DNA of 64,000 bases from Actinotalea sp. Marseille-Q4924 (GTDB lineage Bacteria > Actinomycetota > Actinomycetes > Actinomycetales > Cellulomonadaceae). A program made the translations under genes and the position numbers. Each line of letters starts with the position of its first letter. Positions within the stretch are counted from its first letter, which is position 1. The stretch spans positions 310,001 to 374,000 of the forward strand of contig NZ_CAKAKB010000006.1 of the NCBI RefSeq assembly GCF_916618755.1, in the 5' to 3' direction. Of the stretch, positions 1-64,000 are shown in pieces. The notes under the pieces are model-generated. The model searched no databases. It saw nothing but the letters and a program-made list of their open reading frames with translations, and had not been told where the DNA came from.

Positions 1-429
1 TACCTGCGCATCGGCTTCCGTCGCACCGTGCTCATCGGCATCGCCGTCCTCGTCACGGCGGCGACGACGCTGGCCGTCACCTCCGGCACGGCGTCGGTCG
101 TCGTGGTCGCGGTGTGCTGCTTCGTCATGGGCCTGGGCCTCGGCCTCGTCGCCTCCCCGAGCCTCATCGCCGCGCAGTCCAGCGTCGGCTGGGGCGAGCG
201 CGGCGTGGTCACGGGCGCCAACATGTTCGCCCGCGCGATCGGCAGCGCCGTCGGCGTCGCCATGCTGGGCGCGCTGGTGAACGGCCTCATGCGGGGCCAG
301 GACGCCGTGTCCGCACCCGAGCGCTTCGGGGACGCCGCCACGGCGGTGTTCACCGCGGTCGCCGTCGTGGCCGGGGCCCTCGTGCTCGCGGCGCTGGCCA
401 TGCCGCGCAACGACCGCCCGGTCCCCTAG
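1..429 (+). CDS. MFS drug-type transporter, C-terminal fragment (5' end outside window)
   Basis: The reading frame is open from the first base and ends at TAG 427-429, so only the last 142 residues are present. It shows about four hydrophobic helices: IGIAVLVTAATTLAV, VVVVAVCCFVMGLGLG, AIGSAVGVAMLGALVNGL and a final AVVAGALVLAALAM. A stretch reading GVVTGANMFARAIGSAVG resembles the helix 11-12 region of DHA2-type 14-TM exporters of the major facilitator superfamily. It would sit in the cytoplasmic membrane and export small molecules by proton antiport. The substrate cannot be judged from this tail. Confidence 0.8.
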   Translation, partial: YLRIGFRRTVLIGIAVLVTAATTLAVTSGTASVVVVAVCCFVMGLGLGLVASPSLIAAQSSVGWGERGVVTGANMFARAIGSAVGVAMLGALVNGLMRGQDAVSAPERFGDAATAVFTAVAVVAGALVLAALAMPRNDRPVP

Positions 430-499
430 CAGGCACAGGCGGCACGAGCGCGAGCTCGGGCGCCGTGGCCGTGCGCCTGACGCGACCTACAGTCACCTC

Positions 500-1285
500 A
501 TGACGCATCCCATCCGCATCGCGGTCCAGCTCCAGCCCCAGCACGCCGAGTACACGCAGATCCGCGACGCCGTGCTGCGCGCGGAGGACGCGGGCGTCGA
601 CGCGATCTTCAACTGGGACCACTTCTTCCCGCTGTCCGGCGACCCGGACGGCAAGCACTTCGAGTGCTGGACGATGCTCGGCGCGTGGGCGGAGCAGACG
701 AGCCGCGTCGAGATCGGCGCGCTGGTGACCTGCAACTCCTACCGCAACCCCGAGCTGCTGGCGGACATGGCGCGGACGGTCGACCACATCTCCGGCGGCC
801 GGCTGATCCTCGGCATCGGCGCCGGCTGGTTCGAGAAGGACTACGACCAGCTCGGGTACGAGTTCGGCACCGCGGGCTCGCGGATCGCCGACCTCGCCCA
901 GGCCATGCCGCGCCTCACGGCTCGCCTCGCTGCCGGGAACCCGGCGCCGACCCGGCAGATCCCCGTGATGATCGGCGGCGGTGGCGAGCGCAAGACGCTG
1001 CGGATCGTGGCCGAGCACGCCGACATCTGGCACACCTTCGGTGGGGTCGACGTCCTCACGCGCAAGAGCGCCATCCTCGACGACCACGGCGCCGCGGTCG
1101 GTCGCGACGCGACCGTCATCGAGCGTTCCGTGGGCGTCAGCAAGCCGCCCGAGGCCGTCGCCGACGCCCTCGTCGCAGCGGGCGCCACCCTCTTCACCAT
1201 CGGCGTCTCCGGCCCCGACTACGACCTCTCCCTGGTCGAGCAGTGGGTCCGCTGGCGCGACGCGCGGGCCGCCGCCGGCGCGTGA
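500..1285 (+). CDS. LLM-class F420-dependent oxidoreductase
   Basis: The 261-residue protein belongs to the luciferase-like monooxygenase superfamily (TIM barrel). Visible family features are the N-terminal IRIAVQLQPQHAEY strand, FNWDHFFPL, the LVTCNSYRNPELLADMARTVDHISGGRLILGIGAGW core and IPVMIGGGGERKTLR, typical of actinobacterial F420-binding members. It probably transfers hydride between F420 and an unknown substrate in the cytosol. A TACAGT hexamer at 488-493 ends 6 nt before ATG 500, suggesting a leaderless mRNA and supporting this start. The stop overlaps the next gene by 4 bp (GTGA), so the two are translationally coupled. Confidence 0.85.
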   Translation: MTHPIRIAVQLQPQHAEYTQIRDAVLRAEDAGVDAIFNWDHFFPLSGDPDGKHFECWTMLGAWAEQTSRVEIGALVTCNSYRNPELLADMARTVDHISGGRLILGIGAGWFEKDYDQLGYEFGTAGSRIADLAQAMPRLTARLAAGNPAPTRQIPVMIGGGGERKTLRIVAEHADIWHTFGGVDVLTRKSAILDDHGAAVGRDATVIERSVGVSKPPEAVADALVAAGATLFTIGVSGPDYDLSLVEQWVRWRDARAAAGA

Positions 1286-2076
1286 CCGTGGACCCCGCCC
1301 ACGGTCAGCTGCCGTTCCTCGTCCGGCTGGACTGGGGCCTGGACGGCGCCCGTGCGATCGCACCGGGGACGTCGACGACCGTGGTCGTGGACGTGCTCTC
1401 CTTCACCACCACGGTGTCGGTCGCGCTGGACGCGGGGATCGACGTGCTCCCCTACCCCGCGTCCGACGCCGGTGGGGTCGACCACGCGGTGGCGCACGAC
1501 GCGGTGCTGGCCGTCCCCCGCTCATCGGCCGGGCCGGGCGACGTCAGCCTCTCCCCGGCGAGCCTCCGCGCCGCCCGGGGCATCAGGCGGCTCGTGCTGC
1601 CGTCGCCGAACGGCTCCACCATCGCCGCCCACCTCTCCGGCTCCGGCCGCGGCGTGCTGGCGGCGTCCTTGCGCAACGCCACGGCGATCGCCGAGTGGAT
1701 CACCGCCCAGCACGGTCCGGACGGCGCCCCGGTCGCCGTCGTCCCCTCCGGTGAGCGCTGGCCCGGCGGCACCCTGCGCCCTGCGGTGGAGGACCTCTGG
1801 GGTGCAGGGGCGGTCGTCGTCGGACTGCTCGAGCGGGGGTGGACCAGCGCGTCCCCGGAGGCCCGCACCGCGGCTGCCGCGTTCCGGGAGGTCCGGGCGG
1901 GCCTGGGGGCCCAGCTGCGCAGCTGTGCGTCGGGTGCCGAGCTGATCGCGGCGGGGCACCCCCACGACGTCGACGTCGCCGCCGAGCTCGACCTCAGCAG
2001 GTGCGTGCCGGCCCTCCAGACGTCGGTCTTCCGCGACGTGAGCCGGCCTCCGCAGGGCGCCCCGCGCCGGGCCTGA
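1282..2076 (+). CDS. ComB-like 2-phosphosulfolactate phosphatase family protein
   Basis: The 264-residue protein starts at GTG 1282 inside the stop of the previous gene. It shows family hallmarks: VVVDVLSFTTTVSVAL near the N-terminus, LPSPNGSTIA, SLRNATAIAEW, and VPSGERWPGGTLRPAVEDLW. ComB hydrolyses (2R)-phospho-3-sulfolactate in coenzyme M synthesis in archaea. Bacterial homologues are common but most have no proven substrate, so the reaction is inferred from family only. Coupling to an F420-type oxidoreductase is the only context clue. The C-terminal tail (PPQGAPRRA) looks disordered. Confidence 0.75.
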   Translation: MTVDPAHGQLPFLVRLDWGLDGARAIAPGTSTTVVVDVLSFTTTVSVALDAGIDVLPYPASDAGGVDHAVAHDAVLAVPRSSAGPGDVSLSPASLRAARGIRRLVLPSPNGSTIAAHLSGSGRGVLAASLRNATAIAEWITAQHGPDGAPVAVVPSGERWPGGTLRPAVEDLWGAGAVVVGLLERGWTSASPEARTAAAAFREVRAGLGAQLRSCASGAELIAAGHPHDVDVAAELDLSRCVPALQTSVFRDVSRPPQGAPRRA

Positions 2077-2162
2077 CCCCGCCGGTGCCGAGCACCCACC
2101 GGTCCTGCGCGGTGCGGTTCGTACCGCGCACGAAGGGCGGCTCGATCGGCGCCGATGCCCCG

Positions 2163-2993
2163 TCACGCTCCCGCGAGCACCCCGCCGGCCGTCAGCACCC
2201 ACGAGCCACCGAGCACCGCGGCGCCCACGCAGACGACGAGGAACAGCCCCACCCACAGCAGCGCGGGCACCCGGGTCAGCCCGGCCAGGACGTCGGCGTC
2301 CGACCCGCCCCGTCCACGCCGGCGCTCCCGTCGCCGCGCCGCCTGCAGCTCGAGGACGGCGCGGGGCGCGCCGAGCAGGAGGAACCCCGTGACGGCGTAC
2401 GCGGCAGCCACCTGCCAGGCCGACGGCGCCCACGACGTCAGGAGCACGAGCACGACGCCGCTGACGAGCACGACCCACAGCCCGTACCCGTTCCTGATCT
2501 GCAGCAGCACGAGGGCGAGCACCACGAGCAGCGCCCACAGCACCCCGACCGCGTACCCGCGGGAGAGCAGCCACGCGGCGCCGAGCCCCAGCACCGCCGG
2601 CCCGGGGTACCCGGCGAACGCGGTCGCCACCATCCCGGGGCCGCGGGGCAGGCCGACGGAGACGGTGAGCCCCGAGGTGTCCGAGTGCAGCCGGATGCCC
2701 TGCAGCCGACGGCCGGTGAGCACCGCGACCGCTGCGTGCGCGGCCTCGTGGACGATCGTCAGCGCGTGGCGCGCGACGCGCCACAGGCGGGGCATCGCCA
2801 GGACCACGAGCACGGCGACGACGGCGCCCAGCACCACGGGACCGGGCGGCGGGGGCTGCGGCGTCGTCACCTCCCGCCACAGGTCACCGAGCCACCGGGT
2901 CACCGACCCCTCCGCACCGTCCACCGACCCACCTCCGGGCAGATCATCCCCCGGCGCGGCGGGCTCGCACCGACCGCCACCCGCCGGCCGCAT
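2163..2993 (-). CDS. M50-type membrane zinc metallopeptidase
   Basis: The 276-residue membrane protein carries the zinc motif HEAAHA inside LTIVHEAAHAAVAVLTGRR, which is HExxH of the M50 (site-2 protease-like) families. It is followed by a Gly/Pro-rich GYPGPAVLGLGAAWLLSRG segment and about six hydrophobic helices. The second metal ligand region could be GYPGPAV, although the classic NxxPxxxxD is not obvious. The first ~30 residues are Gly/Pro/Asp-rich and might be untranslated, since an internal GTG (VTRWLGDLW) is an alternative start. The role is probably regulated intramembrane or membrane-proximal proteolysis, with no substrate clue. It ends beside the ComB-like gene and is convergent with it. 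Confidence 0.7.
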   Translation of the reverse strand: MRPAGGGRCEPAAPGDDLPGGGSVDGAEGSVTRWLGDLWREVTTPQPPPPGPVVLGAVVAVLVVLAMPRLWRVARHALTIVHEAAHAAVAVLTGRRLQGIRLHSDTSGLTVSVGLPRGPGMVATAFAGYPGPAVLGLGAAWLLSRGYAVGVLWALLVVLALVLLQIRNGYGLWVVLVSGVVLVLLTSWAPSAWQVAAAYAVTGFLLLGAPRAVLELQAARRRERRRGRGGSDADVLAGLTRVPALLWVGLFLVVCVGAAVLGGSWVLTAGGVLAGA

Positions 2994-3060
2994 GAGGCGC
3001 GGCTGAGCGTGCCGCCGTCCCGGGTTGCGGCGCGCGGGACGCGATGATCACCTGGCGAGC

Positions 3061-3774
3061 ATGACGACGCCTCCCGACTACTCCGACCTGCGCGCCCTGT
3101 TCATCAACTGCACGCTCACGCCGAGCCCGCAGACGTCGAACACCCAGGCCCTCATGGACAACGCGATCGCGATCATGCGGGGGGCGGGCGTGGAGGTCGA
3201 CCAGCTCCGCGCGGTCGACCACCCGATCGCCCCCGGCGTCCAGCCGGACATGCGCGAGGCGGGCTTCCCCGACGACGCCTGGCCCGAGCTGAGCGAGCGC
3301 GTCCTCGCGGCGGACATCCTCGTCCTCGGCACCCCGCTGTGGCTCGGCGAGAAGTCCAGCGTGGCGACGCGCGTCATCGAGCGCCTCTACGCCCTGTCCG
3401 GCGAGACCAACGACGCCGGCCAGTACATCTACTACGGCAAGGTCGGCGGGCTCGTGGTCACCGGCAACGAGGACGGCTACAAGCACGCCGGCATGAACGT
3501 CCTGTACTCCCTGCAGCACATCGGGTACACGATCCCGCCGCAGGCGGACTGCGGGTGGGTGGGCGAGGCGGGGCCCGGCCCGTCGTACGCCGACGAGGGC
3601 TCCGGCGGCCCGGAGAACGTCTTCACCCAGCGCAGCCTGACGTTCATGAGCTGGAACCTCATGCACATGGCGGCGCTGCTCAAGCGCTCCGGCGGCATCC
3701 CGGCCCACGGCACGTCCGGTCCCGCATGGGAGGACGGCGAGCGCTTCGGCCACCCGTACGGCGACCGGCTCTGA
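3061..3774 (+). CDS. Flavodoxin-family / NADPH-dependent FMN reductase-like protein
   Basis: The 237-residue protein has a flavodoxin-like Rossmann fold. ALFINCTLTPSPQTSNTQAL is the first strand plus phosphate-binding loop. ADILVLGTPLWLGEKSS is the second FMN-contact loop. YYGKVGGLVVTGNEDGYKH is the central strand and third loop. The length and motifs match actinobacterial NAD(P)H-dependent FMN-binding reductases (formerly called iron-sulfur flavoprotein-like). It is cytosolic and its electron acceptor is unknown. ATG 3061 is chosen because family similarity begins just after it; an ATG at 3025 would add a charged tail without homologous character. Confidence 0.8.
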   Translation: MTTPPDYSDLRALFINCTLTPSPQTSNTQALMDNAIAIMRGAGVEVDQLRAVDHPIAPGVQPDMREAGFPDDAWPELSERVLAADILVLGTPLWLGEKSSVATRVIERLYALSGETNDAGQYIYYGKVGGLVVTGNEDGYKHAGMNVLYSLQHIGYTIPPQADCGWVGEAGPGPSYADEGSGGPENVFTQRSLTFMSWNLMHMAALLKRSGGIPAHGTSGPAWEDGERFGHPYGDRL

Positions 3775-3878
3775 CCGCCGACGACGCCGCGCGGCGCAGC
3801 GCCGCCCCGACGACAGCTCACGACCCCACGCCGGCGACCGCGGACGGCCCGGTCCCGCCGCACCCCTACCCTCGGGTC

Positions 3879-4901
3879 ATGACCGGGGGACTGCACGCCG
3901 CCGCGCGCGCCGCACTCGACGCCTACGGCCGGGCCAACGCACCGTTCGTCGAGATCAGCACCTCCCACAACACGGTCTGCCGCGTCGACGCGCCAGGCGG
4001 CCCGTTCGCGCTGCGCATCGCGCCGCACGGGACGGTGCACCGGCCAGGTGCCGCGGACGCCGAGCGTGCGCTCCTGGACGACCTCGCCTCCCGGGGCGTC
4101 CGTGCACCGCGCGTCGTGCCCACGGACGACGGCGCCGCCTCCGTCACCGTCGAGGTGCCCGACCTGCCCGGCGCGCGCGAGTGCATGCTGCTGGCGTGGG
4201 TGCCCGGGGTCCCCGTCCGCAGGCCGTGCAGCGTCGAGCAGGCCACGGACCTGGGCCGCGTCGCCGCGCAGCTGCACGAGCTGGCGCCGACGGCGCTGCT
4301 CCTGCCCCCCGGTGTCCTGGACGGACGGGACGCGTTGGCCTTCGCCGTCCCGGACCTCCTCGACACCGCCGGCCGCCTCGCGCCGGTGCTGCGGGACGCG
4401 CACGACCGGGCCCAGGCCGCCGTCGACGACCTGTGGGAGTCCCGGGCCGGGGCGGGGGCCGCGGCGCGGGTGCTGCACGGCGACCTCACCCAGACGAACG
4501 TCCTGACGACCGAGCCGTCGCCGGACACCGCCGCGGACACCTCACCCGGTGACGCGCCGCGGCTCGTCCCGATCGACTTCCAGGACCTCCTGTGGGGCCA
4601 CGTCGAGCAGGACCTGGCCATCTCGCTGCTGCGCCTGTCCCGCGACGACGAGACGGGCGAGCGGTGCGCGGCGTTCCGCGCCGGGTATGCCGCCGTCCGA
4701 CCGTGGCCCGCGCTGGACGCGGGGCTGCTGCGCGACCTCTTCGCGGCGCGCCGCCTCCAGATGGTCAACCTCACGCTGGTGCTGGGCCGGCCGGGCAGCG
4801 GCCCGGCGATCGACCTGCACACAGCGGCCCTGGAGCGTTACGCCGCGGGCGCCGGTCCGGCCGGCCAGGAAGGTGCGGCGATCGCCGCGGTCACGTCCTG
4901 A
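3879..4901 (+). CDS. Phosphotransferase (aminoglycoside phosphotransferase-like kinase fold)
   Basis: The 340-residue protein has the APH/choline-kinase fold. The catalytic loop VLHGDLTQTNVL contains the HxDxxxxN signature, and the metal-binding segment IDFQDLLWGHVEQDLA contains the DFQD equivalent of DFG. The N-lobe shows CRVDAPGGPFALRI with a probable nucleotide-contact strand. It should phosphorylate a small hydroxylated substrate with ATP or GTP, and antibiotic resistance cannot be claimed from sequence. TACCCT at 3867-3872 lies exactly 6 nt before ATG 3879, supporting a leaderless start well downstream of the theoretical open frame. Confidence 0.8.
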   Translation: MTGGLHAAARAALDAYGRANAPFVEISTSHNTVCRVDAPGGPFALRIAPHGTVHRPGAADAERALLDDLASRGVRAPRVVPTDDGAASVTVEVPDLPGARECMLLAWVPGVPVRRPCSVEQATDLGRVAAQLHELAPTALLLPPGVLDGRDALAFAVPDLLDTAGRLAPVLRDAHDRAQAAVDDLWESRAGAGAAARVLHGDLTQTNVLTTEPSPDTAADTSPGDAPRLVPIDFQDLLWGHVEQDLAISLLRLSRDDETGERCAAFRAGYAAVRPWPALDAGLLRDLFAARRLQMVNLTLVLGRPGSGPAIDLHTAALERYAAGAGPAGQEGAAIAAVTS

Positions 4902-4910
4902 CGAGGGACG

Positions 4911-5174
4911 TCAGGGCCGCTGCTCGCGGGCCTGGCGCACCAGGTCGCGGACGCCGTCGACACCCATGAGGGACGACTGCTTCTCCGCCAGGTGCCACGC
5001 GTCGCCGGTGAGGTGGCCGTCGGCCCGTTCGACGACGAACATCGCCTCGCCACCCGGTGCGGTCAACGGCGTGATGCGCCACGTCACGGCGTAGCCGCGC
5101 AGCGGGTGCCTGCCGTGGACGACCATGGTGGACGCGCTGGTGCGCGGCTTCCGGGTCGCAGCGATCGTCGCCAT
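4911..5174 (-). CDS. Small conserved-type hypothetical protein
   Basis: The 87-residue basic protein reads MATIAATRKPRTSAS, then MVVHGRHPLRGYAVTWRI and ADGHLTGDAWHLAEKQSSL. No family is recognised. The composition (GDAWHLAEKQ) suggests a small folded domain rather than a chance frame. GGGAGG lies 11 nt upstream of ATG 5174 and 8 nt upstream of an alternative GTG at 5177, so the start is uncertain by one or two codons. It is convergent with the phosphotransferase gene, 9 bp away. Longer versions up to 5318 would lack a ribosome site. Confidence 0.5.
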   Translation of the reverse strand: MATIAATRKPRTSASTMVVHGRHPLRGYAVTWRITPLTAPGGEAMFVVERADGHLTGDAWHLAEKQSSLMGVDGVRDLVRQAREQRP

Positions 5175-5357
5175 CACCACGTTCACCTCCCGCGATCCCC
5201 GTGACGCCGTCGTCCCGACGCGTCCTGACCTCAGTCCCATCGGCCTGTGCGCGCTCCCACTGAAGCCCGGACCTCGATCTTCTCCGCCACCCGGGTGAGT
5301 TCCACCCGTGGGATTCACACCGTCGTGTGACGGCGAGCGAGCCCGACGGCCGACCGC

Positions 5358-5792
5358 CTAGATCGGCTGCGGTCCCCCCTCGCGCACGACCATGACGGCC
5401 GGCGGCACGACGAGCGCGGCGGCCACGGTCACGAGCAGCACGGTCCGCGTCAGCTCCCCGCCCACGACGCCCCCGCTCAGCCCGAGGAGCAGCCAGACCG
5501 CCAGCGGCAGCCCCACCAGCACCGGCAGCGACCACAGCCACACACGAAGGCGCCGGCCCTCCCGCACGAACCGCCGCAGGACGAGCGTGAAGAGCACGAC
5601 CCACGCCACCGCGGCGGCCAGCAGCCCGACGACGAGCCCGAGGGCGAACGCGGCCAGGTCCTCCCAGCCGTCGCGCGGCGGCCCGCCCACCCCGGACGCC
5701 AGGCCGACGACGACGCCGACGACGACGCCCACGAGCACCGCCCCGACGGCCGCACCGAGCGTCCACCCCAGCATGTGTGCCCTGCGACCCAT
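5358..5792 (-). CDS. Hypothetical four-helix membrane protein
   Basis: The 144-residue protein has four strong hydrophobic segments: TLGAAVGAVLVGVVVGVVVGL, AAFALGLVVGLLAAAVAWVV, VWLWSLPVLVGLPLAVWLLL and a final LLVTVAAALVVPPAVMVV. Short loops separate them, with RRFVREGRRLR as a positive cytoplasmic loop. No known family is recognised. It is a separate gene from the ABC transporter upstream (65 bp gap). The role is unknown, with an integral inner-membrane location. Confidence 0.6.
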   Translation of the reverse strand: MGRRAHMLGWTLGAAVGAVLVGVVVGVVVGLASGVGGPPRDGWEDLAAFALGLVVGLLAAAVAWVVLFTLVLRRFVREGRRLRVWLWSLPVLVGLPLAVWLLLGLSGGVVGGELTRTVLLVTVAAALVVPPAVMVVREGGPQPI

Positions 5793-5856
5793 GACGCCTC
5801 CGTCGACCGCGCGGACCCCGTCGCCCGCGTGGTCGAACGCTAGGGCACGGCGCCCG

Positions 5857-6696
5857 TCACACCATGACGTCGCGGCGGCGGAACGCGATCACGCCGACGA
5901 CGGCCGCCACCACCGCGAGCGCGACGAGCAGCCCGTAGCCGCCCGCGCTGACCCCCTCGGTCAGCGGGTCGCCACCGACGTACCAGTGGTACGGCGAGAG
6001 CTGCTCCATCCACGAGCCGCCCTCGACCAGGGGGCCGAGGTAGGCGAGGACGTAGGACAGCACGGCGACCCCGGCTGCGGCTCCGACCGCGGACGCGCGC
6101 CGGCCGGTGGCGGCTCCGACCGCGTAGGCCAGGGTCCCGAGCGCTCCGCCGAAGAGCCACAGCCCCAGGCTGCCCGCGGCGAGGCTCGTCACCGGCAGGT
6201 CCATCCCCATGACACCCGTGAGCGCCACCAGCACCGCGGTGAGGGCCACCACCAGGACGAGCACGACCAGCCACAAGGAGGCGAGCCGCTCGACGTAGAC
6301 GGTCGTGCGGGAGACCGGCGCCGTCAGCTCCAGCTCCAGGACGGCGTCCTCCTCCGCCCCCGCGAGCAGCCGGGCACCCAGCCCGATCGCGCAGACCAGC
6401 ACCAGGATCGCGCCGAGCAGCTGGTAGACCGTCGACTGGACGTAGCCGCCGGCCGTCGCGATGCTCTCGAACCCCATCGCGGTGATGAGCTCGGGCGGCA
6501 TCGCCTCGAGCATGACGTCCATCTTCGCCCCGCCGACGCTCGGGTAGAACGCCGTGTACATCGCGCCGACGGCGCAGACGGCCACGGTCCACAGCAGCGT
6601 CGACCGACGCCCGCTGTGCAGCACCCCGCGCAGGACGGTGCCGGCGGGCGCCGTCGTCGTCGGTCGGGCGGCGTGGGCCGTCGTCGGCGCGCTCAT
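5857..6696 (-). CDS. ABC-2 type transporter permease
   Basis: The 279-residue membrane subunit has six hydrophobic helices. It shows LWTVAVCAVGAMYTAFYPSV near the start, EDAVLELELTAPVSRTTVY in a cytoplasmic loop (the coupling-helix type region of ABC-2 permeases) and the FRRRDV ending typical of the family. Start ATG 6696 overlaps the stop of the ATPase gene by 4 bp (ATGA), so the pair is translationally coupled. With the ATPase it forms an export system, possibly for drugs or lipids, with unknown substrate. Bacterial permeases of this type usually act as dimers with two copies of the ATPase. Confidence 0.85.
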   Translation of the reverse strand: MSAPTTAHAARPTTTAPAGTVLRGVLHSGRRSTLLWTVAVCAVGAMYTAFYPSVGGAKMDVMLEAMPPELITAMGFESIATAGGYVQSTVYQLLGAILVLVCAIGLGARLLAGAEEDAVLELELTAPVSRTTVYVERLASLWLVVLVLVVALTAVLVALTGVMGMDLPVTSLAAGSLGLWLFGGALGTLAYAVGAATGRRASAVGAAAGVAVLSYVLAYLGPLVEGGSWMEQLSPYHWYVGGDPLTEGVSAGGYGLLVALAVVAAVVGVIAFRRRDVMV

Positions 6697-7673
6697 CGGA
6701 CGCCTCCCCGCACGCCGCGCCGGAGGACGGCGACCCGGCCCCCGGCCGGCTCCTCCGGCGGGCCGGCGCCCGGGTCGGTCCGGTAGAAGTCCATGAACAG
6801 GTCCTCCAGCTCGCGGTCCTGCGCCTGCCAGCGCAGCACGCGGTGCCGCGCCGCGAACCGCAGCAGCTCGGTGGGCTCCCCCCGCAGCAGGCACGTGACG
6901 GTCGTGCCGTCGAGGACGACGTCCGTCAGCCCCGGCACCCCGGCGAGCTCCGCCGCGTCGACGGGCTCGGCGAACTGCAGCACCACGTGCTGGCCGGCGC
7001 GCCGGCGCAGGGTCGCGACGTCGTCGACGTCCACCACCACCCCGGCCCGGATGATGGCCACGCGGCCCGCCACCTGCTCCACCTCCTGCAGCACGTGCGA
7101 GGAGAGGAAGATCGTGGCGCCGTCGTCGGCGGCCTCGCGGGCCAAGGCGCGGAACTCGTGCTGGAGCAGGGGGTCCAGGCCGCTCGTCGGCTCGTCGAGA
7201 ACGAGCAGCTCGGGTGCGTGCATGAACGCCTGCACGAGCCCGACCTTCTGCTTGTTGCCCTTGGACAGCGCGCGCATGTCGCGGGACAGGTCGAGGGCGA
7301 AGCGGTCGGCGAGCCCGGCGATCCGGGACGCGCCGCGGCCACCGCGCAGCGCCGCGAGGTGGTGCAGGTACTCCCCGGCGGTGGTGCGAGGCGGCAGCGC
7401 GAGCTCGCCGGGCAGGTAGCCCAGGCGCGAGCGCAGCGCGGGGCCACCCACGGTGGGGTCCTGGCCGAGCACCTCGACCGTCCCGGCGGTGGGGCGGAGG
7501 AGGTCCAGCAGGAGTCGGATGGTCGTGGACTTCCCGGCGCCGTTGGGACCGAGGAAGCCGAAGACCTCGCCGGCCCGGACCTCGAGGTCCAGGCCGTGCA
7601 GGGCTCGCGTGCGCCCGTAGTCCTTGACCAGCCCGGTGGTGCGGATGGCGGGCGTCTCGCCCTGCTGTGCCAT
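6693..7673 (-). CDS. ABC transporter ATP-binding protein (ABC-2 export system)
   Basis: The 326-residue ATPase has Walker A GPNGAGKST near residue 43, a degenerate signature LSKGNKQKVG near 138, Walker B LLVLDEPTSGLDP near 158 and the switch histidine in FLSSHVLQEVEQ. The ~90 residues after the nucleotide-binding domain (VVLQFAEPVDAAELAGV...) form the C-terminal extension seen in ABC-2 drug/lipid exporter ATPases. ATG 7673 is chosen because the family's IRTTGLVKDYG strand follows it. The 113-bp gap to the divergent zwf-like gene must hold promoters for both. First gene of a two-gene operon. Confidence 0.9.
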   Translation of the reverse strand: MAQQGETPAIRTTGLVKDYGRTRALHGLDLEVRAGEVFGFLGPNGAGKSTTIRLLLDLLRPTAGTVEVLGQDPTVGGPALRSRLGYLPGELALPPRTTAGEYLHHLAALRGGRGASRIAGLADRFALDLSRDMRALSKGNKQKVGLVQAFMHAPELLVLDEPTSGLDPLLQHEFRALAREAADDGATIFLSSHVLQEVEQVAGRVAIIRAGVVVDVDDVATLRRRAGQHVVLQFAEPVDAAELAGVPGLTDVVLDGTTVTCLLRGEPTELLRFAARHRVLRWQAQDRELEDLFMDFYRTDPGAGPPEEPAGGRVAVLRRGVRGGVR

Positions 7674-7786
7674 GACGCCATCCTCCGCGTGCGCCGATGC
7701 GCGGGCAACGGGCCATCGGTCCCGGGGAGCGGTGATCACCCCGCTCCCGTAGCGTCGTCGTCGACCCGAGGAGAGGCCCGAGCACC

Positions 7787-9322
7787 ATGAGCACGCCCGA
7801 CCGGAACGACCACGACGACCCGTCCGCCGGCACGGACCTCGGTGCCGAGGAGCCCACCGCCGCACAGGCACCGGAGCACCCGCTCGTCCTCGTGCTGCAC
7901 GGCGCGCGCGGCGACCTCGCGCGCCGGTCGGTGTACCCGGCGCTGGCGACCCTGCACCACCGGAGGCTCCTCCCCGCGCACTGGGCCCTGCTGGGCACCG
8001 GGCGGGAGACCATGCCCGACGCGGAGTTCCACGAGCTCGTCGCGGAGTCCCTGGCGGAGTTCGGCGGCGAGGACGGGACGGACACCCCGGACGGCGAGGT
8101 CGTCGCGGCGCTCACGCGCCACTCGGTGTTCTGCTCGGAGGTCGGCGACGAGGACCCCGGCACCCTGCCCGAGGCGCTGGAGCACGTGCGCGGCGTCCTG
8201 GCCGAGGCGGCCGACGGCGACGTGTCCGAGGTCGTCGTCGTGCACTACCTCGCGATCCCGCCGGCGGCGTTCGAGCCGCTCACACGGAACCTCGACCGGC
8301 ACGGCCTGACCCGCGGCCCCGACGGGCGCGCCGACACCGTCCGCGTCGTCTACGAGAAGCCCTACGGGACGGACCCCGACTCGTTCCGCACCCTCGACGC
8401 CGTCGTGCACGAGGCGCTGGAGGAGTCGCAGGTCTTCCGCATCGACCACTTCCTCGGCAAGGAGGCCGTGCAGAACCTGCACGTCCTGCGGTTCGCCAAC
8501 GAGCTGTTCGCGAGCGTCTGGGACGCCCGGCACATCGAGCAGGTCCAGATCGACGTGCCCGAGACGCTCGACGTCGCCCAGCGCGCGGAGTTCTACGACG
8601 CGACGGGCGCGGCGCTCGACATGGTGGTCAGCCACCTCTTCCAGGTCGCCGCGCAGGTCGCGATGGAGCCGCCCAAGGGCATGGACATCGACAACCTCGT
8701 CGAGGCCAGGGAGGCGGCGATCGCGTGCTTCCGGCCGCTCGACCCGACCGGCGACGTCGTCCTCGGCCAGTTCGACGGGTACCGCGACATCGAGGGCGTG
8801 GCCGACGACTCGACGACCGACACCTTCATCGCCGCGCGCCTGTGGGTCGACAACAACCGGTGGCGCGGTGTGCCGTTCCTCCTGCGGACCGGCAAGCGGA
8901 TGGCGGCGTCGGCGCAGCGGGTGACGCTCGTCCTGCGCCGCGATCCCGAGCAGCTCTTCGGTGACCGCGTCGTACCCGGCCTCATCAGCCTCTCCCTCAA
9001 GGGCGACGGTGCCATCGAGGTGACGACGAGCATCAAGAAGCCCGGACCGGACCTGGACATCGTCGCCGGGACCGCGCGGCTGGACCTCGGCGACGTCGAG
9101 GGTGGCGAGCCGCTCGCGGCCTACGCGTCGCTCCTGCAGGACGTGCTCGTGGGCGACCGCTCGCTCTTCACGACGCCGGAGGGCCTCGAGCACGCGTGGC
9201 GCGCGTTCGAGCCGCTGCTGGGCGGGGACCGCCCCGACCCGGTGCCGTACGCGCCGGGATCATGGGGCCCGGCGGAGTCCGCGCGTCTCGCCGAGCCCCA
9301 CGGGTGGTTCGCCGGGGACTGA
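7787..9322 (+). CDS. zwf: Glucose-6-phosphate 1-dehydrogenase, divergent
   Basis: The 511-residue enzyme would oxidise glucose-6-phosphate to 6-phosphogluconolactone with NADP, the entry step of the oxidative pentose phosphate pathway. The family's N-terminal GASGDL loop is here GARGDLARR. The active-site motif RIDHFLGKEAVQN lies near residue 218, and FYDATGAALDMVVSHLFQV replaces the usual YDGAGALRDMVQNHLLQ. The C-terminal YAPGSWGP is also typical. An acidic ~30-residue N-terminal extension is present. It stands alone rather than in a pentose phosphate operon, so it may be a second, specialised copy. A GAGGAG ribosome site precedes ATG 7787. Confidence 0.85.
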   Translation: MSTPDRNDHDDPSAGTDLGAEEPTAAQAPEHPLVLVLHGARGDLARRSVYPALATLHHRRLLPAHWALLGTGRETMPDAEFHELVAESLAEFGGEDGTDTPDGEVVAALTRHSVFCSEVGDEDPGTLPEALEHVRGVLAEAADGDVSEVVVVHYLAIPPAAFEPLTRNLDRHGLTRGPDGRADTVRVVYEKPYGTDPDSFRTLDAVVHEALEESQVFRIDHFLGKEAVQNLHVLRFANELFASVWDARHIEQVQIDVPETLDVAQRAEFYDATGAALDMVVSHLFQVAAQVAMEPPKGMDIDNLVEAREAAIACFRPLDPTGDVVLGQFDGYRDIEGVADDSTTDTFIAARLWVDNNRWRGVPFLLRTGKRMAASAQRVTLVLRRDPEQLFGDRVVPGLISLSLKGDGAIEVTTSIKKPGPDLDIVAGTARLDLGDVEGGEPLAAYASLLQDVLVGDRSLFTTPEGLEHAWRAFEPLLGGDRPDPVPYAPGSWGPAESARLAEPHGWFAGD

Positions 9323-9464
9323 TGGCGCCCCGCCGTCGCCTCTCCGGGGTGAGCCGAGGCCCGCGCATGTCGTCCTTCCGGTGGATCCGCCGTGCTTCCG
9401 CGCGCCCGTAGCGTCGCGGTGGACGTGCAACCGCACGTCCACCCGGGGGGATCGGACAGGGCAC

Positions 9465-10118
9465 ATGGCGGTCGACACGCGCGGCACGGCACCGGACCAC
9501 CCGCCCGGCGAGGCACCTGAGCCGGCGGCCGTGCCGCCCGGCGAGCGGCGACGCGACCGCGCACGGCTCGTCGCCGCGGTCGTGCTCGTCGGCGGGGCCG
9601 TCGCCGTGTGGGAGCTCGGGGCGCTCCACGACGACGAACCGCTGCTGGGCGGCGAGCGCTGGGGCTGGGGGTCGTGCCTGTCGCGCAGCTCGCCTGCCGC
9701 CGTGGACTGGACCATCGGTGGCGTCCTGGCCGAGCCGACCGCCGACGTCGTCGTGCTCGACGTGCGCGCGGTGCGGCCCCAGAACGTCGTCGTCCGTGAG
9801 GGCACCGTGCTGCCGTTCGTCGGTGACCGCGACGGCGACGGCGACCGGACGCTCCTCGGCGACGTCCCCGGCTACCCGCCGGCCGACGCGGGCGCGGCCG
9901 ACGTCGTGTGGGCGCAGGGCGACCCCCTCGTCGGCGCCGTCCTCGTGCACGAGGCACCGACGAACCTCACCTGGCGCGCGCAGGTCCGCGACCCGGCCCA
10001 GGACGCCCGCTACGAGGCCGTCGAGATCGAGTACCGCAGCGGCCACCGCCGGTACGTCGCCGTCGTCGACCACGACCTGCTCATCCCGGGCGGCGCCGCG
10101 GCGTGCCCGGCGCGGTGA
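9465..10118 (+). CDS. Hypothetical single-pass membrane-anchored protein
   Basis: The 217-residue protein has a Pro/Glu-rich N-terminus, the positive stretch GERRRDRAR, then one helix LVAAVVLVGGAVAVWELGAL (about residues 30-49). An extracytoplasmic domain of ~165 residues follows with beta-type character (VVVLDVRAVRPQNVVVREG, YEAVEIEYRSGHRRYVAVV). Two cysteines (SCLSR, AACPA) could form a disulfide outside the membrane. No family is recognised. TAGCGT at 9410-9415 is a possible -10 element and GGGGGG upstream of the ATG a possible ribosome site. Confidence 0.6.
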   Translation: MAVDTRGTAPDHPPGEAPEPAAVPPGERRRDRARLVAAVVLVGGAVAVWELGALHDDEPLLGGERWGWGSCLSRSSPAAVDWTIGGVLAEPTADVVVLDVRAVRPQNVVVREGTVLPFVGDRDGDGDRTLLGDVPGYPPADAGAADVVWAQGDPLVGAVLVHEAPTNLTWRAQVRDPAQDARYEAVEIEYRSGHRRYVAVVDHDLLIPGGAAACPAR

Positions 10119-10224
10119 CCGCGTCGGGACGTGCCGTACGCGATGACCGGGTGCTGAGGTGGCGCTGGGGGCTGCCGCTCCGGTTCCGGTTGCCGACCCC
10201 ACGGCGCCGTCGTTCGATCGCTCC

Positions 10225-10695
10225 ATGACCGACACCACCACCACGACCCGCGCCCACGACGACGGCCCCGACGAGGCGCACCGCATCCCCGACGGCGTCG
10301 ACGACGCCACGGTCGAGGCGGTCGGGAAGCTGACCGCGGCCCTGGAGGTCGTGGAGCAGGCGCGCGGGATGCTCTACGGCGTCCACCGCATGACCGGCCG
10401 CGCCGACAACGACCTCGTCGAGGCGATCGAGGCCCTCGAGCGGGCCGGTCACGGCGAGCTCGCGGAGAAGATCCGCGCGGACCTCTTCGGCCAGAACGTC
10501 CTGCGCTACCGGTGGACGTTCCAGATCGTGGAGGACTACGACGACCACTACTGGTCCAAGTGGCGGCACTGGGAGAAGGAGGCCCGCGACCGGCTCATGG
10601 ACGGTCGGCGGCACGTGTACGAGGCGCAGCTCAAGGAGCAGAACCGCACGCACGGCCGCCCGGACCACGAGGCGCGGCCCGTCGACGGGGAGTGA
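10225..10695 (+). CDS. Conserved actinobacterial hypothetical protein (helical)
   Basis: The 156-residue, highly charged helical protein has a core reading AVGKLTAALEVVEQARGMLY, DLVEAIEALERAGHGELAE and WTFQIVEDYDDHYWSKW, ending in RRHVYEAQLKEQNRTHG. This arrangement recurs in uncharacterised soluble proteins of many actinobacteria, as far as I can recall, but I know of no assigned function. The first ~18 residues are Thr/Asp-rich and probably disordered. ATG 10225 is chosen over earlier codons in the frame because upstream residues are Gly/Ala/Pro-rich filler. Confidence 0.65.
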   Translation: MTDTTTTTRAHDDGPDEAHRIPDGVDDATVEAVGKLTAALEVVEQARGMLYGVHRMTGRADNDLVEAIEALERAGHGELAEKIRADLFGQNVLRYRWTFQIVEDYDDHYWSKWRHWEKEARDRLMDGRRHVYEAQLKEQNRTHGRPDHEARPVDGE

Positions 10696-10705
10696 CGGGC
10701 GCGGC

Positions 10706-11245
10706 TCAGGCGGCGGTGCCGCGGCGGGCGGTGATGCAGATGAGGTCGCCGTGGTGCTGGACCTCGGTGACGAGCCCGCCCGCCTGGAGCGCGGCGGGGA
10801 CGAGCCAGGCGGCGCGGTGCGTCCCGCTGCCGGTGGGCGGTGCGTGCACGAGGACGACCTGGCCGTCCGGTGCGAGGAGCTCCGTGACGCGCAGCACCTC
10901 CTCCTCGGCGCTGCCGGTCCAGAAGCTGTTGACGTCCACGCCGACGATCGCGTCGAAGCGGGGGCCGTCGTACCGGAGGTCCGCGAGCGCCACCTCGTGG
11001 AGCTCGACGTAGCCGGCGGCGAGGTGCTCCGCGTTGCGGTGCCGGGCCTTCTCCACGGCGGTCGCCGAACGGTCGATGGCGACGACCGTCGCGCCGCGCC
11101 GGCACAGGACGTCCGTGAGGACGCCGGCACCGCACCCGATCTCCAAGACCCGCTGGCCGGGCCGGGGGTCGACCAGGTCGGCGGCGACCCGCACCCTCTC
11201 GGGCACCTGGTCCCCGCGCCGTTCCCAGCTCGCCGGTGAGCTCAT
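10706..11245 (-). CDS. Class I SAM-dependent methyltransferase
   Basis: The 179-residue Rossmann-type methyltransferase shows motif I VLEIGCGAGVLTDVL, an acidic residue ending the second strand (VVAIDRS), motif IV FDAIVGVDVNSFW, and post-motif LLAPDGQVVLVHAPP. It lacks an N-terminal substrate domain, so it is a minimal methyltransferase of unknown substrate. A CACCCT hexamer at 11253-11258 (complement) ends 7 nt before ATG 11245, fitting the leaderless pattern of this genome. It is convergent with the helical hypothetical gene. Confidence 0.8.
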   Translation of the reverse strand: MSSPASWERRGDQVPERVRVAADLVDPRPGQRVLEIGCGAGVLTDVLCRRGATVVAIDRSATAVEKARHRNAEHLAAGYVELHEVALADLRYDGPRFDAIVGVDVNSFWTGSAEEEVLRVTELLAPDGQVVLVHAPPTGSGTHRAAWLVPAALQAGGLVTEVQHHGDLICITARRGTAA

Positions 11246-11305
11246 CTGCCCGAGGGTGGCAGCGCGGTGCGGGTCATGCCAAGCCCACGCGCCGGAAGAT
11301 CACCC

Positions 11306-12097
11306 TCAGCCCTCCGCGAAGGCGGCGAGCCCGAGCGCGACGGACCGGTCGAAGAGGACCTCCCGCTCGGCGGCCGAGAGGGAGACGTCCTTGAACAGCA
11401 GGTCGGAGATCGTGCAGATGGCGAGCGCCTCGCGCTGCTCCTGGTCGGCGACGGCGTAGAGGCCGGCGGCCTCCATCTCCACCGCGAGCGTGCCGTGCTG
11501 CACGAGCGCGTCCATGGTCGCGGGCCGGTTCGCGTAGAAGACGTCCGAGGACAGGACGGGCCCCACGTACACCTGGCCGCCCCGGGTTCGCCGACGACGT
11601 CGCGCGGCGCCGTCCTTCGGGTCCTTGCCGTCCTTGGGCTTCGCGGGCCTGGGGTGACCCGGCCCGACGTCGCCCGCGGCCGCAGCAGCTGCCATGAGGG
11701 AGAAGCTCGGGGCGTGGCTGTAGTGCATGCCGGGGATCCGGTGGGCGCTGACCGACGAGTCCGTGTGGGCGGCGCTGGCGATGACGACGTCGCCGACGTC
11801 GAGGTGGTGCGCCATGCCGCCCGCCGTGCCGATGCGGATGATCCGCTGCACGTCGAAGAACCGGAACAGCTCGGTCGCGTAGATCGAGATCGAGGGGATC
11901 CCCATGCCCGAGGCGAGCACGGACACCGGGCGACCGTCGAAGGTGCCGGTGTACCCGAGGATCCCCCGGACCTCGGTGACCTGCTTCGCGTCGGAGAGCA
12001 CCGTCTCCGCGATGCGCTGCGCGCGACGGGGGTCGCCCGGCATGAGGACGTCGGGAGCGAAGTCGCCCGGTTCGGCGCCGATGTGCGGGGTAGCCAT
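11306..12097 (-). CDS. deoD: Purine-nucleoside phosphorylase, DeoD type, with basic insertion
   Basis: The 263-residue enzyme would cleave purine nucleosides with phosphate to base and ribose-1-phosphate in salvage. Family segments are complete: HIGAEPGDFAPDVLMPGDPRRA, TGTFDGRPVSVLASGMGIPS, IRIGTAGGM, VEMEAAGLYAVA and the catalytic-loop region CTISDLLF. Between FSLMAAAAAAGD and VYVGPVLSSDVFY, where the family has only a few residues, this protein carries about 27 extra residues rich in Lys, Arg, Pro and Gly (nt 11580-11670). TACAGT (complement of 12105-12110) ends 7 nt before ATG 12097, a leaderless-type promoter. Confidence 0.88.
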   Translation of the reverse strand: MATPHIGAEPGDFAPDVLMPGDPRRAQRIAETVLSDAKQVTEVRGILGYTGTFDGRPVSVLASGMGIPSISIYATELFRFFDVQRIIRIGTAGGMAHHLDVGDVVIASAAHTDSSVSAHRIPGMHYSHAPSFSLMAAAAAAGDVGPGHPRPAKPKDGKDPKDGAARRRRRTRGGQVYVGPVLSSDVFYANRPATMDALVQHGTLAVEMEAAGLYAVADQEQREALAICTISDLLFKDVSLSAAEREVLFDRSVALGLAAFAEG

Positions 12098-12112
12098 GGG
12101 GGCGACTGTAGT

Positions 12113-12283
12113 TCAGCCGCTCCGTGCGTCGCCGGGCCCTCCGCGGCCGGCGTCCTCCCGCTCGATCGCGTCGAGCTCCTCCACGAGCCGCCCGTCGCGG
12201 CGCAGCAGGACCACGCTCACCACCAGGCCACCCCAGATGAGGAGTGCCGACAGGACGAGGAAGACGATCGCTGTCGCGGTCAT
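12113..12283 (-). CDS. metS: MetS-type small subunit of NSS amino-acid importer
   Basis: This 56-residue protein has one helix, MTATAIVFLVLSALLIWGGL, then VVSVVLLRRDGRLVEELDAIE. That is the pattern of the MetS family of small subunits that accompany MetP-type neurotransmitter:sodium symporters. ATG 12283 overlaps the stop of the transporter gene by 4 bp (ATGA 12280-12283), so the two are translationally coupled. In Corynebacterium glutamicum MetPS imports methionine and alanine. The assignment here rests on size, helix and position. Confidence 0.85.
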   Translation of the reverse strand: MTATAIVFLVLSALLIWGGLVVSVVLLRRDGRLVEELDAIEREDAGRGGPGDARSG

Positions 12284-13917
12284 CGCAGTCCCTCCTCGGG
12301 GTGGGTGGGGCGCGTGCCCTGCACGGGTTCACCGGGGCGGGCCGGGACCCGCGACCACCTGCTGCCCCAGAGCTCACGCGGCGGCAGCTCGTGCGGGACG
12401 AAGGTGTCCACGTCGTGCCGCCACGGGACGACGGTCATGACGATCGCCACGAGCACGGCGAGGCCGACGGCGCCCCAGCCGATCGTGGTGAGGAATCCCC
12501 ACGGGTACCCCTCGTACGGCTCGCCGAGGAGCGACCGGACACCCGTGACGAAGATGTAGCCGAGGACGAGCGGGACGCCGAGGCCGACGAGCACGCGCCA
12601 CCAGCCGCCGACGTGCACGCCCGGCCGGGCGTTGAGGTGCGTCTGCAGCTCGCGCAGGCGGCGCAGTGCGAGCCCGACGACGAGCGTCATGATCACCGCC
12701 GACCCGACGACGCCCACCTCGTTGATGTACTTGTCGGTGACGTCGAGGACGTAGAGCGCCGTCGTCGTCGAGAAGAGGACGATCGAGACGACGGCGACGG
12801 CGCCGCCGATGAGGAGCGCCGCCTGCCGCGGGGACCAGCCGAACTTCTCCTGGAAGGCGGCGGAGACGACCTGGAGGATCGACAGCAGCGACGTCAGCCC
12901 CGCGAGCGTCAGCGAGGCGAAGAAGAGGACGCCGAAGACGGGCCCGCCCGGCATGAGCGACAGGATCTGCGGGAAGGCGACGAACGCCAGGCCGACGCCC
13001 TGGATCGTCTCCAGCTCGCTCACGGCGACGCCCTGCTCGAAGGCGATGAACCCGAGGGCGCTGAAGACGCCGATGCCGGCGAGGAGCTCGAAGGAGGAGT
13101 TCCCGAAGCCGACGACGAGCCCCGTGGAGGTGAGGTTCGCGCGGCGCCGCAGGTACGACGAGTACGTGATCATGATGCCGAAGGCGATCGACAGCGAGAA
13201 GAAGATCTGGCCGTACGCGGCGATCCACACCCCGGGGTCGGTCAGGGCGCCCCAGTCCGGCGTGAAGAAGGCGTTGAGACCGTCGGCCGCACCGTCGAGG
13301 GTCACCGCCCGGACGACGATGGCGGCGAACATGACGACGAGCGTGGGGATGAAGACGACGTTCGCGCGCTCCACACCCTTCTGGACGCCGAGCGCGAGGA
13401 TCGCGATGGTGACCAGCCAGATGAGCACGAGGGGGATCAGGACCCCCGGCACGACGTCGAGACCCACCCCGGGCGCGTCGGCCACCTGGAGGAAGTCGCC
13501 GAAGAAGAAGCCCTCGGGGTCGTCGCCCCACGCCTGGGTCGCGGCGAACACCGTGAAGCTCGTCGCCCACGCGATGACGGCCGTGTAGTAGAGGGTGATG
13601 ACCAGCGAGACGCCGACCTGGAACCAGCCCAGGCCCTCCGCCGGCCTGCTCATCCGCCGGAACGACGTGGGTGCCGAGCCGCGGAAGCGGTGCCCGATCG
13701 AGTAGTCCAGCAGCAGGATCGGGATGCCCGCGGTGAGCAGCGCCACGAGGTACGGGATGAGGAAGGCGCCGCCGCCGTTCTCGTAGGCGACCCCCGGGAA
13801 CCGCCAGATGTTGCCCAGGCCCACCGCCGAGCCGATCGCCGCCAGCACGAACCCGAACTGGCCCGACCACTGCTCACGGTCGGCGCCGTGGTGCGCACTC
13901 ACCGTCCTGCTGCTCAT
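12280..13917 (-). CDS. metP: Sodium-dependent (NSS/SNF family) amino-acid transporter, MetP-like
   Basis: The 545-residue, roughly 12-helix membrane protein has the NSS signature at the N-terminus: GFVLAAIGSAVGLGNIWRFP, the unwound helix 1 that binds sodium and substrate. GGGAFLIPYLVALLTAGIP follows as helix 2. It should import small amino acids, probably methionine or alanine by analogy with MetP of C. glutamicum, driven by sodium. ATG 13917 has a GAGGAGGGGCC ribosome site. A 9-bp gap separates it from the upstream LmeA-like gene and it is coupled to metS downstream. Confidence 0.88.
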   Translation of the reverse strand: MSSRTVSAHHGADREQWSGQFGFVLAAIGSAVGLGNIWRFPGVAYENGGGAFLIPYLVALLTAGIPILLLDYSIGHRFRGSAPTSFRRMSRPAEGLGWFQVGVSLVITLYYTAVIAWATSFTVFAATQAWGDDPEGFFFGDFLQVADAPGVGLDVVPGVLIPLVLIWLVTIAILALGVQKGVERANVVFIPTLVVMFAAIVVRAVTLDGAADGLNAFFTPDWGALTDPGVWIAAYGQIFFSLSIAFGIMITYSSYLRRRANLTSTGLVVGFGNSSFELLAGIGVFSALGFIAFEQGVAVSELETIQGVGLAFVAFPQILSLMPGGPVFGVLFFASLTLAGLTSLLSILQVVSAAFQEKFGWSPRQAALLIGGAVAVVSIVLFSTTTALYVLDVTDKYINEVGVVGSAVIMTLVVGLALRRLRELQTHLNARPGVHVGGWWRVLVGLGVPLVLGYIFVTGVRSLLGEPYEGYPWGFLTTIGWGAVGLAVLVAIVMTVVPWRHDVDTFVPHELPPRELWGSRWSRVPARPGEPVQGTRPTHPEEGLR

Positions 13918-13926
13918 GGCCCCTCC

Positions 13927-14613
13927 TCAGCCGCTCGCCGCCTGCGTCTCGAACGTGACGTCCTCGCCCGCCGCCTCCAGGACGACGGTGTCACCCTCCA
14001 CCCGCACGTCCGTGAGCTCAAGCCCCTCCGGCAGCTGGTCGACGGGCACGGCGAGTCCGTCGAACGCACCCTCGAGCCCCGGGATGCCGCTGAGGTCGAA
14101 GGAGCCTCCGCCGGCGCTGATCTCCTGGACCTCGATCGCGATCTCGCGTCCCGCGGCGGTGGGCAGCAGGACGATCTCCAGCGGGATCCCGAGGACGTCG
14201 CCCTCGGCGACCAGGGAACCGTCCCGCGCCGTGAGCGTGACCGGCAGGTCGATGACCTCGCCGAGGCGGTCGACCGGTGCGACGGCCGTCAGCTCGGCCG
14301 TCCGGGCCGTCGTCGGCTGGTCGGTGGACACCCCGGTGAGCCGGACCTCGACGTCCTGCAGCGTGAGCCCCTCGAGGACCGCCTCCTCCGCGGCGATGTC
14401 GACCTGGTCGAGCTCGCCCGCGAGCACCTGGGTGAGGAACGGCCAGCCGCCGATGGTGACGTCCGGGGGTGCGTCGAGCCCGCGGATCTGCTCCGGGAGG
14501 TCCGCGGCGAGGCGGTCCTCCGTCCGGTCGCGGGCGATGCCGTCGGCGACCACGGCGCCCCCGGCGAGCACCACGACGACGACCACGGTCCCGATCACCG
14601 CACGCGCACCCAT
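13927..14613 (-). CDS. DUF2993 / LmeA-like lipid-binding exported protein
   Basis: The 228-residue protein has an N-terminal membrane anchor or signal (AVIGTVVVVVVLAGGAVVA) followed by RLAADLPEQIRGLDAPPDVTIGGWPFLTQVLAGELDQVDI. This GGWPFLTQ pattern marks the DUF2993/LmeA family (TULIP-like fold), which binds phospholipids and assists mannan elongation in mycobacteria. Start choice: TACTGT (complement of 14621-14626) ends 7 nt before ATG 14613, so the in-frame GTG at 14622, which overlaps the -10 box, is unlikely. It probably acts at the outer face of the membrane. Confidence 0.8.
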   Translation of the reverse strand: MGARAVIGTVVVVVVLAGGAVVADGIARDRTEDRLAADLPEQIRGLDAPPDVTIGGWPFLTQVLAGELDQVDIAAEEAVLEGLTLQDVEVRLTGVSTDQPTTARTAELTAVAPVDRLGEVIDLPVTLTARDGSLVAEGDVLGIPLEIVLLPTAAGREIAIEVQEISAGGGSFDLSGIPGLEGAFDGLAVPVDQLPEGLELTDVRVEGDTVVLEAAGEDVTFETQAASG

Positions 14614-14813
14614 GGGACGCACAGTAGGCAGCCGCCCCCGGCGGGGCGAGGTGAACCGGGTCCCGCGCCCGCTGTGGCCCCGGCTGTGACCGCGCTGTGG
14701 CTCCGTGGCTTCGCCGGGCGCACGCGCACCGCCAGGGCTCTGTCCAGGGGGCGCGGAGCGACCTAGCCTGGAGTCACCGCCTCGACGACGAGGCCCGCGC
14801 AGCGGGGGTTCGG

Positions 14814-15284
14814 ATGGGTCTGGTGTGGGTGCTGCTGCCGATGGTCGTGTTCTGCGTCATCGGGTCCCTGCTCCTGCCCGAGGACCCGCCGTCCCGCGTC
14901 GTGCGGTCCGCCGGACGGTGGCTGCGGGCTCGGCTCGCCCGCGCACTCGACAGGCCGCGGCAGGCCTGGCGTCGCCGCCGGCCGCCGCCCCCGCCGCCTG
15001 TGCCGGACCCGTTCGAGGTGCTGTCGCTCCAGCTGCGGCTCGGGATGCTCGCCGACCAGCTGCGCGTCCTGGAGAGCGACCCGCAGGTGTTCGCGCGAGC
15101 CCGGCGGCTCATGGCGGTCCGCGCCGCCTATGACGCGCTCCTGGCGGAGGCGTGCCGGCTCGCAGGTGTGGAGCTCGACGAGGACGACGGTGAGCTCGCC
15201 ACGGGGAGCGGGACGAGCCCCTGGTCGGACCAGGAACGGTTCCGCGAGGAGATGGAGCTGGCGTCACGCGGCTGGTCGTGGTGA
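14814..15284 (+). CDS. Hypothetical membrane-anchored protein with proline-rich linker
   Basis: The 156-residue protein begins with one helix (MGLVWVLLPMVVFCVIGSLLL), then an Arg-rich segment, a poly-proline stretch PPPPPPVPDP and a helical domain (FEVLSLQLRLGMLADQLRVLE...FARARRLMAVRAAYDALLAEA). The tail is acidic. No family is recognised. ATG 14814 is preferred because it starts at the membrane helix. TAGCCT at 14763-14768 is a possible -10 about 45 bp upstream, and the longer frame from 14697 would run through that promoter. It is convergent with sbcC. Confidence 0.6.
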   Translation: MGLVWVLLPMVVFCVIGSLLLPEDPPSRVVRSAGRWLRARLARALDRPRQAWRRRRPPPPPPVPDPFEVLSLQLRLGMLADQLRVLESDPQVFARARRLMAVRAAYDALLAEACRLAGVELDEDDGELATGSGTSPWSDQERFREEMELASRGWSW

Positions 15285-15362
15285 CACGCGTGGACCCGTG
15301 GCCGCCTGGTTCCGTGACCGCCTGTCCCGTGACACGGCCGCCGGGGCCCATGCCCTGACGGC

Positions 15363-18300
15363 TCATGCCCTGACCGTCAGGGTGCTGCCGCCGCCCGGTA
15401 GCCGGCGGACCTCGACGCGCTCCGCGATGGCCTGCTTGAGCGCCTCGACGTGCGACACGACGCCGACGACGCGCCCTCCGTCGCGCAGCCGCCCGAGCTC
15501 GGCCAGCACCACCTCGAGGGTCTCGGGGTCGAGCGTCCCGAAGCCCTCGTCGACGAAGAGGGTCCCGAGCTCGGTCCCGCCGGCCTCGGCGGTCACGACG
15601 TCCGCGAGGCCGAGCGCGAGGCACAGCGACACGTAGAACGTCTCCCCGCCGGACAGGGTCCGGGGGTCGCGCTCGCCGCCGATCTCGTGGTCGACGACCT
15701 TCATGGCCAGCCCGGTGCGCCGCGCGCGCACGGCCTCCTTCTCCTCGGACCGCGCGAGCTCGAACCGGCCCGCCGACATGGCCGTGAGCCGCCCGTTCGC
15801 CGCCGCGACGACGTCCTCGAACCGGCGGGTGAGGACGTACGTGGCGAGCGTGAGCTGCTTGGCGTTGTCCGACCCCGAGGCCGCGGCGAGGTTGGCCATG
15901 CGGACCACGGGGACCGCCTCCCGCCGGACCCGTTCCGCGGCGTCGACCGACGCCCGCAGCCGTTCGAGGGCGTCCTCGGCCGCACGGGCGCGGTCCCGCA
16001 CCTGGCCGGCGAGGGCGGTCGCGTGGGTCGCGGCCTCGTCCGCGGACCGGTGACGGGCCTCGGCACCGGTCACGTCGACGACGACGTCCTCCCCCAGGTC
16101 CCGCAGCGGGGGCTCGGCGAGCGCCGACCGGACCCGGTCGAGGTCGCGCGCGTGCTGCTCGGTGCGGCGGACCCACCCCTGGAGCACGACGTCCGTGACG
16201 GCGCAGGCACGGACCTCCTCCGCGGACGCCATGCCGGCGCGCCCGAGCGCCGCCGCCAGCTCGGCCGTGCAGCGGTCGACGCCCGTGGCGGCCGCTCGTG
16301 CCGCCGACGACGCGGCGAGCCACGCGCCGATGCGACGGGCGCGGTCACGCACCTCGTCGACGCGCTCGGCGACCGTGGCGTGCCCGTCGAGCTCGGTCGC
16401 CACGGCGGCCACGTCCGCGGCGAGCGCCGCCTCCAGGCCCTCCACCCGTGCCCGCTCCGCGGCAAGGCGGGTCGCCAGGTCCGCGACCCGCTGGTCCAGG
16501 GACAGCGTCTCCTGGTCGTGACGGACCAGGGCCGTGTCGAGCTCCTTGCGCCGCCGTACGGCCGCACGAGCGCGGTCCCGCGCGTCCTGCGCCTCGAGCA
16601 GCGCCGCCTTGGCCGCGGCCTGGTCGAGCCCGCCCGTCATGGCACGACGCGCCTCGACCTGCTCCCGGAGCGCAGCGAGCCGGCTCGCGCCCGACGCCAC
16701 CGCGCCCTCCGCCGTGGCGCGCGCCGCCTCGGCGGCGGCGACGTCGGCGGCGCTGACGTGGTCCGCGGCCAGACCGGCCGGGGCGGGGTGGTCCGTGCCG
16801 CCGCAGACGCCGCACGGCTCCCCCGGCCGCAGGGCCGCGGCGAGCTCGCCCGCGATGCCGGCGAGCCGGGCGGCACGCAGCGCCGCCTCGTGCGCGACGC
16901 TGCTCGCGGCCGCCTGGGCCAGGCGCGCCAGGCCACCGGCCGCACGCTCGACCTCGACACCACGGGCCGCGACGTCGTCGGCGGCGGCCAGGCGCTCCTC
17001 GGCGGCGACGACGACCTGCTCGGCCGCGCCCAGCCCCTCGGCCGTCCCACGGGCCACGACGAGCTGGTCGTGGAGCTCCGCGCGGCGGACCGGCCGCTCG
17101 GCACGAGCACCGTGCAGCGCGTGCAGCTCGACGTCGATGGCCTGGACCGCCCCGGTCGCCGTGGCCAGCGCGGCCCGCCGCGCCGGGATGCCCCGCTCGA
17201 GCTCGACCAGCCGCTCCAGCACCGCAACGGTGCCCGTGCACGCGTCCCGAGCGGCGACGAGGTGCGGCTCCACGCCGCTCGTGCCCTCGTCCTGGGCGGC
17301 GACCGTCGCCCGCAGGTCCTCCGGCGCGCGCTGCTGTGCCGCTGCCTCGACGTCACGGGCCGCGGCGTGGGCCCGGTCGGCCTCGGTGAGCGCATCGACG
17401 TAGGGCAGCACCTGACCGGCCTTCCGTGCCGCGGCGGCCCGGTCCGCGAGCGCGGCGACCTCCTGGACCTGCGCCAGGAGGTCCGCCTCCTCCGCGCGCA
17501 GCACCTCACGGCGACGGAGGGCGGCCGCCAGGGCCCGCGCGGCGTCGAGGGCCTCGCGCTCGGTGGCGCACCGCTCGCGCGCGGCAGCGGCGGCGGTGTC
17601 CGCCTCCACCGACGCGGCGGCGAGGTGCTCGACGTGCTCCGCCGCGCGCCGCTCGACGTGGGGTCGCTCGTCCGCGGTGGTGAGGCTCTCGGCCGCGAGG
17701 TCGGTCAGCTGCGCCGTGGCGACCTCGTCCAGCCCGGCGGCCCCGCAGAACGAGGCCGTCGACTGCCGCACCCGCGCCAGCGCCTCCCCGACGTCACGGT
17801 GGACCTCGGCGCGCATGCGCTCCAGCCGGACCTGCAGCTGCTCGTACACCGCCGTCCCGAAGACCTTCTGCAGCAGCCCTCGGCGGTCCTCGGGCTTGGC
17901 GCGGAGGAACCCGGCGAACTCACCCTGCGGCAGCACGATCGTCTGGACGAACTGGTCGCGGTCCAGCCCGACGATGCGCTGCAGCTCGGCGCCCGCCTCG
18001 TCGAGCCGCGCGGAGAGGAGCTCACCGGTGTCCGGCGCGTCCGGCGAGGCGAGGCGCCACAGCCGCACACCGGCCTGCTGCGTGGTGGTGCCCGCGCCGC
18101 GCTGCTTGGGACGCTGGTAGGCCGGCGTGCGGCGCACCCGATAGACCCCGGACGAGGTCTCGAAGACGAGGTCGACGAACGTCTCGACGTCGGGGCCCGC
18201 GTGGCCCGACCGCAGCCGGTCCTCGCTCGCGTCGCGCGAGGCGACCTTGCCGTACAGCGCGAACACGATCATGTCGATGAGCGTCGACTTGCCGGCACCC

Positions 18301-18410
18301 GTCGGTCCCTCGAGCAGGAAGATGCCCCCGGCGCCGAGCTCGGCGAGGTCGACCGTGTGCCGGCCGGGGAAGGGGCCGACCGCCTGGAACGTGAGCGTGT
18401 GCAGGTGCAT
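15363..18410 (-). CDS. sbcC: SbcC-type SMC-family nuclease ATPase
   Basis: The 1015-residue protein has the Rad50/SbcC layout. Walker A LLEGPTGAGKSTLID lies near residue 38. A long coiled coil is interrupted by the zinc-hook GEPCGVCGGTDHP near residue 531, then the second coil, signature TLSGGETFYVSLCLALG and Walker B LGTLFVDEGFGTLDPETLE. With SbcD it forms a dsDNA exonuclease and hairpin endonuclease for repair and palindrome processing. Its ATG shares one base with the sbcD stop (TGATG at 18408-18412), giving translational coupling. Confidence 0.95.
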   Translation of the reverse strand: MHLHTLTFQAVGPFPGRHTVDLAELGAGGIFLLEGPTGAGKSTLIDMIVFALYGKVASRDASEDRLRSGHAGPDVETFVDLVFETSSGVYRVRRTPAYQRPKQRGAGTTTQQAGVRLWRLASPDAPDTGELLSARLDEAGAELQRIVGLDRDQFVQTIVLPQGEFAGFLRAKPEDRRGLLQKVFGTAVYEQLQVRLERMRAEVHRDVGEALARVRQSTASFCGAAGLDEVATAQLTDLAAESLTTADERPHVERRAAEHVEHLAAASVEADTAAAAARERCATEREALDAARALAAALRRREVLRAEEADLLAQVQEVAALADRAAAARKAGQVLPYVDALTEADRAHAAARDVEAAAQQRAPEDLRATVAAQDEGTSGVEPHLVAARDACTGTVAVLERLVELERGIPARRAALATATGAVQAIDVELHALHGARAERPVRRAELHDQLVVARGTAEGLGAAEQVVVAAEERLAAADDVAARGVEVERAAGGLARLAQAAASSVAHEAALRAARLAGIAGELAAALRPGEPCGVCGGTDHPAPAGLAADHVSAADVAAAEAARATAEGAVASGASRLAALREQVEARRAMTGGLDQAAAKAALLEAQDARDRARAAVRRRKELDTALVRHDQETLSLDQRVADLATRLAAERARVEGLEAALAADVAAVATELDGHATVAERVDEVRDRARRIGAWLAASSAARAAATGVDRCTAELAAALGRAGMASAEEVRACAVTDVVLQGWVRRTEQHARDLDRVRSALAEPPLRDLGEDVVVDVTGAEARHRSADEAATHATALAGQVRDRARAAEDALERLRASVDAAERVRREAVPVVRMANLAAASGSDNAKQLTLATYVLTRRFEDVVAAANGRLTAMSAGRFELARSEEKEAVRARRTGLAMKVVDHEIGGERDPRTLSGGETFYVSLCLALGLADVVTAEAGGTELGTLFVDEGFGTLDPETLEVVLAELGRLRDGGRVVGVVSHVEALKQAIAERVEVRRLPGGGSTLTVRA

Positions 18411-19645
18411 CAGGCGCTCCGGTCCCCGGCGAGCACGTCCTCGTAGGCACGGCGCAGCACGGCGAGCTCCTCCGGCGACGGCGGTGCACCGGTGACGTGC
18501 TCGACGAACTCGCCGGTGACCTGCAGCGGGTCGCTCGCGCTCGTCACGACCGTCGCGCGGGCGCGCTGTGCGGCGACCGCCGGCCGGTGCTCGACGACGA
18601 GCGCGTGCGGGAAGCGAGCCTTGACCCGGGCGTAGAGCTCCGTGGGCCGGGCGTCGTCGGTGACCACGACGCGCAGCCAGTCGTCCCGGTGCGGCTCTCC
18701 CGCGGCCCCGCGCAGGTCGTCGAGCCGACCCGTCACCTCGGCGAGCCGCCGCGGCACGGGCGCGGGGACCAGCTCGGTCCCGCGGACGCCGTCGGGTCCG
18801 AGGTCGACGAGCACCGTCGCCTTGCGCTGCCGCAGCTCGGAGAACGAGTACGCCAGCGGCGAGCCGGAGTACTGCAGGACCGGGTCGACCGCCGCGCCGG
18901 CGGCCCCGTCACCCGGACCGCCGTTCACCCCGACCGGGAAGCCGATCCGCTGGGGACCGTGCAGGTGACCCAGCGCCACGTAGTCGACGCCCCCGAAGAC
19001 GCCGGCCGGCACCGCGTCGACGCCGCCGACGCGGATGTCCCGCTCCGAGTCCGACGCCTGCCCGCCCACGACGAACGCGTGCGCCATGACGACGCTCCGC
19101 GGGCGTCCCCCGCCTCGGGTCGACCGGCGAGCGAGGTCCGACCGCACCCGCCGCAGGGCCGCCGCCGTCACGGCCTCGTGGGACCGGGGCAGCGGCTCCC
19201 CCGTGGTCACGGTGGGGTCGCCCTCGGCGAGCGCGTGCCGCGTCGTGTCCGGGTCCAGGTACGGCAGTGCGTGGACGAGGACGGGGCCGTCGTCGTCGCC
19301 TAGCTCGACCGGGATGCCGACGTCGGCGACCCGGGCCCGCACGTGCACGCCGCTGCGGAGCAGATCGGCGCCGAACCCGAGCCGCACGGCCGAGTCGTGG
19401 TTGCCCGGGGTGACCACGACCGTCGTCGTCCGCGCCAGCCGGGAGAGCGCGTCGGACAGCAGCGTGACGGCCTCCACCGGCGGGACCGCACGGTCGTAGA
19501 CGTCCCCGGCCACGACCACCGCGTCGGCGTCCGCCATGCGGGCCAGCTCGACGAGGTGGTCCAGGTACGCGGCCTGGTGCTCGAGCATGTCGACCCCGTG
19601 CAGGGTGCGACCGAGGTGCCAGTCGCTCGTGTGCAGGATCCGCAT
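18410..19645 (-). CDS. sbcD: SbcD-type nuclease subunit
   Basis: The 411-residue metallophosphoesterase carries all Mre11/SbcD motifs in order: HTSDWHLGRTLHG at the N-terminus, VVVAGDVYDRAVPP, VVTPGNHDSAVRLG, VVMAHAFVVGG and YVALGHLHGPQ. It provides the Mn-dependent exo- and endonuclease activity of SbcCD. ATG 19645 gives MRILHTSDWH, the usual family start. TAGCGT (complement of 19653-19658) ends 7 nt before this ATG, marking a leaderless promoter for the sbcD-sbcC operon. Confidence 0.95.
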   Translation of the reverse strand: MRILHTSDWHLGRTLHGVDMLEHQAAYLDHLVELARMADADAVVVAGDVYDRAVPPVEAVTLLSDALSRLARTTTVVVTPGNHDSAVRLGFGADLLRSGVHVRARVADVGIPVELGDDDGPVLVHALPYLDPDTTRHALAEGDPTVTTGEPLPRSHEAVTAAALRRVRSDLARRSTRGGGRPRSVVMAHAFVVGGQASDSERDIRVGGVDAVPAGVFGGVDYVALGHLHGPQRIGFPVGVNGGPGDGAAGAAVDPVLQYSGSPLAYSFSELRQRKATVLVDLGPDGVRGTELVPAPVPRRLAEVTGRLDDLRGAAGEPHRDDWLRVVVTDDARPTELYARVKARFPHALVVEHRPAVAAQRARATVVTSASDPLQVTGEFVEHVTGAPPSPEELAVLRRAYEDVLAGDRSA

Positions 19646-19887
19646 GGCCGCGACGCTAACCGAGGGCACCGACACGGCCGGTGACGCAGCGCCGTCGGGT
19701 ACCCCGGTGCGAGGATCGCGGGTGAGGTCCCGACGGAGAGGTCATGCCCGACCGCCGTCGGCCGATCGTCCCCGGGGGGAAGGTGCGCCGTCGTGCGCCC
19801 CCGACACCCGAGCATGCTGAGCACGCTCACGACGCACGAGGAGGGCGCGGCGGGAACGGCCCGCGCGCCCGCGACGCTGGAGGTCTG

Positions 19888-22113
19888 ATGGCATCCGAGA
19901 ACGAGCACGGGCTGCGGCTGGTCACAGCCGACGACGGCGGGCCCACGCCGCCGCACGGGCCCACCGCCGGCGCAGGAACGAGCGATCAGGGCGCCTTCGC
20001 GGGCCTGCGCACCGCGTTCCACGACCTCGACGAGTACGTCGCCCTGCCGCGGATGTCCGGCCTCGTCCTCTCGCCCGACGGCTCGCGCCTGGTCACCCAG
20101 GTCGCGACGCTCAACCACGACAAGACCAAGGTGCACACCGCGCTGTGGGAGGTCTACCCGACCCGCGCCCGGCCGGCCCGCCGCCTCACACGGAGCGCCC
20201 AGGGCGAGTCGGGCGCAGCGTTCACGCCCGACGGGGACCTGCTGTTCACGTCTTCCCGCCCCGACGCCGACGCCACCGAGGACTCCGAGAAGCCCCTCGA
20301 CAAGCCGGCTTTGTGGGTGCTGCCCGCGGGTGGCGGCGAGGCCCGGATCGTCGCGACCCGGCCCGGCGGCGTGAGCGGCGTCAAGACGGCCCGGTCGTCC
20401 TACGCCGTCGTCTTCGCGACCGAGATGCTGCCGGGTGCCAAGGACGGCGCCGACGACGAGCGCCTGCGCACCGTGCGCAAGGACGCCAAGGTCAGCGCGA
20501 TCCTCCACGACGGGTACCCCGTGCGGTACTGGGACCACGACCTCGGTCCCGAGGCGCCGCACCTGCTGGGCTGGCACTTCACCGCCGGCGACGACGTCGC
20601 CCGGTCCGTCGAGGTCGCGAGCCGCAGCACCGAGCACCTCAAGGTCTCCGACCTCACCCCGCGCCCAGGCGGCGCCCTGCGCGAGGCGGAGTACGACTTC
20701 AGCCCCGACGGCACCTTCGTCGTCTCGACGTGGGACCTCACCGAGGCCCGCGGCACGCAGCGACGCATCCTCGTCCGGCTCGACCTCGACACCGCCGAGC
20801 GCACCGTCCTCGTGGACGACCCCGAGGCCGACCTAGGTCGCCCGGTCATCTCGCCCGACGGGACCGGGGTCGCGTACGTCCGGGAGTCGCTCGCGACCCC
20901 CGACCAGGCGCCCCGCGTCACGCTCCACCTGCTCCCCCTGGAAGGCGAGGGCCGCGAGCCCGGCCGGCCGCGGCAGCTCGTCGCCGACTGGGACCGCTGG
21001 GTGTCCGGCCACCAGTGGCTGCCGGACGGCTCGGGCCTCGTCGTCACCGCGGACCAGGACGGCCGCGCCCCGGTGTTCACGATCGACCTCGGGTCCGACA
21101 CCGTCGAGCAGCTGACGCACGACGACTCGGCGTACTCGGACCTGCAGGTCGCCCCGGACGCGAGCGTCGTCTACGCGCTGCGCTCGTCGTACCTGGCGCC
21201 GGCCCACCCGGTGCGGATCCACCTCGTCGCGGACGAGCACCGCGGGCGCGGCACGGTCACGGTGCTGCGCGCCCCCACCCCGCCGCCCACGCTGCCCGGC
21301 ACCCTCACGGAGGTCCGCACGACCGCCGAGGACGGCACCGAGGTCCGCGGCTGGCTCGCGCTGCCGGACGGCGCCTCCGCGGAGACGCCCGCACCGTTCC
21401 TGCTGTGGATCCACGGCGGGCCGCTCGGGTCGTGGAACGCGTGGTCGTGGCGCTGGAACCCGTGGCTGATGGTCGCCCAGGGCTACGCCGTCCTGCTGCC
21501 GGACCCCGCGCTGTCCACCGGGTACGGGCAGGAGTTCGTCCAGCGGGGCTGGGGCGCGTGGGGTGCCGCGCCCTACACGGACCTCATGGCCATCACGGAC
21601 GCCACCGTGGCCCGGGACGACGTCGACGAGACGCGGACCGCGGCGATGGGCGGCTCCTTCGGCGGCTACATGGCGAACTGGGTCGCGGGCCAGACGGACC
21701 GGTTCCGGGCGATCGTCACGCACGCGAGCCTGTGGGCGCTGGACCAGTTCGGGCCGACGACGGACGCGGCGTACTACTGGGGCCGCGAGATGAGCCCGGA
21801 GATGGCCGAGCGGTACTCCCCGCACCGGTTCGTGCAGGACATCGTCACGCCGATGCTCGTCATCCACGGCGACAAGGACTACCGGGTGCCGGTCGGCGAG
21901 GGTCTGCGGCTCTGGTACGAGCTGCTGTCCTCCTCGGGCCTGCCGGCCGACGACCGCGGCCGGTCGCCGCACCGGTTCCTGCTGTACCCCGACGAGAACC
22001 ACTGGATCCTCACGCCGCAGCACGCGAAGGTCTGGTACCAGGTCGTCGAGGGCTTCCTCGCCCAGCACGTCCTCGGCCAGGAGCCGCCGCCGCTGCCGGA
22101 GACGCTCGGCTGA
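19888..22113 (+). CDS. S9 family prolyl oligopeptidase-type peptidase
   Basis: The 741-residue protein has an N-terminal beta-propeller (repeats such as LVLSPDGSRLVTQVATL and YDFSPDGTFVVSTWDL) and a C-terminal alpha/beta hydrolase domain. The catalytic triad is visible: Ser590 in MGGSFGGYMANW, Asp664 in HGDKDYRVP and His705 in DENHW. It resembles acyl-aminoacyl peptidase/DPP-type S9C enzymes, probably cytosolic, cleaving short peptides. ATG 19888 has GGAGG 4 nt upstream. A strong terminator follows directly. Confidence 0.9.
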   Translation: MASENEHGLRLVTADDGGPTPPHGPTAGAGTSDQGAFAGLRTAFHDLDEYVALPRMSGLVLSPDGSRLVTQVATLNHDKTKVHTALWEVYPTRARPARRLTRSAQGESGAAFTPDGDLLFTSSRPDADATEDSEKPLDKPALWVLPAGGGEARIVATRPGGVSGVKTARSSYAVVFATEMLPGAKDGADDERLRTVRKDAKVSAILHDGYPVRYWDHDLGPEAPHLLGWHFTAGDDVARSVEVASRSTEHLKVSDLTPRPGGALREAEYDFSPDGTFVVSTWDLTEARGTQRRILVRLDLDTAERTVLVDDPEADLGRPVISPDGTGVAYVRESLATPDQAPRVTLHLLPLEGEGREPGRPRQLVADWDRWVSGHQWLPDGSGLVVTADQDGRAPVFTIDLGSDTVEQLTHDDSAYSDLQVAPDASVVYALRSSYLAPAHPVRIHLVADEHRGRGTVTVLRAPTPPPTLPGTLTEVRTTAEDGTEVRGWLALPDGASAETPAPFLLWIHGGPLGSWNAWSWRWNPWLMVAQGYAVLLPDPALSTGYGQEFVQRGWGAWGAAPYTDLMAITDATVARDDVDETRTAAMGGSFGGYMANWVAGQTDRFRAIVTHASLWALDQFGPTTDAAYYWGREMSPEMAERYSPHRFVQDIVTPMLVIHGDKDYRVPVGEGLRLWYELLSSSGLPADDRGRSPHRFLLYPDENHWILTPQHAKVWYQVVEGFLAQHVLGQEPPPLPETLG

Positions 22114-22123
22114 CACCGGAACG

Positions 22124-22161
22124 ACGACGGGGCCAGCACCTTACGGTGCTGGCCCCGTCGT
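22124..22161. terminator. Bidirectional intrinsic terminator hairpin
   Basis: A perfect 17-bp inverted repeat (ACGACGGGGCCAGCACC and its complement) flanks a TTAC loop between convergent S9 peptidase and STAS genes. It lacks a long T tract, as is common in high-GC actinobacteria. It serves both strands. Confidence 0.85.
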
Positions 22162-22167
22162 GCGTCG

Positions 22168-22572
22168 TCAGCGCGCCAGGACCGCCGGCCCGCCGTCGGT
22201 GGTCTCGAGCCGGATCGCGCCCGCCATCCCGATCATCTCGAGCAGGTCCAGGAGGAGGGACGGCGCGTCACGCAGCACGATCCCCGTGCCGTCCTCCTGA
22301 CCGACCTTGTGCAGCTGCAGCACGAAGGCGAGGCCCGAGGAGTCGATGAACGTCAGGCGGCCGGCGTCGACGGTGACCGGCAGCGCGCGGCGCACGCACT
22401 CCACCATGGCGAGGCTGGCCTGGTCCCGCAGGGCGGCGTCCACCTCACCCCACATCCGCACGAGGGTGCGTCCGGACTCCTCCGTCACGTCGATGCCGCC
22501 GACGTCGCCGGCACCTCCGGTCGCCGGTCCGGACGGGTCGGTCAGGGTGGTCGTCGCGTCGTCGTCGGTCAC
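22168..22572 (-). CDS. STAS-domain anti-sigma factor antagonist-like protein
   Basis: The 134-residue protein has a ~40-residue Thr/Gly/Asp-rich leader followed by a STAS domain: RTLVRMWGEVDAAL, PVTVDAGRLTFIDSSGLAFVLQL and the C-terminal helix. The phosphorylatable serine motif is DSSGL. Family members bind anti-sigma kinases of the SpoIIAB/RsbW type and are regulated by Ser phosphorylation. No partner kinase lies nearby, so it is an orphan. The start is GTG 22572, with GGAGAGG 5 nt upstream. Confidence 0.85.
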   Translation of the reverse strand: MTDDDATTTLTDPSGPATGGAGDVGGIDVTEESGRTLVRMWGEVDAALRDQASLAMVECVRRALPVTVDAGRLTFIDSSGLAFVLQLHKVGQEDGTGIVLRDAPSLLLDLLEMIGMAGAIRLETTDGGPAVLAR

Positions 22573-22721
22573 GAAGGCCTCTCCGGTCGGGGGTGGTCGT
22601 CCACGTGTGCAGACGTCCCGGCGGCCCCGGTCGTTCCGGTCACCGCCCGCAGGAGCGTAGGGCCGCGCCCTGACACGCGCTCACCGGGAGGCCCCTCACC
22701 TGCGGGGATGCCAGCGCAGCC

Positions 22722-23255
22722 TCAGCCCTGCGGCTCGGGCTCCGTGACGTCCGCCACGGTGGCGCCGAGGGCGAGCACCATCTTCGAGCCGTCGAGGGTC
22801 GCGGCCACGCCGTGCGCCCCCGCACCGATGGACACGGCGCGGCCCGCCACGCGGGCGTCGGCGACGACCGGCCAGGGACGCGTCGACCCGAACGGCGTGA
22901 TGGTGCCGCGCTCGAAGCCGGTCACCTCGCGCGCGACGTCGGCGTCGGGCATCGAGAGCCGGGACACCTGGAGCACCTCGCGCAGCCGCGGCCAGGAGAT
23001 CTGCCGGTCGCCGGGCACGAGGACGAAGAGGTAGTCGTCCTCCCCCCGCCGCACCACCATCGTCTTGATCACCTGGGACGGGCTGACCTTCCGCGCCGCG
23101 GCGGCCTCCGCGAGGCTCCGGACCCGCCCGTGCCGGACGAGCCGGTACCGCAGGCCCGACGCGTCGAGCGCGGCGACGGCCCGCGCCTCGCCGTCGGGGA
23201 CGGGTGCCGTCGAGCCGGCGGCGTCGGACGACGGGTCGGGGCGCGTGTCGCTCAC
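22722..23255 (-). CDS. YbaK/EbsC-type aminoacyl-tRNA deacylase
   Basis: The 177-residue protein matches the YbaK/ProX editing domain: GLRYRLVRHGRVRSLAEAAA, the catalytic-lysine region VIKTMVVR, DYLFVLVPGDRQISWPRL, ITPFGSTRPWPVVAD and IGAGAHGVAATL. It hydrolyses mischarged tRNAs in trans, and the exact pair (Cys/Ala-tRNAPro or other) is not determinable. Start GTG 23255 is supported by a CACAAT hexamer (complement of 23262-23267) ending 6 nt before it. The upstream frame stays open for another 1.5 kb but without homologous content. Confidence 0.85.
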   Translation of the reverse strand: MSDTRPDPSSDAAGSTAPVPDGEARAVAALDASGLRYRLVRHGRVRSLAEAAAARKVSPSQVIKTMVVRRGEDDYLFVLVPGDRQISWPRLREVLQVSRLSMPDADVAREVTGFERGTITPFGSTRPWPVVADARVAGRAVSIGAGAHGVAATLDGSKMVLALGATVADVTEPEPQG

Positions 23256-23308
23256 CCGAGCATTGTGCTCCTGGACCCGTCGGGCGGTCCGTACCGGGCG
23301 TGCAGGGC

Positions 23309-24151
23309 TCAGCCCCGGACCACCAGCACCGGGCAGGGGGTGTGCAGGACGACCGCGTGGCTCACCGACCCGAGCAGCATCCGGGCCACGCCGTGCAGCC
23401 CCCGGCTGCCGACGACGAGCAGCCGGGCGTCCTGGGCGGCGTCGAGGAGCGCCGTCGCCGGCTGCTCCTGCACGAGGTCCTGCGTGACGACGAGGTCGGG
23501 GAAGTCCTCCGCGAGCCCGGCGACCGACTCGCCCAGCAGCACGCGCGCGGCCTCCTCGACGGCGCGGTCGTAGTCGGCGAGCAGGCTGACGTCGACGTAT
23601 ACGGCCGGCTGCTGCCACGCGTGCACGACGTGGAGGGAGAGCCCGGCGCGGTCCGCCTCCGTCGCGGCAGCACGGATGGCGTCGAGGGAGTCGGCGGAGC
23701 CGTCGGCGCCGACCACCACGCGATCGGTGACGTCGGCCGGCAGGGTCGGGACGACCGCCACCGGGCAGTGCGCGCCGGCCGCGACCTGGTAGGCGAGCGA
23801 GCCGGAGAAGATCCGCTCCGCCGCGGTGAGTCGGTGCGTGCCGACGACGACGAGCTGCGCGTCCCTCGACCGGTGCGTGAGCGCCCGGCCCGGCGACTCC
23901 TGGTCCACGACCGTGACGACGTCGAGGCCCGGACCCGCGTCGCGGGCGCGCTCGGCCTCCTGCTCGACGAGCTCCTTGGCGGAGCGCTCGACCGAGTCGT
24001 CCCAGTAGGTCTCCAGGCCCACGACGGGCAGGCCGACCGCGTGGACGACGTGCAGGGGCGCGTGCCGGGACAGGGCGGCGCGCGCTGCCCAGACGAGGGC
24101 GTGATGGCTGGACTCGGTGCCCTCGACACCGACGACGACGGGGCGGGTCAC
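23309..24151 (-). CDS. Two-domain universal stress protein (UspA family)
   Basis: The 280-residue tandem Usp protein begins each half with a hydrophobic strand and Asp/Glu loop (VVVGVEGTESSHHALVWAA; RVVVGADGSADSLDAIRAA). Each half ends with the ATP-binding G2xG9xGS/T type loop, seen as VVVGTHRLTAAERIFSGSLAYQV in the first and VVGSRGLHGVARMLLGSVSHAV in the second. The second half keeps the nucleotide-binding pattern best. The start is GTG 24151 with GGAAGGGAG upstream. It is likely induced by stress or dormancy as in other actinobacteria, but no regulator is visible. Confidence 0.9.
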   Translation of the reverse strand: MTRPVVVGVEGTESSHHALVWAARAALSRHAPLHVVHAVGLPVVGLETYWDDSVERSAKELVEQEAERARDAGPGLDVVTVVDQESPGRALTHRSRDAQLVVVGTHRLTAAERIFSGSLAYQVAAGAHCPVAVVPTLPADVTDRVVVGADGSADSLDAIRAAATEADRAGLSLHVVHAWQQPAVYVDVSLLADYDRAVEEAARVLLGESVAGLAEDFPDLVVTQDLVQEQPATALLDAAQDARLLVVGSRGLHGVARMLLGSVSHAVVLHTPCPVLVVRG

Positions 24152-24290
24152 GGCCGTCTCCCTTCCGGTCCTCGGGCGCCGGCAGGCGTGCGCCCTGCTC
24201 CACACTCTCCACCGTCCGCGCGCCGTCGTCGTCCCGCGAGGTCCGAACGTCCCCAACCCACTCCCGTTGCCCACCACCCGCCCGTTCGGT

Positions 24291-24355
24291 CCGCCACCCT
24301 GCGTCCGATCCGCCAGTCGCAGCGTGCGATCCAGACGCAGGGTGGCGGATCAGAC
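24291..24355. repeat. Palindromic dispersed repeat, copy A
   Basis: This ~65-bp intergenic element matches copy B at 52027-52092 at most positions (both begin GCGTCCGATCCGC internally and end GGTGGCGGATCAGACG). It is itself an inverted repeat: CCGCCACCCTGCGT pairs with ACGCAGGGTGGCGG. The rest of the 24152-24449 gap shows no other clear feature apart from the start region of the next gene. Confidence 0.7.
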
Positions 24356-24449
24356 GGTCGCGGGCGGGCCGTGGGTGCCGACGCGGCGGGGCGCTCACCC
24401 CCTGACCGGTGATTCCGCCCGACCCGCCGACCGTGCGAGGCTCGGGACC

Positions 24450-25301
24450 ATGACGTCCTCCCCCACCGTCGGCGTGACGGGTGCCACCGGACAGGTCGGC
24501 GGGCTCGTCGCCCGTGCCCTCGCCGACGCCGGCATCGCCCAGCGCCTCCTCGTCCGCTCGCCGTGGAACGCCCCGGACCTGCCGGACGCAGAGGTGCGCC
24601 GCGTGGCGTACGGCGAGGACTGCGCACCGGCCCTCGAGGGGCTCGACGTCGTCCTCATGGTGTCGGGCGCCGAGAGCCAGGACCGGGTCGGTGAGCACCG
24701 GGCGTTCGTCGACGACCTCGCCGAGGCCGGTGTGCAGCACGTCGTCTACACGTCCTTCTGCGGGGCGGCGCCGGACGCGACGTTCCTCCTCGGCCGCGAC
24801 CACTGGGAGACCGAGGAGCACCTGCGCCGGTCAGGACTGCGCACCACGCTCCTGCGCGACAACCTCTACCTCGACCTGCTGCCGGAGCTTGCGGGCGACG
24901 ACGGCGTCCTGCGAGGCCCGGCCGGGGACGGCCGCCTCGCTGCGGTGGCGCGGGCCGACGTCGCCCGGGTCGCCACGGCCGTGCTCCTCGACCCGCGCCG
25001 GCACGTCGACCGGACGTACGAGCTCACCGGACCGGAGGCGCTCACGCTCGGGGAGGCCGCCGCGACGATCACGGAGCTGACGGGTCGGGAGGTGCGGTAC
25101 GTCGACGAGTCGCTGGAGGAGGCGTACGCCTCGCGCCAGTCGTACGGCGCCCCGCAGTGGCAGGTGGACGCGTGGGTGTCGACGTACACGGCGATCGCCG
25201 CGGGCGAGATGGCGCGCGTGACCGACGACGTCGAGCGCGTCACCGGCCGCCGCCCGCTGTCCCTCCGCGACCTGCTGGTGAGGCGGGCCCGCCGCGCCTG
25301 A
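24450..25301 (+). CDS. NmrA/QOR2-like NAD(P)H-binding oxidoreductase
   Basis: The 283-residue SDR-type Rossmann protein has the nucleotide motif GVTGATGQVGGLVARALADAG at the N-terminus, then VVLMVSGAESQDRVGEHRAFVD and HVVYTSFCGAAPDATFLLGRDHW. The active-site Tyr/Lys pair of classical SDRs is not evident, as in NmrA and quinone-oxidoreductase-2-like atypical members. It probably reduces a quinone-like substrate or senses NADP redox state. A weak GAGGCT hexamer at 24437-24442 ends 7 nt before ATG 24450. Confidence 0.8.
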   Translation: MTSSPTVGVTGATGQVGGLVARALADAGIAQRLLVRSPWNAPDLPDAEVRRVAYGEDCAPALEGLDVVLMVSGAESQDRVGEHRAFVDDLAEAGVQHVVYTSFCGAAPDATFLLGRDHWETEEHLRRSGLRTTLLRDNLYLDLLPELAGDDGVLRGPAGDGRLAAVARADVARVATAVLLDPRRHVDRTYELTGPEALTLGEAAATITELTGREVRYVDESLEEAYASRQSYGAPQWQVDAWVSTYTAIAAGEMARVTDDVERVTGRRPLSLRDLLVRRARRA

Positions 25302-25355
25302 CGGTGGGCCTGCGATTCACCGGCGAGCCGCCGCGTCGCGTGGACGAGGCGGTGG

Positions 25356-26366
25356 TCAGGACGTGGCGTGGTGGGCGGCGAGGCGGCGGAGACCCTCGTC
25401 CAGGCTCACCGCGGGCGACCAGCGAAGGTCGTGACGCGTGCGGCGCTGGTCGAACCAGTGGGCCGTGGACAGCTGCTCGGCGAGGAAGCGCGTCATCGGC
25501 GGCTCGTCGGCGTCCGGCCGGGTACCCGGGCCGGACGCCCACAGGGTCTCGACCGCTCCCCCGGCCGCCCGCGCCACGGACGCGGGCACGCGCCAGGCAG
25601 GTGCAGGCACGCCGACGGCGGCGCAGATCCCGGCCAGCATCTCCGCGACCGTCCGCGGCTCGCCGTTGGTGACGACATACGCCCGGCCCCGCACGGCCCC
25701 CGCACCGGATCCGTCCCCGTCGTCGCCCAGCCGGTCCAGGCCCGCGACGATCGCCGACGCCGCGTTGTCCACGTACGTCGTGTCGATGAGCGCGAGGCCG
25801 TGGCCCAGCAGCGGCAGACGCCCGGACCGGGCGCGGTCCGCGACGCGCGCGACGAGCTGCGTGTCCCCCGGTCCCCACACGATGTGCGGGCGGACGGCGA
25901 CCACCTGCAGGTCCGGCCCGTCGGCCGCGAGCGCCGCCAGCTCGGCCTCCGCCTTCGTGCGGGCGTAGTCGCCGCGGGCGCGCTCCGGGTCGGCCGGCTC
26001 CGCGTCGGCGCCGACGATCGACGTCCCCGTGTGCGCCACGGACGGGGAGGACACGTGCACGAACCGGTCCGCACCGTGCCGGCGTGCGGCGTCGACCACC
26101 AGACGCGTCCCGTCGACGTTCACGCGCCGGAAGTCGGCCTGGTCCCCGGCGAACGACACCTTCGCCGCGAGGTGCACGACGGCGTCGGTCCCGGCGACGG
26201 CGCGGTCCACGTCGGTCCGGTCCGTCACCGTCCCGAGCACGTCCTCGACGCCGACGACGCCGCTCGGCCGCCGCTGGAACGTCCGCACGTCGTGCCCGGC
26301 GTCCCGCAGCAGGCCCGCGACGCTGCCGCCGAGCAGCCCGCTCGCCCCGGTCACGAGGACCCTCAC
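25356..26366 (-). CDS. oleD: OleD, 2-alkyl-3-ketoacid reductase of olefin biosynthesis
   Basis: The 336-residue extended SDR has RVLVTGASGLLGGSVAGLL as dinucleotide fold, HVSSPSVAHTG and the YARTKAEAE YxxxK active site, resembling 3-beta-hydroxysteroid dehydrogenase/OleD enzymes. In the Ole pathway it reduces the OleA product to a 2-alkyl-3-hydroxy acid with NADPH. GTG 26366 overlaps the oleBC stop by 4 bp (GTGA), so it is co-translated with the fused partner. Position directly after OleBC makes the assignment strong although OleD alone could be confused with other epimerase-like proteins. Confidence 0.88.
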   Translation of the reverse strand: MRVLVTGASGLLGGSVAGLLRDAGHDVRTFQRRPSGVVGVEDVLGTVTDRTDVDRAVAGTDAVVHLAAKVSFAGDQADFRRVNVDGTRLVVDAARRHGADRFVHVSSPSVAHTGTSIVGADAEPADPERARGDYARTKAEAELAALAADGPDLQVVAVRPHIVWGPGDTQLVARVADRARSGRLPLLGHGLALIDTTYVDNAASAIVAGLDRLGDDGDGSGAGAVRGRAYVVTNGEPRTVAEMLAGICAAVGVPAPAWRVPASVARAAGGAVETLWASGPGTRPDADEPPMTRFLAEQLSTAHWFDQRRTRHDLRWSPAVSLDEGLRRLAAHHATS

Positions 26367-29356
26367 GGCGCGCCGACCCGCCCGCCGGCGAGCACGCCCT
26401 CCGCCCACGCCGCGAGCCGCGCCCGGTCGATCTTCGAGTTGTGCCGCACGTCGGTCGGCAGCTGCGCGACCGCGAGGACTGCGGCGACCGGGCGCCCGAC
26501 GGCGGCCCGCACCGCGGCAGCGAGCGCCGGCTCGACCTGTGCGGGGCGCCGCACACGCGGCTCGGTCTCCGCGACGACGACGAGCTGCTGCGTCCCCCGC
26601 GGCCCGACACCGACGACGGCGGCGCGCGCGACGCCCCCGACGCCCTCGGCCCGCTGCTCGGGACCGACGGGGGTGACGACGCCGTCGGCGGTCACGACGA
26701 CGTGCGCGAGCCGGCCCTCGACCCAGAGGCGTCCGTGCGCGTCGAGCCGCCCGACGTCGCCCGTGCGGTGCCAGCGCAGGCCGTCCGGTGCGGCGTCGTC
26801 GGGGTGGACGCCCCGGCTCGCGCGCTCGGTGAGCCAGAGCCGGTCGTAGTGGTCGCGGACGTGCGGCGCGGCGACGACGACCTCGCCGGTCACCTCCGTG
26901 GCGGTCGTCAGCCGCCCGGTCGCCGCGCCGTCGTCGTCGAGCGGGCTGATCCGCACGTGCACGCCCGGCGCCGGTGCCCCGACGCACACGCCGCCGGCGG
27001 GACCGCCGTCGCCGGCCGCGCGGATGCCGTCCAGCGTGATGTCGGTGAGCAGCAGCCCCTCGGTCATGCCGTACGGGGTGTGGGGGGTCGCGCGCGGCAT
27101 GAGCCGGGAGGCGCCCTCGAGCAGCCGCACCGGCACCGGCGCGCCCGCCGACAGGAACGTCCGCACGCGCCCCAGCGCCTCACGGCCCGCAGGATCGAGG
27201 TCGTCCGCGGTCGCGACGACGTTGGCGATCGCGGCGGGCGACAGGAACAGCGTCACGCCCGCACCGCGCCCGCCGCTGCCCGCGTCGGCCTCCCCACCGC
27301 CCTCGGCGGCGTCCCCGCCGGCGGCGCGGACAGCGGAGGCGACCGCCCGGGCGGTGAGCGTCCGGGGGGCGGTGACGTCCATGTCGGGCGTCACCGACAG
27401 GCACCCCAGCGCGGGGCCGAGCAGCGCGAACGGGGCGAACCCGGCGACCAGCCCGTCCCCGACACCGAGGCCGTACTGCGCGGCGAGCACGTCACGGACG
27501 GCTGCCAGCTGCTCGTGCCGGTACACGACGCCCTTCGCCGGCCCGGTCGAGCCGGAGGTGAAGAGGACGGCCGCGACGTCGTCGGGCGCGGGCTCGGGCG
27601 GCAGCTCGGTGACCCGGCCGAGGTCGACGACGTCCGCCAGGCACATCTCGACGCCGAGCGCCGTCGCGGCCGCAGCCGACAGCGGCGTCGTGGAGATGCG
27701 CCGGCCCGGCCAGCCGAGCGCGCGGGCGGCGCCGAGGCCCTTCGCCGCGCCGATGACGTGGTCCGGCTGGGCGCCCCGGACCGCCCGGCTCAGCCCCCGC
27801 ACGCCCAGCCCGGCGTCGGCCACGACGACGACGGCGCCGATCCGCAGGCACGCGTAGAGCACGGCGGTGAGGTCGGCGCCGGGCGGGACGAGCAGCGACA
27901 CGCGGTCGCCGTGCCGGACCCCGACGGCGTGCAGGCCCGCCGCGATCTCGCGGACCCGGCGGGACAGCAGGCGCCAGCTGACGACCCGGGGCGCGCCGCC
28001 GCCGCCCGGCGGTGCCATCTCCACGAGCGCGGTCGCGGTGCTGTCGGCGAGGTCGTCCAGGCGCTCCCACAGCGGCGGACGCTGCCCGGGCGCCGACCAG
28101 CCGCCGGCCGTGACGGCGGTGACGCCCGCGAGCGCGTCGATGTCGGCGCGTGGACCCACGAGGTCGGGTCCGGACGCCTGGACGTCGCCGGGCGACCCGT
28201 CGCCGTCCACGTGGTCCCCGCCCACCGCCGGCTGGGCGCCCACCTCGTGCGGCGGACGACCCACGGGCTCACCCTCGGCCTGCCCGATCGGCTGCTCACC
28301 GAACGTCATGGGCTGGGGGCGGACGACGGCGTCGTGCCGGTCGCGGAGCCAGGTGAGCGTCGCGCCCGCGTGGTCGACGTCCTCGGCCAGGAGGTGGCTC
28401 GCGCCCTCGAACCGGTGAGCGTCGGCGCGGGGGAGCCGGTCGAGCAGGTCGTCGAGGTAGCGGTCGCCGAACACCGGGTCGCGCGGCCCCCACAGCAGCA
28501 GCGCCGGGACGTCGAGGCGCCGGACCCCCTCGGCGATGCGGTCGAGCTCGCCGGCGCTCGGGTGCTCGGCCGTGGCGGGGATGTCCGCGACGAAGCCACC
28601 GATCCCCCCGCGCCGCTCCGCCGTCCGGTACGGCGCACGGTAAGCGTCGCGGACCTCCGGCCCCAGCGGCGGGCGCGCCAGGGCGAGGGTCGTCTCGAGG
28701 AACGCCGGGGTGGCCACGGTGGACGGTCCGAGCACGCGCAGCGCGAGCCGCAGCGGCGCGGGGATCGGCTCGCCCTCGGGGTGGTGCACGGCCGTGTTGT
28801 GCAGGACGACGCCTGAGACCACGTCGCGGTGGTCCACCGCCCACCCGAGCGAGACGACGCCGCCCCAGTCGTGCCCGACGGTCACGACGGGTCCGTCGAG
28901 GCCGAGGGCGTCGGTGAGGTCGCCGAGGTCGCGCACCCGTCGGCGCAGCGTCCGGACCTCGCCCGAGCGGTCCGAGAAGCCCATCTCGAGCTGGTCGACC
29001 GCGACGACGCGCCAGGCCGGCCCGCCCTCGGCGGCCTGGCGCAGGGACGCCTCGAGCAGGTCCCGCCACAGGTAGGACCACGTGGGGTTGCCGTGGACGC
29101 ACAGGAGCGTGCCGACGGGCTCCGCACCGAGCTCCGCCAGGCACGGCCCGGTGTCCAGGACGTGCCAGGTGCGCGCCGGACGCGCGGCGCCGTCGTCGGC
29201 CTCCGCGTGTGTCTCGGAGCCCCAGCCGAGGTCACCGAGCAGCCGGGACTCCGGCACCGTGACGAGCCGCGACCAGGCCGGGTCCAGCCCGGGCAGCCCG
29301 GACGGGGGCAGGGCTGCCGGCGAAGTGGCGGCGGCGGGCGGGGACGTCGTCGTCAT
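26363..29356 (-). CDS. oleBC: OleBC fusion: alpha/beta hydrolase plus AMP-ligase-like beta-lactone synthetase
   Basis: A single 997-residue chain. Residues ~30-330 are an alpha/beta hydrolase of haloalkane-dehalogenase type with nucleophile Asp in VGHDWGGVVSLGWA near 161 (OleB, beta-lactone decarboxylase giving the olefin). Residues ~410-990 are an acyl-CoA-synthetase-like domain with the P-loop LFTSGSTGPAKGVVYR near 602 and TGDVGRLDAHGRLW (OleC, ATP-dependent beta-lactone synthetase). A Glu/Gly/Pro-rich linker joins them. Such fusions are known in olefin-producing actinobacteria. It lies 64 bp after oleA and is coupled to oleD. Confidence 0.92.
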   Translation of the reverse strand: MTTTSPPAAATSPAALPPSGLPGLDPAWSRLVTVPESRLLGDLGWGSETHAEADDGAARPARTWHVLDTGPCLAELGAEPVGTLLCVHGNPTWSYLWRDLLEASLRQAAEGGPAWRVVAVDQLEMGFSDRSGEVRTLRRRVRDLGDLTDALGLDGPVVTVGHDWGGVVSLGWAVDHRDVVSGVVLHNTAVHHPEGEPIPAPLRLALRVLGPSTVATPAFLETTLALARPPLGPEVRDAYRAPYRTAERRGGIGGFVADIPATAEHPSAGELDRIAEGVRRLDVPALLLWGPRDPVFGDRYLDDLLDRLPRADAHRFEGASHLLAEDVDHAGATLTWLRDRHDAVVRPQPMTFGEQPIGQAEGEPVGRPPHEVGAQPAVGGDHVDGDGSPGDVQASGPDLVGPRADIDALAGVTAVTAGGWSAPGQRPPLWERLDDLADSTATALVEMAPPGGGGAPRVVSWRLLSRRVREIAAGLHAVGVRHGDRVSLLVPPGADLTAVLYACLRIGAVVVVADAGLGVRGLSRAVRGAQPDHVIGAAKGLGAARALGWPGRRISTTPLSAAAATALGVEMCLADVVDLGRVTELPPEPAPDDVAAVLFTSGSTGPAKGVVYRHEQLAAVRDVLAAQYGLGVGDGLVAGFAPFALLGPALGCLSVTPDMDVTAPRTLTARAVASAVRAAGGDAAEGGGEADAGSGGRGAGVTLFLSPAAIANVVATADDLDPAGREALGRVRTFLSAGAPVPVRLLEGASRLMPRATPHTPYGMTEGLLLTDITLDGIRAAGDGGPAGGVCVGAPAPGVHVRISPLDDDGAATGRLTTATEVTGEVVVAAPHVRDHYDRLWLTERASRGVHPDDAAPDGLRWHRTGDVGRLDAHGRLWVEGRLAHVVVTADGVVTPVGPEQRAEGVGGVARAAVVGVGPRGTQQLVVVAETEPRVRRPAQVEPALAAAVRAAVGRPVAAVLAVAQLPTDVRHNSKIDRARLAAWAEGVLAGGRVGAP

Positions 29357-29420
29357 CGTGGAGTCCTCGTGCTGGGGCTGACGGCGGTCGGGCGGCCTCG
29401 TCGGGCGGGCCGCGCCCGAC

Positions 29421-30443
29421 TCACCAGGCGAGCTCGAGCATCGCGGTGTTGAGGCCCGAGCCGACGCCCATGAGCAGGACCCGGTCGCCCGGGGAGAGGT
29501 TCGGCGCCTCGTGGGCGAGCGTGATGGGGATCGACGCCGGCCCGACGTTGCCGAAGCGCGGGTACGTCAGCGGCACCTTGGACCGGTCCAGCTTCGCCGC
29601 CTTGACGATCGCGTTGGTGTGCACGTCCGAGACCTGGTGCAGGACGTAGCGGTCCATCGCGGACCAGTCGAAGCGCTCCCGAGCCTCCTGCCACGCCGCC
29701 ATGACGAGCTTCATCCCGCCCTTGAGCAGCGCCTTCGCGTCCGTGTACATGCCGGTGACGCTGCCGACGCACAGGTCGTGGAACTCGGTCGCCGCGCGCG
29801 TCACGCCACCGAGGATCCGGTGGCCCGACGGGTGCAGGTCCGCGCGGCCGAGGACCGCCGCCACCGCGCCGGAGCCGAGCGTGAGGGTCGGGAACTCGCG
29901 CAGGAAGTCCGCGCGCGTGGCGCCCGGCCGGTTGAGCCGGTCGACGGTGTTGACCTGGATCTCGTCGGCGTCCTCGCCGTCGATGACGACCGCGTAGTCG
30001 ATCTGGCCCGCGTCGATGAGCTGCGCCGCGAGGCTCATGCCGTTGACGAACCCCAGGCAGGCGTTGGCGATGTCGAAGTTCACCGCCGACGGCGGCAGGC
30101 TCAGCCCGTGGTGCATGCGCACCGCGACGGACGGCTCGAGGTGCGGGCGCGTCACCGAGGTGTTGATGAGGAGGCCGATCCGGGAGCGGTCGACGCCCGC
30201 CTCCGCGAGGGCCTTCTCGCCGGCCTCGATCGCGGCCGTGTCGAAGGACTGACCCTCGGCCCAGTTGCGGCGCTCGTGCACTCCGGCGATCCGCTCGAGC
30301 AGACCGCTCGGCAGCCGCAGGCGCTCGAGCGTCGAGCGCAGGCGGTCGTCCAGCTCGGCCGACGTCGTGACGCGCTCGGGGGTGACCGCCGCGAGCGAGA
30401 GCAGGGCCACGTTGCTGTGGACGGTCGTCGCGTTGCCGTTCAC
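29421..30443 (-). CDS. oleA: OleA, thiolase-fold acyl-CoA condensing enzyme
   Basis: The 340-residue thiolase-superfamily enzyme (FabH-like) has a catalytic triad at family spacing: Cys near 129 in DIANACLGFVNGM, His near 268 in YVLHQVSDVHTNAI and Asn near 297 in RFGNVGPASIP. HLEPSV contains the conserved glutamate region. OleA joins two fatty acyl-CoAs head to head to a 2-alkyl-3-ketoacid. GTG 30443 is preferred (AAGGGGACC upstream); ATG codons at 30524 and 30494 would add an Asp/Gln-rich tail. First gene of oleA-oleBC-oleD. Confidence 0.92.
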   Translation of the reverse strand: MNGNATTVHSNVALLSLAAVTPERVTTSAELDDRLRSTLERLRLPSGLLERIAGVHERRNWAEGQSFDTAAIEAGEKALAEAGVDRSRIGLLINTSVTRPHLEPSVAVRMHHGLSLPPSAVNFDIANACLGFVNGMSLAAQLIDAGQIDYAVVIDGEDADEIQVNTVDRLNRPGATRADFLREFPTLTLGSGAVAAVLGRADLHPSGHRILGGVTRAATEFHDLCVGSVTGMYTDAKALLKGGMKLVMAAWQEARERFDWSAMDRYVLHQVSDVHTNAIVKAAKLDRSKVPLTYPRFGNVGPASIPITLAHEAPNLSPGDRVLLMGVGSGLNTAMLELAW

Positions 30444-30765
30444 ACGGTCCCCTTGCTCGTCGTCTGCCGGGTCGCCCGGTCGGGAAACGGTCATGATCGG
30501 GTCGGGTGCACCCTGGTTGGTCATCCTCTCCCGGTTCCTGCGGCGGGGCACCCGCTGAGCCGTCACGCGAGAGCGAGCGACCAGCGCCGGCGCCCGCCGT
30601 CCCCATCATCCGGCCCGAAGATCGCCGGCGACAGCGGGTGCGCGCAGAGCGAACAGCACCCGTCTTCCCCGCGCCGGACGCGGGAAGGTCTCCACGGTGC
30701 GGCGCGACGGCCCCGCCCGGTGGCCGTCTGTACAGCGCCGCGCGCACGGCCCTACGGTCCGGACC
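30444..30765. promoter_or_regulatory. Divergent intergenic region between oleA and the DUF1697 gene
   Basis: This 322-bp stretch holds alternative upstream starts for oleA (30494, 30524), a hairpin-like CCGCG/CGCGG element within a 33-bp repeat at 30670-30702, and TACGGT at 30753-30758, which ends 7 nt before ATG 30766 and is the likely -10 of the rightward gene. The oleA promoter itself is not evident. Confidence 0.45.
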
Positions 30766-31281
30766 ATGAGCGCCTACGTCGCCCTGCTCCGCGCCGTCAA
30801 CGTGGGCGGCACCGGCAAGCTCCCGATGGTCGAGCTGCGGGCGATGTGCGAGCACGCCGGGTTCCGCGACGTGAGCACGTACATCGCGAGCGGGAACGTC
30901 GTCCTCACCGCGGACCGGACCGAGGCGGAGGTCGTCGCCGCGCTGGGCAGCCGACTCGAGGAGTACGCGGGAAAGCCGGTCGGGGTGCTCGTCCGCACGG
31001 CCGCGGAGATGGCCGCGGTGGTCGCGGCGAACCCGTTCCCCGACGCTCCCGGGAGCAGCACCGTGGCCATCTTCCTGCCCGAGCCGCCTGCGGCCGACGC
31101 CGTGGCCGCGGCGCGGAACCGCACGACGGAGCAGATCGCCGTCGGCGCCCGCGAGATCTACGTCGCGTACGGCGAGGTCGGCATGGGCCGGTCGCGGCTC
31201 GCCCTCCCCGCGGCCGCGCACGGCACCGCGCGGAACATGAACACCGTCGGGCGGCTCGCCGCGATGGCCGCCGAGCTCTGA
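30766..31281 (+). CDS. DUF1697 family protein
   Basis: The 171-residue protein shows the family's full pattern: YVALLRAVNVGGTGKLPM at the N-terminus, FRDVSTYIASGNVVL, and the C-terminal MGRSRLALPAAAHGTARNMNTVGRLA, the conserved TxRNxxTV-type end. DUF1697 proteins are small, soluble and widespread, and their function is not established. TACGGT ends 7 nt before this ATG (leaderless-type). It is flanked by two copies of an imperfect 33-bp sequence. Confidence 0.88.
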   Translation: MSAYVALLRAVNVGGTGKLPMVELRAMCEHAGFRDVSTYIASGNVVLTADRTEAEVVAALGSRLEEYAGKPVGVLVRTAAEMAAVVAANPFPDAPGSSTVAIFLPEPPAADAVAAARNRTTEQIAVGAREIYVAYGEVGMGRSRLALPAAAHGTARNMNTVGRLAAMAAEL

Positions 31282-31300
31282 CCCTGGCTCGCCGCACGAT

Positions 31301-31341
31301 CGTGGAGACCTACCCGCGGCGGACGCGGGGAGTCCTCCACG
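31301..31341. terminator. Candidate bidirectional terminator
   Basis: An interrupted inverted repeat (CGTGGAG...CCCGCG / CGCGGG...CTCCACG) lies between convergent DUF1697 and MOSC genes. No T tract is present, and the mismatched middle lowers confidence. Confidence 0.5.
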
Positions 31342-31380
31342 GTGGGGACCGACCGGGGACGGACGGGTCCGACGCCGGCG

Positions 31381-31944
31381 TCAGACCGGCTCGAGCGGGT
31401 GCCGGTCGCCGTCGGGCACGCGCACGCGGATGTCGTCGCCGGCCCGGACGACGCCGCCGCGGCGCACCACGGCCATGACGCCGGCCCGGCGTTCGAGGCT
31501 GCCGTCGGCCCGGCGCCGCACCATGCGGCTCATGAGGCCGCTGCCGAGCGCGTCGATCTGCCTGCACGGGTTGCGCAGCCCGGTGACCTCGACGACGGCG
31601 TCCTCGCCCAGCTCGAGCAGCGTGCCGGTCGGCAGCGCCAGGAGGTCGACGCCCAGCGTCGTGACGTTCTCGCCCATGGCGCCGGGGGTGACGACGTAGC
31701 CGTCGTCGGCGACCGCGTCGAACAGCTCGGCGTGCAGCAGGTGGACCTGGCGCAGGTTGGGCAGCTGTGGCTCGCGGGCGGCACGTGACCGGTGCTTGAC
31801 CGTCGCACCCGCGTGCGCGTCGCCCTCGACGCCCCAGCCCTCGACGAGCGTGATCGCCTCGCGCAGGACCTTGCTGAACCGGTGGGCGTCGTCGGAGGCC
31901 ACCGCGACGACGACGGGCGCGCGGTCATGAGGCTCGAGCGGCAT
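31381..31944 (-). CDS. MOSC domain protein
   Basis: The 187-residue single-domain MOSC protein shows GVEGDAHAGATVKHRSR, QVHLLHAELFDAV, PGAMGENVTTLGVDL and the conserved cysteine in GLRNPCRQIDAL, the putative molybdenum-cofactor contact. Stand-alone MOSC proteins of this size (YiiM-like) are thought to reduce N-hydroxylated compounds or handle sulfur transfer. GACACT (complement of 31951-31956) ends 6 nt before ATG 31944, supporting this start although the frame stays open far upstream, antisense to hrpA. Confidence 0.88.
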   Translation of the reverse strand: MPLEPHDRAPVVVAVASDDAHRFSKVLREAITLVEGWGVEGDAHAGATVKHRSRAAREPQLPNLRQVHLLHAELFDAVADDGYVVTPGAMGENVTTLGVDLLALPTGTLLELGEDAVVEVTGLRNPCRQIDALGSGLMSRMVRRRADGSLERRAGVMAVVRRGGVVRAGDDIRVRVPDGDRHPLEPV

Positions 31945-32019
31945 GACGGCAGTGTCCCAGCACCGTCCTCCCGGGCATCCGCGGGCCACGCCCCGGCCGG
32001 TCGGTGAGAATGGTCGTCC

Positions 32020-35000
32020 GTGGGTGAGCCCGAGCAGGAGCAGCGACCGTCGTCGGAGGACCGACGACGGCGTCCCGGCTCGCGCGGACGCGGTCGCGGC
32101 CGGCGCCGGCCGGACCGCCCTGCCGACCCCACGGGCCCGCAGGACGACGCCCGCGCCGCCGTCGGCCGCGCCACCCAGCACGCCGCCCGGGAGCACGCCC
32201 GCCGCGAGCGCCGGGCGGAGAAGCGTCGCGCCGTCGTCGTCCCGCCCATCACCTACCCCGAGGAGCTGCCGGTCTCGGCGCGCAGGGCGGACATCGCCGC
32301 GGCCGTCCGCGACCACCAGGTCGTCGTCGTCGCGGGGGAGACGGGATCGGGCAAGACCACCCAGATCCCGAAGATCCTCCTGGACCTCGGTCGCGGCCGG
32401 GACGGGCAGATCGGCCACACGCAGCCCCGCCGGATCGCGGCGCGCAGCGTCGCCGAGCGGATCAGCGAGGAGGTCACCGGCGGCACCGGTGCCCTGGGCT
32501 CGATCGTCGGCTACCAGGTCCGGTTCACCGACCAGTCCAGCGAGGAGACGCTGGTCAAGGTCATGACCGACGGCATCCTGCTCGCGCAGATCCAGCGGGA
32601 CCCGCAGCTGCTCGCCTACGACACGATCGTCGTCGACGAGGCGCACGAGCGCAGCCTCAACATCGACTTCATCCTCGGGTACCTCACGCGCCTGCTCCCC
32701 CGGCGGCCGGACCTCAAGCTGATCATCACGTCCGCGACCATCGACTCCGAGCGGTTCGCCCGGCACTTCGCCGGCCCGCCGACGCCCGAGCACCCCGACG
32801 GCGTCCCCGCGCCGGTCGTCGAGGTCAGCGGCCGGACGTACCCGGTGGAGCTCCGCTACCGGCCCCTGTCGCCAGACCTCCCGGAGGGCTCCGACGACGA
32901 CGTCCTGCGCGACCTCGAGGCCCCGTCGCCCCCCAAGGCGGGCAAGCCCCCCAAATGCAAGGCGGCGAAGGGCGGTGGCGCCAGGAGCGCCCCGCGCGCC
33001 GACGAGGACCGCGACCTCATGACCGCGATCTGCGACGCCGTGGACGAGCTCGAGCGCGAGGGCCCGGGCGACGTCCTCGTCTTCCTGTCCGGGGAGCGGG
33101 AGATCCGCGACGCCGAGGACGCCCTGCGCGGCCATCTCGGCCCCCGCGTCACCGACCCACGCCACCCCCGCGCCGTCGAGCTGCTGCCGCTGTACTCCCG
33201 GCTGTCGGCGGCGGAGCAGCACCGCGTGTTCGCGGCGCACAGCACCCGCCGCGTCGTGCTGGCCACGAACGTCGCCGAGACGTCGTTGACGGTCCCGGGG
33301 ATCCGGTACGTCGTCGACCCCGGCACCGCGCGCATCTCCCGCTGGTCCAAGGCGACCAAGGTGCAGCGCCTGCCCATCGAGCCGATCAGCCAGGCGTCGG
33401 CGAACCAGCGGTCCGGGCGCTGCGGCCGCGTCGCGGAGGGCGTCGCGATCCGCCTGTACTCCGAGGCGGACTTCCTGTCCCGCCCCGAGTACACCGAGCC
33501 GGAGATCCTCCGCACGTCGTTGGCGTCGGTCATCCTGCAGATGGTCGCGGTCGGCGTCGCGCAGACCCCCGACGACGTCGCCGCGTTCCCCTTCGTGGAC
33601 CCGCCCGACACGCGCGCGATCCGCGACGGCGTCCAGCTCCTCACCGAGCTCGGCGCGCTGGAGACGGTGCCGCCGGAGCGCGGCGGAGGGACTGAGTCGT
33701 CCGACCGTGCTGGCGGGACTGCGTCGTCCGACCGTGCTGGCGGCACTGAGTCGTCCGACCGTGCTGGTGGCACTGAGTCGTCCGACCGTGCTGGTGGCAC
33801 GGGGCCCTCCGACCGTGCTGGTGGCACTCGCCTGACGGACGTCGGCCGCGCCCTCGCCCTCCTCCCCATGGACCCGCGCCTGGCGCGCATGATCGTCGAG
33901 GGTGGCCGGCGCGACGTCGCCCGCGAGGTGATGATCATCGCTGCGGCGCTGTCCATCCAGGACCCGCGGGAGCGTCCCGCCGAGCAGCGCGCCCAGGCCG
34001 ACCAGCAGCACGCGCGCTTCGCCGACCCGACGTCGGACTTCCTGTCCTACCTCAACCTGTGGAACTACGTCCGCGAGCAGCAGCGCGAGCTGTCCGGGTC
34101 GGCGTTCCGCCGCCTGTGCAAGGCCGAGTACCTCAACTACCTGCGGATGCGGGAGTGGCAGGACGTCGTCGCCCAGCTCAAGGAGATGGCCAAGCCGCTC
34201 GGCATCACCGTGCGCCCGCCGGCGCGCGTCAACGCCCCGGCCGACGACGACGCCGACCCGGCCGCCCCCGGCGCGCTGCGCCTCGCGTGGGACGCGGACC
34301 GGATCCACCAGGCGCTGCTGGCCGGGCTGCTGTCGCACATCGGCATGCAGGAGGTCACCGAGGTGCGCGTCGGGGGGCCGACGGGCAAGGACCGCCGCGG
34401 CGACCGGCCCGGGCGCAAGCCGCAGGCGCGCAACGAGTACCTGGGAGCCCGCGGGGCGCGGTTCGCGATCTTCCCCGGGTCGCCGCTGTCGCGGAAGCCG
34501 CCGTCGTGGGTCATGGCCGGTGAGCTCGTCGAGACCTCGCGGCTCTGGGCGCGGGACGCCGCACGCATCCAGCCGGAGTGGGCCGAGGAGCTCGCCCCCC
34601 ACCTGGTCAAGCGCACCTACTCCGAGCCGGCGTGGTCGACCAAGCAGGGTGCCGCGACCGCGCTCGAGAAGGTGCTGCTGTACGGCGTCCCGATCGTCGC
34701 GCGGCGCAAGGTGCTCTTCGCGAAGGTCGACCCGGAGCACGCGCGCGAGCTCTTCATCCGCCACGCGCTCGTCCAGGGCGAGTGGACGACGCACCACCGC
34801 TTCTTCCGGGACAACCAGGTCACGATGGCCGAGGCCGAGCAGCTCGAGCACCGCGCTCGCCGGCGCGGGCTCGTCGTGGACGACGACGTCCTCTTCGCCT
34901 TCTACGACGAGCGCGTGCCCGCCGACGTCGTCTCCGCGCGGCACTTCGACCAGTGGTGGAAGACCGCGCAGCGGGAGCAGCCCGACCTGCTGACCTTCGG

Positions 35001-36645
35001 CCTGGACATGCTGGTCACCGAGGAGGCCGCCGGTGCCGCTGCCGACCTCGCCCACTTCCCGGCGGTGTGGGAGCAGGGCGACCTGCGCCTCCCGTTGACG
35101 TACCAGTTCGAACCGGGCACGGAGGCCGACGGCGTCACCGTCCACGTCCCCGTCCAGGTGCTCAACCGCGTGCGGCCCGAGGGCTTCGACCGGCTCGTCC
35201 CGGGGATGCTCACCGACCTGGTCACGGAGACGATCCGCGGCCTGCCCAAGCCCGTGCGCGTCCAGCTCGTGCCCGCGCCGGACGTCGCCCGCGAGGTCGT
35301 CGCCTGGATCCGCGAGAACGAGCCGTCGTGGGAGGACATCGTGCGCGCGGCGGACATGGCGCCGTCGTTCGCCGAGACGTTCACGCGCGCCGTCCGGGCA
35401 CTGCGCGACGTCGAGGTGCCCGACGACGCCTGGCGTACCGCCCGGCTTCCGGCCCACCTGCGCATGACGTTCCGGGTCTTCGAGGAGCGGGGCTCGGGCG
35501 CCGTCGTCCTCGACGAGGGCACCGACCTGCTCGCCCTGCAGCGCCGCCTCGCCGCGCAGTCCCAGAGCGCCGTCCGCACCGCGGTCCGGGACGCCGTGCG
35601 CGCCGCCGTCGCGGAGCGCGACGCCCGGGCGGCCGACGACGCCGCCCGCGCCGAGACTGCCCCGTCACGCTCAGCCGGCCCTCCCGAAGCGGCGACCTCG
35701 ACGCCGGCCGGCCGGCCGGCGGCGGCCGCTCCTCCGACGGACCTGGAGCGGGAGCACCTGGCGACCTGGCCGGACGGGCTGCCCGACGGGCGCCTGCCCG
35801 ACGTGGTGACGACCGCCGTCGGCGGCCTGACGGTGCACGGGTACCCGGCGCTGGTGGTGGAACCGAACGGCGGCCGTACGACCGTCGCGGTGCGGGTCCT
35901 CGCCGACCAGGCGCAGCAGCGCCGTCGCCACCCCGAGGGGGTGCGCGAGCTGCTCCTGGCCGAGCTCGCGCTCGCGACCGGACGCATCACCACGCGCTGG
36001 ACGGCCGCGGAGTCGCTGACGCTGGCCGCGAGCCCGTACCGGTCGACGGACGCGCTGGTGCTCGACCTGCAGCGCGCGGCGCTCGAGGTGATCCTCGAGG
36101 GCGCCATCGGGGGGGCGCGCGCCGTGCGGGACGCCGACACCTACGCCAAGGCCCGCACCGCGGCCCGCGACGCCCTCGAGGACCGCACCTACGCCGTCGC
36201 GCGGGAGGCCGCGGCGGTGCTGACGGCGGGCCGCGACCTCGACGTCGCGATCCGCGGCACGTCGAGCCTCGCGCTGCTCAACACCCTCACCGACCTCAAG
36301 GACCAGCTCGCGGGGCTCGTCCACGACGGCTTCGTCGCCGATGCCGGCGCCGGGCGCCTGCCCCACCTGGTGCGCTACCTGCGGGCCGCGCTTCACCGGC
36401 TGCGCAAGGCCGCCGAGAACCCGGGCAAGGACGAGGGCCTGGCGTGGCAGGTCCACGAGCTCCAGGACGAGTACGACGCCGCCGTCGAGGCCGCCCGCTC
36501 GGCGGCGCCCGACGCCGCCCGCGACGAGCGCCTGACCGAGGTGCGCTGGTTGCTGGAGGAGCTGCGGGTGAGCCTCTTCGCCCAGCAGCTCGGCACCCCT
36601 CAGCCCGTGTCGGCCAAGCGCATCCGGACGGCCCTCGGCCGGTAG
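32020..36645 (+). CDS. hrpA: ATP-dependent RNA helicase HrpA (DEAH box) with internal repeat
   Basis: A 1541-residue DEAH helicase starting at GTG 32020. Motif I GETGSGKTTQIPK lies near residue 105, motif II DEAHERSLNIDF near 206, motif III ITSATIDSERF, and motif VI QRSGRCGR. Helicase-associated and OB domains follow, with the HrpA-specific C-terminal half. The N-terminus is Arg-rich. A Lys/Gly-rich insert (GKPPKCKAAKGGG) separates the two RecA domains, and five 9-residue GTESSDRAG-type repeats sit at residues ~557-601 just before LTDVGRALALLPMDPRLARM. It probably acts in rRNA or mRNA metabolism and stalled ribosome processing. GAGAAT at 32006-32011 lies 8 nt upstream. Confidence 0.93.
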   Translation: MGEPEQEQRPSSEDRRRRPGSRGRGRGRRRPDRPADPTGPQDDARAAVGRATQHAAREHARRERRAEKRRAVVVPPITYPEELPVSARRADIAAAVRDHQVVVVAGETGSGKTTQIPKILLDLGRGRDGQIGHTQPRRIAARSVAERISEEVTGGTGALGSIVGYQVRFTDQSSEETLVKVMTDGILLAQIQRDPQLLAYDTIVVDEAHERSLNIDFILGYLTRLLPRRPDLKLIITSATIDSERFARHFAGPPTPEHPDGVPAPVVEVSGRTYPVELRYRPLSPDLPEGSDDDVLRDLEAPSPPKAGKPPKCKAAKGGGARSAPRADEDRDLMTAICDAVDELEREGPGDVLVFLSGEREIRDAEDALRGHLGPRVTDPRHPRAVELLPLYSRLSAAEQHRVFAAHSTRRVVLATNVAETSLTVPGIRYVVDPGTARISRWSKATKVQRLPIEPISQASANQRSGRCGRVAEGVAIRLYSEADFLSRPEYTEPEILRTSLASVILQMVAVGVAQTPDDVAAFPFVDPPDTRAIRDGVQLLTELGALETVPPERGGGTESSDRAGGTASSDRAGGTESSDRAGGTESSDRAGGTGPSDRAGGTRLTDVGRALALLPMDPRLARMIVEGGRRDVAREVMIIAAALSIQDPRERPAEQRAQADQQHARFADPTSDFLSYLNLWNYVREQQRELSGSAFRRLCKAEYLNYLRMREWQDVVAQLKEMAKPLGITVRPPARVNAPADDDADPAAPGALRLAWDADRIHQALLAGLLSHIGMQEVTEVRVGGPTGKDRRGDRPGRKPQARNEYLGARGARFAIFPGSPLSRKPPSWVMAGELVETSRLWARDAARIQPEWAEELAPHLVKRTYSEPAWSTKQGAATALEKVLLYGVPIVARRKVLFAKVDPEHARELFIRHALVQGEWTTHHRFFRDNQVTMAEAEQLEHRARRRGLVVDDDVLFAFYDERVPADVVSARHFDQWWKTAQREQPDLLTFGLDMLVTEEAAGAAADLAHFPAVWEQGDLRLPLTYQFEPGTEADGVTVHVPVQVLNRVRPEGFDRLVPGMLTDLVTETIRGLPKPVRVQLVPAPDVAREVVAWIRENEPSWEDIVRAADMAPSFAETFTRAVRALRDVEVPDDAWRTARLPAHLRMTFRVFEERGSGAVVLDEGTDLLALQRRLAAQSQSAVRTAVRDAVRAAVAERDARAADDAARAETAPSRSAGPPEAATSTPAGRPAAAAPPTDLEREHLATWPDGLPDGRLPDVVTTAVGGLTVHGYPALVVEPNGGRTTVAVRVLADQAQQRRRHPEGVRELLLAELALATGRITTRWTAAESLTLAASPYRSTDALVLDLQRAALEVILEGAIGGARAVRDADTYAKARTAARDALEDRTYAVAREAAAVLTAGRDLDVAIRGTSSLALLNTLTDLKDQLAGLVHDGFVADAGAGRLPHLVRYLRAALHRLRKAAENPGKDEGLAWQVHELQDEYDAAVEAARSAAPDAARDERLTEVRWLLEELRVSLFAQQLGTPQPVSAKRIRTALGR
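33688..33822 (+). repeat. Five-copy 27-nt in-frame tandem repeat inside hrpA
   Basis: Five adjoining 27-nt units encode G-T-(E/A/G)-(S/P)-S-D-R-A-G. Copies 1-4 differ at only a few bases. Copy 5 is more diverged at its second to fourth codons. Unit length is divisible by three, so copy-number change keeps frame. Confidence 0.95.
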
Positions 36646-36782
36646 CACCCCGGCTCACGGGGAGCGGGTGCACCGGCCGGCGGGGCAGGCGTTCCCCATC
36701 GACGCGGGGGCCGAGTTCACCCCGCGACTCACCCGGCCGAGGTCTTGCCCGCGTGCGGCACCCGCGTCGTAGCCTGTCCGCC

Positions 36783-36953
36783 ATGGCGGACACGAATGAT
36801 CTTGCCCGCGCCCGCGAGGCACTGACGATGCCGTCCACGCGCGTCGACGTGTCGCTCCTCGGTGCCGTCCGCGACGGGCTGCTCTCGGTCCCGGTCGGCC
36901 ACGAGGCGTCGCGCGCCGACGACGACGGCCTCCCAGCGACGGCGCGCAGGTAG
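36783..36953 (+). CDS. Small hypothetical protein
   Basis: A 56-residue ORF reading MADTNDLARAREALTMPSTR, then VDVSLLGAVRDGLLSVPVGH, without membrane segment or known family. TAGCCT at 36770-36775 ends 7 nt before ATG 36783, the leaderless pattern seen across the window. Its TAG stop doubles as the start of the TAGCCT box of the next gene. It could alternatively be a non-functional leader upstream of the propeller protein. Confidence 0.4.
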   Translation: MADTNDLARAREALTMPSTRVDVSLLGAVRDGLLSVPVGHEASRADDDGLPATARR

Positions 36954-36962
36954 CCTCGGCGG

Positions 36963-38414
36963 ATGCAGGGGGACAGCAGGGGGACCTTCGTCGAGCTCGA
37001 GGGCGAGCAGGATACGCAGGGCGATGGCACCGCCGTCAGGCCGAGCGCGTCGCGGCGTGGCTCCGGACCCGGCTGGGGTGCACGCCGCACCTGGGCCGTC
37101 GTCCTGGGCCTTGCCGTGGTCGGGGCGGCGGGCATGTACGCCGTCGTCGACGAACGCGGACGGCAGTCGGGCCTCGACCGCCACGCGGACGTCCCCGGCG
37201 TCGTGGACTCCCTCGCGGAGCCGCCCGAGGAGGCGTGGCGGGTGGACCTCGGCGCGGGGGGCGCGGCGACCCAGCTCGCAGACCTCCTGGTGACGTCCTC
37301 GAACCCACGCCCTCCCGACCGACCCGCGGTGGCCGCGCTCGACCTCGCGACGGGAGAGGAGCGCTGGCGCGTCGAGGGCCCGCCCGAGGCGTGGCCGGGG
37401 TCGTGCGACGCCGCGGTCGGCCCGCCCGGCGGGTCGGTCCTGCTCTGCGCGCTCTGGGTGACGGACGAGACCGACGCCGTCGGTCAGCCGGTCGTCGACT
37501 GGCACTTGGTCGATGCAGCGAGCGGCGAGGCGAGCCGCGTGGAGGGCGTCGACGACGACGCCCCCTGGTTCGGTGTCTCGGTCGGTCAGGTCGGCGACGA
37601 CCTCCTGCTGGTCGAGAGCGACGACGCGACCCGGACGACGCACGTGACGCGCTACGACGTGGGGTCGCGCGAGTCGGTCTGGCGGACGGCACTCTCCGTC
37701 GAGGTGGGCGTGGGCGCCGCCACGAGCCTGGTCACGGTGGGCGACCTGGTCGTCGTCCGCGGTGCCGAGGCCACCGTCGTGCTGGCCGCGGACGGCCGCG
37801 AGCTGCAGTTCGTCGAGCGGACGCCGACATCCGGGCCGGCTCCGGAACGCCTGCCCTTCGCGACGTTGCCGGGGCACGGCGTCGGCATCTGGACCGACTC
37901 GACGACCGGCGTGTGGGTGGCGCCGGACGGCGAGCGCACGGCGACGCTGACAGGTGCGCCGGTCGAGCTCGACGTCGTGGGGGACGCCGAGCCGCCGGTC
38001 GTGGTGCTCGTGCGCGACGGCGCGCTGGTCGGCGTGGACGTCGGGACGGGTGAGGAGCGGTGGGAGCGCCCGGCGTCGGGCAGGGCGCGCGCACTGCTGG
38101 ACGGGCGGTTGGTGCTCTCCGAGCGCGACCGTCTGGTGGCCGTCGACGTCCGCACGGGCGAGACGCTGTGGGAGACGGAGCTCCAGCCGACCGTGGAGGG
38201 TGCGACCTCGCCGACCCTCACCGACGGCGTCCGCATCGCGCTGACGGGACAGGGGGACGGGGTGGCGACGATGTCGACCTTCGAGCTCGCCTCCGGACGC
38301 CAGGTCTGGGACGCGCGGCTGCCCGACGGGAGCCGGCTCGTCCAGCGCCAGGGGCGGGCGGTGGTGGCCGTCATCCCGTCCGGCGGTCGCGAGGACGTCG
38401 TCGTCCTGCGGTGA
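36963..38414 (+). CDS. Membrane-anchored PQQ-like beta-propeller protein
   Basis: The 483-residue protein has a charged, Gly/Ser-rich cytoplasmic N-terminus, one helix (TWAVVLGLAVVGAAGMYAVV, about residues 43-62), and an extracytoplasmic propeller with repeats ALDLATGEERWRVEG, GVDVGTGEERWERPA, AVDVRTGETLWETEL and FELASGRQVWDARL. These are PQQ/WD-like blades without the cofactor-binding residues of dehydrogenases, so a structural or sensing role is likely. TAGCCT at 36951-36956 ends 6 nt before ATG 36963. Confidence 0.8.
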   Translation: MQGDSRGTFVELEGEQDTQGDGTAVRPSASRRGSGPGWGARRTWAVVLGLAVVGAAGMYAVVDERGRQSGLDRHADVPGVVDSLAEPPEEAWRVDLGAGGAATQLADLLVTSSNPRPPDRPAVAALDLATGEERWRVEGPPEAWPGSCDAAVGPPGGSVLLCALWVTDETDAVGQPVVDWHLVDAASGEASRVEGVDDDAPWFGVSVGQVGDDLLLVESDDATRTTHVTRYDVGSRESVWRTALSVEVGVGAATSLVTVGDLVVVRGAEATVVLAADGRELQFVERTPTSGPAPERLPFATLPGHGVGIWTDSTTGVWVAPDGERTATLTGAPVELDVVGDAEPPVVVLVRDGALVGVDVGTGEERWERPASGRARALLDGRLVLSERDRLVAVDVRTGETLWETELQPTVEGATSPTLTDGVRIALTGQGDGVATMSTFELASGRQVWDARLPDGSRLVQRQGRAVVAVIPSGGREDVVVLR

Positions 38415-38522
38415 GCAGCCGATGAGCAGCCGATGAGCACAGCCCCCGGCCCGGCGACGTCGTCCACAGGCTCCGCGACCGCCGCCCGCCCCGATGTCGG
38501 GCCCTCGGAGCAGACTCGGGAC

Positions 38523-39185
38523 ATGCCGCCCACGCCCCCGCCGCTGCACGGATCCGCCTCGTCACCCTTCGCGGCCGCGCCGTCATCGTCCGTGGCCCAG
38601 CCCGGGCTCGCGAGCACACCCGGCGCCGTCGCCGGGCGCTGCTTCGGTGACGGAGACCCTCTCTACGAGCAGTACCACGACACGGAGTGGGGCGTGCCGG
38701 TCCGCGGGGACCAGGCGCTGTACGAGCGCCTGTGCCTGGAGGCGTTCCAGTCCGGGCTCGCGTGGATCACCGTGCTCCGCAAGCGTCCCGCCTTCCGGGC
38801 GGCGTTCGCGGACTTCGACCCGGAGCGCGTCGCCCGGTTCGACGACGACGACGTCGCGCGCCTCCTCGGCGACGCGGGCATCATCCGCAACCGGGCCAAG
38901 ATCGACGCGAGCATCGCGAACGCGCGCGCGGTCCTCGGCCTCTGGGACGCCGGCCAGACGCTGACGGACCTCCTGTGGTCGCACGCGCCGGAGCAGCGCG
39001 TGCGGGACCCCCGTGCGGTCACCTACGCCGAGGTCCCGGCGACCACGCCGGAGTCGCGAGCACTCGCGAAGGCCCTGAAGACGCAGGGCTTCCGGTTCGT
39101 GGGCCCGACGACGGCGTACGCGGCCATGCAGGCGTGCGGCCTCGTCGACGACCACCTGGCGGGCTGCCCTGTCGTCACCGGCTGA
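38523..39185 (+). CDS. tag: DNA-3-methyladenine glycosylase I
   Basis: The 220-residue protein has a ~35-residue Pro/Ser-rich leader and a complete Tag domain. The zinc ligands of the family are visible: Cys in GRCFGDGDP, His in EQYHDTEWGVP, and His and Cys in VDDHLAGCPV. Other motifs are FQSGLAWITVLRKRPAF and GFRFVGPTTAYAAMQACG. It removes 3-methyladenine from DNA. CAGACT at 38511-38516 ends 6 nt before ATG 38523, so this start is preferred to ATG 38433, which would add a Ser/Thr-rich tail. Confidence 0.92.
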   Translation: MPPTPPPLHGSASSPFAAAPSSSVAQPGLASTPGAVAGRCFGDGDPLYEQYHDTEWGVPVRGDQALYERLCLEAFQSGLAWITVLRKRPAFRAAFADFDPERVARFDDDDVARLLGDAGIIRNRAKIDASIANARAVLGLWDAGQTLTDLLWSHAPEQRVRDPRAVTYAEVPATTPESRALAKALKTQGFRFVGPTTAYAAMQACGLVDDHLAGCPVVTG

Positions 39186-39197
39186 CGCCTGCCCGGC

Positions 39198-39773
39198 TCA
39201 GTCCCCGGTGGTCAGCTCCTTGAGCCGGCGCAGTCGAGCCGCCCACCGCTCCTTGTGCTGCGCGACCTCCTCCGACGACGACAGGCCACGGTGCGTCACC
39301 GCCACGCGTGTCCGCGGACCGCGCGTGCCCTCGGGCAGCGCATCGGTGCTGAGCAGCACACGTCGGCCGTCGGCGGCGGTCCACCGGACCGTCTTGTGGG
39401 GCGTCTGGCCCCGCACCTCGATCGGCTCGTCGAGCCAGAGGTCACGGCGCTCCGGCTCCGTGCACCACGCCCACGCGCTCTCCACCGCCACCGGCACGGT
39501 CACGCTCGAGCTGGTCTCGAAGGTGCCGTCCGGGCGCTGCCCCGGCGCCCGCATCCCGCGCGCCTGCTCGTAGCCGACGGTGAGCGACTGGCACCACCAG
39601 GCGTCGACGCCGTGCTCCTCCCCCAGCCAGCGTGCGATCCGCGGGTGGGTCCACGCCGTCGCGCCGGCCTCGTCGAGAGCCGTGAACCACTCCTCGCGGC
39701 TGCGACCGGTCCGCTCCCGGACCGCCTCCTCGCTCACGGCGTGCTCGTGCCGCCGCACCGGGTCCTTGACCAT
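39198..39773 (-). CDS. SRPBCC-like hypothetical protein with DUF4287-type N-terminus
   Basis: The 191-residue protein begins HAVSEEAVRERTGRSREEWF, like the DUF4287 helical segment. It continues ITARWLG-type helices (IARWLGEEHGVDAWWCQSLT) and a C-terminal beta-rich half (SSSVTVPVAVESAWAWCTEP; VRWTAADGRRVLLSTDAL) resembling SRPBCC/START-like ligand-binding domains. It may bind a hydrophobic ligand and no activity is known. ATG 39773 shares a base with the mutT stop (TGATG), so it is coupled to mutT. Confidence 0.65.
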   Translation of the reverse strand: MVKDPVRRHEHAVSEEAVRERTGRSREEWFTALDEAGATAWTHPRIARWLGEEHGVDAWWCQSLTVGYEQARGMRAPGQRPDGTFETSSSVTVPVAVESAWAWCTEPERRDLWLDEPIEVRGQTPHKTVRWTAADGRRVLLSTDALPEGTRGPRTRVAVTHRGLSSSEEVAQHKERWAARLRRLKELTTGD

Positions 39774-40225
39774 CAGCGGCTCCTGTCGTCGGTCCGCAGC
39801 ACGGCGGCGCGCGCGGCGAGGGCGTGGACGATCGGGACGTCGGCGTCGAGCCACGGCACGTCCAGCCAGGCCCCCTGGTCGAGCCACCGCACGGCGTCGT
39901 GCTCGACGAGCGGCTCCGGGGAGCCGTCGACGACCACCGCCGTCCACAGCCGCATGACGTGACGGGTCGTGATGCGCCATCCGTCCGGCTCCGGGGCGAC
40001 GATCTCCTCACCCAGCTCGACGCGCACCCCGAGCTCCTCGACGAGCTCGCGGTGCAGGGCCTCCTCCGGCGTCTCCCCCGCGTCGACCTTGCCGCCCGGG
40101 AACTCCCACCGGCCGGCGAGCGTGAGGGGGCGCCGTCGGCGCGCCGCGAGCAGCCGCCGGGGGACCACCAGGTCGTCCACCAGCGCGGCCGCCACGACGA
40201 CGACCGGGGCAGGGCGCTCGGACAT
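39773..40225 (-). CDS. mutT: MutT-type Nudix hydrolase
   Basis: The 150-residue protein has a canonical Nudix box: [20 protein letters not shown] followed by ELGV, matching Gx5Ex7REUxEExGU. It also has FPGGK upstream and [10 protein letters not shown], typical of MutT, which hydrolyses 8-oxo-dGTP to the monophosphate. GAGAAT (complement of 40232-40237) ends 6 nt before ATG 40225, marking a leaderless promoter. First gene of a two-gene unit with the SRPBCC-like gene. Confidence 0.88.
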
Positions 40226-40296
40226 GTCCAGATTCTCGCAGGTCGGACGAGCCGCTATCCGCGACGTGGGCGACGCCACGGTGGGACCCGCCCCGG

Positions 40297-40914
40297 TCAT
40301 GGCGCCCTGTGCCAGTCCCCCCGGCTCCGGGTGGCGAGCTCGTCGGCGACGGCGTGCGGGTCCTCGCTCCTCGCACCCCGCAGGACCCCGCCCAGCAGGG
40401 CGGCCGGGAACGCCGGACGCTCCAGCACGAGGACGTAGAGGTCCACGACCCTGCCGACGCCGGCCTCGGCGACGACGAGCCGGTTCAGGCGGCACGCCTC
40501 CTCGGCCGTGCTGCGCTGCGCGTCCCGACGGCTGATCTCCCCCAGCCCTCTCGGCGAGAACGTCCGAGCGAGGTCCGGCGAACCGCCGACGTACCGGACG
40601 ACCCCCGCCTGCACCAGCGCGAACACCCCCGGCCGCCGGGGCAGGCGGCGCTGCGGCTCGATCCGCCCGAAGGGTCCACGGGCCCATGGCGGGTAGCGCT
40701 GCTCGACGGCCGCCATCCCCTCGAGGGGCTCCTGCGTCAGGACCTCGCCGTACTGGTCACGCTCCACCACCAGCACACCGGCGTGGTCCAGGGAGCGGCC
40801 GGCGAGGACGATGCGCTCGGGGGCCCAGTGGTCGTCCGCCGGAGAGGGCACGGCCGGACGATCCACGCTCACCTGCCAACGACCTGGGGCTGCACGGGCC
40901 CGGGGGAGAACCAC
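40297..40914 (-). CDS. GIY-YIG-like domain protein, uncharacterised
   Basis: The 205-residue protein has a central stretch [20 protein letters not shown], continuing [21 protein letters not shown] and [22 protein letters not shown]. It resembles the GIY-YIG fold: GVF/ALV in place of GIY, RYVG in place of YIG, and a conserved Arg-like position. Whether the catalytic Glu is present is not clear, so nuclease activity is doubtful. The preceding ~85 residues ([24 protein letters not shown]) look like a separate small domain. Start GTG 40914 is tentative. Confidence 0.5.
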
Positions 40915-40938
40915 GTGGCCCCGACAGTACCCGCGAAC

Positions 40939-40962
40939 GGGGCGGCCCCTCGGGGCCGCCCC
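40939..40962. terminator. Intrinsic terminator hairpin after the LuxR-type gene
   Basis: A perfect GGGGCGGCCC/GGGCCGCCCC stem closes on a CTCG tetraloop. It sits 36 bp after the stop of the leftward LuxR-type gene and before the start of the next leftward gene. There is no T tract. Confidence 0.75.
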
Positions 40963-40997
40963 TCACCCGGGCTGACCGGCGCGCGTCGGAGAAGAGG

Positions 40998-41228
40998 TCA
41001 GCGCAGGCCGAAGGCGCGGGCGCACGCCACCGCGTCGGCCCGCGTGGAGACGCCGAGCTTCTTGTACACGCTGCGCACCTGCGACTTCACCGTGTTGCGG
41101 GTGACGAAGAGCTTGCTCGCGATCTCCTCGAGAGTGACGTCCTCGTCCAGGTTGGACAGGATGACGCGCTCGCGGCGCGTGAGGGGCTCGCCGAGGCGAT
41201 GCGTGGTGACGTCCGCCTGAGTCGACAT
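40998..41228 (-). CDS. LuxR-type helix-turn-helix regulator (DNA-binding domain only)
   Basis: The 76-residue protein is essentially one GerE/LuxR HTH: LTRRERVILSNLDEDVTLEE, then IASKLFVTRNTVKSQVRSVYKKLGVSTRADAVACARAFG. It has no receiver or ligand domain, so it would act as a constitutive or concentration-dependent regulator, or pair with another protein. ATG 41228 has a strong AGGAGGTCACC ribosome site. It is transcribed alone, with a hairpin terminator downstream. The 249-bp gap upstream to gcvH shows nothing recognisable. Confidence 0.85.
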   Translation of the reverse strand: MSTQADVTTHRLGEPLTRRERVILSNLDEDVTLEEIASKLFVTRNTVKSQVRSVYKKLGVSTRADAVACARAFGLR

Positions 41229-41477
41229 GGTGACCTCCTGGGGGCGACGGCGCTCCTGCGCGCCGTGCGTGCTCGTGGTGACACCGGGTGAGAGCACGCG
41301 CAGCCTCGGCCATGACGCGGTTTTCACCCCCGACATCGCCCGCGAGCCGTTGCGCGGACCGACAGGGAGCGGTAGAGCGGCGTCGTGGCGACGCGAAACC
41401 GCAGGTCAACGCGTTGCGACACACACAGGTCGCGCTCCAGGTCGGTTCACCCGGATGGAGCAGCGCCCCGAGGCAGG

Positions 41478-41852
41478 TCAGGCCTGGACGAGCGCCCCGT
41501 ACTCCTCCGCCGAGAGCAGACCGCTCGCGTCGGAGACCTCGACCTTGAAGAGCCACCCCTCGCCGTACGGGTCGGTGTTGACCAGGGAAGGGTCGTCGAC
41601 GACGGCCGCGTTCACCTCGGCGATCGTGCCCGAGACCGGCGAGAAGATCTCCGAGACAGACTTCGTCGACTCGACCTCCCCGCACACGGACCCGGCGGTC
41701 ACCTCGGCGCCGACCTCCGGCAGCTCGACGTAGACGAGGTCGCCGAGCGCGTCCGCGGCGTGCCGCGTGATGCCCACGGTGACGGGCGTTCCCTGCGCCA
41801 CCCACTCGTGCTCGGCGGTGTACTGCAGGTCGGCGGGGATGGCGTCGCTCAC
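41478..41852 (-). CDS. gcvH: Glycine cleavage system H protein
   Basis: The 124-residue lipoyl carrier begins [20 protein letters not shown] and has the lipoylation site in [18 protein letters not shown], the lysine of ESTKSVSE. It shuttles the aminomethyl group between P, T and L proteins. GTG 41852 has GGAG 5 nt upstream. Last gene of gcvP-gcvT-gcvH, 53 bp after gcvT, under the upstream glycine riboswitch. L protein is not in the window. Confidence 0.95.
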
Positions 41853-41905
41853 GTCGGCTCCAGTGCGGTCGGTGCGGGTCTCGTGCAGGTCAGGTCAGGC
41901 AGAGG

Positions 41906-43116
41906 TCAGTCAGGACGACGGTAGAAGGGCAGGGCCACCACGCGCACCGGTTCGGCCCGGCCGCGCACGTCGACGGCGAGCTCGGTGCCGACCGCGCTGA
42001 CCTCCGGTGTCACGTACGCCATCGCGATCGGGTGGCCCAGGGTGGGTGAGGGTCCTCCCGACGTCACCACGCCCACGCGGTGCTCGGAGCCGGGCCGCCG
42101 CACCTCGTGACCGTGCCGTGCCGCCCGGCGGCCCAGGCCCTGCAACCCCACGAGCACGCGCGACGGCTCCGAGCCGCCGCGCGCCGCGAGCGCCTCGCGC
42201 CCCACGAACGGCAGCGGGGCGCCGTCGTCGTCGGTCTTGTCCAGCTTGACCACGCGGCCGAGGCCGGCGTCGTGGGGCGTCGTCGTGCGGTCCAGCTCGT
42301 GGCCGTACAGCGGCATCCCCGCCTCGAGGCGCAGCGAGTCGCGGCACGCGAGGCCGGCCGGGACGAGCCCCTCCGGGCGGCCGGCGGCGAGCAGCGAGCG
42401 CCACAGCGCGACCGCGTCCGCCGCGGCGACGTACAGCTCGAAGCCGTCCTCACCGGTGTACCCCGTGCGGGCGACGAGCGCCTCCACCGTGCCGCCGTCG
42501 ACGGCGAACCGAGCCCGCGTGCACGCGTAGTAGCGCAGGGCCTCCAGCGCGGCGCGGTCGTCCTCGACGACCAGCCCACCGACGATCCCGGCCACCGCCG
42601 GACCTTGGACGGCGACGAGCGCCGTCGTCGTCGCCTCGGGGCCCGCCGGGTCCTCCGTGCCCGTGCCGACGCTGCCGTCGACCCCGTGCTCGGTGCAGCG
42701 CTGCTGCAGCTCCGCCGTGACGACCGTCGCGTTGGACGCGTTCGCGACGACGAGGAACTCCTGCTCGCACGTGCGGTAGACGATGAGGTCGTCGATGATC
42801 CCGCCGTCCGGCTGGCAGATCATCGTGTAGCGCGCCCGGCCGACGGCGAGCCCGCTGATGTTCCCGACCAGCGCCAGGTCGAGCGCGCGGCCCGCCTCGG
42901 GACCCGTGACGCTGATCTGACCCATGTGCGACAGGTCGAACAACCCCGCGGCCGCGCGCACCGCCTGGTGCTCGGTGAGGTCCGAGGTGTAGCGCAGGGG
43001 CATCGACCACCCGGCGAAGCCGGTCATCGTCGCGCCGAGAGCGCGGTGCTCGGCGTCGAGCGGGGTCAGCCGCAGGGCCTCGACGCCGTCGTCGGTCGCG
43101 GGGGACGTCTCGTCGC

Positions 43117-43120
<4 letters not shown>
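41906..43120 (-). CDS. gcvT: Glycine cleavage system aminomethyltransferase (T protein)
   Basis: The 404-residue folate-dependent enzyme shows [55 protein letters not shown], and the C-terminal barrel with [21 protein letters not shown]. It transfers methylene to tetrahydrofolate, releasing ammonia. GTG 43120 overlaps the gcvP stop by 4 bp (GTGA 43117-43120), so it is translationally coupled to gcvP. Confidence 0.95.
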
Positions 43121-45975
<2,855 letters not shown>

Positions 45976-46024
45976 GGGAACTCCCCAGGGCTGTGCCCGG
46001 CGCGCGCCGGGACGAGGGTGTGGG

Positions 46025-46263
46025 TTCCCCGCTCTGTCATCCGCGGCGGGGCCGCGACCTGAGAGTTTTGCCGGTCCGCCATGGCCGGTCTGCGTGTCGC
46101 AGGGGCCCGGGGCGCGCCGACTTGCACCGTCGGTGGGGCGACGTCATCGGACGCCTGCCCGCTTTCCAGAGTTGCCTCACCGTGGCGGTACGTGGGCCTG
46201 AGAGATTCCCGGGGAGGTTGCTCCTTCGGCGCCCGGCTGCCTGGGTGGGCAGCGAGCTCTCCC
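46025..46263 (-). promoter_or_regulatory. Tandem glycine riboswitch upstream of gcvP
   Basis: On the complement strand the leader has two glycine aptamers. The first (about 46165-46263) reads CGGGAGAGC, GCCGAAGGAGCAA, AATCTCTCAGGC and ends GCAACTCTGGAAAGC. The second (about 46025-46150) has CGACGGTGCAAGTC, AAACTCTCAGGTCGC and GACAGAGCGGGGAA. These are the conserved cores of the gcvT-type riboswitch. Downstream, the 16-bp perfect palindrome CCCGGCGCGCGCCGGG (45996-46011) lies between aptamer 2 and the ribosome site and may be part of the expression platform. Confidence 0.95.
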
Positions 46264-46333
46264 GTCACGGTTCGAGCAGCGATTCAGTTGTGGTGGCTCG
46301 GAGGGCAAGCGTACTCGCCGTCCCGAGCGGCCC

Positions 46334-46468
46334 TCAGAGGGAAGCTGTGTCCGCACCGTCCCGACGCGCGTCCGGGCCGGGTGGTCCGTCCGCGCGGTTT
46401 CTGCGAGACGCTCCGGGGATGAGCAGGCCGCCGCTCAACCCGACGAGCCCGATGAGAACGAGACGCAC
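46334..46468 (-). CDS. Possible small membrane protein or gene remnant
   Basis: The frame reads GENWPLWVRLVLIGLVGLSG, then GLLIPGASRRNR and an acidic tail to a TGA stop. It contains a convincing hydrophobic helix but no good start: GTG 46468 lies inside the segment, and no ATG or ribosome site precedes it. It lies 28 bp after the stop of the upstream membrane protein gene. It is either a 44-residue single-pass protein or the leftover end of a longer gene. Confidence 0.3.
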   Translation of the reverse strand: MRLVLIGLVGLSGGLLIPGASRRNRADGPPGPDARRDGADTASL

Positions 46469-46496
46469 CCACAGTGGCCAGTTCTCGCCCTGGCGA

Positions 46497-47210
46497 TCAC
46501 GCCGGCTGCCCCGCCGCGAGGACGTCCTCGAGCTGACGGCACCGCTGCAGTGCGCGCCGCTGCGTCGTGGTCGTGACGCGCAGCCGGCGCTCTTCGTGGT
46601 CCGGACTGTGGACCACCAGGTACCAGAGCAGCGCAGACCGACCCCGGACCAGCGCGCCGTCGTAGCGCGCCGCCCTCACGTCGACGGGCCGGCCGCGGTC
46701 GAGCACCGTGGTGCGGAGCCACCCGCGGACGACGACGGCCTCCGGCGCGACCCACACCCCGACGAGCGGGGCTCGGCCCAGGAGCCACACGGCGTTCACG
46801 AGCAGCGCCGCGGCCAGGAGGGCGAGCCCCGCGCTACCTCGGGCTTCGGCGCCCGTGAAGGAGCACCCAACGAAGGTGCACCGGAGCGTCCCGAGCGACA
46901 CCTTCACCTCCACATCACGGAAGAGCGACTGCGCGAAGTCGGCATGGGCGACGAATCCCGCGGTGCGGAGTCCGGAGAAGTCGCACCGGATGAACACAGG
47001 CTGGGCACGCTTTCCCATCACGAGTCGAATCCCTGAGCGCCAGTACGACTGCTCACCCCTGATGGCGAGCTCTTCCCAGTGGAGACCTCTGCAGTCGACG
47101 TCGCGCACGGTGGCGGCGCCCGTGATGTCCAGTGAACGGCCTCGTGTACCTGCCATCGTGCCGAGTTGAATGGCGTCGATGGTGACATCTCTGCCGCGGG
47201 GCAGATTCAT
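46497..47210 (-). CDS. Chimeric protein: pentapeptide-like region plus membrane helix and PH-like domain
   Basis: The 237-residue protein has two unlike halves. Residues ~1-120 (SLDITGAATVRDVDCRGLHW; FIRCDFSGLRTAGFVAHADF; TFVGCSFTG) follow the five-residue periodicity of right-handed beta-helix/pentapeptide proteins. Then come a hydrophobic segment (LALLAAALLVNAVWLLG) and a C-terminal PH-like domain (VWVAPEAVVVRGWLRTTVLD; ALLWYLVVHSPDHEERRLRV). The first half has noticeably lower GC than the flanks. No known architecture matches. It may be a fusion made by recombination. Confidence 0.6.
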   Translation of the reverse strand: MNLPRGRDVTIDAIQLGTMAGTRGRSLDITGAATVRDVDCRGLHWEELAIRGEQSYWRSGIRLVMGKRAQPVFIRCDFSGLRTAGFVAHADFAQSLFRDVEVKVSLGTLRCTFVGCSFTGAEARGSAGLALLAAALLVNAVWLLGRAPLVGVWVAPEAVVVRGWLRTTVLDRGRPVDVRAARYDGALVRGRSALLWYLVVHSPDHEERRLRVTTTTQRRALQRCRQLEDVLAAGQPA

Positions 47211-47404
47211 GCTCCTCCTGGCGTCCTGGACAACCGGTCGGGACGCTACCGCACCGCCTCCCGCGACTTCCGATGTGATAGCCGTGCCGTGTTCTTCCCC
47301 TTTCGAGTGTTCCGACTTACTGCTCGACGGTGGGCCGGGCGCTGGGGTGACCGGCCTGGTGCCGTTCCGGAACGCCGAACTGCAAGCGGTCTAGCATCGG
47401 CGAG

Positions 47405-47857
47405 GTGGTTCGGTACCGGCGTCCCGTCACAGGCACGCACTTGCTGAGCGCGCCCGAGATGCGATTGCTGCATCCGGCGGAGCGCGCGTCAACGGCGACG
47501 ACGAACGCGCACGACGAGGGCGCCGGCTGCGGCTTCGACAACGGAAGCGCCGATGCCTATGTCGAGCGTTGGGTCGAGGTCGACGCGGGTGCTGGAGCAG
47601 TGCTGACCTGGTTCGCCGCACGCTTCCTTGACCTCGGCTGGGCGACAGACGGCCCGCTGCCGACGGGCGGTGCGGCGTACGTGCGCTTTCGTCGGGACCC
47701 GGACGAGCGACTCGGGGTGCTGCTGCAGGGCATGGGCGACTGGATGAGTCAGCCCGATCGGGCTGTGACGTGGGAAGCGGGCGTCAACTCGATGAGAGTT
47801 CACCTCGCGGTGGACGGCGCGTTCCCTCATGGCTCCACAGGTTTCCACGTGGGGTAG
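47405..47857 (+). CDS. Hypothetical protein
   Basis: A 150-residue protein starting at GTG 47405, where TAGCAT at 47392-47397 ends exactly 7 nt upstream (leaderless pattern). Core segments are RWVEVDAGAGAVLTWFAARF, LGWATDGPLPTGGAAYVRFR and GVLLQGMGDWMSQPDRAV. No family is recognised, and base composition is slightly less GC-rich than neighbours, suggesting accessory origin. It is divergent from the chimeric membrane protein, sharing a ~195-bp intergenic region, and convergent with the TetR gene. Confidence 0.55.
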   Translation: MVRYRRPVTGTHLLSAPEMRLLHPAERASTATTNAHDEGAGCGFDNGSADAYVERWVEVDAGAGAVLTWFAARFLDLGWATDGPLPTGGAAYVRFRRDPDERLGVLLQGMGDWMSQPDRAVTWEAGVNSMRVHLAVDGAFPHGSTGFHVG

Positions 47858-47908
47858 ATGCCGTTCTCGCGCCCGACGGAGCGAGGGCTCACGCCCGCCG
47901 CACAGGCC

Positions 47909-48580
47909 CTACCGAGCGCCCTCGTCCGTGTGCAGGTCGCGCTCCAAGCCCTCCAGCACCAGCTCCAGGCCGTACTCGAACTCGTCACCGAAGTCGTACC
48001 CCGGCTGCAGGGCGTGACCGGCGACGAGCTCAGCCAGGTGCGGGAAGTGCGCGGCCATGTCGGTCGTCTCCGCGAGGCCGTCGGCGATCTCCTGAACACC
48101 CTGACCCGGGCTGATCGGGAGGCTGACCTCCTGCGCCAGGAAGCCGTACAGGTGCGCGTCCACGAGCGCGAACGCGTGCGCCGTCATGGGGAGGGAGAAG
48201 CCGGCGGAGCGCAGCACGGCGATGACGGCGTCGAGGTGCGCGAGCGTGCCGCGGCCGGGCCTGCTGCGCGCGTTCATCAGCGGGATCACCCAGGGATGGC
48301 GCCGGATCACCGCCCGCGCCGAGTGCGACCGACGGCGCAGCTCGTCCTTCCAGTCCGCCCCGGCCACGGGCGCGTAGAACTCGGCGTAGATACGGTCGAC
48401 GACGCCGTCGAGCACGTCGTCCCGGTTCGGCACGTGGTGGTACAGCGACATCGCCTCGACGCCGAGCACCCGGCCCAGGGCGCGCATCGTCAGCCCCTCG
48501 ACGCCCTTGTCGTCCGCGAGCGCGATCGCCGCGCCGACGATGCGCTCGCGGCTGAGCGGTGTGCGGGTGCCTGCGGGCAC
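47909..48580 (-). CDS. TetR/AcrR family transcriptional regulator (TetR_C type)
   Basis: The 223-residue repressor has an N-terminal HTH, LSRERIVGAAIALADDKGVE, then MRALGRVLGVEAMSLYHHVP, and a C-terminal ligand domain of the tetracycline-repressor-like type (RRHPWVIPLMNARSRPGRG; FALVDAHLYGFLAQEVSLP). GTG 48580 has GGAGG 4 nt upstream. It is divergent from the alcohol dehydrogenase gene, and three palindromes lie between them, so it very likely represses both. The inducer is unknown. Confidence 0.88.
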   Translation of the reverse strand: MPAGTRTPLSRERIVGAAIALADDKGVEGLTMRALGRVLGVEAMSLYHHVPNRDDVLDGVVDRIYAEFYAPVAGADWKDELRRRSHSARAVIRRHPWVIPLMNARSRPGRGTLAHLDAVIAVLRSAGFSLPMTAHAFALVDAHLYGFLAQEVSLPISPGQGVQEIADGLAETTDMAAHFPHLAELVAGHALQPGYDFGDEFEYGLELVLEGLERDLHTDEGAR

Positions 48581-48617
48581 GGCGCCTCCCGTCGTCGTCC
48601 ACTCGCCGATCTGACGA

Positions 48618-48689
48618 CTTACACCATAAGGCTTGACGGCTCTTACGGCGTAAGACTAGCGTCCGTCCACATCAGCCTTACAGCGTCAG
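48618..48689. promoter_or_regulatory. Three TetR-type operator palindromes
   Basis: CTTACACCATAAG (48618-48630), CTTACGGCGTAAG (48642-48654, perfect outer arms) and CTTACAGCGTCAG (48677-48689, one arm degenerate) share a CTTA-N5-TAAG plan. The middle copy lies inside the promoter spacer of the rightward gene. Confidence 0.85.
48633..48662 (+). promoter_or_regulatory. Promoter of the NAD(P)-dependent alcohol dehydrogenase gene
   Basis: TTGACG (48633-48638), an 18-bp spacer and TAGCGT (48657-48662) form a housekeeping-type promoter. The central operator palindrome fills the spacer, so repressor binding should block polymerase. Confidence 0.7.
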
Positions 48690-48698
48690 GGAGTCGCC

Positions 48699-49736
48699 AT
48701 GTCGTCGAGTCAGCCCGCCCAGCAGGCAGCCGCGACCAGTCGCGGCCCCACCATTCGCGCCGCTGTCCGAGCGGAGTACGGCGGCCCGGAGGTCGTGGAG
48801 GTCCGCGACGTGCCGACGCCCGCCCCGAGCCGTCGCCAGGTCCTCCTCCGCGTCGTCGCTGCGGGCGTCGACCGCGGCCAGGTCCACATGATGACCGGCA
48901 CGCCGAGCGTCATGCGGGTGGCCACCGGTCTGCGGCGCCCCCGGCAGTCGGGCCTCGGGCTGGAGGTCGCCGGCATCGTCGAGGCCGTCGGCCCGGACGT
49001 GACGGGACTCGCGGTCGGCGACACGGTCTACGGCGCCGCGACGTCGTCGTTCGCCGAGCGTGCCGTCGCCGACCCCCGCAAGCTCGCGCGGGTCCCGACG
49101 GGGGTGGACCCGGTCCGGGTCGCCGCGCTGCCGGTCTCCGGCCTCACGGCCCTGCAGGCGCTGCGCGACGTCGCGCGGGTGCAGCCGGGCCACCGCGCCC
49201 TCGTCATCGGCGCCTCCGGAGGGGTCGGCTCGTACGCGGTGCAGCTCGCGGTCGCGATGGGCTGCGACGTCGTCGGCGTGTGCAGCGCCGCCAAGGCGGA
49301 CCTCGTGCGCGCGCTCGGAGCAACGGAGGTGATCGCCCACGACGAGCAGGACCTGCCGACCGACGGGTCGTTCGACGCCGTCCTCGACATCGCCGGCGGG
49401 CGACCGGTGACCCGGCTACGGCAGGCGCTGCGCTCGTCGGGCACCCTCGTGCTCGTCGGTGACGAGACCGGCGGCCCCGTCACCGGCAACCTCGGCCGCC
49501 AGATCCGCGCGAGCCTCGCGTCGCTCGTCGGCCGCCGCGGACCGCGGGTGCGGATGTTCGTCTCGTCAACCCGCACAGCGGACCTCCAGGAGCTCGCCGG
49601 CTACGTCGAGCGCGGGCAGGTCCGGCCGACCCTCCAACGCACCTTCCCGCTCGAGGAGACGGCCGCCGCCCTCGCGCACGTCCAGGAGGGCCGGGTCCGC
49701 GGCAAGGTCGTCGTCCAGGTGTCGAACGAACGCTGA
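48699..49736 (+). CDS. Zinc-independent MDR-type alcohol dehydrogenase / quinone oxidoreductase
   Basis: The 345-residue medium-chain dehydrogenase/reductase shows an N-terminal GroES-like domain (EVRDVPTPAPSRRQVLLRVV; GLEVAGIVEAVGPDVTGLAV) and Rossmann domain with ALVIGASGGVGSYAVQLAVA. The structural zinc cysteines and catalytic Cys/His of zinc-ADHs are absent, so it is quinone-reductase-like and NADPH-dependent. ATG 48699 has AGGGAG upstream. The divergent TetR gene and operators suggest induction by a toxic carbonyl or quinone. Confidence 0.85.
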   Translation: MSSSQPAQQAAATSRGPTIRAAVRAEYGGPEVVEVRDVPTPAPSRRQVLLRVVAAGVDRGQVHMMTGTPSVMRVATGLRRPRQSGLGLEVAGIVEAVGPDVTGLAVGDTVYGAATSSFAERAVADPRKLARVPTGVDPVRVAALPVSGLTALQALRDVARVQPGHRALVIGASGGVGSYAVQLAVAMGCDVVGVCSAAKADLVRALGATEVIAHDEQDLPTDGSFDAVLDIAGGRPVTRLRQALRSSGTLVLVGDETGGPVTGNLGRQIRASLASLVGRRGPRVRMFVSSTRTADLQELAGYVERGQVRPTLQRTFPLEETAAALAHVQEGRVRGKVVVQVSNER

Positions 49737-49747
49737 GAGGGCCGGCC

Positions 49748-50902
49748 TCAGCCCTGCCAGGCGGCGATGCGGTCCAGCGCCTCGTCCACCGCCGCCTCCC
49801 CCGCCGCGAAGGACAACCGCACCCACCGGGCGCCGTCGACCGGGTCGAAGTCCGTCCCGGGCGTCAGCGCGACGCCCGTCTCGGCCAGCAGCCGCGCGCA
49901 CCAGCCGACGGAGTCGTCGGTCCCGACGTCCGCGTAGAGGTAGAACGCACCGTCGGGCGGGGCGACGGACCAGCCCAGCGCCGGCACCCGCCGCAGCAGC
50001 AGGTCCCGCGCGGCCGCGTACCCGCGGACCCGCTCGTCCGCCTCCGCGTACGACTCCTCCGTGAACGCCGCGAGCGCCGCGTGCTGCGCCAGCGCCGGCG
50101 GGCACAGCGCGAGGTTGCCGGCGAGCGCGTCGACCGGCGGCACGAGGTCCGGCGGCAGCACGAGCCACCCCAGCCGCCAGCCCGTCATCCCCCAGTACTT
50201 CGAGAAGCTCGAGACGACGACGGCGCCCTCGTCCGCCCGGCCCGCGGCCGTCGCCCCGCGCCCCGCGTCGCCGTAGGTGATGCCGTGGTAGATCTCGTCG
50301 CTGACCAGCCGGACCCCGTGGTCCGCGCACCAGCCGACGACGGCGTCCAGCTCGGCCCCGGTGACCATCGTCCCCGTGGGGTTGGCCGGGCTCGCGAGGA
50401 CCAGACCCGCGAGCGGGGCGTCGTCGTGCGCGGCGGCGAGCTGCGCCGTCGTCGGGCGGAAGCCGGTCGCGGGACCGCAGTCCAGGTCGACCACATCGAC
50501 GCCCAGCGACGTGAGGATGTTGCGGTACGCCGGGTAGCCGGGGCGGGCCAGCGCGACGCGGTCCCCCGGCTCGAACGCCGCCAGGAACGCGAGCAGGAAG
50601 GCTCCCGAGGACCCGGTCGTGACCACGACGCGCGCCGGGTCCAGGTCGACGTCGTACCAGCGGCCGTAGTGCCGGGCGAGGGCCGCACGGAGCGCCGGGG
50701 TGCCGATCGCCTCGGTGTAGCCCAGGTCGCCGTCGGCGAGGAGACCCATGGCCGCGGCGCGGACGGCGGACGGTGCGCCCGACGCCGGCTGACCGGCGCA
50801 CAGGCTGATGACGGACTCGCCGGCGACCGCGCGGGCGTTGGCCGCCGCGAGGACCTCCATGACGGCGAACGGTGGCACCTGCGAACGTCGGGCGATCCTC
50901 AT
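49748..50902 (-). CDS. PLP-dependent class I/II aminotransferase
   Basis: The 384-residue fold-type I enzyme has ISLCAGQPASGAP at the N-terminus, GYTEAIGTPALRAALARHYG, the Asn and Pro of LASPANPTGTMV, DEIYHGITYG, and the PLP lysine in SSFSKYWGMTGWRLGW. The arginine that binds substrate carboxylate is probably in WVRLSFA. It resembles aspartate/aromatic or alanine aminotransferases, and the amino donor is not determined. CACCAT (complement of 50909-50914) ends 6 nt before ATG 50902. Confidence 0.88.
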   Translation of the reverse strand: MRIARRSQVPPFAVMEVLAAANARAVAGESVISLCAGQPASGAPSAVRAAAMGLLADGDLGYTEAIGTPALRAALARHYGRWYDVDLDPARVVVTTGSSGAFLLAFLAAFEPGDRVALARPGYPAYRNILTSLGVDVVDLDCGPATGFRPTTAQLAAAHDDAPLAGLVLASPANPTGTMVTGAELDAVVGWCADHGVRLVSDEIYHGITYGDAGRGATAAGRADEGAVVVSSFSKYWGMTGWRLGWLVLPPDLVPPVDALAGNLALCPPALAQHAALAAFTEESYAEADERVRGYAAARDLLLRRVPALGWSVAPPDGAFYLYADVGTDDSVGWCARLLAETGVALTPGTDFDPVDGARWVRLSFAAGEAAVDEALDRIAAWQG

Positions 50903-50948
50903 GGCCCCATGGTGCCGGGTGCGCCCGGCGCACCGCCCCGGGGTGCCG

Positions 50949-51356
50949 TCAGAAGTCGAACAGGTCCTCGAGGAAGGCCTTCTTCTTGCGCCGCTTGTCG
51001 TAGCGGGGGTCGTACCCGCCCTGGCGCGGGTCGTAGCCGCGCTGGTCCCGGTCACCGCCGTACCGCGGGTCCCCGGACCGCGGGTCGCGACGCGGGTCGT
51101 ACCCGCTGCCGTACCCCGGGTCCGGGCGGACGTCACCGAAGCGCGGTTGGAAGCGCGGGTCGTGGTGGTCGGGCCGGTACTCGCCCGTGGCCGCGTCGAG
51201 CGCCGACTGCGCCGCGACCGGGGCCGTGGACCGTTCGATGATCTTGTCGAGCTCTCCGCGGTCGAGCCACACACCGCGGCACGTCGGGCAGTAGTCGATC
51301 TCGATGCCCTGGCGGTCGGTCATGACGAGCTCGACGCTGTCGACGGGGCAGCGCAT
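50949..51356 (-). CDS. zf-TFIIB domain protein with Asp/Arg/Gly-rich tail
   Basis: The 135-residue protein begins with a small zinc ribbon: MRCPVDSVELVMTDRQGIEI, then DYCPTCRGVWLDRGELDKII. Its single first Cys followed by CxxC is typical of bacterial zf-TFIIB proteins. The remainder is a low-complexity, repeat-like tail (DPRRDPRSGDPRYGGDRDQ; GYDPRQGGYDPRYDKRRKKK). Nucleic-acid binding is likely, but the role is unknown. GAGGAGGACCCG precedes ATG 51356. Confidence 0.85.
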   Translation of the reverse strand: MRCPVDSVELVMTDRQGIEIDYCPTCRGVWLDRGELDKIIERSTAPVAAQSALDAATGEYRPDHHDPRFQPRFGDVRPDPGYGSGYDPRRDPRSGDPRYGGDRDQRGYDPRQGGYDPRYDKRRKKKAFLEDLFDF

Positions 51357-51419
51357 CGGGTCCTCCTCGGTCGGTGGTCGCCGGGCTGGCGAGGCACGAG
51401 CATCCCACTGACTCGACGC

Positions 51420-51956
51420 TCAGGACGGTCCGGTTGTTCCCGCCGCGCGGTCCGCGAGCGCACGACGGACGTGCTCGACGATGCCGTCCGCGGCCGCCTC
51501 GACCTCCGCGAGCGTCGTCTCGAAGCCGGCCTGGTCGCCGTACCACGGGTCGTCGACGTCGAGGGCGTGCTCGGGCCCGTCGGTCGGTGCGGCCGGGTCG
51601 AAGGAGCGGTACATGCGGATGCGCTCCGTCACGCCCGGCTCCTCGTGCGCGATCCGGCGCAGTGCGCGGGCGTGGCTCGCCGTCATCGCGAGCACGAGGT
51701 CGTGCGCGGCGAGGTCGACCGCCGTCACCTGCCGGGCGCGGCGACGCGGCACGTCGTAGCCGCCGGCGCGCAGGGCCACCTGGGCGCGGTGGTCGATGGG
51801 GTTGCCGTGCTCCTCGTCGCTCACCCCGGTCGAGTCGACGACGACGGCGTCGCCGAGGCCCGCACGCTCGAACCGGTCCCGAAGGACCACCTCGGCCATC
51901 GGGGAGCGGCAGATGTTGCCGGTGCAGACGGTCATGACGCGGTAGGGGCGGCTCAC
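51420..51956 (-). CDS. Low-molecular-weight protein-tyrosine phosphatase
   Basis: The 178-residue enzyme has the P-loop VCTGNICRSPMAEVVL (CX5R with C and R) and the general-acid Asp in DVDDPWYGD near the C-terminus. It dephosphorylates protein tyrosines, and no tyrosine kinase lies nearby. Start GTG 51956 is supported by GACAAT (complement of 51963-51968) ending 6 nt before it, and gives a family-like N-terminus (VSRPYRVMTVCTGN). Confidence 0.9.
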   Translation of the reverse strand: MSRPYRVMTVCTGNICRSPMAEVVLRDRFERAGLGDAVVVDSTGVSDEEHGNPIDHRAQVALRAGGYDVPRRRARQVTAVDLAAHDLVLAMTASHARALRRIAHEEPGVTERIRMYRSFDPAAPTDGPEHALDVDDPWYGDQAGFETTLAEVEAAADGIVEHVRRALADRAAGTTGPS

Positions 51957-52026
51957 GTGCCCATTGTCGCGGACGGCCGGCACGGGCGGACCTCTCGCGG
52001 CGCCGGCCGACCCCAACCCCTCCAGG

Positions 52027-52092
52027 CCGCATCTCTGCGTCCGATCCGCATGTCGCACCGTGCGGATCGGACGCACGGTGGCGGATCAGACG
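52027..52092. repeat. Palindromic dispersed repeat, copy B
   Basis: The element contains a perfect 14-bp inverted repeat GCGTCCGATCCGCA / TGCGGATCGGACGC around a 10-nt spacer, followed by ACGGTGGCGGATCAGACG. It matches copy A at 24291-24355 over about 57 aligned positions with some 7-8 differences. It is intergenic, upstream of the phosphatase gene. Confidence 0.75.
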
Positions 52093-52127
52093 CGGGGTGG
52101 GGCGGGCGGGGGGCGCCGGCGGGCAGG

Positions 52128-52336
52128 AGAAAACCCGTGGGCTCCTGGTCTGGGACCAGGGTGTCGCGATGGACGAGTCACGACCCCCACGGGCTCCGGC
52201 GACTGCCTGGGTCTCGCTCGCCGCTCGAGGCGGGTCGGGACCGGAAGCACTCCGTCCGATGTTCTCGGGCGACTAGCGGACAGTCACCTCACGCGTCCTG
52301 GATGTATGCACCGTCGGACCACCTCCTTTCCCGTGT
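52128..52336 (-). ncRNA. Candidate structured RNA transcript ending in a three-way-junction terminator
   Basis: On the complement strand, transcription from the promoter at 52343-52371 should start near 52336. The transcript carries a very strong Shine-Dalgarno sequence, a 12-residue ORF, then a 60-nt fold: outer stem CCCGTGGG/CCCACGGG (52186-52193 with 52134-52141), inner hairpin GTCGTG/CGCGAC, and a 7-bp hairpin CCTGGTC-CCA-GACCAGG (52144-52160). The outer stem is followed directly by TTTT (52130-52133). No known RNA family is recognised. It could be a small mRNA with structured terminator, a leader, or a regulatory RNA. Confidence 0.55.
52273..52311 (-). CDS. 12-residue ORF with near-perfect Shine-Dalgarno
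   Basis: GTG 52311 begins a peptide MHTSRTREVTVR ending at TAG. Upstream AAAGGAGGTGGTCC (complement of 52316-52329) matches all but one base of the sequence complementary to the 16S rRNA 3' end, far stronger than any other ribosome site in the window. No amino-acid run typical of attenuator peptides is present, so its role is unknown. Confidence 0.45.
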   Translation of the reverse strand: MHTSRTREVTVR

Positions 52337-52342
52337 GGCACG

Positions 52343-52371
52343 ACGGTAAGCCGCCGTCGGCCGTCTGCCAA
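52343..52371 (-). promoter_or_regulatory. Housekeeping-type promoter for the structured RNA
   Basis: On the complement strand TTGGCA (52366-52371), exactly 17 bp, then TACCGT (52343-52348) form a good sigma-70-type promoter. Predicted start lies near 52336, a few bases before the Shine-Dalgarno. Confidence 0.7.
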
Positions 52372-52477
52372 GAGTTTTCGCCACGGTGCGCTCCCCAGGT
52401 GCCCCCCGTATGGTCGGGTCGTCCGGGCCGCTGACGTCCGGCGCGCCCGTCTGCCCCCGCACAGGACCCAGGACCGC

Positions 52478-54406
52478 ATGCCTCGTCCCACCCGGACCGC
52501 CCTCGTCGCCGTGGTCGCGCTCGCCCTTGCTGGTTGCTCCGTCGTCGCGCCCGACGGCGAGCGCGAGTCGCTGCCGACCGCCACGCCGACCCCGACGCCC
52601 GAGCCGCCGACCGTCCACCAGGGCGAGGTGAGCGTGCCGCCGGACGCGACGACCGTCCTCGACGCCGCCGACCCGGTCGCCGCCGCCCTGCGCACCAGCG
52701 AGACGCTCTTCGCCTCCGCGCCGGTCGCCGTCGTCGCTCCGGCCGACGACGTCGCGGCGCAGCTCCGGGCGGCGTCCGCGGCCGTCGCGCTCGGCGCGCC
52801 CCTCCTGCTGGACGCTGCCGACGACGGCGCCGCGGCCGAGGCCGGCGAGGGCACCGAGGACGGGTCCGGGGACGCCGCCTCGCCCGCGCCGACCCCCTCG
52901 CCGGACGCGTCCGACGAGAGCGCCCCGCCCACGGACGCCACCGCGGCCGAGCTGGACCGCCTGGAGGTCCTGGCCGTCCTCACCGTCGGTGAGGTGACGG
53001 TCGACGCCACGGAGGACGTCGTCGTCGTGGCCGCCCCGCAGGACGACGCCGCCCTCGCCGAGCTGCTCGGGACGGAGCTCGGCGCGGCGACGCCCGTCGC
53101 AGCCGGGGGCGAGGCGACGTCGGTCGCGGGACTGGACCGCGCGGCGCCCGCGCTGCTGGCGCTCGAGGGCGCGGCGCCCCCGGCGCCCGGCGCCGAGGAC
53201 GAGACCACCGGGTCGGGCACCGAGGCTCCCGGGGCGACACCCGGCGCGACGCCTGGGACCTCGCCCGCGCCCTCCCCCTCGAGCGAGGAGGACGAGGCGC
53301 CCGAGGACGAGGGCAGCGAGGAGTCCACCGACGACGCCCCGGCGGAGGCATGGCCCCTCACCGAGCTGCCCGAGGCGCCGGAGGCGGCGACGCTGCTGGT
53401 CACGGGCGGGACGCAGGACCTCGCCCCCACGGCGACGGCCCGTGCGGCGGGGCTCGCCGTCGTCGCCGTGCCCAGCGGCGACCCTCGTGCGACGAGCGCG
53501 ACGGTGCAGGCCGTCGCGGCCGCCGCGCCGCAGACCGTGGTGGCCCTCGGACCGGCCTTCGGGACGCCCGAGGAGCTGGCGTGGAAGGTCCGGACCGCGG
53601 CGACCGGGGTCGAGCTGCCCGGCGGCGGCCAGGTGCTGTTCCCGGGTCGGCGCATGGTGGCGCTGTACGGCACGCCGGGGACGTCCGCGCTCGGCATGCT
53701 CGGCGAGCAGGACCTGCCGGGCAGCATCGCTCGTGCCCAGCAGCTCGCCGCGCAGTACCAGGCCCTCACGCCGGACGTCGTCGTCCCCGCCTTCGAGATC
53801 ATCGCGACGGTCGCGGCGGCCGAGGCGACACCCGACGGCAACTACTCGCGCGAGCTGCCCGTGGAGTCGTTCGTGCCGTGGGTCGAGGCGGCACGGGACG
53901 CCGGCGTCTACGTCGTCATCGACCTGCAGCCGGGGCGCACGGACTTCCTCACCCAGGCGAAGATGTACGAGCCGCTGCTGCGGTACCCGAACGTCGGGCT
54001 CGCGCTCGACCCGGAGTGGCGCCTCGCGCCGGACCAGGTGCACCTGCGCCAGATCGGTTCCGTCGGGATCGACGAGGTCAACACCGTCGCGGACTGGCTC
54101 GCCCAGCTCACCCGGGACAACGCGCTGCCCCAGAAGCTGCTGGTCCTGCACCAGTTCCGGCTGTCGATGGTGCAGGAGCGGGAGCGGCTCGACATGTCGC
54201 ACGAGGAGCTCGCCCTCATGGTCCACGTGGACGGGCAGGGCTCCCAGCCGGCGAAGCAGGACACGTGGAGCGCCCTGCGGAGGACGGCGCCCGAGGGGCT
54301 GTGGTGGGGCTGGAAGAACTTCGTCGACGAGGACCTGCCGATGCTGACGCCGGAGCAGACGTACGGCGGGGTGCAGCCGGTGCCGGACTTCGTCAGCTAC
54401 CAGTAG
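52478..54406 (+). CDS. Large exported lipoprotein with CWB2-like region and conserved C-terminal domain
   Basis: The 642-residue protein has a lipoprotein signal ending in the lipobox LALAGC (Cys about residue 21). Residues ~60-110 and ~165-190 resemble cell-wall-binding-repeat-2 halves (LRAASAAVALGAPLLL; LEVLAVLTVGEVTV). Two long Asp/Glu/Pro/Ser/Thr-rich linkers follow. The last ~260 residues form a well-conserved-looking globular domain (ESFVPWVEAARDAGVYVVID; PNVGLALDPEWRL; LLVLHQFRLSMV; MVHVDGQGSQPAKQ), possibly a TIM-barrel hydrolase. Function is unknown, at the cell surface. Confidence 0.7.
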   Translation: MPRPTRTALVAVVALALAGCSVVAPDGERESLPTATPTPTPEPPTVHQGEVSVPPDATTVLDAADPVAAALRTSETLFASAPVAVVAPADDVAAQLRAASAAVALGAPLLLDAADDGAAAEAGEGTEDGSGDAASPAPTPSPDASDESAPPTDATAAELDRLEVLAVLTVGEVTVDATEDVVVVAAPQDDAALAELLGTELGAATPVAAGGEATSVAGLDRAAPALLALEGAAPPAPGAEDETTGSGTEAPGATPGATPGTSPAPSPSSEEDEAPEDEGSEESTDDAPAEAWPLTELPEAPEAATLLVTGGTQDLAPTATARAAGLAVVAVPSGDPRATSATVQAVAAAAPQTVVALGPAFGTPEELAWKVRTAATGVELPGGGQVLFPGRRMVALYGTPGTSALGMLGEQDLPGSIARAQQLAAQYQALTPDVVVPAFEIIATVAAAEATPDGNYSRELPVESFVPWVEAARDAGVYVVIDLQPGRTDFLTQAKMYEPLLRYPNVGLALDPEWRLAPDQVHLRQIGSVGIDEVNTVADWLAQLTRDNALPQKLLVLHQFRLSMVQERERLDMSHEELALMVHVDGQGSQPAKQDTWSALRRTAPEGLWWGWKNFVDEDLPMLTPEQTYGGVQPVPDFVSYQ

Positions 54407-54466
54407 CGCGGAGGTGCCTGCCCGGGACGGGCGGCACGCACGGACCGACGCGCACCCGGACAGCAC

Positions 54467-54500
54467 AGAGCCCGGCGCACCCCTCGGGGCGCCGGGCTCT
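54467..54500. terminator. Bidirectional intrinsic terminator
   Basis: A perfect 12-bp stem AGAGCCCGGCGC/GCGCCGGGCTCT plus inner CCCC/GGGG pairs lies between the lipoprotein gene and the convergent 50-residue riboswitch-controlled ORF. No T tract is present. Confidence 0.85.
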
Positions 54501-54515
54501 CGTGTGCTGAGGGTG

Positions 54516-54668
54516 TCAGGCGGTCCTGACCTGGTTGGGCAGGAAGCCGAGGAGCGCCCGCTCCCCGGCGATGGCGGCCCACCGGGCCACGAGCTGCGGC
54601 GGCACTGCCGCGGTGACGTCCTCGCGAGCGGTGGAGGCACCGGCGTTGGCGACGGCGAAATCACCCAT
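54516..54668 (-). CDS. 50-residue protein controlled by a c-di-GMP riboswitch
   Basis: The protein reads MGDFAVANAGASTAREDVTA, then AVPPQLVARWAAIAGERALL and GFLPNQVRTA. It is soluble and helical-looking, with no recognised family. ATG 54668 is 10 nt after the last pairing strand of the GEMM-I riboswitch, and the AGCAGG ribosome site sits between, immediately next to the P1 stem. A strong terminator follows the stop. The arrangement makes this a genuine gene despite its size. Regulation by c-di-GMP implies a link to motility, biofilm or surface behaviour. Confidence 0.7.
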   Translation of the reverse strand: MGDFAVANAGASTAREDVTAAVPPQLVARWAAIAGERALLGFLPNQVRTA

Positions 54669-54678
54669 GATGACCTGC

Positions 54679-54766
54679 TTCCGTTCGGCAGCCCGGCTGA
54701 CCCTGGTGGTCCCGTGGCTTTGCGTCCCCGCCTTTCGACGGGTTTGCCTTGTCGCTGACAACGGAA
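54679..54766 (-). promoter_or_regulatory. Cyclic di-GMP-I (GEMM-I) riboswitch
   Basis: On the complement strand an 88-nt aptamer is closed by TTCCGTT/AACGGAA. It contains AAGGCAAACC, a hairpin with GAAA tetraloop (CCCGTCGAAAGGCGGG), GGGACGCAAAGCC and the end AGCCGGGCTGCCGA. These match the conserved core of class I c-di-GMP riboswitches closely, including both ligand-contact strands and the tetraloop. The closing strand abuts the ribosome site of the 50-residue ORF, so control at translation is plausible; no separate terminator is seen between aptamer and ORF. Confidence 0.93.
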
Positions 54767-54834
54767 CTCTCCACCCGTGACTTGAGTGTTGTCAGCAGGT
54801 CAAAGATCGACATCACCCTTTCGGACCATGGTTT

Positions 54835-56367
54835 TCACCCGCTGGTCGGCGCGTCGCCGAGCACCTTGCGCTCCAGCGGACGGTTCGCCGGGCCCTGGAG
54901 CACCTCGCCGTCGATGCCGAACCGCGAGCCGTGGCAGGGGCACTCCCACGCCCGCTCGGCGTCGTTGAACCCGACGAGGCAGCCCAGGTGGGTGCATCGG
55001 GCGGACACGGCGTGCAGGTCGCCGGCGTCGTCGCGGTAGACGGCGCAGCGCTCACCCTCGACGCGGAGGACCGCACCCGACCCCGGCTGCAGCTCCTCCG
55101 GCGAGGCGACGTCGGACCGCTTGAGCCGGTCCCCGATGAAGTGCTTGGCGACGTTCACCTGCAGCTTCGCCATCGCCGGAGCGTCCCGCGGGTGCAGGCG
55201 TCGCGGGTCGTACAGGTCGGCCCAGAGCAGCGGGTCGCCGCCGATCTGGGACGCCAGCAGGCGCCCGCTCATGACCCCGGTGCTCATCCCCCAGCCGCCG
55301 AACCCGGTCGCCACGTGGACGTGGTCGGACCCCGGGTGGAAGGGCCCGACGAACGGCACCTTGTCCGTCGACGTGATGTCCTGCGTCGCCCAGCGGTGCA
55401 CGATCTCGGCGCGGGGGAAGCGCTCGGTCGTCCACGCGGCGAGCCGTTCCCACCGGTCCTCGACGCCGGACTCGCTGGGGTTGAAGTGCTCGCCGGTGAC
55501 GATGAGGAGGCGTCGTCCGTCGTCGTACGGGGCGGTGCGCACGGAGCGGGTGTTCTGCTCCTCGGTGATGTAGATGCCGCGCGGGTCGTCCGCCTCCGGG
55601 ATCGTCGCGGCGACGACGAGCTCGCGGCGGGGCGTGAGCCGGGCGAAGAGCATCGCGCGGTCGTACACCGGGTAGTGCGTCGCGACGACGACGTGCTCGG
55701 CGGTGACCGTCGCGCCGTCCTCGGTGGTGACGCGGCAGGGCTCACCCTCGTCGAGCCCGACGGCGCGCGTGCGCTCGAAGATGCGCCCGCCCCGCCGGAC
55801 GACGTCCTCCGCGAGCCCCAGGAGGTACTTGCGCGGGTGGAACTGCGCCTGGTCCTCGACGCGGACGGCACCGGCGACGTCGTAGGGCAGGTCGGTCGTC
55901 GTGACGTACGAGGCCGGGAGACCGGCGTAGCGGGCCGCCTCGACCTCGTCGGCGAGCTGCTCGAGCTCGTCCGCGGACTCCAGGTACGTGTATGCGGGCA
56001 CACGCTCCAGCTCGCAGTCGATGCCGAGCTCCGCGGCAACGTCCCACACGTGCTGCACGGCGTCGAGCTGGGAGCGTCCGTAGTCGCGCGCCGCCTGCTC
56101 GCCGGCCGAGCGGCGGATGTGGTCGTAGATGAGCGTGTGCTGCGCGGACAGCTTCGCCGTCGTGTGGCCGGTGACGCTCTCGACGATCCGGTCCGCCTCG
56201 GGGACGGCGACGCTCCGGCCGGCCCGCGTCAGCTCCCACGCGGTGCAGATGCCGGCGATGCCACCCCCCACGACGACGACGTCCACCGTGAGGTCCCCGG
56301 GCAGGGACGGGTACGGCGTCCCCGGCGCCGAGCGGATCCAGTACGACTGAGCACGTCCTGGCAGCAT
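54835..56367 (-). CDS. FAD-dependent oxidoreductase with C-terminal Rieske domain
   Basis: The 510-residue protein has an N-terminal DAO-type FAD domain: VDVVVVGGGIAGICTAWELT as dinucleotide motif, HTTAKLSAQHTLIYDHI and VATGFGGWGMSTGVMSG. It ends with a Rieske [2Fe-2S] domain whose ligands are visible as CTHLGC and CPCHGSRFG (Cys-His and Cys-His). This is the architecture of bacterial glycine/D-amino-acid-oxidase-Rieske fusion proteins of unknown substrate. ATG 56367 has AGGAGG 6 nt upstream; an ATG at 56397 lacks one. Probably soluble. Confidence 0.9.
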   Translation of the reverse strand: MLPGRAQSYWIRSAPGTPYPSLPGDLTVDVVVVGGGIAGICTAWELTRAGRSVAVPEADRIVESVTGHTTAKLSAQHTLIYDHIRRSAGEQAARDYGRSQLDAVQHVWDVAAELGIDCELERVPAYTYLESADELEQLADEVEAARYAGLPASYVTTTDLPYDVAGAVRVEDQAQFHPRKYLLGLAEDVVRRGGRIFERTRAVGLDEGEPCRVTTEDGATVTAEHVVVATHYPVYDRAMLFARLTPRRELVVAATIPEADDPRGIYITEEQNTRSVRTAPYDDGRRLLIVTGEHFNPSESGVEDRWERLAAWTTERFPRAEIVHRWATQDITSTDKVPFVGPFHPGSDHVHVATGFGGWGMSTGVMSGRLLASQIGGDPLLWADLYDPRRLHPRDAPAMAKLQVNVAKHFIGDRLKRSDVASPEELQPGSGAVLRVEGERCAVYRDDAGDLHAVSARCTHLGCLVGFNDAERAWECPCHGSRFGIDGEVLQGPANRPLERKVLGDAPTSG

Positions 56368-56491
56368 CTGGGGCCTCCTGGTGTCGGGTGCTGCCATGCT
56401 GCGCCGGGAAGATCACCACGGCAACCGCTCACCCGGGCCGTGCGACGGTGGCCCTGTCGGGGGACTCCCTCAGCGGCCCCGAGCCGGATGC

Positions 56492-57331
56492 TCAGCCGAT
56501 GGCCGCGGTTCCCTCCAGCACCGTCACGGTGCCGCCGCCCACCCACACCTGGCCGCCGACGCGCTCCACCGCGACCCTGCCGGCGCGTCCCAGTGCGGTG
56601 CCCTGCGCGGCGACGTACCGCTCCGGCACACGCCCCGCCTCGATGAGCCACTGCCCGACGGCGGCGTTGAGCGAGCCGGTCACCGGGTCCTCGGCGAACC
56701 CGCCGGGCCTGGGGAAGAACCCGCGCACCTCGAGCGCGACGTCGCCGCCTGCGTGGGGCCCGACGACGCCCACGAACCGCTCCCCCAGCACGTCCGCCCG
56801 GGGTCGCACGGCCAGGACGTCGTCGGCGGAGCGCAGGAGGACGGTCTGCCAGGGCGGGCCGTTGTCGCACCAGGCGTGGTCGACGACGTCGCCGCGCGCG
56901 AGTCCGAGACCCTCGGCGATCGCCCGGACGTCGTCCTCGTCGAGCGGACCGGTGCGCCGCCGACCGGGCGCCGCGAACGCCAGGACGCCGTCGTCGCCGC
57001 GACGCACGGGCACCAGCCCGGCGCCGCACTCCTGGACGACGACGTCGCCGCGGGGCGTCCCGCCCGCCGCGAGCCACGCGTGGCACGTGCCGAGCGTCGG
57101 GTGTCCGGCGAACGGGAGCTCGCGGCCCGCGGTGAAGATGCGGACGGCGTAGTCGGCGTCGGGATGCGTCGGGGGCACGAGGAACGTGGCCTCGGAGAGG
57201 TTGGTCCAGTCGGTGAAGCGCTGCATCTGCTCGGTCGTCAGGCCCTGCGCGTCGAGGACGACGGCGACGGGGTTGCCCAGCAGCGGTGCGGCCGTGAAGA
57301 CGTCGACCTGGGCGAAGCGGCGTGCGGTCAT
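56492..57331 (-). CDS. PhzF family isomerase-like protein
   Basis: The 279-residue protein matches the PhzF/diaminopimelate-epimerase-like fold: AQVDVFTAAPLLGNPVAVVL at the start, the active-site Glu in NLSEATFLVPP, RIFTAGRELPFAGHPTLGT, and FFPRPGGFAEDPVTGSLNAA. The substrate is unknown in most genomes, and no phenazine genes lie nearby. TAGCGT (complement of 57339-57344) ends 7 nt before ATG 57331, a leaderless-type start. Confidence 0.9.
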   Translation of the reverse strand: MTARRFAQVDVFTAAPLLGNPVAVVLDAQGLTTEQMQRFTDWTNLSEATFLVPPTHPDADYAVRIFTAGRELPFAGHPTLGTCHAWLAAGGTPRGDVVVQECGAGLVPVRRGDDGVLAFAAPGRRRTGPLDEDDVRAIAEGLGLARGDVVDHAWCDNGPPWQTVLLRSADDVLAVRPRADVLGERFVGVVGPHAGGDVALEVRGFFPRPGGFAEDPVTGSLNAAVGQWLIEAGRVPERYVAAQGTALGRAGRVAVERVGGQVWVGGGTVTVLEGTAAIG

Positions 57332-57382
57332 GACGGGGACGCTAGCGCCGCCGGCCCCCGTCGAGGCGGCGATGCCCGCATG

Positions 57383-57420
57383 ACGACGGCGGTGCACCCG
57401 GCCCGGTGCACCGCCGTCGT
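57383..57420. terminator. Intrinsic terminator hairpin
   Basis: A perfect 16-bp stem ACGACGGCGGTGCACC and complement around a 6-nt loop sits 54 bp after the stop of the leftward 98-residue ORF, supporting that this ORF is transcribed. Confidence 0.85.
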
Positions 57421-57473
57421 GGTCGCCCGTCCCACCCCCTCCGAGGGGACGGACGACCCCTGCTCGCGCCTCG

Positions 57474-57770
57474 TCAGCGCTCGAAGGTCATGCGTCTCCT
57501 GGCGGCCAGGAGCGGGGTGAGGTCCAGGACGTCCGCGAGGCCGGCGGGGCCGCCGTCCGCGTCGGACGGTGCGGTGCGTGCGGGGGACCCCGTCAGTGGG
57601 GTCAGCGGGGTCGGCGGGACGCGCTCCGGCACGGCCGCGGCCTCCAGGGACGTGATGGCGCGTCGGACGACCTCGGCGACGGTCATGACCCTCGCCGCGG
57701 CTGCGTGGCTCCCGGCGGCGGGACGCGACGCCGACCGCGGGACGGTCGGCAGCATGACGACCGTGCTCAT
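57474..57770 (-). CDS. Hypothetical protein downstream of the sigma factor gene
   Basis: The 98-residue protein reads MSTVVMLPTVPRSASRPAAG and later VAEVVRRAITSLEAAAVPER, with a Pro/Thr-rich middle and LDLTPLLAARRRMTFER at the end. No family is recognised. Its ATG overlaps the stop of a 7-codon ORF (MRLGVSP, complement of 57767-57790) that itself has GAGGAG upstream, so translation may be coupled. A strong terminator lies after the stop. It is in the same direction as the FliA-type sigma gene, 247 bp downstream of it. Confidence 0.45.
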   Translation of the reverse strand: MSTVVMLPTVPRSASRPAAGSHAAAARVMTVAEVVRRAITSLEAAAVPERVPPTPLTPLTGSPARTAPSDADGGPAGLADVLDLTPLLAARRRMTFER

Positions 57771-58017
57771 GGGGACACCCCGAGACGCATGAGCTGCTCC
57801 TCACCGACCGATGCCGCGCGGTACGCGCAGGCACCCTCCTGATCGGGTGCCCGGGTCGGGGTGTGAAGAGGTTCTGCGCCCGTGCCCGCCCCGGTGGAGC
57901 GAGTTCACCCGCTCGGGCGGCCCGGTGGCGGCGGTGCGTGCGCCTCGGAGGAGCTCGCTCTGAGCGTGAGGGCGGTCGCCCGGAGGGGACGAGGGCGGGC
58001 TCGACGTCGAGCGGCGT

Positions 58018-58908
58018 TCAGACCGCGACGTGCTGCCGCGCCGCGGGCGCGACGAGCGCGTCGTGCTGCGGCGAGCGCTGCGTCGGCACGTGCGCGACCG
58101 TCGTGACCGTGGTCGACGACACCGCGCGCGCGGCCACCTGCGCGAAGTACGCCCGACGACGACGCTCCGCGACGCCGGCGGGACGGTCCGCGACGGGCAC
58201 GAGCTCAGGGTCGAGGCTGGCGTTGATGCCGTCCTTGAGGAGTCCGAGCGCCTCGGTGCGGAGCTGGCTGATGCGCGACTGCGTCACGCCCAGCTCGTCC
58301 GCCAGGTCCGAGACGGGCCGGTCGTGGAAGAAGAGCTGCTCGACGACGTAACGGAGCCGCTCGGGCAGGGCGGCCACACCGGCACCGAGGAACTGCAGGC
58401 GCTCGTTCACGAGGAGGCTCTCCTCCGGACCCATGGTCGTCGTCGCGACGGTGTCGGCGATGGAGCCGTCGAACCCCTCGATCGAGAGGACCCGCGTCTC
58501 CGCGGCACCGCGCGCCACGTCGACCTCCTCGACGGCGACTCCCATGGCCTCGGCGAGCTCGTTCCGCGACGGCGTCCGCCCCAGGGTGCCGGTGAGCTCG
58601 TCCGTGAGGGTGGTGATACGCCGCGCCCGCTGCCGAGCGCCGCGGGAGACCCAGTCCATCGAGCGCAGCTCGTCCACCAGCGCGCCCCGGATGCGCAGCG
58701 CCGCGTACCGGGCGAAGGGGACCCCGGTCGACTCGTCGAAGGAGCGGGCGGCGCGGACGAGAGCGAGGTGGCCGGCCGAGACGAGGTCGCTCCGCGAGAC
58801 GTAGCTCGGCACGCGGGCGAGCATCGCGTTCACGTGGTAGCCGACGAGCGCGAGGTTCTCGGTCACGAGAACGTTCGTCGGGTGCTGGGTCGCTGCCGTG
58901 GGAGCCAT
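58018..58908 (-). CDS. fliA: FliA/WhiG-type RNA polymerase sigma factor (sigma-28 family)
   Basis: The 296-residue protein has region 2 (YVSRSDLVSAGHLALVRAAR; FARYAALRIRGALVDELRSM, with DWVSRGARQRAR as the region 2-3 boundary of sigma-28 factors), region 3 (TLTDELTGTLGRTPSRNELA) and region 4 HTH (VSDLADELGVTQSRISQLRT). A variable ~70-residue Arg/Val/Pro-rich tail follows that most FliA proteins lack. It should direct motility or sporulation-like promoters. A CTCA-N17-CCCGAA element lies just upstream. No anti-sigma FlgM is recognised nearby. Confidence 0.88.
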   Translation of the reverse strand: MAPTAATQHPTNVLVTENLALVGYHVNAMLARVPSYVSRSDLVSAGHLALVRAARSFDESTGVPFARYAALRIRGALVDELRSMDWVSRGARQRARRITTLTDELTGTLGRTPSRNELAEAMGVAVEEVDVARGAAETRVLSIEGFDGSIADTVATTTMGPEESLLVNERLQFLGAGVAALPERLRYVVEQLFFHDRPVSDLADELGVTQSRISQLRTEALGLLKDGINASLDPELVPVADRPAGVAERRRRAYFAQVAARAVSSTTVTTVAHVPTQRSPQHDALVAPAARQHVAV

Positions 58909-58917
58909 GGACCGGTT

Positions 58918-58944
58918 TTCGGGGTGGATGAGCCCCCGCTTGAG
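58918..58944 (-). promoter_or_regulatory. Candidate FliA-type promoter of the sigma factor gene
   Basis: On the complement strand CTCA (58941-58944), a 17-bp spacer and CCCGAA (58918-58923) differ by one base from the CTCA-N15-17-GCCGAA element that I recall for actinobacterial flagellar genes. It lies 9 bp before ATG 58908, compatible with autoregulation. Confidence 0.5.
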
Positions 58945-59081
58945 GCGCAGCAGAGGGTGAATGCTGCCTAGCGGCGCTCACCCGATCGAATGACATCGGT
59001 GCAGTTCAGCGACCTTGTCCGCGGTTGTCTGGAACCGTCCGATTTTGAATACGGACACAACGGATGGGTCGGGAACTTGAC

Positions 59082-59095
59082 GTGATCTTTATCAC
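59082..59095. promoter_or_regulatory. CRP/GlxR-like operator
   Basis: GTGATCTTTATCAC is a perfect GTGAT-N4-ATCAC palindrome matching GTGA-N6-TCAC of CRP-family sites. It lies in the 58909-59245 intergenic region, an AT-richer island between fliA and flgN that holds no gene, 150 bp before flgN. Confidence 0.5.
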
Positions 59096-59245
59096 AATCG
59101 CCGCTGTACCCCGTTCGGACCACGTGGTGGACAGGCACGACGCCCCAGGCACAGCTGCGAACCCATCACATGCCGCTGCGCGCGTCCGATGAGTCCTCGT
59201 GACCGGGAAGGTCGAGGGCCCGGTCCAGGACGAGGGGGATCGTCG

Positions 59246-59734
59246 ATGGCGTTGAACGAGCTGTCCGCCGCGCTGTGGCGCGAGCGCCGGCTCCTCGAGC
59301 TGCTGCTGTTCAAGCTCGACGAGCAACGCCTCGTCCTCGTCGACGGGCGCACGCAGTGGCTCGAGTACACGACCGACGAGATCGAGAGCGTCCTCGAGAA
59401 GGTGCGGGGCGCGGAGCTCGGCGTAGCCGTCGAGGTGCAGGACGCTGCTCTGGCGCTCGACCTGGATCCGGACTGCAGCCTGGCCGACCTCGCGGAGGCG
59501 GCACCCGCACCGTGGGACGACCTCCTCCACGACCACCGGCGCGCCGTCGTCGGGCTGGTCGAGGAGATCCGAGCCCTGCGCGAGACCAACAGTGGGCTGC
59601 TCACGACGTCGCACCGCTCCGTCCAGGAGGCGCTCACGGCCCTGGAGGACGCGGTGGGCACGGACGACGCGACCGACGACGCGACGGACGGCCCCGCCGA
59701 CGGCAGCGCTCACGTGCTCGACCGGACCCGGTGA
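59246..59734 (+). CDS. flgN: FlgN-family flagellar chaperone
   Basis: The 162-residue helical protein begins LNELSAALWRERRLLELLLF, continuing KLDEQRLVLVDGRTQWL, and LHDHRRAVVGLVEEIRALRE with NSGLLTTSHRSVQEAL. This is the actinobacterial FlgN pattern, a chaperone that escorts the hook-junction proteins FlgK and FlgL to the export gate. ATG 59246 has GAGGGGG upstream; an earlier ATG at 59189 adds an Arg/Gly-rich tail. flgK and flgL normally follow, but here only a short ORF does. The tail is Thr/Asp-rich. Confidence 0.82.
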   Translation: MALNELSAALWRERRLLELLLFKLDEQRLVLVDGRTQWLEYTTDEIESVLEKVRGAELGVAVEVQDAALALDLDPDCSLADLAEAAPAPWDDLLHDHRRAVVGLVEEIRALRETNSGLLTTSHRSVQEALTALEDAVGTDDATDDATDGPADGSAHVLDRTR

Positions 59735-59741
59735 GGCGGCG

Positions 59742-60032
59742 GTGAGCACCCCGCGTCGCTCCGGCCCTGAGGCGGCCGTGGGCACCTCGCCCCGCTCCGG
59801 CACGCTCGATCGTGGGCACCGCAGGGCGTCCGCGGTCCTCGCGGCGGTGGACGAGCTCGTCGAGGACCTCGGTCGCGCCTCGGGTTCCAGCGCGACCGCA
59901 GGGCCGACCGAGGAGGACGCCGAGCTTGCGTCCGTCGTCCTCGAGCTACGCCATCAGGAGGCGCTCCACCGCGCCGCCCTCGAGGTGACGGACCGGTTGC
60001 TGCCGTCGAGCCTGCTCGCGCTGATCCGGTAG
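59742..60032 (+). CDS. Short protein resembling the C-terminal D0 helix of FlgL
   Basis: The 96-residue protein starts at GTG 59742, 7 bp after flgN. Its last ~45 residues (EEDAELASVVLELRHQEALH, RAALEVTDRLLPSSLLALIR) follow the end of FlgL hook-junction proteins, whose terminal helix has the plan DxxLAxxVxxLxxQExxxxAALxxTxRxxxPSLLxFLR. The first half is Ser/Arg/Gly-rich and unlike FlgL. It is probably a remnant after deletion of flgK and most of flgL, or a small adapted derivative that still binds FlgN. Confidence 0.55.
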   Translation: MSTPRRSGPEAAVGTSPRSGTLDRGHRRASAVLAAVDELVEDLGRASGSSATAGPTEEDAELASVVLELRHQEALHRAALEVTDRLLPSSLLALIR

Positions 60033-60082
60033 GACTGCGCGCGCGGCCCCGACCGAAACCGCCCCGCGACGACGGCGCAGTC
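60033..60082. terminator. Possible terminator between convergent genes
   Basis: GACTGCGC (60033-60040) and GCGCAGTC (60075-60082) can pair around a GC-rich loop, with alternative inner pairing. No T tract is present. Confidence 0.35.
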
Positions 60083-60111
60083 GGGGCGTGCCCGTCGGCT
60101 CCGCCGTGGCC

Positions 60112-61127
60112 TCAGGCGACGCGGGTCGGCGGCACCTGCGTCTTTCCCGGGTCGCGCTCGGCGAGGTGCCCGACCGCGTCGTCGATCGCCGCCATGACGT
60201 ACTCGTCGAGCTCGATGCCCGACGCGCGCACGTTGTCGCGCACCTGCTCGGGCCGGGACGCGCCGATGATCGCCGACGCGACGTTCGGGTTCTGGAGCAC
60301 CCAGGCGATCGCCAGCTGCGCCATCGTGATGCCCAGGTCGTCGGCGATCGGCTTGAGGGCCTGGACCCCTGTCAGCACCTCGTCGTTCATGAACCGCTTG
60401 ATCATGTCCGCGCCGCCCTTCTCGTCGGCGGCGCGGCTCCCCTCGGGCACCGACTGCCCGGGCTGGTACTTGCCGGTCAGCACGCCCTGGGCCACGGGCG
60501 ACCACACGATCTGCGACACGCCGACCTCCTCGGACGCCGGCACCACCTCTGCCTCGATGACGCGCCACAGCATCGAGTACTGCGGCTGGTTCGAGATGAG
60601 CTGGATGCCCAGCTCCTGCGCCAGCGCGTGCCCGGCCCGGATCTGGTCCGCCGTCCACTCGCTCACGCCGATGTACAAGGCCTTGCCCTGCCGGACGACG
60701 TCGGCGAACGCCTGCATCGTCTCCTCGAGCGGCGTCTCGACGTCGTACCGGTGGGCCTGGTACAGGTCGACGTAGTCGGTGCCCAGTCGGTGCCCAGTCG
60801 GCGCAGGGAGCCGTGGACCGACTCCATGATGTGCTTGCGGGACAGCCCGGTGTCGTTGGGGCCCTTCGGGCCCGTCGGCCAGTAGACCTTGGTGAAGATC
60901 TCGAGCGACTCCCGACGCTCCCCCCGGAGGGCGTCGCCGAGCACCTCCTCCGCGACCGTGTTCGCGTAGACGTCCGCGGTGTCGAACGTGCTGATCCCGG
61001 CCTCGAGCGCCGCGCGGACGCACTCGACGGCCGTCTCGTTCTCCACCTGGGAGCCGTGCGTGAGCCAGTTCCCGTAGGTGATCTCGGAGATCTTCAGGCC
61101 GCTGTTGCCGAGGTACCGGTGCTGCAT
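60112..61127 (-). pseudogene. Aldo/keto reductase family gene with frameshift (11-bp duplication)
   Basis: The coding region begins at ATG 61127 (GGAG upstream) with [20 protein letters not shown] and runs correctly to [12 protein letters not shown]. There an exact 11-bp tandem duplication (60775-60785 and 60786-60796) shifts the frame. The remainder, [20 protein letters not shown] through WSPVAQGVLTGKYQPGQS to the end, is intact in another frame. Removing one copy restores a 334-residue protein with catalytic Asp ([10 protein letters not shown]), Tyr (Y of DVYANT) and Lys (FTKVYW), of the potassium-channel-beta-subunit-like reductases. As read, it yields a truncated product. Confidence 0.9.
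60775..60796. repeat. 11-bp exact tandem duplication causing a frameshift
   Basis: GTCGGTGCCCA occurs twice in a row inside the aldo/keto reductase gene. The flanking GTCGG at 60797 continues the repeat partially, a typical setting for replication slippage. Confidence 0.97.
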
Positions 61128-61265
61128 GGTTCGCTCCTGCGCGTCGTCGTTCGGGTGGCGGTGCGGGGTGGCCGCGGGCTGCCGTTCAGGCCGATTCGAC
61201 CACACGGCGCCGACACGCGCCGTCGATCGAGAGACGGAGCGGCTGCCGGCCGGCGTCGCGGTCGG

Positions 61266-61430
61266 TCAGCGCTGCGGAGTGACGGTGCCCGGGACGGCGC
61301 AGACGTCGCCCACGCACCCCGGCCCGTCGCCGCCGAGCAGCTGGAAGCGCGGCGCCGGTGACTCGGCCTCGTCCGGAGGCGTCGTCGGCCAGGCGTCGAC
61401 GTCGATCACGGCGTCCGCTCCCTCGCTCAT
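61266..61430 (-). CDS. Small two-cysteine protein coupled to DsbA
   Basis: The 54-residue protein reads MSEGADAVIDVDAWPTTPPD, then EAESPAPRFQLLGGDGPGCV and GDVCAVPGTVTPQR. The acidic N-terminal half is followed by a CVGDVC motif (CX4C). ATG 61430 overlaps the stop of the DsbA-like gene by 4 bp (ATGA), and GGAG lies 7 nt upstream. It has no signal peptide and no known family. The thiol pair next to a thiol-disulfide oxidoreductase suggests a substrate, partner or metal-binding peptide. Confidence 0.6.
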   Translation of the reverse strand: MSEGADAVIDVDAWPTTPPDEAESPAPRFQLLGGDGPGCVGDVCAVPGTVTPQR

Positions 61431-62113
61431 GCCCGCGCTCCACCCGTGCCCGCACCCTGCCGGTCCGCCGTGACCTGGGCGAGGGCCTGGGCGAAGACCT
61501 CCGCGTCCTGCGCACCGGACACGCCGTAGCGCCCGTCGAGGACGTAGAACGGCACGCCGGAGATGCCGTAGGCGCGCGCCTGGGCGAAGTCCTGCTCGAC
61601 CGCGTCCGCGTAGCGGCGGTCCGCCAGGGCGGCACGGACCTCGTCCGGGTCGAGGCCGACCTCGGCGGCGAGCTCCGTCAGCTCCTCGGCGCGACCGACG
61701 TGGCGACCCTCCACGAAGTACGCGCGGAACAGCCGCTCGACCATCGCGCCCTGCAGGCCGTGCGCGGCAGCGAGGTGCAGCAGCTCGTGCGCCCGGAGCG
61801 TCGTCGTGTGCTGGGCAGCGTCGAAGTCGTAGCTCAGCCCCTCGGCGGCGGCGATGTCGGTGACCTGGACGAGCATGCGCTCCACCTGGTCGGCCGGCAT
61901 GCCCTTGTGGCGGGCGAGGAAGTCCGCGACGGTGCCGCCGAAGTCCTCGGGCGTGTCCGGCGAGAGCAGGAACGAGTGGTACGTGACCTCGACCTCGAGG
62001 TCGCCGCCCTGCTCGCGGTAGCGCTCGACGCCCCGCTCGAAGCGACGCTTGCCGATGTAGCACCAGGGGCACACGACGTCGGACCAGACGTCCACGGAGA
62101 TCACAGCGCTCAT
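61427..62113 (-). CDS. DsbA/FrnE-family thiol-disulfide oxidoreductase
   Basis: The 228-residue cytosolic thioredoxin-fold protein has the active site CPWC in SVDVWSDVVCPWCYIGKRRF, and the helical insertion typical of FrnE (LSYDFDAAQHTTTLRAHELL). The cis-proline loop is ISGVPFYVLDGRYGVSGAQ. FrnE-type enzymes act as disulfide isomerases or in oxidative stress, and some in polyketide tailoring. No ribosome site of note precedes ATG 62113. It is followed by the coupled two-cysteine protein. Confidence 0.88.
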   Translation of the reverse strand: MSAVISVDVWSDVVCPWCYIGKRRFERGVERYREQGGDLEVEVTYHSFLLSPDTPEDFGGTVADFLARHKGMPADQVERMLVQVTDIAAAEGLSYDFDAAQHTTTLRAHELLHLAAAHGLQGAMVERLFRAYFVEGRHVGRAEELTELAAEVGLDPDEVRAALADRRYADAVEQDFAQARAYGISGVPFYVLDGRYGVSGAQDAEVFAQALAQVTADRQGAGTGGARA

Positions 62114-62234
62114 GTCACGGTCGAACCGCGGCGGCGCGCCCGGCATTCCGTCGTGCGTGGTGAGGCGGCTCTCCTCCGGTCGCCGCCCGGATGTCGTCGC
62201 GGACCGTGTCGGACCGCGCTGCTTCACTGGGGAG

Positions 62235-63350
62235 ATGCCCGACCGCCCACCGCCGACGACGGCGCACGACGTCGCCCTCCTGAGGCTGGTCGCCCAGCGC
62301 CTGGCCGGACCGCGCGCCGGCACGCCGCGCGAGGCGGTGGCCCACCTCACCGCCGTGCAGAGCCAGGACCTGCCCGGAGCACTGCGGTCGGTGGCCCTGC
62401 GGACGGGCAGCACCGTCGCGGACGTCGTCCGGGCTGTGGACGGCGGCGAGGTCGTGCGCACGTGGCCGATGCGCGGGACGCTCCATCTCGTCGACTCGCG
62501 GGACGCGCTCTGGATGGTGCCGCTCATGGCCGGACGGCCCCGTGCCGCTGCGGCGCAGCGACGGGGTCAGCTGGGACTCACGGACGAGCACGTCGAGAAG
62601 GCCGGGGTCGTGCTCACGGCGGCGCTCACCGGTGGTGCAGGCCTGAGCCGCCAGGAGGTGCTGGCGCTGTGGACGGACGCCGGTCTGCCGACGGCGCAGG
62701 GCGCCGGCTACCACCTGCTCGCCTTCCTCGCCCAGACCGGCGTCGTGTGCCTCGGGCCGTTCCGCGCCGGTGAGCAGGTGTTCGTCCTCACGGCGGAGTG
62801 GGTCCGGGACCCGCGTGTCCTCGGGCGGGACTTGGACGAGGAGGAGGCGCTCGCGGAGATCGCGCTCCGCTACGCGCAGGGCCACGGTCCGTCGAGCGTC
62901 CAGGACCTGGCGCGCTGGACCGGCCTGCCGCTCGGCCACGTGCGACGTGGGCTGGCGTCCGTGGCGGAGCAGCTGTCGACGCTCGAGCTGGACGGTCGAG
63001 TGCTGCACGTCGCGCCGGAGCTGCTCGACGCCTTCCCGGCGCACCGTGAGGACGCGCGTCGGACCATGCTTCTGCCGGGCTTCGACGAGATCGTGCTCGG
63101 CTATGCCGACCGGTCCGTGACCGTGGCGCCCGAGCACGCGGACCGGATCGTCCCCGGGGGGAACGGCGTGTTCCGGCCCACCGTCCTCCACGACGGCCGT
63201 GCCGTCGGCGTGTGGCGGGTCGTGGGGTCGGGGAAGCGGCGGCGCGTGGAGGCGGAGCCGTTCGGCCGGTGGCCGCGTGGGGTGGCGGCGGAGGTCGAGC
63301 GGCTCGGGGCGTCGGTCGTCGACGAGGGGGCAGCGACAGGCGGAGGGTGA
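62235..63350 (+). CDS. AlkZ-like winged-helix DNA glycosylase family protein
   Basis: The 371-residue protein of the HTH_42/AlkZ family has three winged-helix regions. The QxQ catalytic pair of AlkZ is visible in HLTAVQSQDLPGALRSVAL, with TWPMRGTLHLVDSRDALWM and LLPGFDEIVLGYADRSV as other hallmarks. Family members unhook interstrand crosslinks or remove bulky adducts in antibiotic producers, but most chromosomal homologues are untested. GGGGAG precedes ATG 62235. It is divergent from the DsbA gene. Confidence 0.85.
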   Translation: MPDRPPPTTAHDVALLRLVAQRLAGPRAGTPREAVAHLTAVQSQDLPGALRSVALRTGSTVADVVRAVDGGEVVRTWPMRGTLHLVDSRDALWMVPLMAGRPRAAAAQRRGQLGLTDEHVEKAGVVLTAALTGGAGLSRQEVLALWTDAGLPTAQGAGYHLLAFLAQTGVVCLGPFRAGEQVFVLTAEWVRDPRVLGRDLDEEEALAEIALRYAQGHGPSSVQDLARWTGLPLGHVRRGLASVAEQLSTLELDGRVLHVAPELLDAFPAHREDARRTMLLPGFDEIVLGYADRSVTVAPEHADRIVPGGNGVFRPTVLHDGRAVGVWRVVGSGKRRRVEAEPFGRWPRGVAAEVERLGASVVDEGAATGGG

Positions 63351-63515
63351 CGAGGAACGAGGCGACGTGATGCGCCTCTCGAATCACCCGAGTCCGCGAC
63401 CTCGCCTGGCGCCATGGGCTTCGAACGATGAAGGGCCATGGGTTGCGGGGCTTCCTCCACAGCATCGCGGTCCTTGGTCCCGTCCGTGTCGGTGCCTCGT
63501 TCTAGTGTCGTACAC

Positions 63516-64000
63516 ATGTTCGATGGCGTGGTGGTGGAGCGGACGGCGCAGGACGACGTCGCCGCGGCGCTGGCGATCGCGCGGTCGCGGGCGGGCCGGT
63601 CGATCCCGGCGCAGGACGTGGCGGTGCGGTGGGCGTTGAACCACCCCCACGCGGCCCGGTTCGCGGCTGCGGTCCCCGGTCCGGGGCTGGCCGGGATGGT
63701 GCAGGAGGTCGCGGTCGCCGACGCCCCCAGCGAGGACCTGCTGGAGGTGGTCGCGGCGTGGGACCGGCTGGCCGGGTGGGTGGTGGCCGGTCAGGCCAGG
63801 GTGCTGCAGGAGCTGCACCGCCGGGCGGTGGGGTCCACGTGGGCGGTCAAGGGCCTGCGGGACGAGGTCGCCGGGACCCTGGCCGCGTCGGGGCGGGCCG
63901 CGCAGGTCCTGCTGGACCGGGCCGTGGAGCTCGGTCACGCCCCGGAGGTCCACGACGCGTTGGCGCTCGGGGTGGTGTCGGTGCGCAAGGCGGACGTGCT
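63516..64000 (+). CDS. DUF222/13E12-type protein, N-terminal part (3' end outside window)
   Basis: The first 161 residues are present. The segment DLLEVVAAWDRLAGWVVAGQ, then LRDEVAGTLAASGRAAQVLL and LGHAPEVHDALALGVVSVRKADVL, is the DUF222 (13E12 repeat family) domain, which is usually followed by an HNH endonuclease domain. These genes are multicopy in actinobacteria. TAGTGT at 63503-63508 ends 7 nt before ATG 63516, another leaderless start. The 165-bp gap before it shows nothing else. Confidence 0.85.
   Translation, partial: MFDGVVVERTAQDDVAAALAIARSRAGRSIPAQDVAVRWALNHPHAARFAAAVPGPGLAGMVQEVAVADAPSEDLLEVVAAWDRLAGWVVAGQARVLQELHRRAVGSTWAVKGLRDEVAGTLAASGRAAQVLLDRAVELGHAPEVHDALALGVVSVRKADV

Follow-up and report, generated by a model that had tools for sequence, protein, structure and literature searches.

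The complementary strand of the window (the whole stretch of DNA that was analysed, 64,000 nt in length) carries a c-di-GMP-I (GEMM-I) riboswitch aptamer directly in front of an ORF of 50 codons. Judged by comparison with related genomes, the riboswitch and the small protein form a real, conserved unit. The model that we favour, and which we consider probable as a whole, is one in which the riboswitch translationally controls this one conserved small-protein gene, the product docks on a partner, and the unit belongs to an arm of signalling shared with bldC. The small protein is probably a new part of the c-di-GMP signalling network; it would add to that network, in Actinotalea and a sister genus, a protein family that is absent from Pfam and NCBIfam as searched. 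The features discussed below are the following.

54683–54758, minus strand: c-di-GMP-I (GEMM-I) riboswitch aptamer, identified by covariance matches to RF01051 and RF03167 and by its contact residues
54669–54682, minus strand: linker of 14 nt with a Shine-Dalgarno-like stretch (GGAAGCAGG), the probable translational expression platform, too short for a terminator
54516–54668, minus strand: ORF of 50 codons plus TGA, member of a conserved small-protein family, present in 19/19 genus genomes, with signs of purifying selection and no Pfam or NCBIfam family
54757–54786, minus strand: CTCAAG-N-CCGTTGTC, a weak element and possible degenerate clade promoter, with the same spacing in L001, L003 and L005
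54814–54840, minus strand: GGGTGAA-N-CGAAAGGGTG, a GGGTG repeat 22 bp apart, probable transcription-factor site
54455–54515, minus strand: hairpin between convergent genes (−45.2 kcal/mol, z −5.55), possible bidirectional terminator without a T tract
52478–54406, plus strand: convergent gene of 642 aa with a lipoprotein-like start (by eye) and no clear family; the same neighbour is found in three relatives
58018–58908, minus strand: FliA/WhiG-family sigma factor gene (E 1e-44 to TIGR02479), remnant of a flagellar cluster
59189–59734, plus strand: FlgN flagellar chaperone gene (Pfam FlgN, 61 bits), remnant of a flagellar cluster

Identity of the aptamer and its ligand

The aptamer is a full-length covariance match to RF01051, with a score of 70.8 bits against a gathering threshold of 35 (54684–54758, minus strand). 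It also matches RF03167 (c-di-GMP-I-GGC), with 65.3 bits against a gathering threshold of 59 and E = 3.7e-13 over the 64 kb window (54683–54756, minus strand). Both scores lie above gathering, and the assignment to GEMM-I, made at first by a sequence-only reading of this DNA, is confirmed. RF03167 is the reported winner of the Rfam clan competition at this site, but the bit score is higher for RF01051.

The canonical c-di-GMP-I contact residues are, we assume, those numbered G20, A47 and C92. The window aptamer has a G before the sequence CAAACC and an A at the first position of J2/3, in agreement with the canonical residues at the G and A positions; their placement was aided by an account of the related cGAMP riboswitch, which gives that junction as a single A between P2 and P3 (PMC6274999). 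Scored by script, the G/A combination is present in 80 of the 87 aptamers of the genus (six are not scorable and one has G/C) and in 18 of the 19 orthologs that precede the small ORF. The remaining ortholog (L031) is not scorable and has an A by eye. A C precedes the CG of P1 in 18 of the 19 orthologs, with T in one (L085).

The name GGC presumably marks a type of possibly altered ligand, and we take the GGC and UAU types to be variants whose ligand is unsettled. As RF03167 is the clan winner, the RNA might be a genuine GGC variant, with some other ligand than c-di-GMP. We regard this as unlikely. The GGC consensus has a G at the first J2/3 position (RF03167 alignment), and this substitution of G for A is seen neither in the window nor in the 18 scorable orthologs (of 19) nor in any of 60 sister-genus loci, where A was scored by script in 60/60. 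The A at this position, the higher score with RF01051 and the presence of 10 GGDEF stretches in the genome make c-di-GMP the likely ligand of the window aptamer, and the RNA is likely to be the c-di-GMP receptor at the small-ORF locus. For the protein, the part of a c-di-GMP effector that the sequence-only reading suggested is a putative one.

The window contains other RNAs on the minus strand: a glycine riboswitch aptamer (46176–46274, 61.1 bits) and the actinobacterial sRNA Ms_IGR-5 (52124–52336, 70.1 bits).

Conservation of the small ORF behind the riboswitch

A search of the genus with RF03167 gave 87 sites in 19 of 19 genomes, and all 87 aptamer loci were read. The genus is taken here as Actinotalea in the wide sense; its loci include A. 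ferrariae, A. subterranea, A. solisilvae and Actinotalea sp. K2, and also Cellulomonas carbonis and Cellulomonas sp. APG4. The window's own genome is G000, and its small-ORF locus is L001. Each of the 19 genomes has one member of the small-protein family directly behind a GEMM-I aptamer. The 3′ end of the aptamer is separated from the ATG by 14 nt in the window and by 11–16 nt in all 19 orthologs, an ATG being found in each by a script that scanned only 10–17 nt behind the aptamer.

A profile of the 19 proteins was run against the 221 genomes of the family, which is the scope of the protein-profile search. All 19 were recovered at E ≤ 7.6e-15, followed by a long weak tail (108 genomes in total at E ≤ 0.1) composed mostly of short stretches in longer frames. 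Among the next-best 11 loci of the tail, the only ones fetched, eight have GEMM-I directly in front, all from one sister genus, and three do not (L116, L118 and L119). A profile including six sister-genus members gave 56 matches in 49 of 81 sister-genus genomes. Fifty of these were read, and the aptamer is present in front of 47 and absent from three; the six unread matches all lie in frames of 289 aa or more. The aptamer-less matches from both searches (three and three) occupy reading frames of at least 109 aa. Both profiles were built from proteins originally found behind GEMM-I, but the searches themselves used protein only. The unrecognised small ORF noted by the sequence-only reading directly behind GEMM-I therefore keeps that place in 19/19 genus genomes and in 47/50 sister-genus matches read.

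A DNA pattern (aptamer core, CCGAAC and ATGGAC) was found in 57 of the 81 sister-genus genomes, and the reversed-pattern control gave 0. Together with six more genomes from the protein-profile loci, the unit is present in at least 63 of the 81; the protein was read in 55 of these (family-like by eye), and eight were counted from the pattern alone. The remaining 18 were not shown to carry the unit by the profile or the pattern search. Among 248 genomes drawn evenly from the order, RF01051 matches 26 at E ≤ 0.001. Outside the family 18 of the 21 loci fetched were readable, and none of their ORFs resembles the small protein by eye. On these searches, Actinotalea and the sister genus appear to be the range of the small-protein family known so far.

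The protein is 38–58 residues long across the copies read (47–58 aa among the 19 genus orthologs). Its N-terminal half varies, and a single short segment is conserved, around W-A-x-x-A with VP-x-Q or LP-x-Q after it. Within the genus this short core reads VPPQ.LARWAA.A ... LP.Q. An in-frame ATG is also present 9 nt further upstream in L010 and L028. An amphipathic helix in the core was ruled out as a supported reading, its hydrophobic moment being no better than that of shuffled sequences. The 50-aa protein of the window has no match in Pfam and 0 NCBIfam families at E ≤ 1. Sixteen members of the small-protein family gave 0 Pfam families, and only 1/16 had a match in NCBIfam, which is sub-threshold (12.9 against 40 bits). 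A sequence search of the PDB returned no relative (best match E 0.14). The small-protein family is undescribed in the libraries searched (Pfam, NCBIfam and PDB sequences), while the RNA class is already known.

The pattern of codon changes indicates purifying selection on the small ORF. In the ORF's own frame, the only one for which pN/pS was computed, pN is smaller than pS in 9/9 usable Actinotalea pairs (of 171, the rest being outside 60–99.9% identity), with a ratio of 0.49, and in 201/203 usable pairs of the sister genus (43 distinct sequences give 903 pairs), where the ratio is 0.39. Differences at codon positions 1/2/3 number 86/60/132 in Actinotalea and 1580/1384/3409 in the sister genus, so that position 3 dominates.

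The transcript could instead be a riboswitch-controlled small RNA in which the ORF is incidental. The transcription unit is short with a strong 3′ hairpin, and chance ORFs are abundant in high-GC genomes; frames +1 and +2 are indeed open in most sequences, with stops in 4 and 7 of 19 (Actinotalea) and in 23 and 7 of 43 (sister genus). Yet the pN/pS of 0.39–0.49 in the ORF frame, the changes mostly at codon position 3 and the preservation of a peptide motif across two genera all argue for a protein, and we consider a small RNA very unlikely.

Flagellar setting, flanking elements and mode of control

In the window 3–5 kb separate the unit from fliA and flgN, and the intervening genes are FAD/Rieske and PhzF-like. 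The sigma factor scores 152.9 bits with TIGR02479, below the model cut-off of 189.6. The flgN orthologs adjoin the fliA ortholog in three relatives. In G012, G006 and G002 one end of the flagellar/chemotaxis cluster carries the unit, and the fliA and flgN orthologs and flagellin are ∼33–43 kb from this unit, with the FlhA of G012 located in between. The segment 54835–59734 has the appearance of a scar, in which FAD/Rieske and PhzF-like genes occupy the place where three relatives have ∼33–43 kb including flagellar/chemotaxis genes. Flagellin_N is found in 17 of the 19 genomes searched, and not in G000 or G013. Of the seven genomes tested for FlhA, three lack it (G000, G013 and G004) and four have it; G004 nevertheless retains one Flagellin_N match (E 1.3e-27). 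The motility sigma factor first noted as a neighbour is FliA/WhiG-like. The connection of the unit with motility is indirect: the unit is at the cluster edge in three flagellated relatives, but neither flagellin nor FlhA was found in this genome. On the simplest reading, most of the flagellar cluster would have been deleted in this clade. Massive flagellar loss is described in Actinobacteria (PMC10746217).

Upstream of the aptamer, GGGTGAA and a second GGGTG are present in all 19 orthologs (the second copy is GGGTA in L028). The spacing of the repeat is 22 bp in 16 of the 19, 23 bp in L012 and 31 bp in L010 and L028, the last being about one helical turn more than 22 bp. The element matches the 64 kb window once, where 0.01 matches would be expected. 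Its strict pattern occurs 17 times in 15/19 genomes, and 14 of these are at the small-ORF locus, i.e. in 14/19 genomes. A role as a flagellar-regulon site was rejected, since extra copies in the window genome and G004 precede a PP2C-like phosphatase ORF (by eye; L225 near 1823 and L226 near 1433). G012 too has a copy at another place. The CTCAAG element overlaps the 5′ half of a 7-bp stem at the base of the aptamer, and its spacer is one base longer than that of the flagellin-gene promoters (by eye). A FliA promoter as a regulon feature was rejected because of this spacer and because the strict pattern gave 6 matches in the genome against 1 for the reversed control. No sigma-70-type promoter was recognised in a scan of 54400–54900. 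In 15 of the 19 upstream regions compared a TANNNT box lies directly before GTCAGCG, which would place the start of the RNA near the aptamer; it is absent from L001 (the window genome), L003, L004 and L005.

The absence of that box at four loci, the failure to find flagellin and FlhA in the window genome and the position of the unit at the edge of the flagellar cluster in three relatives would all suit a decaying leftover of the lost cluster, functionless in this species. Against this, the aptamer and ORF are intact in three FlhA-less genomes (L001, L003 and L005), pN/pS is 0.23–0.34 in three pairs among them, and the GGGTG element is kept in all three, making decay very improbable. As the unit stayed in FlhA-less genomes with this low pN/pS, the small protein is unlikely to be a purely flagellar component, if it is one at all.

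Control at the initiation of translation is most likely, because the gap between aptamer and ATG is too short for a terminator. The 7-bp closing stem of the sequence-only reading (TTCCGTT / AACGGAA) is present in the window sequence, but is not conserved. The pairing of the flanks of each locus was compared with that of flanks swapped between loci, using 5000 permutations. For the 19 Actinotalea orthologs the outer P1 gave −6.1 against a permuted mean of −6.7 kcal/mol, with 4498/5000 permutations at least as good. The values were −8.9 against −8.5 kcal/mol for 22 distinct sister-genus loci (439/5000 at least as good) and −7.68 against −7.66 kcal/mol for 76 distinct genus aptamers (2334/5000), the genus-wide test having dropped 10 of the 87 aptamers for a different P1 core. 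With flank pairing no better than permuted, the 7-bp stem was rejected as a conserved part. No anti-Shine-Dalgarno pairing was seen to be conserved, and the MFE structure of the window leader does not exceed shuffled sequences in stability (z −0.87). By eye, the upstream GACCTGCT is perfectly complementary over 8 nt to AGCAGGTC, close to the start codon. This complement was set aside; neither L003 nor L005 keeps it exactly (by eye), and it may be untranscribed.

The direction of the switch accordingly has geometry and precedent as its basis, given that there is no conserved anti-Shine-Dalgarno pairing and an outer P1 no better than permuted. The precedent is Vc2, which switches translation OFF and depends on P1 as the key element (PMC9262584), and OFF is most likely the better guess here. 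Binding of c-di-GMP would fold the aptamer and the P1 helix, whose 3′ strand ends a few bases from the Shine-Dalgarno stretch, and the folded aptamer would most likely lower translation as in Vc2. The riboswitch would in this way govern a single small-protein gene at the level of translation. The protein, predicted to be cytosolic, probably exerts its effect by docking onto a larger partner.

At the 3′ end of the unit the strong terminator originally proposed is in part sustained. The hairpin there is very stable (z −5.55), but it lies between convergent genes and a scan of 54400–54900 returned 0 terminator-like sites with a T tract. There is no operon downstream of the small ORF, because the neighbouring gene is convergent in the window and in three relatives. 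Micro-ORFs do occur behind other GEMM-I copies of the genus, and the small ORF might likewise serve a downstream gene as leader peptide or attenuator; with a convergent next gene in the window and in each of the three relatives examined, we hold this to be extremely unlikely.

The wider GEMM-I regulon and comparison with known systems

The sequence-only reading had envisaged a one-gene regulon, and this did not hold. GEMM-I is found twice in the window genome at E ≤ 0.001, before the small ORF and before bldC, and in 19/19 Actinotalea genomes it precedes an ORF with the BldC core, at one or two loci each. The second aptamer of the window genome (L002, G000:C2:419220–419296) lies directly before bldC, the ORF scoring 104.1 bits with NF033787 against a cut-off of 77. 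The count across the genus is an exact-string test of the core, and NF033787 was run on the copy of the window genome only. BldC is a regulator known for its part in development in Streptomyces. Its position behind GEMM-I in all 19 genomes would tie c-di-GMP to a developmental regulator by RNA, and this linkage is possibly more important than the small-protein unit. In the literature collection searched, no paper joins riboswitch, c-di-GMP and bldC, and none joins c-di-GMP riboswitch, Actinobacteria and Cellulomonas. The small protein and bldC, both located behind GEMM-I, would form a riboswitch arm of c-di-GMP signalling.

Other GEMM-I loci were seen along the way. By eye, the aptamer also precedes bldC-like ORFs at the sister-genus loci L154, L160 and L177 and at L156 of another genus, and EAL-domain-like ORFs at L035, L037 and L084, where c-di-GMP feedback is possible. 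Micro-ORFs of 26–43 codons lie behind GEMM-I at L009, L015, L017, L018, L021, L024, L036, L044, L048, L050, L054, L057 and L060; at L015, L018 and L024 the micro-ORF is followed by another ORF whose start resembles a secretion signal (by eye), and these micro-ORFs may be leader peptides. At L047, L070 and L083 the aptamer is followed by decaying BldC-like ORFs, with an LPTQVR or VPTQVR tail that resembles that of the small protein.

The small protein might descend, in radically shortened form, from a duplicate of the riboswitch-bldC pair, having shed the DNA-binding wing to become a modulator of BldC, though we think this quite improbable. A claim of homology with BldC was rejected on hhalign probabilities of 6 and 12% (P 0.0058 and 0.0024). 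The comparison score of 18.1 was reached by 1/100 column shuffles (a single outlier of 130.8), and the reversed profile gave 6.3. If such a descent were true, one second messenger would set both a developmental regulator and its mini-protein partner via two riboswitches of the same type, and the circuit of BldC and mini-protein would have outlived the flagella that it first perhaps served.

Of the known systems, the Vc2 type of riboswitch (RF01051) is matched over its full length; the contact positions checked carry the canonical G and A, and the aptamer adjoins the ribosome site. It differs in that the linker here is 11–16 nt without a recognisable separate expression platform, and in that the gene behind the aptamer encodes a small protein found in none of the family libraries searched. 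RF03167 is likewise matched above its gathering score (65.3 against 59 bits) and was chosen as clan winner, but the window aptamer lacks the G at the first J2/3 position and scores higher with RF01051.

The bldC unit has the same kind of leader and aptamer as the small ORF, in the same genomes, and by eye P..V.RWA and a VP.Q tail are shared by the two proteins, but the small protein has no match to NF033787. The RsiG-(c-di-GMP)-WhiG system (PMC8325347) is a c-di-GMP circuit of Actinobacteria that involves a FliA/WhiG-type sigma factor along with small partner proteins. The likeness to the present locus lies in a c-di-GMP circuit, a sigma factor of this type and a small protein. The RsiG motif E(X)3S(X)2R(X)3Q(X)3D is not apparent by eye in the 50-aa protein. 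At the small-ORF locus, unlike the RsiG-WhiG system, it is the RNA that is the likely sensor of c-di-GMP.
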